A DNA stretch of 5,647 nucleotides from Anaerolineae bacterium (GTDB taxonomy: Bacteria > Chloroflexota > Anaerolineae > B4-G1). Below, one piece after another: positions 1 to 5,647 of this stretch (position 1 is the stretch's first letter; every line of letters begins with the position of its first letter). Position numbers and translations under genes: made by a program. The notes beneath the pieces were generated by a model that saw only the letters and a list, made by a program, of their open reading frames with translations, searched no databases and had not been told where the DNA came from. Location of the stretch: NCBI GenBank assembly GCA_030612185.1, contig JAUWOI010000321.1:1-5647 (forward strand), in the 5' to 3' direction.

Positions 1-78
1 TACGAGGGTTACGGTTGTGATGAAGCGGCGGAGGCTGTGAGACGTCAAACGTCAAACGTGGAACGTCAGCGCCGGTAG
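1..78 (+). CDS. 3' end of an upstream gene, possibly RsbS-like STAS protein (partial)
   Basis: Reading from base 1 gives an open frame, YEGYGCDEAAEAVRR then QTSNVERQRR, ending at TAG 76-78. The DEAAEAV part could be the final helix of a STAS protein such as RsbS, which normally sits directly upstream of rsbT. That is argued mainly from gene order, because too little protein is visible for a family call. The last ten or so residues are encoded by a heptamer repeat (42-69) and look like a tail added by it. A competing frame (T R V T V V M K R R R L) ends at TGA 38-40 and overlaps a GTG at 37; it looks less like a STAS end, but I cannot exclude it. Confidence 0.3.
   Translation, partial: YEGYGCDEAAEAVRRQTSNVERQRR
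42..69. repeat. Heptamer tandem repeat, four copies of acgtcaa-type unit
   Basis: Four consecutive 7-bp units: acgtcaa, acgtcaa, acgtgga, acgtcag. The array lies across the junction between the upstream gene and rsbT, where the rsbT start and ribosome binding site would be expected. Seven is not a multiple of three, so any change in copy number shifts the reading frame. The same period occurs in a different array inside kinase 1 (2580-2628). Confidence 0.8.
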
Positions 79-86
79 TTGTCCCG

Positions 87-473
87 GTGACCGAGGAATA
101 TCACATCGCGCAGGCACGGCGGGCGGCCGTGGCGCTGACCGAGGCGGTCGGCTTCGGCCAGACAAGGACCTCGTACGTGGCCACTGCCGTCTCGGAACTG
201 GCCAACAACCTCTTCTTCCACGCCAGCCGGGGTGGCACGATCACTCTCACCCCCCTCAAGCGGGAAGGGGAGATCGGTATCGAGGTCGTCGCCGAGGACG
301 ATGGCCCCGGCGTCCCAGACGTGGAACAGGCAATGCAGGACGGCTTCAGCACCAGCGGCGGACTGGGTGGCGGCCTGCCCGGTGTGAAACGGCTGATGGA
401 TGAATTCGAGATCACGTCTACGGTGGGCGTTGGGACGCGAATTGTGGCCAGGAAGTGGCAGCCATGCAAGTAG
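87..473 (+). CDS. rsbT: RsbT: stressosome serine/threonine kinase (GHKL fold switch protein)
   Basis: 128-residue protein very close to Bacillus RsbT in length and motifs. RsbT is a cytoplasmic GHKL ATPase that phosphorylates the STAS proteins RsbS and RsbR in the stressosome, is thereby released, and binds the N-terminal domain of RsbU to activate it. Visible here: ATP-binding N-box around SELANN (E37, N40, N41), the AEDDGPG motif with D71 (residues 69-75), and the hallmark segment DGFSTSGGLGGGLPG followed by KRLMDEF (85-107), almost unchanged from Bacillus. The start is uncertain. GTG 87 is the only in-frame ATG/GTG/TTG after the TGA at 21-23, and it has no good Shine-Dalgarno. The in-frame bases before it would encode APVVVPV, which resembles the first strand of RsbT homologues, so the natural N-terminus may have been disturbed by the repeat at 42-69. 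Overlaps the next gene by 10 bp, so the two are probably translationally coupled. Confidence 0.92.
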   Translation: MTEEYHIAQARRAAVALTEAVGFGQTRTSYVATAVSELANNLFFHASRGGTITLTPLKREGEIGIEVVAEDDGPGVPDVEQAMQDGFSTSGGLGGGLPGVKRLMDEFEITSTVGVGTRIVARKWQPCK

Positions 474-1048
474 CAATCACGAAACGGGCTTTTCTCGGTG
501 AAACACATTGCGGCGATGAGTGCGCCTATTGGCAAGAAGGCGGCAAGGCTACGCTCTGCATCGTGGATGGGTTGGGCCACGGGGAGGACGCGGAGCGGGC
601 GGCTCAGGCAGCAGTGGAGTACGTCGCCCTCCACCTGGCGGAACCGCTGGTGGACGTCTTTGCCGGCTGCGACCTGGCGCTGCGCCGCACGCGGGGCGTG
701 GCCATGGGCATCGGTGTCATTGACGAGGACGCGGGGACGCTAACCTACGCCGGGATCGGCAACACGCGCGCCGTGATTGTACAGAGTGCGCGTTCCCTGG
801 TCTGTCTGTCCAGCAACTATGGCATCGTGGGCGGCGGCTACCGGAAACTGACGTCCGAGACCGTGGAACTGCATCCGGGCGACCTGGTGATCCTGGTCAG
901 CGATGGCATCAAAGAGCGCTGTGACCTATTGGCCTACGGAGACGCGCTGCGTGGGGACGTGCAGCGGTTGGCGGAGAGGATTCTGCGCGACTGGGGCCGC
1001 GAGACGGACGACGCGGCGGTGCTGGTGTTCAGAAACGAGGTAATGTGA
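464..1048 (+). CDS. rsbX: RsbX-like PP2C-type serine phosphatase (stressosome reset)
   Basis: 194 residues, close to the roughly 199 of Bacillus RsbX, and a minimal PP2C/SpoIIE-type phosphatase with no sensor domain. RsbX dephosphorylates RsbS and RsbR so that RsbT is recaptured and signalling stops. Metal-binding motifs in order: CGD (D18), VDGLGHG (D35, G36), the RRTRGVAMGIGV strand (74-85), AGIGNTR (96-102), GDLVILVSDGI (D147) and the terminal DDAAVLV (D182, D183). ATG 464 is chosen over the in-frame GTG 455 because AGGAAG at 450-455 lies 8 bases upstream of it. It begins inside the end of rsbT, and its TGA (1046-1048) overlaps the ATG of a decayed kinase start. The order rsbT-rsbX is the usual stressosome arrangement. 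A SpoIIE-type phosphatase with another STAS substrate is the alternative, but the tiny size and position favour RsbX. Confidence 0.87.
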   Translation: MQVAITKRAFLGETHCGDECAYWQEGGKATLCIVDGLGHGEDAERAAQAAVEYVALHLAEPLVDVFAGCDLALRRTRGVAMGIGVIDEDAGTLTYAGIGNTRAVIVQSARSLVCLSSNYGIVGGGYRKLTSETVELHPGDLVILVSDGIKERCDLLAYGDALRGDVQRLAERILRDWGRETDDAAVLVFRNEVM

Positions 1049-1107
1049 TGATGGAGCAGACGATTCAGAATAGATGATTCAGGCTGCTTGAAGGCTATGT
1101 AGAGGAG
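1048..1107 (+). pseudogene. Remnant start of an RsbU_N-type histidine kinase gene
   Basis: From ATG 1048, which overlaps the rsbX stop, the codons read MMEQTIQNR, stop, FRLLEGYVEE. This aligns without gaps to the start of kinase 2 (MAERFTKNEYFRLLKAYV from 3057). E3, N8, F11, R12, L13, L14, Y17 and V18 agree, with TGA (1075-1077) standing where kinase 2 has Y10. The 11 bases ttcaggctgct (1078-1088) are identical to 3087-3097. Similarity ends near 1107, just before the DUF4258 gene. It is therefore probably the first 20 codons of a lost third kinase, cut off when the toxin-antitoxin cassette arrived. The match is short, but its position directly after rsbX, where such a gene is expected, supports it. 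Confidence 0.62.
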
Positions 1108-1121
1108 ATATTTGCATCGTG

Positions 1122-1430
1122 ATGAAAACTTTGGCACAGATTCGCAGACAGATATCTTTGGGGCAGTTTGAATTTAGCCGCCACGCCTTTAGACGCGCGG
1201 TTGAACGCAATATCAGTGAGTTAGAGATAAGTCAGGCTGGCAAGAAGGCTGAGATTATCGAGGATTACCCTGCCGACAAATATGGTCCTAGTTGCTTGCT
1301 GCTCGGCTTTACAGCAAACAATCGCCCTCTACATTTGCAGGTCTCGTATCTCGATACACTATTGGTAAAAATCATCACTCTATATGAACCAGATGAACAA
1401 GAGTGGTACAACTATACCCAACGGAGGTAA
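1122..1430 (+). CDS. DUF4258 family protein, probable toxin of a toxin-antitoxin pair
   Basis: 102 residues from ATG 1122, or 103 from the adjacent GTG 1119. GAGGAG at 1102-1107 is the only Shine-Dalgarno candidate and is slightly far from both, nearer to GTG 1119. The pattern fits DUF4258: an amphipathic start, SRHAFRRAVERNIS with H21 and R24/R25/R29, then IIEDYP (45-50), a central strand ending in RPLHLQV (H71), and the closing ITLYEPDEQEWY (85-96). DUF4258 proteins are often encoded beside small YgiT-type zinc-finger proteins, as here, and are regarded as probable RNase-type toxins; the activity is inference. Base composition is clearly more AT-rich than rsbX and the kinases, suggesting separate origin. 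The downstream antitoxin gene starts 2 bases after its TAA, so the two form one operon. Confidence 0.8.
   Translation: MKTLAQIRRQISLGQFEFSRHAFRRAVERNISELEISQAGKKAEIIEDYPADKYGPSCLLLGFTANNRPLHLQVSYLDTLLVKIITLYEPDEQEWYNYTQRR
1423..1427 (+). promoter_or_regulatory. Shine-Dalgarno for the antitoxin gene, inside the toxin gene's end
   Basis: GGAGG lies five bases before ATG 1433 and is formed by the last two sense codons (CGG AGG) of the DUF4258 gene. It settles the antitoxin start at 1433 rather than the in-frame GTG 1403. Ribosomes finishing the toxin would lie on this site, so translation of the two genes is probably coupled. Confidence 0.75.
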
Positions 1431-1432
1431 AA

Positions 1433-1663
1433 ATGTTTCAATGCCACATTTGCGGTGGTACAAAAGCCCGCGAAACGTTGGTGAAAGAGGTTTTCCAAAT
1501 TGGCGACAAGTGGGTTTTAGTGGAAAACATTCCAGCCAAAGTTTGCTCACGTTGTGGTGAGCCTACCTTTAGTCGCCAAGTTACTGAAGAAATCCGGCAG
1601 ATGGTACACGGTGAGACCCACCCGGTTAGGTCCGTCACCGTGGATGTATTCGCTTTTGCCTGA
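1433..1663 (+). CDS. YgiT/MqsA-type zinc-finger protein, probable antitoxin
   Basis: 76 residues. Two CxxC pairs, C4-H-I-C7 and C38-S-R-C41, form the zinc-binding site typical of YgiT-type (MqsA N-terminal) domains. Between them is a short beta region (VFQIGDKWVLVENIPAKV), and a conserved-looking tail VRSVTVDVFAFA closes the protein. It has no room for the C-terminal helix-turn-helix of full MqsA, so it would bind its partner but may not repress DNA on its own. Pairing with the upstream DUF4258 gene (2-bp gap) supports an antitoxin role, which is inferred from family and context. The AT-richer composition matches its partner. A longer frame reading from here toward the kinase exists only in another phase and is not this gene. 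Confidence 0.83.
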   Translation: MFQCHICGGTKARETLVKEVFQIGDKWVLVENIPAKVCSRCGEPTFSRQVTEEIRQMVHGETHPVRSVTVDVFAFA

Positions 1664-1710
1664 TAACCCTTGTTCGGGAATGGGAGCCAGGTGGAGCGCG
1701 TCCTCCATGG

Positions 1711-1770
1711 CTAGGTCGCGAGATGGACGATGCGGCGGTGCTGGTGCTCATAAGCGAGGTCATGCAGTGA
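1711..1770 (+). pseudogene. Remnant 3' end of a second rsbX-like PP2C gene
   Basis: The frame ending at TGA 1768-1770 reads LGREMDDAAVLVLISEVMQ. It matches the C-terminus of the RsbX-like protein (GRETDDAAVLVFRNEVM) at 13 of 17 residues from G to M, and gcggcggtgctggtg (1732-1746) is identical to 1013-1027. The match includes the DD metal-binding motif. Upstream of about 1700 the frame (WEPGGARPPW) no longer resembles a phosphatase, and no start or catalytic N-terminus exists. It is followed by kinase 1, whose GTG overlaps its TGA exactly as the decayed kinase start overlaps the intact rsbX. It is probably what is left of a duplicated PP2C gene. Confidence 0.7.
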
Positions 1771-2843
1771 CGGAACAATCTGTCAAAAATAAATACTCCG
1801 ATCTGCTCGCGGCCTACGTCACCGGACCGGAGGAATCGTACCTGCTCGAGGCCGCCGACCTGGGCCGCGAGTTGGTGTTGGCCGACGTCCCGCCCGAGGA
1901 TATCGCCGAGATACACGAGGAGGCGCTGGGACGGTTGGCACGGGAGCACCCGGACATAACCTTGCTGGACACAGGCCGGCTCATCTCGGCTCCGCTGATG
2001 GAACTGCTGATGGCGTATGGCCTGGCCTTCCGCGCACGGGAGAAGGCGCTGAAGCAGTATTCTGAGCATCTGGAAGAGATGGTAGAGGAGCGCACCAGAG
2101 AGCTTCGAGCGGTGCAGGAGCGGTTGGTTCGCCGGGAGAAACTCGCCGTCCTCGGCCAACTGGCCGGCGGGGTGGCCCACGAGCTGCGCAATCCTCTGGG
2201 CGTGATCTCCAACGCCATCTATTTCCTCCAGATGACCCTCTCCGACGCCAGCGAGACCACCAGGGAATACCTGGACATCGTCTCCTCAGAGGTCCGCGGT
2301 GCGGAGAAAATCGTCTCCGACCTCCTAAACCTCTCGCGCACCAGGGCAGCCGAAAAGGAGAAAATAGCCGTCTCCGCTCTGGTTTCCCAGATGTTGGAGA
2401 AGCGACCTCCGCCCGAGGATGTGGAGGTGACCACCCAGATACCCTCGGACCTGCCCCCCGTGTTCGTAGACCCCCGGCAGATGGGGCAGGTGCTGGGCAA
2501 TCTGGCCACCAACGCGTACCAGGCCATGCCGGAAGGCGGTCGCCTGACTATCGCCGCCACGGTGTCCAGTGATCAATTTCCAATCTCCAACCTCCAATCT
2601 CCAATCCCTAATCTCCAATCTCTAATCTCTATCTTCATCACCATCACCGATACCGGCTGCGGCATCCCTGAGGAGAACCTGGAGAAGATCTTCGAGCCAC
2701 TCTTCACCACCAGGGCGAAGGGCATCGGGTTGGGGCTGGCAGTCTCCAGGAGCCTGGTGGAGACTAACGGGGGCAGCATTGAGGTACAAAGTGAGGAAGG
2801 GCAGGGGAGCACCTTCACGGTCAGGTTGCCTCTCGCCGACTAG
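1767..2843 (+). CDS. Histidine kinase 1: RsbU_N (RsbT-binding) domain fused to HisKA-HATPase
   Basis: 358 residues from GTG 1767, with GCGAGG upstream at 1754-1759; an in-frame ATG at 1554 would add a nonsense extension across the antitoxin gene. Residues 8-90 match the RsbU N-terminal domain of Bacillus, the helical domain that binds RsbT: YSDLLAAYV, then LVLADVPPEDIAEIHEEAL, then LMELLMAYGLAF. A coiled coil (91-125) leads to the dimerisation H-box GGVAHELRNPLG (H138). The ATPase domain has the N-box NLATN (N245, N249), DTGCG (295-299), the F-box FEPLFTT and GIGLGL (319-324). There is no membrane segment, PAS or receiver, so it is probably a cytoplasmic kinase whose only sensor is the RsbT-binding domain. 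About 17 residues (QFPISNLQSPIPNLQSLIS) before the last strand leading to DTGCG come from a heptamer array and are absent from typical kinases. The fold probably tolerates them as a loop. Confidence 0.9.
   Translation: MTEQSVKNKYSDLLAAYVTGPEESYLLEAADLGRELVLADVPPEDIAEIHEEALGRLAREHPDITLLDTGRLISAPLMELLMAYGLAFRAREKALKQYSEHLEEMVEERTRELRAVQERLVRREKLAVLGQLAGGVAHELRNPLGVISNAIYFLQMTLSDASETTREYLDIVSSEVRGAEKIVSDLLNLSRTRAAEKEKIAVSALVSQMLEKRPPPEDVEVTTQIPSDLPPVFVDPRQMGQVLGNLATNAYQAMPEGGRLTIAATVSSDQFPISNLQSPIPNLQSLISIFITITDTGCGIPEENLEKIFEPLFTTRAKGIGLGLAVSRSLVETNGGSIEVQSEEGQGSTFTVRLPLAD
2580..2628. repeat. Heptamer tandem array (7 units) inside the ATPase domain of kinase 1
   Basis: Seven consecutive 7-bp units: ccaatct, ccaacct, ccaatct, ccaatcc, ctaatct, ccaatct, ctaatct. 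Read in the kinase frame they give alternating NLQS/IPNLQS-like peptides. Such short tandemly repeated heptamers are known from cyanobacterial genomes, and I recall similar ccaatct arrays from Chloroflexi, which I could not check. Location inside a conserved catalytic domain is unusual. Confidence 0.85.
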
Positions 2844-2964
2844 CAGTTTGTCGGAGAGGCGTTCCGGAATCCAGGCTTCAGCCGGTTTTGTCGGAAATTG
2901 ACGCCTTTTATCCGGCTAAAGCCTCGACTCCAGTCCCTCGGGGTGTCTCTCCGACAGACTGCTA
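2841..2964. mobile_element. MITE-like palindromic element with TA flanks
   Basis: The ends are inverted repeats: gcagtttgtcggagag (2843-2858) and ctctccgacagactgc (2947-2962), matching 15 of 16. Both are flanked by TA (2841-2842 and 2963-2964), the target duplication made by IS630/Tc1-mariner transposases. A second inverted pair, aggcttcagccgg (2873-2885) and ccggctaaagcct (2912-2924), matches 12 of 13, so the whole element can fold into one long hairpin. It encodes nothing. It lies exactly at the kinase 1 stop: the TAG is made of the left TA plus the element's first G, and the uninterrupted site would also have read TAG, so the protein end is unchanged. The hairpin may reduce transcription from kinase 1 into kinase 2. 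It would have to be mobilised in trans, since no transposase is present. Confidence 0.72.
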
Positions 2965-2965
2965 G

Positions 2966-3056
2966 GTGGGAAGGCGGCCTCCCCGATGCTGATCTCCTGC
3001 TGGAAGCGATTGGACGACAGTGCGAGAGGCAAAAGAGGTGATGGAGAGGGGGCATG
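2966..3056. other. Intergenic segment before kinase 2
   Basis: About 90 bases between the MITE-like element and kinase 2. I see no gene. Two short open frames cross it, one ending at TGA 3055-3057 that overlaps the kinase 2 ATG; neither resembles a known family, although a weak LDDSA string recalls the DD motif of the PP2C tail. A purine-rich GGAGAGGGGG (3043-3052) serves as the ribosome binding site of kinase 2. Confidence 0.5.
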
Positions 3057-5647
3057 ATGGCGGAACGATTTACCAAGAATGAATACTTCAGGCTGCTCAA
3101 GGCCTACGTTGCCAGCCCGGAGGAAAAATATCTGGCAGCGGCGGCGGATTGGGGCCGTGAACTGGTACTGGCCGACGTCCCGCCCGAGGATATCGCTGAG
3201 ATACACGAGCAGGCGTTGGAACGGCTGGCGCGGGAGCGGCCGGACATGACCCTGCTGGACGCCGCCCGGCGTATCTCGTCGCCGTTGATGGAGTTGCTCA
3301 TGGCGTATGGCCTGGCCTTCCGCGAGCGGCTGGAAACCCGCAGGCGGGCGGAGGAGGCGCTGCGGGAGAGCGAGGAACGATTAAGTGCTTTCATGGACTC
3401 GGCGCCCGACAGTTTCATTCTTTTCGATTCAGAACTGAACATTGTTGACATCAATGATGCTGCATTAGAATATCATCCAACTGGGACCAAGAAAGAGGAC
3501 CTAATAGGAAAGAACATCCTGGACGTCATGCCCGGTCTTGAGGAGACGGGTAGATATGACAGTTATCTGGAAGTCATAAAGACCGGAAAGCCGTTCTACG
3601 TTGAAGACGTTGTTCCTCATCCCAAGTTTGGGGATAGGCGCTTGACTGTGAGGGCTTTCAAAGTAGATGAGGGCCTTGGGCTTATTGTCACAGACATCAC
3701 CGAGCGTAAACGGACGGAGGAGGCGGTGCGGAGGAGCGAGCAACGGTACCGCAGTCTGTTCGAGGGCCTACCCGTGGGACTCTACCGTATGACACCGCAA
3801 GGGCTCATCCTCCACGCCAACCCTGCCCTGGTACAGATGCTGGGCTATCCAGACCGGCGGGCGCTGATGGCGGTCAACGCACTTGATCTGTACGTGGACG
3901 CCGAGGATTACGAGCGCCAGCAAGCACTGCTGGAGCGGGAAGGGCTCGCGCGTGATCTCGAAATGCGGTTTCGCCGGTATGATGGCACGGTCATCTGGGT
4001 ACGGAATACGGTGCAGGCCGTCCGTAGTGACAGGAGAGATGTGTTCTATTACGAAGGCAGCATGGAGGACATCACCGAGCGCAAGCGGGCGGAGCGCGAA
4101 ATCGAGGAGCGCCGGTCGTACCTGGAGAGCGTGTTGGCCTGTGCCCCCGACGCCGTCGTCACCCTGGACGCCCGACACAATATCCTGGAGTGGAACTTGG
4201 GGGCGGAGAGGCTGTTTGGATATACCCGGCAGGAGGTGGTCGGGCGGAACATTGATGACCTGATCACCGGGCCTGACGCCAACGTGTTCGAGGAAGCGAC
4301 CGGTTTGACCCGGCAAATCCTGGCCGGGGGGAATCTCCCGCTGACCGAGATGGTCCGTTACCGGAAGGACGGCTCCCCGGTGGACGTCATCGGGGCCGGC
4401 TCTCCGATCTTGATTGTGGGTGAAGTGATCGGGATGGTGGCCATCTACACCGACATCACCGAGCGCAAGCGCGTGGAGAAGCAACTGCGGCAGCAAGAGC
4501 GGCTGGCCGCCGTGGGCCAACTGGCGGCCGGCATCGCCCACGATTTTAACAACACCATGGCCTCGATCATCCTATATGCCCAGATGATGTTGCGGACGTC
4601 GGACCTGTCCTCCCGCGACCGCGAGCGACTGATCACGATCAACCATGAGGCCCGGCACGCGGCCGACCTGACCCAGCAGATCCTGGACTTCAGCCGGCGC
4701 TCGGTGCTCGAACGGCGGCCACTGGACCTGCTCCCGTTTCTGAAGGAACTGGCAAAACTGCTGGAACCTACGCTGCCGGAGAACATCAAGATCGTCCTGG
4801 CGTACGGGCCGGACGAGTACACGGTGAACGCCGATCCGACGCGTGTACAGCAGGCGATGATAAACCTGGCGCTGAACGCGCGGGACGCGATGCCGGAAGG
4901 TGGGGAACTGCGTATCGGATTGGAGCGGATACGGATCAAGGATGGTCAGGAAGCGCCACTGCCCGAAATGGAGGCTGGGGAATGGGTACAGGTGACGGTA
5001 GCGGACACCGGGACAGGCATTCCACCCGACGTGCTGCCGCACATGTTTGAGCCGTTCTTCACCACCAAGCCGGTTGGCCAGGGGACGGGGTTGGGGCTGG
5101 CGCAGGTGTACGGCATTGTCAAGCAACATGGGGGCGAGATTGACGTGGAGAGTGAGTTGGGGCATGGGGCGACCTTCGTCATATACCTGCCCGCTCTGCC
5201 GGTGTCTGCGCCGGAGGCACTGCCGCGCGAAATGCCGGCACCGGCAGAAGGACATGGAGAGACCATCTTGGTCGTAGAGGACAACCCCGGCGCCCGGGAA
5301 GCGTTGAGCGATGCGCTTGAGATGCTAAACTACCGGGTGCTGGCGGCGGCGAACGGGCAGGAAGCGCTGCAGATCTACCGGTCGGCGGAGGGGGACTGTT
5401 CTGCCACCGCGAGTACCACCGCGAGTACCACCGCGAGTACCACCGCGAGTACCACCGCGAGTACCACCGCGAGTACCACCGCGAGTACTCGTGGCGGGGC
5501 TCGTGGCGGGGCTCCACTGCGAGAGTACTCGCGGGGCCGGCGGGGCGGTGCGCGCAGTCGAAGGGCCCGGCCTGCCACCGCGAGTACTCGTGGCGGTGAG
5601 CGCAGTCGAAGGATAGACTTGGTGCTCACGGACGTAGTGATGCCGGG
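3057..5647 (+). CDS. Hybrid histidine kinase 2: RsbU_N + 3 PAS + HisKA-HATPase + receiver (3' partial)
   Basis: Open from ATG 3057 (or 3054) to the window end, about 863 residues so far. ATG 3057 is preferred because it aligns without gaps to the kinase 1 start and stands 4 bases after GGAGAGGGGG. Domains: RsbU_N RsbT-binding domain 8-88; PAS1 about 109-215; PAS2 229-345; PAS3 352-472, each closing with the DITERKR motif; H-box GIAHDFNN (H495); N-box NLALNARDA (N603, N607, D610); DTGTG (650-654); GTGLGL (676-681); a linker rich in A, P and E; then a receiver with acidic pair E741/D742 and phospho-acceptor D859 in LVLTDVVMPG. No membrane segment is seen. The acidic pair and acceptor are 117 residues apart against about 44 in CheY. 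The excess is a repeat insertion (5394-5615, TAST repeats then Arg/Gly-rich) in the loop before strand 3. PAS1 is AT-richer than the rest. The RsbU_N region is nearly identical in DNA to that of kinase 1, so one was copied from the other. Confidence 0.88.
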   Translation, partial: MAERFTKNEYFRLLKAYVASPEEKYLAAAADWGRELVLADVPPEDIAEIHEQALERLARERPDMTLLDAARRISSPLMELLMAYGLAFRERLETRRRAEEALRESEERLSAFMDSAPDSFILFDSELNIVDINDAALEYHPTGTKKEDLIGKNILDVMPGLEETGRYDSYLEVIKTGKPFYVEDVVPHPKFGDRRLTVRAFKVDEGLGLIVTDITERKRTEEAVRRSEQRYRSLFEGLPVGLYRMTPQGLILHANPALVQMLGYPDRRALMAVNALDLYVDAEDYERQQALLEREGLARDLEMRFRRYDGTVIWVRNTVQAVRSDRRDVFYYEGSMEDITERKRAEREIEERRSYLESVLACAPDAVVTLDARHNILEWNLGAERLFGYTRQEVVGRNIDDLITGPDANVFEEATGLTRQILAGGNLPLTEMVRYRKDGSPVDVIGAGSPILIVGEVIGMVAIYTDITERKRVEKQLRQQERLAAVGQLAAGIAHDFNNTMASIILYAQMMLRTSDLSSRDRERLITINHEARHAADLTQQILDFSRRSVLERRPLDLLPFLKELAKLLEPTLPENIKIVLAYGPDEYTVNADPTRVQQAMINLALNARDAMPEGGELRIGLERIRIKDGQEAPLPEMEAGEWVQVTVADTGTGIPPDVLPHMFEPFFTTKPVGQGTGLGLAQVYGIVKQHGGEIDVESELGHGATFVIYLPALPVSAPEALPREMPAPAEGHGETILVVEDNPGAREALSDALEMLNYRVLAAANGQEALQIYRSAEGDCSATASTTASTTASTTASTTASTTASTTASTRGGARGGAPLREYSRGRRGGARSRRARPATASTRGGERSRRIDLVLTDVVMP
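5403..5486. repeat. 12-bp tandem repeat, seven copies, inside the receiver coding region
   Basis: Seven perfect 12-bp units of accaccgcgagt (the first begins with g instead of a). Twelve is a multiple of three, so each unit encodes T-T-A-S and copy-number change would lengthen or shorten the protein without breaking the frame. The array leads directly into an inverted counterpart (tcgtggcggggc twice, 5489-5512) centred on the palindrome gagtactc (5483-5490), so the strand can fold back on itself. Confidence 0.92.
5487..5612. repeat. REP-like palindromic repeat block inside the receiver coding region
   Basis: Contains three gagtactc-centred palindromes together with the preceding array: at 5483-5490, near 5523-5530, and in ccaccgcgagtactcgtggc at 5576-5595. 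An 18-base direct repeat, ggtgcgcgcagtcgaagg (5547-5564) and ggtgagcgcagtcgaagg (5595-5612), differs at one base. The 16 bases ctgccaccgcgagtac occur at both 5401-5416 and 5572-5587. GAGCGCAGTCGAAGG-type motifs resemble dispersed REP-like repeats known from many genomes. The coding frame passes through as Arg/Gly/Ala-rich residues and ends at the start of strand 3 of the receiver. Confidence 0.8.

Follow-up and report, generated by a model that had tools for sequence, protein, structure and literature searches.

Two RsbU_N histidine kinases as candidate outputs of a stressosome operon in an Anaerolineae bacterium

What might a stressosome control when the genes that follow it encode histidine kinases bearing the N-terminal domain of RsbU? 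The question is raised by a stretch of DNA from an Anaerolineae bacterium (GCA_030612185.1, contig JAUWOI010000321.1, positions 1-5,647, forward strand), the whole 5,647 nt of which is called the window here. On balance, we favor the view that the window covers the downstream part, about half, of an rsbR-rsbS-T1-T2-rsbX stressosome operon and that its outputs are two RsbU_N histidine kinases activated by T1. T1 and T2 denote two members of the RsbT family. The features of the window are as follows.

2..40, + strand: 3' end of T1, the likely RsbT orthologue; last 12 codons (TRVTVVMKRRRL) with the stop at 38-40, the remainder lying upstream of the window
87..473, + strand: T2, RsbT-family GHKL ATPase, probable RsbT paralogue and predicted RsbX partner (128 aa; HATPase_c_2; tree)
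464..1048, + strand: RsbX-like PP2C/SpoIIE phosphatase (194 aa; SpoIIE; PDB matches)
1048..1104, + strand: degenerate, non-working start of a third RsbU_N gene (MMEQTIQNR*FRLLEGYVEE; three-frame translation and local alignment)
1119..1430, + strand: DUF4258 protein of a toxin-antitoxin-like inserted pair, outside the signalling set (PF14076, 77.1 bits)
1433..1663, + strand: YgiT/MqsA-type zinc-finger protein, partner of the DUF4258 gene (TIGR03831, 44.6 bits; cut-off 20.2)
1767..2843, + strand: kinase 1, RsbU_N - long helix - HisKA - HATPase_c (358 aa; Pfam; AlphaFold2)
3054..5647, + strand: kinase 2, RsbU_N - three PAS - HisKA - HATPase_c - receiver (864 aa read, open at the window end)

The open reading frames of the ATPase, the phosphatase and both kinases lie where an initial annotation of the sequence had placed them. 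The operon is not compact: the DUF4258 and zinc-finger pair (1119-1663) separates the phosphatase from kinase 1.

Two RsbT-family ATPases and an RsbX-like phosphatase

The initial annotation had named the gene at 87-473 RsbT. The family assignment stood, with a match to HATPase_c_2 of 51.9 bits (Pfam cut-off 27.4) and the Asn and Asp of the GHKL ATP site in place, as they are in 24/24 T2 rows. The identification as RsbT itself did not. At the residues of the RsbT motif DQxR / SELxRN (35, 36, 38 and 48) the protein reads R, T, Y and N, and in our tree it falls outside the group formed by T1 with the RsbT proteins of Bacillus and Listeria (support 99/97) and joins T2, at a weak fork (85/77). It is 57-70% identical to the T2 proteins of nine relatives. 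Judged by its sequence, 87-473 is most likely T2, a diverged RsbT paralogue adjoining rsbX. Its match to the T2 model begins near 69, so the gene may in fact start ahead of the GTG at 87.

The true RsbT of this locus is most likely T1, ending at position 40 and lying nearly entirely upstream of the window. The tail at 2-40 had a mean BLOSUM62 score of 17.4 against 11 T1 C-termini, compared with a control mean of -10.4; this score was reached by 9 of 4289 ORF ends, controls that included genuine T1 ends.

The gene at 464-1048, described previously as an RsbX-like phosphatase, is indeed a single-domain SpoIIE-type protein (46.2 bits; Pfam cut-off 25) near RsbX. Its best PDB match was 3zt9 (E 2.3e-21), a chain that we take to be of Moorella origin, and RsbX itself (3w40) matched at E 4.9e-9. 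The gene overlaps that of T2 by 10 bases. Of 26 distinct T2 loci, the window included, 25 have T2 adjoining rsbX, and in six (L019, L020, L021, L023, L042 and L043) the two share one frame. Within the fetched stretches of these six, an RsbU_N match was found in L042 and L043 and none in L019-L021 or L023. The tree gave no support for a shared ancestry of stand-alone T2 and the T2-like portion of fused phosphatases: the fused ATPase parts form no clade with free T2, and those of Deinococcus, Paraburkholderia and Halobaculum lie outside the cluster of free T2 proteins.

Kinases that begin with RsbU_N

The proposal that both kinases begin with RsbU_N, within residues 8-90, was borne out by Pfam. 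The domain (PF08673; cut-off 25.5) was found at residues 9-87 of kinase 1 (38.7 bits, E 1.1e-9) and residues 10-88 of kinase 2 (42.1 bits, E 9.9e-11), and the RsbU_N motifs quoted in support are present, kinase 2 reading VPPEDIAEIHEQAL. In both proteins HisKA and HATPase_c stand in place of the PP2C output of RsbU, as had been suggested. Both carry the H, N and G boxes of sensor histidine kinases: H138 as phospho-acceptor, NLATNA from 245, DTGCGIP from 295 and GIGLGLA from 319 in kinase 1, and H496 as phospho-acceptor, NLALNA from 604, DTGTGIP from 651 and GTGLGLA from 677 in kinase 2. Pfam recognised no input domain besides RsbU_N in kinase 1; in kinase 2, RsbU_N is followed by three PAS domains, HisKA, HATPase_c and a receiver truncated where the window stops. 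The pair probably arose by tandem duplication.

By sequence, the N-terminus of kinase 1 matched solely RsbU chains in the PDB at E < 0.001 (four rows, best 2j6z at 3.6e-6). The AlphaFold2 model of kinase 1 (mean pLDDT 88) contains a continuous helix, residues 66-157, that runs from RsbU_N to the kinase core and so fits the need of a linker mechanism. Among the 50 PDB matches listed for the full-length model all were kinase structures, with structural alignments spanning approximately residues 108-358 and not the N-domain, and RsbU_N was therefore modelled alone. The isolated model (pLDDT 92, four helices) had RsbU chains 2j6z, 2j6y and 2j70 as its top four Foldseek rows (probability 0.96-0.98, E 0.17-0.36), with no PDB match under E 0.001.

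Do these domains still bind an RsbT? Both window kinases have E at the position of glutamate 24 of RsbU, which belongs to the RsbT interface (the equivalent residue of kinase 1 is E23), and so do 66 of 73 RsbU_N rows (duplicates in, Listeria and Bacillus references out), or 53 of 58 with 12 repeat loci removed. By contrast, RsbT binding in B. subtilis is abolished when Y28 of RsbU is changed to I (PMC12143880), yet the window kinases have L and A at this position and just 16 of the 73 rows have Y. The poor conservation of Y28 on the RsbT-binding face would suit a reading in which RsbU_N is a dimerisation module alone and the kinases obey other signals, such as those sensed by the PAS domains of kinase 2, with no part for RsbT; RsbU_N of B. 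subtilis is itself a dimer (PMC12143880). However, E24 of the same face is widely kept, and kinase 1 would be left without a recognised input. Together with the operon data below, this leads us to regard the dimerisation-only reading as quite improbable.

A further reading holds that the locus is a decaying copy that has lost its signalling function. The several insertions in the locus would fit decay: the toxin-antitoxin-like pair and an inverted-repeat element between kinases 1 and 2. The same holds for the truncated third RsbU_N start, which shows as a 106-nt repeat (995-1100 and 1714-1819) with 71% identity between its copies, and for in-frame repeat expansions within kinase 1 and within the kinase 2 receiver. 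Yet both expansions keep the frame, that of kinase 1 adjoining a low-confidence loop of the AlphaFold2 model (residues 272-279), and the ATPase, phosphatase and both kinase frames are open with the kinase catalytic motifs intact. We consider loss of function very unlikely.

Operon context and the choice between T1 and T2

In relatives, the operon order is rsbR-rsbS-T1-(T2)-rsbX-RsbU_N output. Among 17 relative loci, rsbR and rsbS were present in 10 and T1 lay beside RsbU_N in 12; three of those without rsbR and rsbS are cut upstream by a contig edge, and three (L015-L017) had no stressosome gene in view. The term stressosome module, used in the initial annotation, thus holds in that RsbU_N sits in the rsbR-rsbS-rsbT-rsbX operons of relatives, but rsbR and rsbS fall outside the window, which contains only the T1 end of this upstream set. 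We infer from the relatives, on which the label rests, that the source genome has both genes.

A survey for rsbT beside RsbU_N genes extended this link. Among 1559 genomes searched, 44 had RsbU_N over the cut-off, and T1 adjoined it in 28 of these (flanks of ~1.5 kb), or in 23 of 37 with the seed genomes removed. Left out of the census are five matches that score under the Pfam threshold (L038, L045, L047, L075 and L080); L047 has T1, and counting its genome (G597) would give 29/44. A weak partial match (46 bits) was labelled T2 in G1237, and G727, with no model match, was counted as none. The association spans several bacterial groups and archaea, which argues against RsbU_N serving for dimerisation alone, although 12 of the 44 genomes, like L015-L017, had no stressosome gene within these short flanks. 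In archaeal loci L048-L051 an RsbU_N kinase occupies the rsbU slot, directly after rsbT.

Which ATPase would dock on the kinases? It could be T2, alone or with T1, with T1 remaining the stressosome kinase. T2 is the ATPase gene closest to the kinases and retains its ATP site. D92, the RsbT residue that meets the RsbU linker, also favors T2, being kept in 19/24 T2 rows against 22/39 T1 rows. The residues of the RsbT-RsbU interface point the other way. R19, a contact residue (PMC12143880), is kept in 39/39 T1 rows but 11/24 T2 rows, and position 23 is R or K in 38/39 and 11/24, respectively; the window T2 has R19 and a V at 23. These counts set the Listeria and Bacillus RsbT apart as references and leave out matches under 60 bits, rows lacking residue 19, nine loci repeating another locus or genome, a degenerate T1 copy (L012) and two kinase-fused T1-like domains (L019, L020); one repeat locus whose twin has no row (L077) would bring R19 in T1 to 40/40. 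Moreover, T2 tracks rsbX and not RsbU_N, as the four one-frame loci without an RsbU_N match illustrate, and many loci pair RsbU_N outputs with T1 and no T2. Of the 28 genomes in which the census placed T1 next to RsbU_N, 14 had no T2 in the flanks. T1 can evidently do without T2, since loci with RsbU_N and T1 but no T2 exist (L003, L006, L010, L032, L033, L048-L051, L064 and L070). Docking by T2 is accordingly an unlikely alternative to T1 as the activator.

More tentatively, RsbT may have been duplicated and its jobs split, a possibility to which we give rather less than even chances. T1 would be the stressosome kinase and free activator, and T2 would target and gate RsbX, either as an ATPase subunit or as a fused domain; with both present, T1 and T2 might co-dock on RsbU_N, one stressosome driving two outputs. 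These outputs would be the two kinases here and, elsewhere, may be a diguanylate cyclase and an HD-GYP protein, or a c-di-GMP enzyme and a hybrid kinase. D92 of T1 is kept in 10/23 loci with T2 and 12/16 without (Fisher p 0.10; D or E, p 0.04), a comparison that ignores kinship and counts L028 as lacking T2 solely because its T2 scored under the 60-bit limit; for these reasons we do not rely on it as a test of subfunction.

A working model and its relation to known systems

In the model that we favor, T1 would be held on the RsbR-RsbS complex in the resting cell. Upon stress it would phosphorylate the complex and leave, and free T1 would dock on each kinase at its four-helix RsbU_N dimer. The docked T1 would stiffen the long helix that RsbU_N helix 4 and the first dimerisation/phospho-acceptor helix form together, turning autophosphorylation on, with RsbU_N as the only recognised input of kinase 1 and the PAS domains and receiver adding to it in kinase 2. 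RsbX, aided by T2, would then dephosphorylate RsbR and RsbS and reset the system. Binding and activation of the kinases by T1, the reset role of T2 and the response regulator are parts that we infer. If the model is correct, RsbU_N is a portable RsbT socket that couples stressosomes to phosphorelays in bacteria and archaea, and one freed RsbT can branch to two outputs. The linker-stiffening model of RsbT is directly testable on kinase 1, a small soluble histidine kinase in which this socket is the sole recognised input domain. The split between T1 and T2 also poses a new question: why RsbX would need an RsbT-like ATPase of its own.

The wiring had been thought undescribed. This may still hold for the two-kinase pair, but RsbU_N histidine kinases as stressosome outputs have precedents in PMC9237108 and PMC12143880. 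Neither a tandem RsbT pair nor a pair of RsbU_N kinases was found in print, a weak absence given incomplete literature coverage; the "second rsbT" of PMC11418112 belongs, in the passage concerned, to a strain description and not to a report of a tandem pair. Archaeal stressosomes as such are already published (PMC10014275).

In proteobacterial RSTX modules, rsbX directly follows the RST genes and precedes signalling proteins, of which some carry RsbU_N (Heinz et al. 2022, PMC9237108). RsbU_N outputs and phosphorelay outputs, with HisKA and REC named, are shared with the window; one RsbT is described in the relevant sections of that paper, whereas the window has a T1/T2 pair and two successive RsbU_N kinases. 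According to PMC12143880, the rsbT operons of certain Proteobacteria encode histidine kinases that carry RsbU_N, and that study models one of them. In Vibrio vulnificus, RSTX-VvD1-VvD2 places a two-component system after the stressosome genes, as here (PMC10014275), but RsbU_N was undetected and a VvRsbT-VvD1 interaction was not obtained, according to the part of PMC9237108 on this system; the window kinases do carry RsbU_N. The L019 protein, an "ATP-binding SpoIIE family protein phosphatase" (PLSDB), joins a T2-like ATPase and an RsbX-like phosphatase in one chain, whereas T2 and RsbX of the window are separate, overlapping genes. The Moorella thermoacetica stressosome has MtG (RsbU_N-GAF-GGDEF; Quin et al. 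2012, as cited in PMC12143880), in which, as in the window kinases, RsbU_N has moved onto another effector, with c-di-GMP as the output in place of histidine kinase signalling. Finally, RsbU of Bacillus subtilis shares with the window kinases an RsbU_N domain and a long helix to the effector, which is PP2C in RsbU and HisKA-HATPase here; as a point against the favored model, control of linker flexibility by a partner, as described for RsbT and RsbU, departs from the usual models of histidine kinases (PMC12143880).

Gene content of the window

The ORF map of the window shows six clear genes on the forward strand.

Genes of the window and the databases that identify them
87-473, + strand: RsbT-family ATPase (Pfam, NCBIfam)
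464-1048, + strand: RsbX-like phosphatase (Pfam, NCBIfam; PDB matches)
1119-1663, + strand: DUF4258 gene and YgiT zinc-finger gene (Pfam, NCBIfam)
1767-2843, + strand: kinase 1 (Pfam, NCBIfam)
3054 to window end, + strand: kinase 2 (Pfam, NCBIfam)

The initial annotation held that both kinases join RsbU_N (PF08673), the RsbT-binding domain of the phosphatase RsbU, to a HisKA-HATPase output. Both parts were borne out: RsbU_N scored above the Pfam cut-off in each protein, the kinase 1 N-terminus also matched RsbU chain 2j6z in a sequence search (E 3.6e-6), and the H, N and G boxes are all intact in both. PDB chains 3zt9 (E 2.3e-21) and 3w40, an RsbX (E 4.9e-9), support the RsbX-like phosphatase at 464-1048. 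The finding is real and was for the most part well read.

RsbT and a paralogue beside rsbX

The gene at 87-473 had been read as RsbT, and is probably the one gene that was misidentified. Its product is 57-70% identical to T2, the RsbT paralogue adjoining rsbX, of nine relatives, and 33-48% identical to T1, the RsbT orthologue, of eleven. In a maximum-likelihood ATPase tree that included RsbT and RsbW of Listeria and Bacillus, RsbT grouped with T1 and the single RsbT of locus L010 (99/97), and the window ATPase fell across that branch, with free T2 genes at a weak fork (85/77). The positions of the RsbT motifs DQxR and SELxRN are for the most part kept in T1 (D35 33/39, Q36 34/39, R38 27/39, R48 37/39) and for the most part lost in T2 (4/24, 1/24, 4/24 and 1/24). 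Frame 2 at the window start reads TRVTVVMKRRRL-stop and resembles T1 ends (L001: TRVTVGMRKRRH), which puts the end of the true RsbT gene at position 40, with T2 behind it as in relatives.

T1 lay ahead of T2 in 24/24 loci with enough upstream sequence, and rsbX adjoined T2 in 25 of 26 distinct loci. T2 and rsbX share one frame in six loci, one of which (Paraburkholderia plasmid) is annotated 'ATP-binding SpoIIE family protein phosphatase'. At least ten loci have rsbX without T2 (L003, L006, L010, L032-L034, L048, L051, L064, L070). We found no description of the T1/T2 pair in open-licence literature.

Other arrangements were also seen. Upstream of T2 in a Spirochaetales locus (L012:3896-4864), a single 322-aa frame holds two RsbT-like (T1) copies with a degenerate piece between them, a further RsbT duplication. 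On Paraburkholderia and Deinococcus plasmids (L019:7369-7750, L020:7414-7783), downstream kinase-like genes open with an RsbT-like ATPase domain, not RsbU_N (91 and 117 bits against the T1 model), an arrangement that looks like a fusion of RsbT with its own output. A plasmid record named Stenotrophomonas rhizophila (L022, CP031730.1) carries a Bacillus-type rsbT-rsbU-rsbV-rsbW-sigB operon and is perhaps mislabelled or contaminated.

Distribution and outputs of RsbU_N genes

When the RsbU_N region of kinase 1 was used as a protein query, 42 proteins were retrieved, 40 with a precomputed RsbU_N domain; partners were HisKA, HisKA_2/HWE and HisKA_3 kinases, HD-GYP, LuxR-type (GerE), PAS, GAF and receiver domains. 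Fifteen RsbU_N domains were aligned and used to scan genome contigs, which yielded 17 loci in 16 genomes (one RsbU_N in 14, two in 2), from Planctomycetes, Poribacteria, Dehalococcoidia, Anaerolineales, Nitrospiraceae, Spirochaetales, Desulfobacterales and others, and from the archaea Methanosarcina (n=2) and Methanophagales (n=1). In HMM maps the recurrent order was rsbR, rsbS, T1, T2, rsbX, then the RsbU_N gene, with T1 in 12/17, T2 in 10/17, rsbX in 13/17 (one a fragment) and rsbR plus rsbS in 10/17; a contig edge cuts the upstream side of L004, L007 and L011, and the maps of L015-L017 as fetched showed none of these five genes. The rsbR product is RsbRD_N-STAS in L009 and PAS-STAS in L003. 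In L005 and in L024 the kinase is closely followed by response regulator genes. In four Halobacteriota loci (L048-L051) an RsbU_N histidine kinase immediately follows rsbR-rsbS-rsbT, with rsbX behind it, within the flank, in 2/4; here the kinase occupies the rsbU slot, in archaea.

A census of 1559 genomes from six phyla (labels inferred from seed-locus titles) found RsbU_N over cut-off in 44, seven of them the seeds.

Genomes with RsbU_N by phylum
Chloroflexota: 11/400
Desulfobacterota: 5/297
Halobacteriota: 15/246
Planctomycetota: 3/199
Pseudomonadota: 9/349
Nitrospirota: 1/68

Within flanks of only ~1.5 kb, T1 was near RsbU_N in 28/44 genomes (14 with T2, 14 without) and at least one stressosome gene in 32/44, with none in 12/44. 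Among 67 RsbU_N ORF rows, which include repeat views and truncated ORFs, outputs were histidine-kinase ATPase (31), HD-GYP (11), GGDEF (5) and none of these (20). PP2C was found in 0/67 rows, with a model that does detect Listeria and Bacillus RsbU, part of its own input.

Tandem RsbU_N genes occurred in 5/44 genomes (G009, G1229, G1237, G1293, G1309), every pair including at least one c-di-GMP enzyme. Among loci fetched, only the window has a kinase-kinase pair; the hybrid RsbU_N kinases P0007 and P0024 come from contigs listed at the same length and are perhaps a second such pair. An Anaerolineales locus (L009:10001-13123, = L029/L036) encodes a diguanylate cyclase (PAS-GGDEF) and then a GAF-HD-GYP protein, c-di-GMP enzymes of opposite sense and presumably both under one RsbT. 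In Pseudomonadota (L066/L076, L067/L078, L068/L077, L071/L079), RsbU_N-HD-GYP or RsbU_N-GGDEF precedes an RsbU_N hybrid kinase, a recurring branched output; in L067 the kinase part and its RsbU_N are in different frames.

Locus history and published outputs

Positions 995-1100 and 1714-1819, each covering an rsbX end and an RsbU_N gene start, form a 71% repeat, and the frame downstream of rsbX reads MMEQTIQNR-stop-FRLLEGYVEE, a broken RsbU_N start. The simplest reading of the sequence is that an rsbX-end/RsbU_N-kinase unit was duplicated in tandem and that a DUF4258-YgiT insertion shortened one copy, which would account for the two-kinase wiring as duplication, not designed relay.

The DUF4258 and YgiT/MqsA-type zinc-finger pair inserted between rsbX and kinase 1 (1119-1663) is toxin-antitoxin-like. 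Between the kinases (2840-2965) lies a ~125-bp MITE-like element whose inverted termini of 19 bp are 95% complementary. In kinase 1, eight in-frame copies of the heptamer CAATCTC (2574-2629) fall in the ATPase domain and adjoin a loop predicted with low confidence in the structure model. Within the kinase 2 receiver domain, an in-frame 12-bp tandem repeat, CCACCGCGAGTA (5404-5514, ~7 copies; no exact match to the unit among 81 fetched loci), belongs, together with related sequence, to an insert that by eye extends to about 5612 and precedes the phospho-Asp stretch.

PMC9237108 (section 10) places RsbU_N in some proteins encoded downstream of RsbX and lists phosphorelay outputs, so the core idea is already known. 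What is new is a variant of this published concept with the T1/T2 twist, worth testing.
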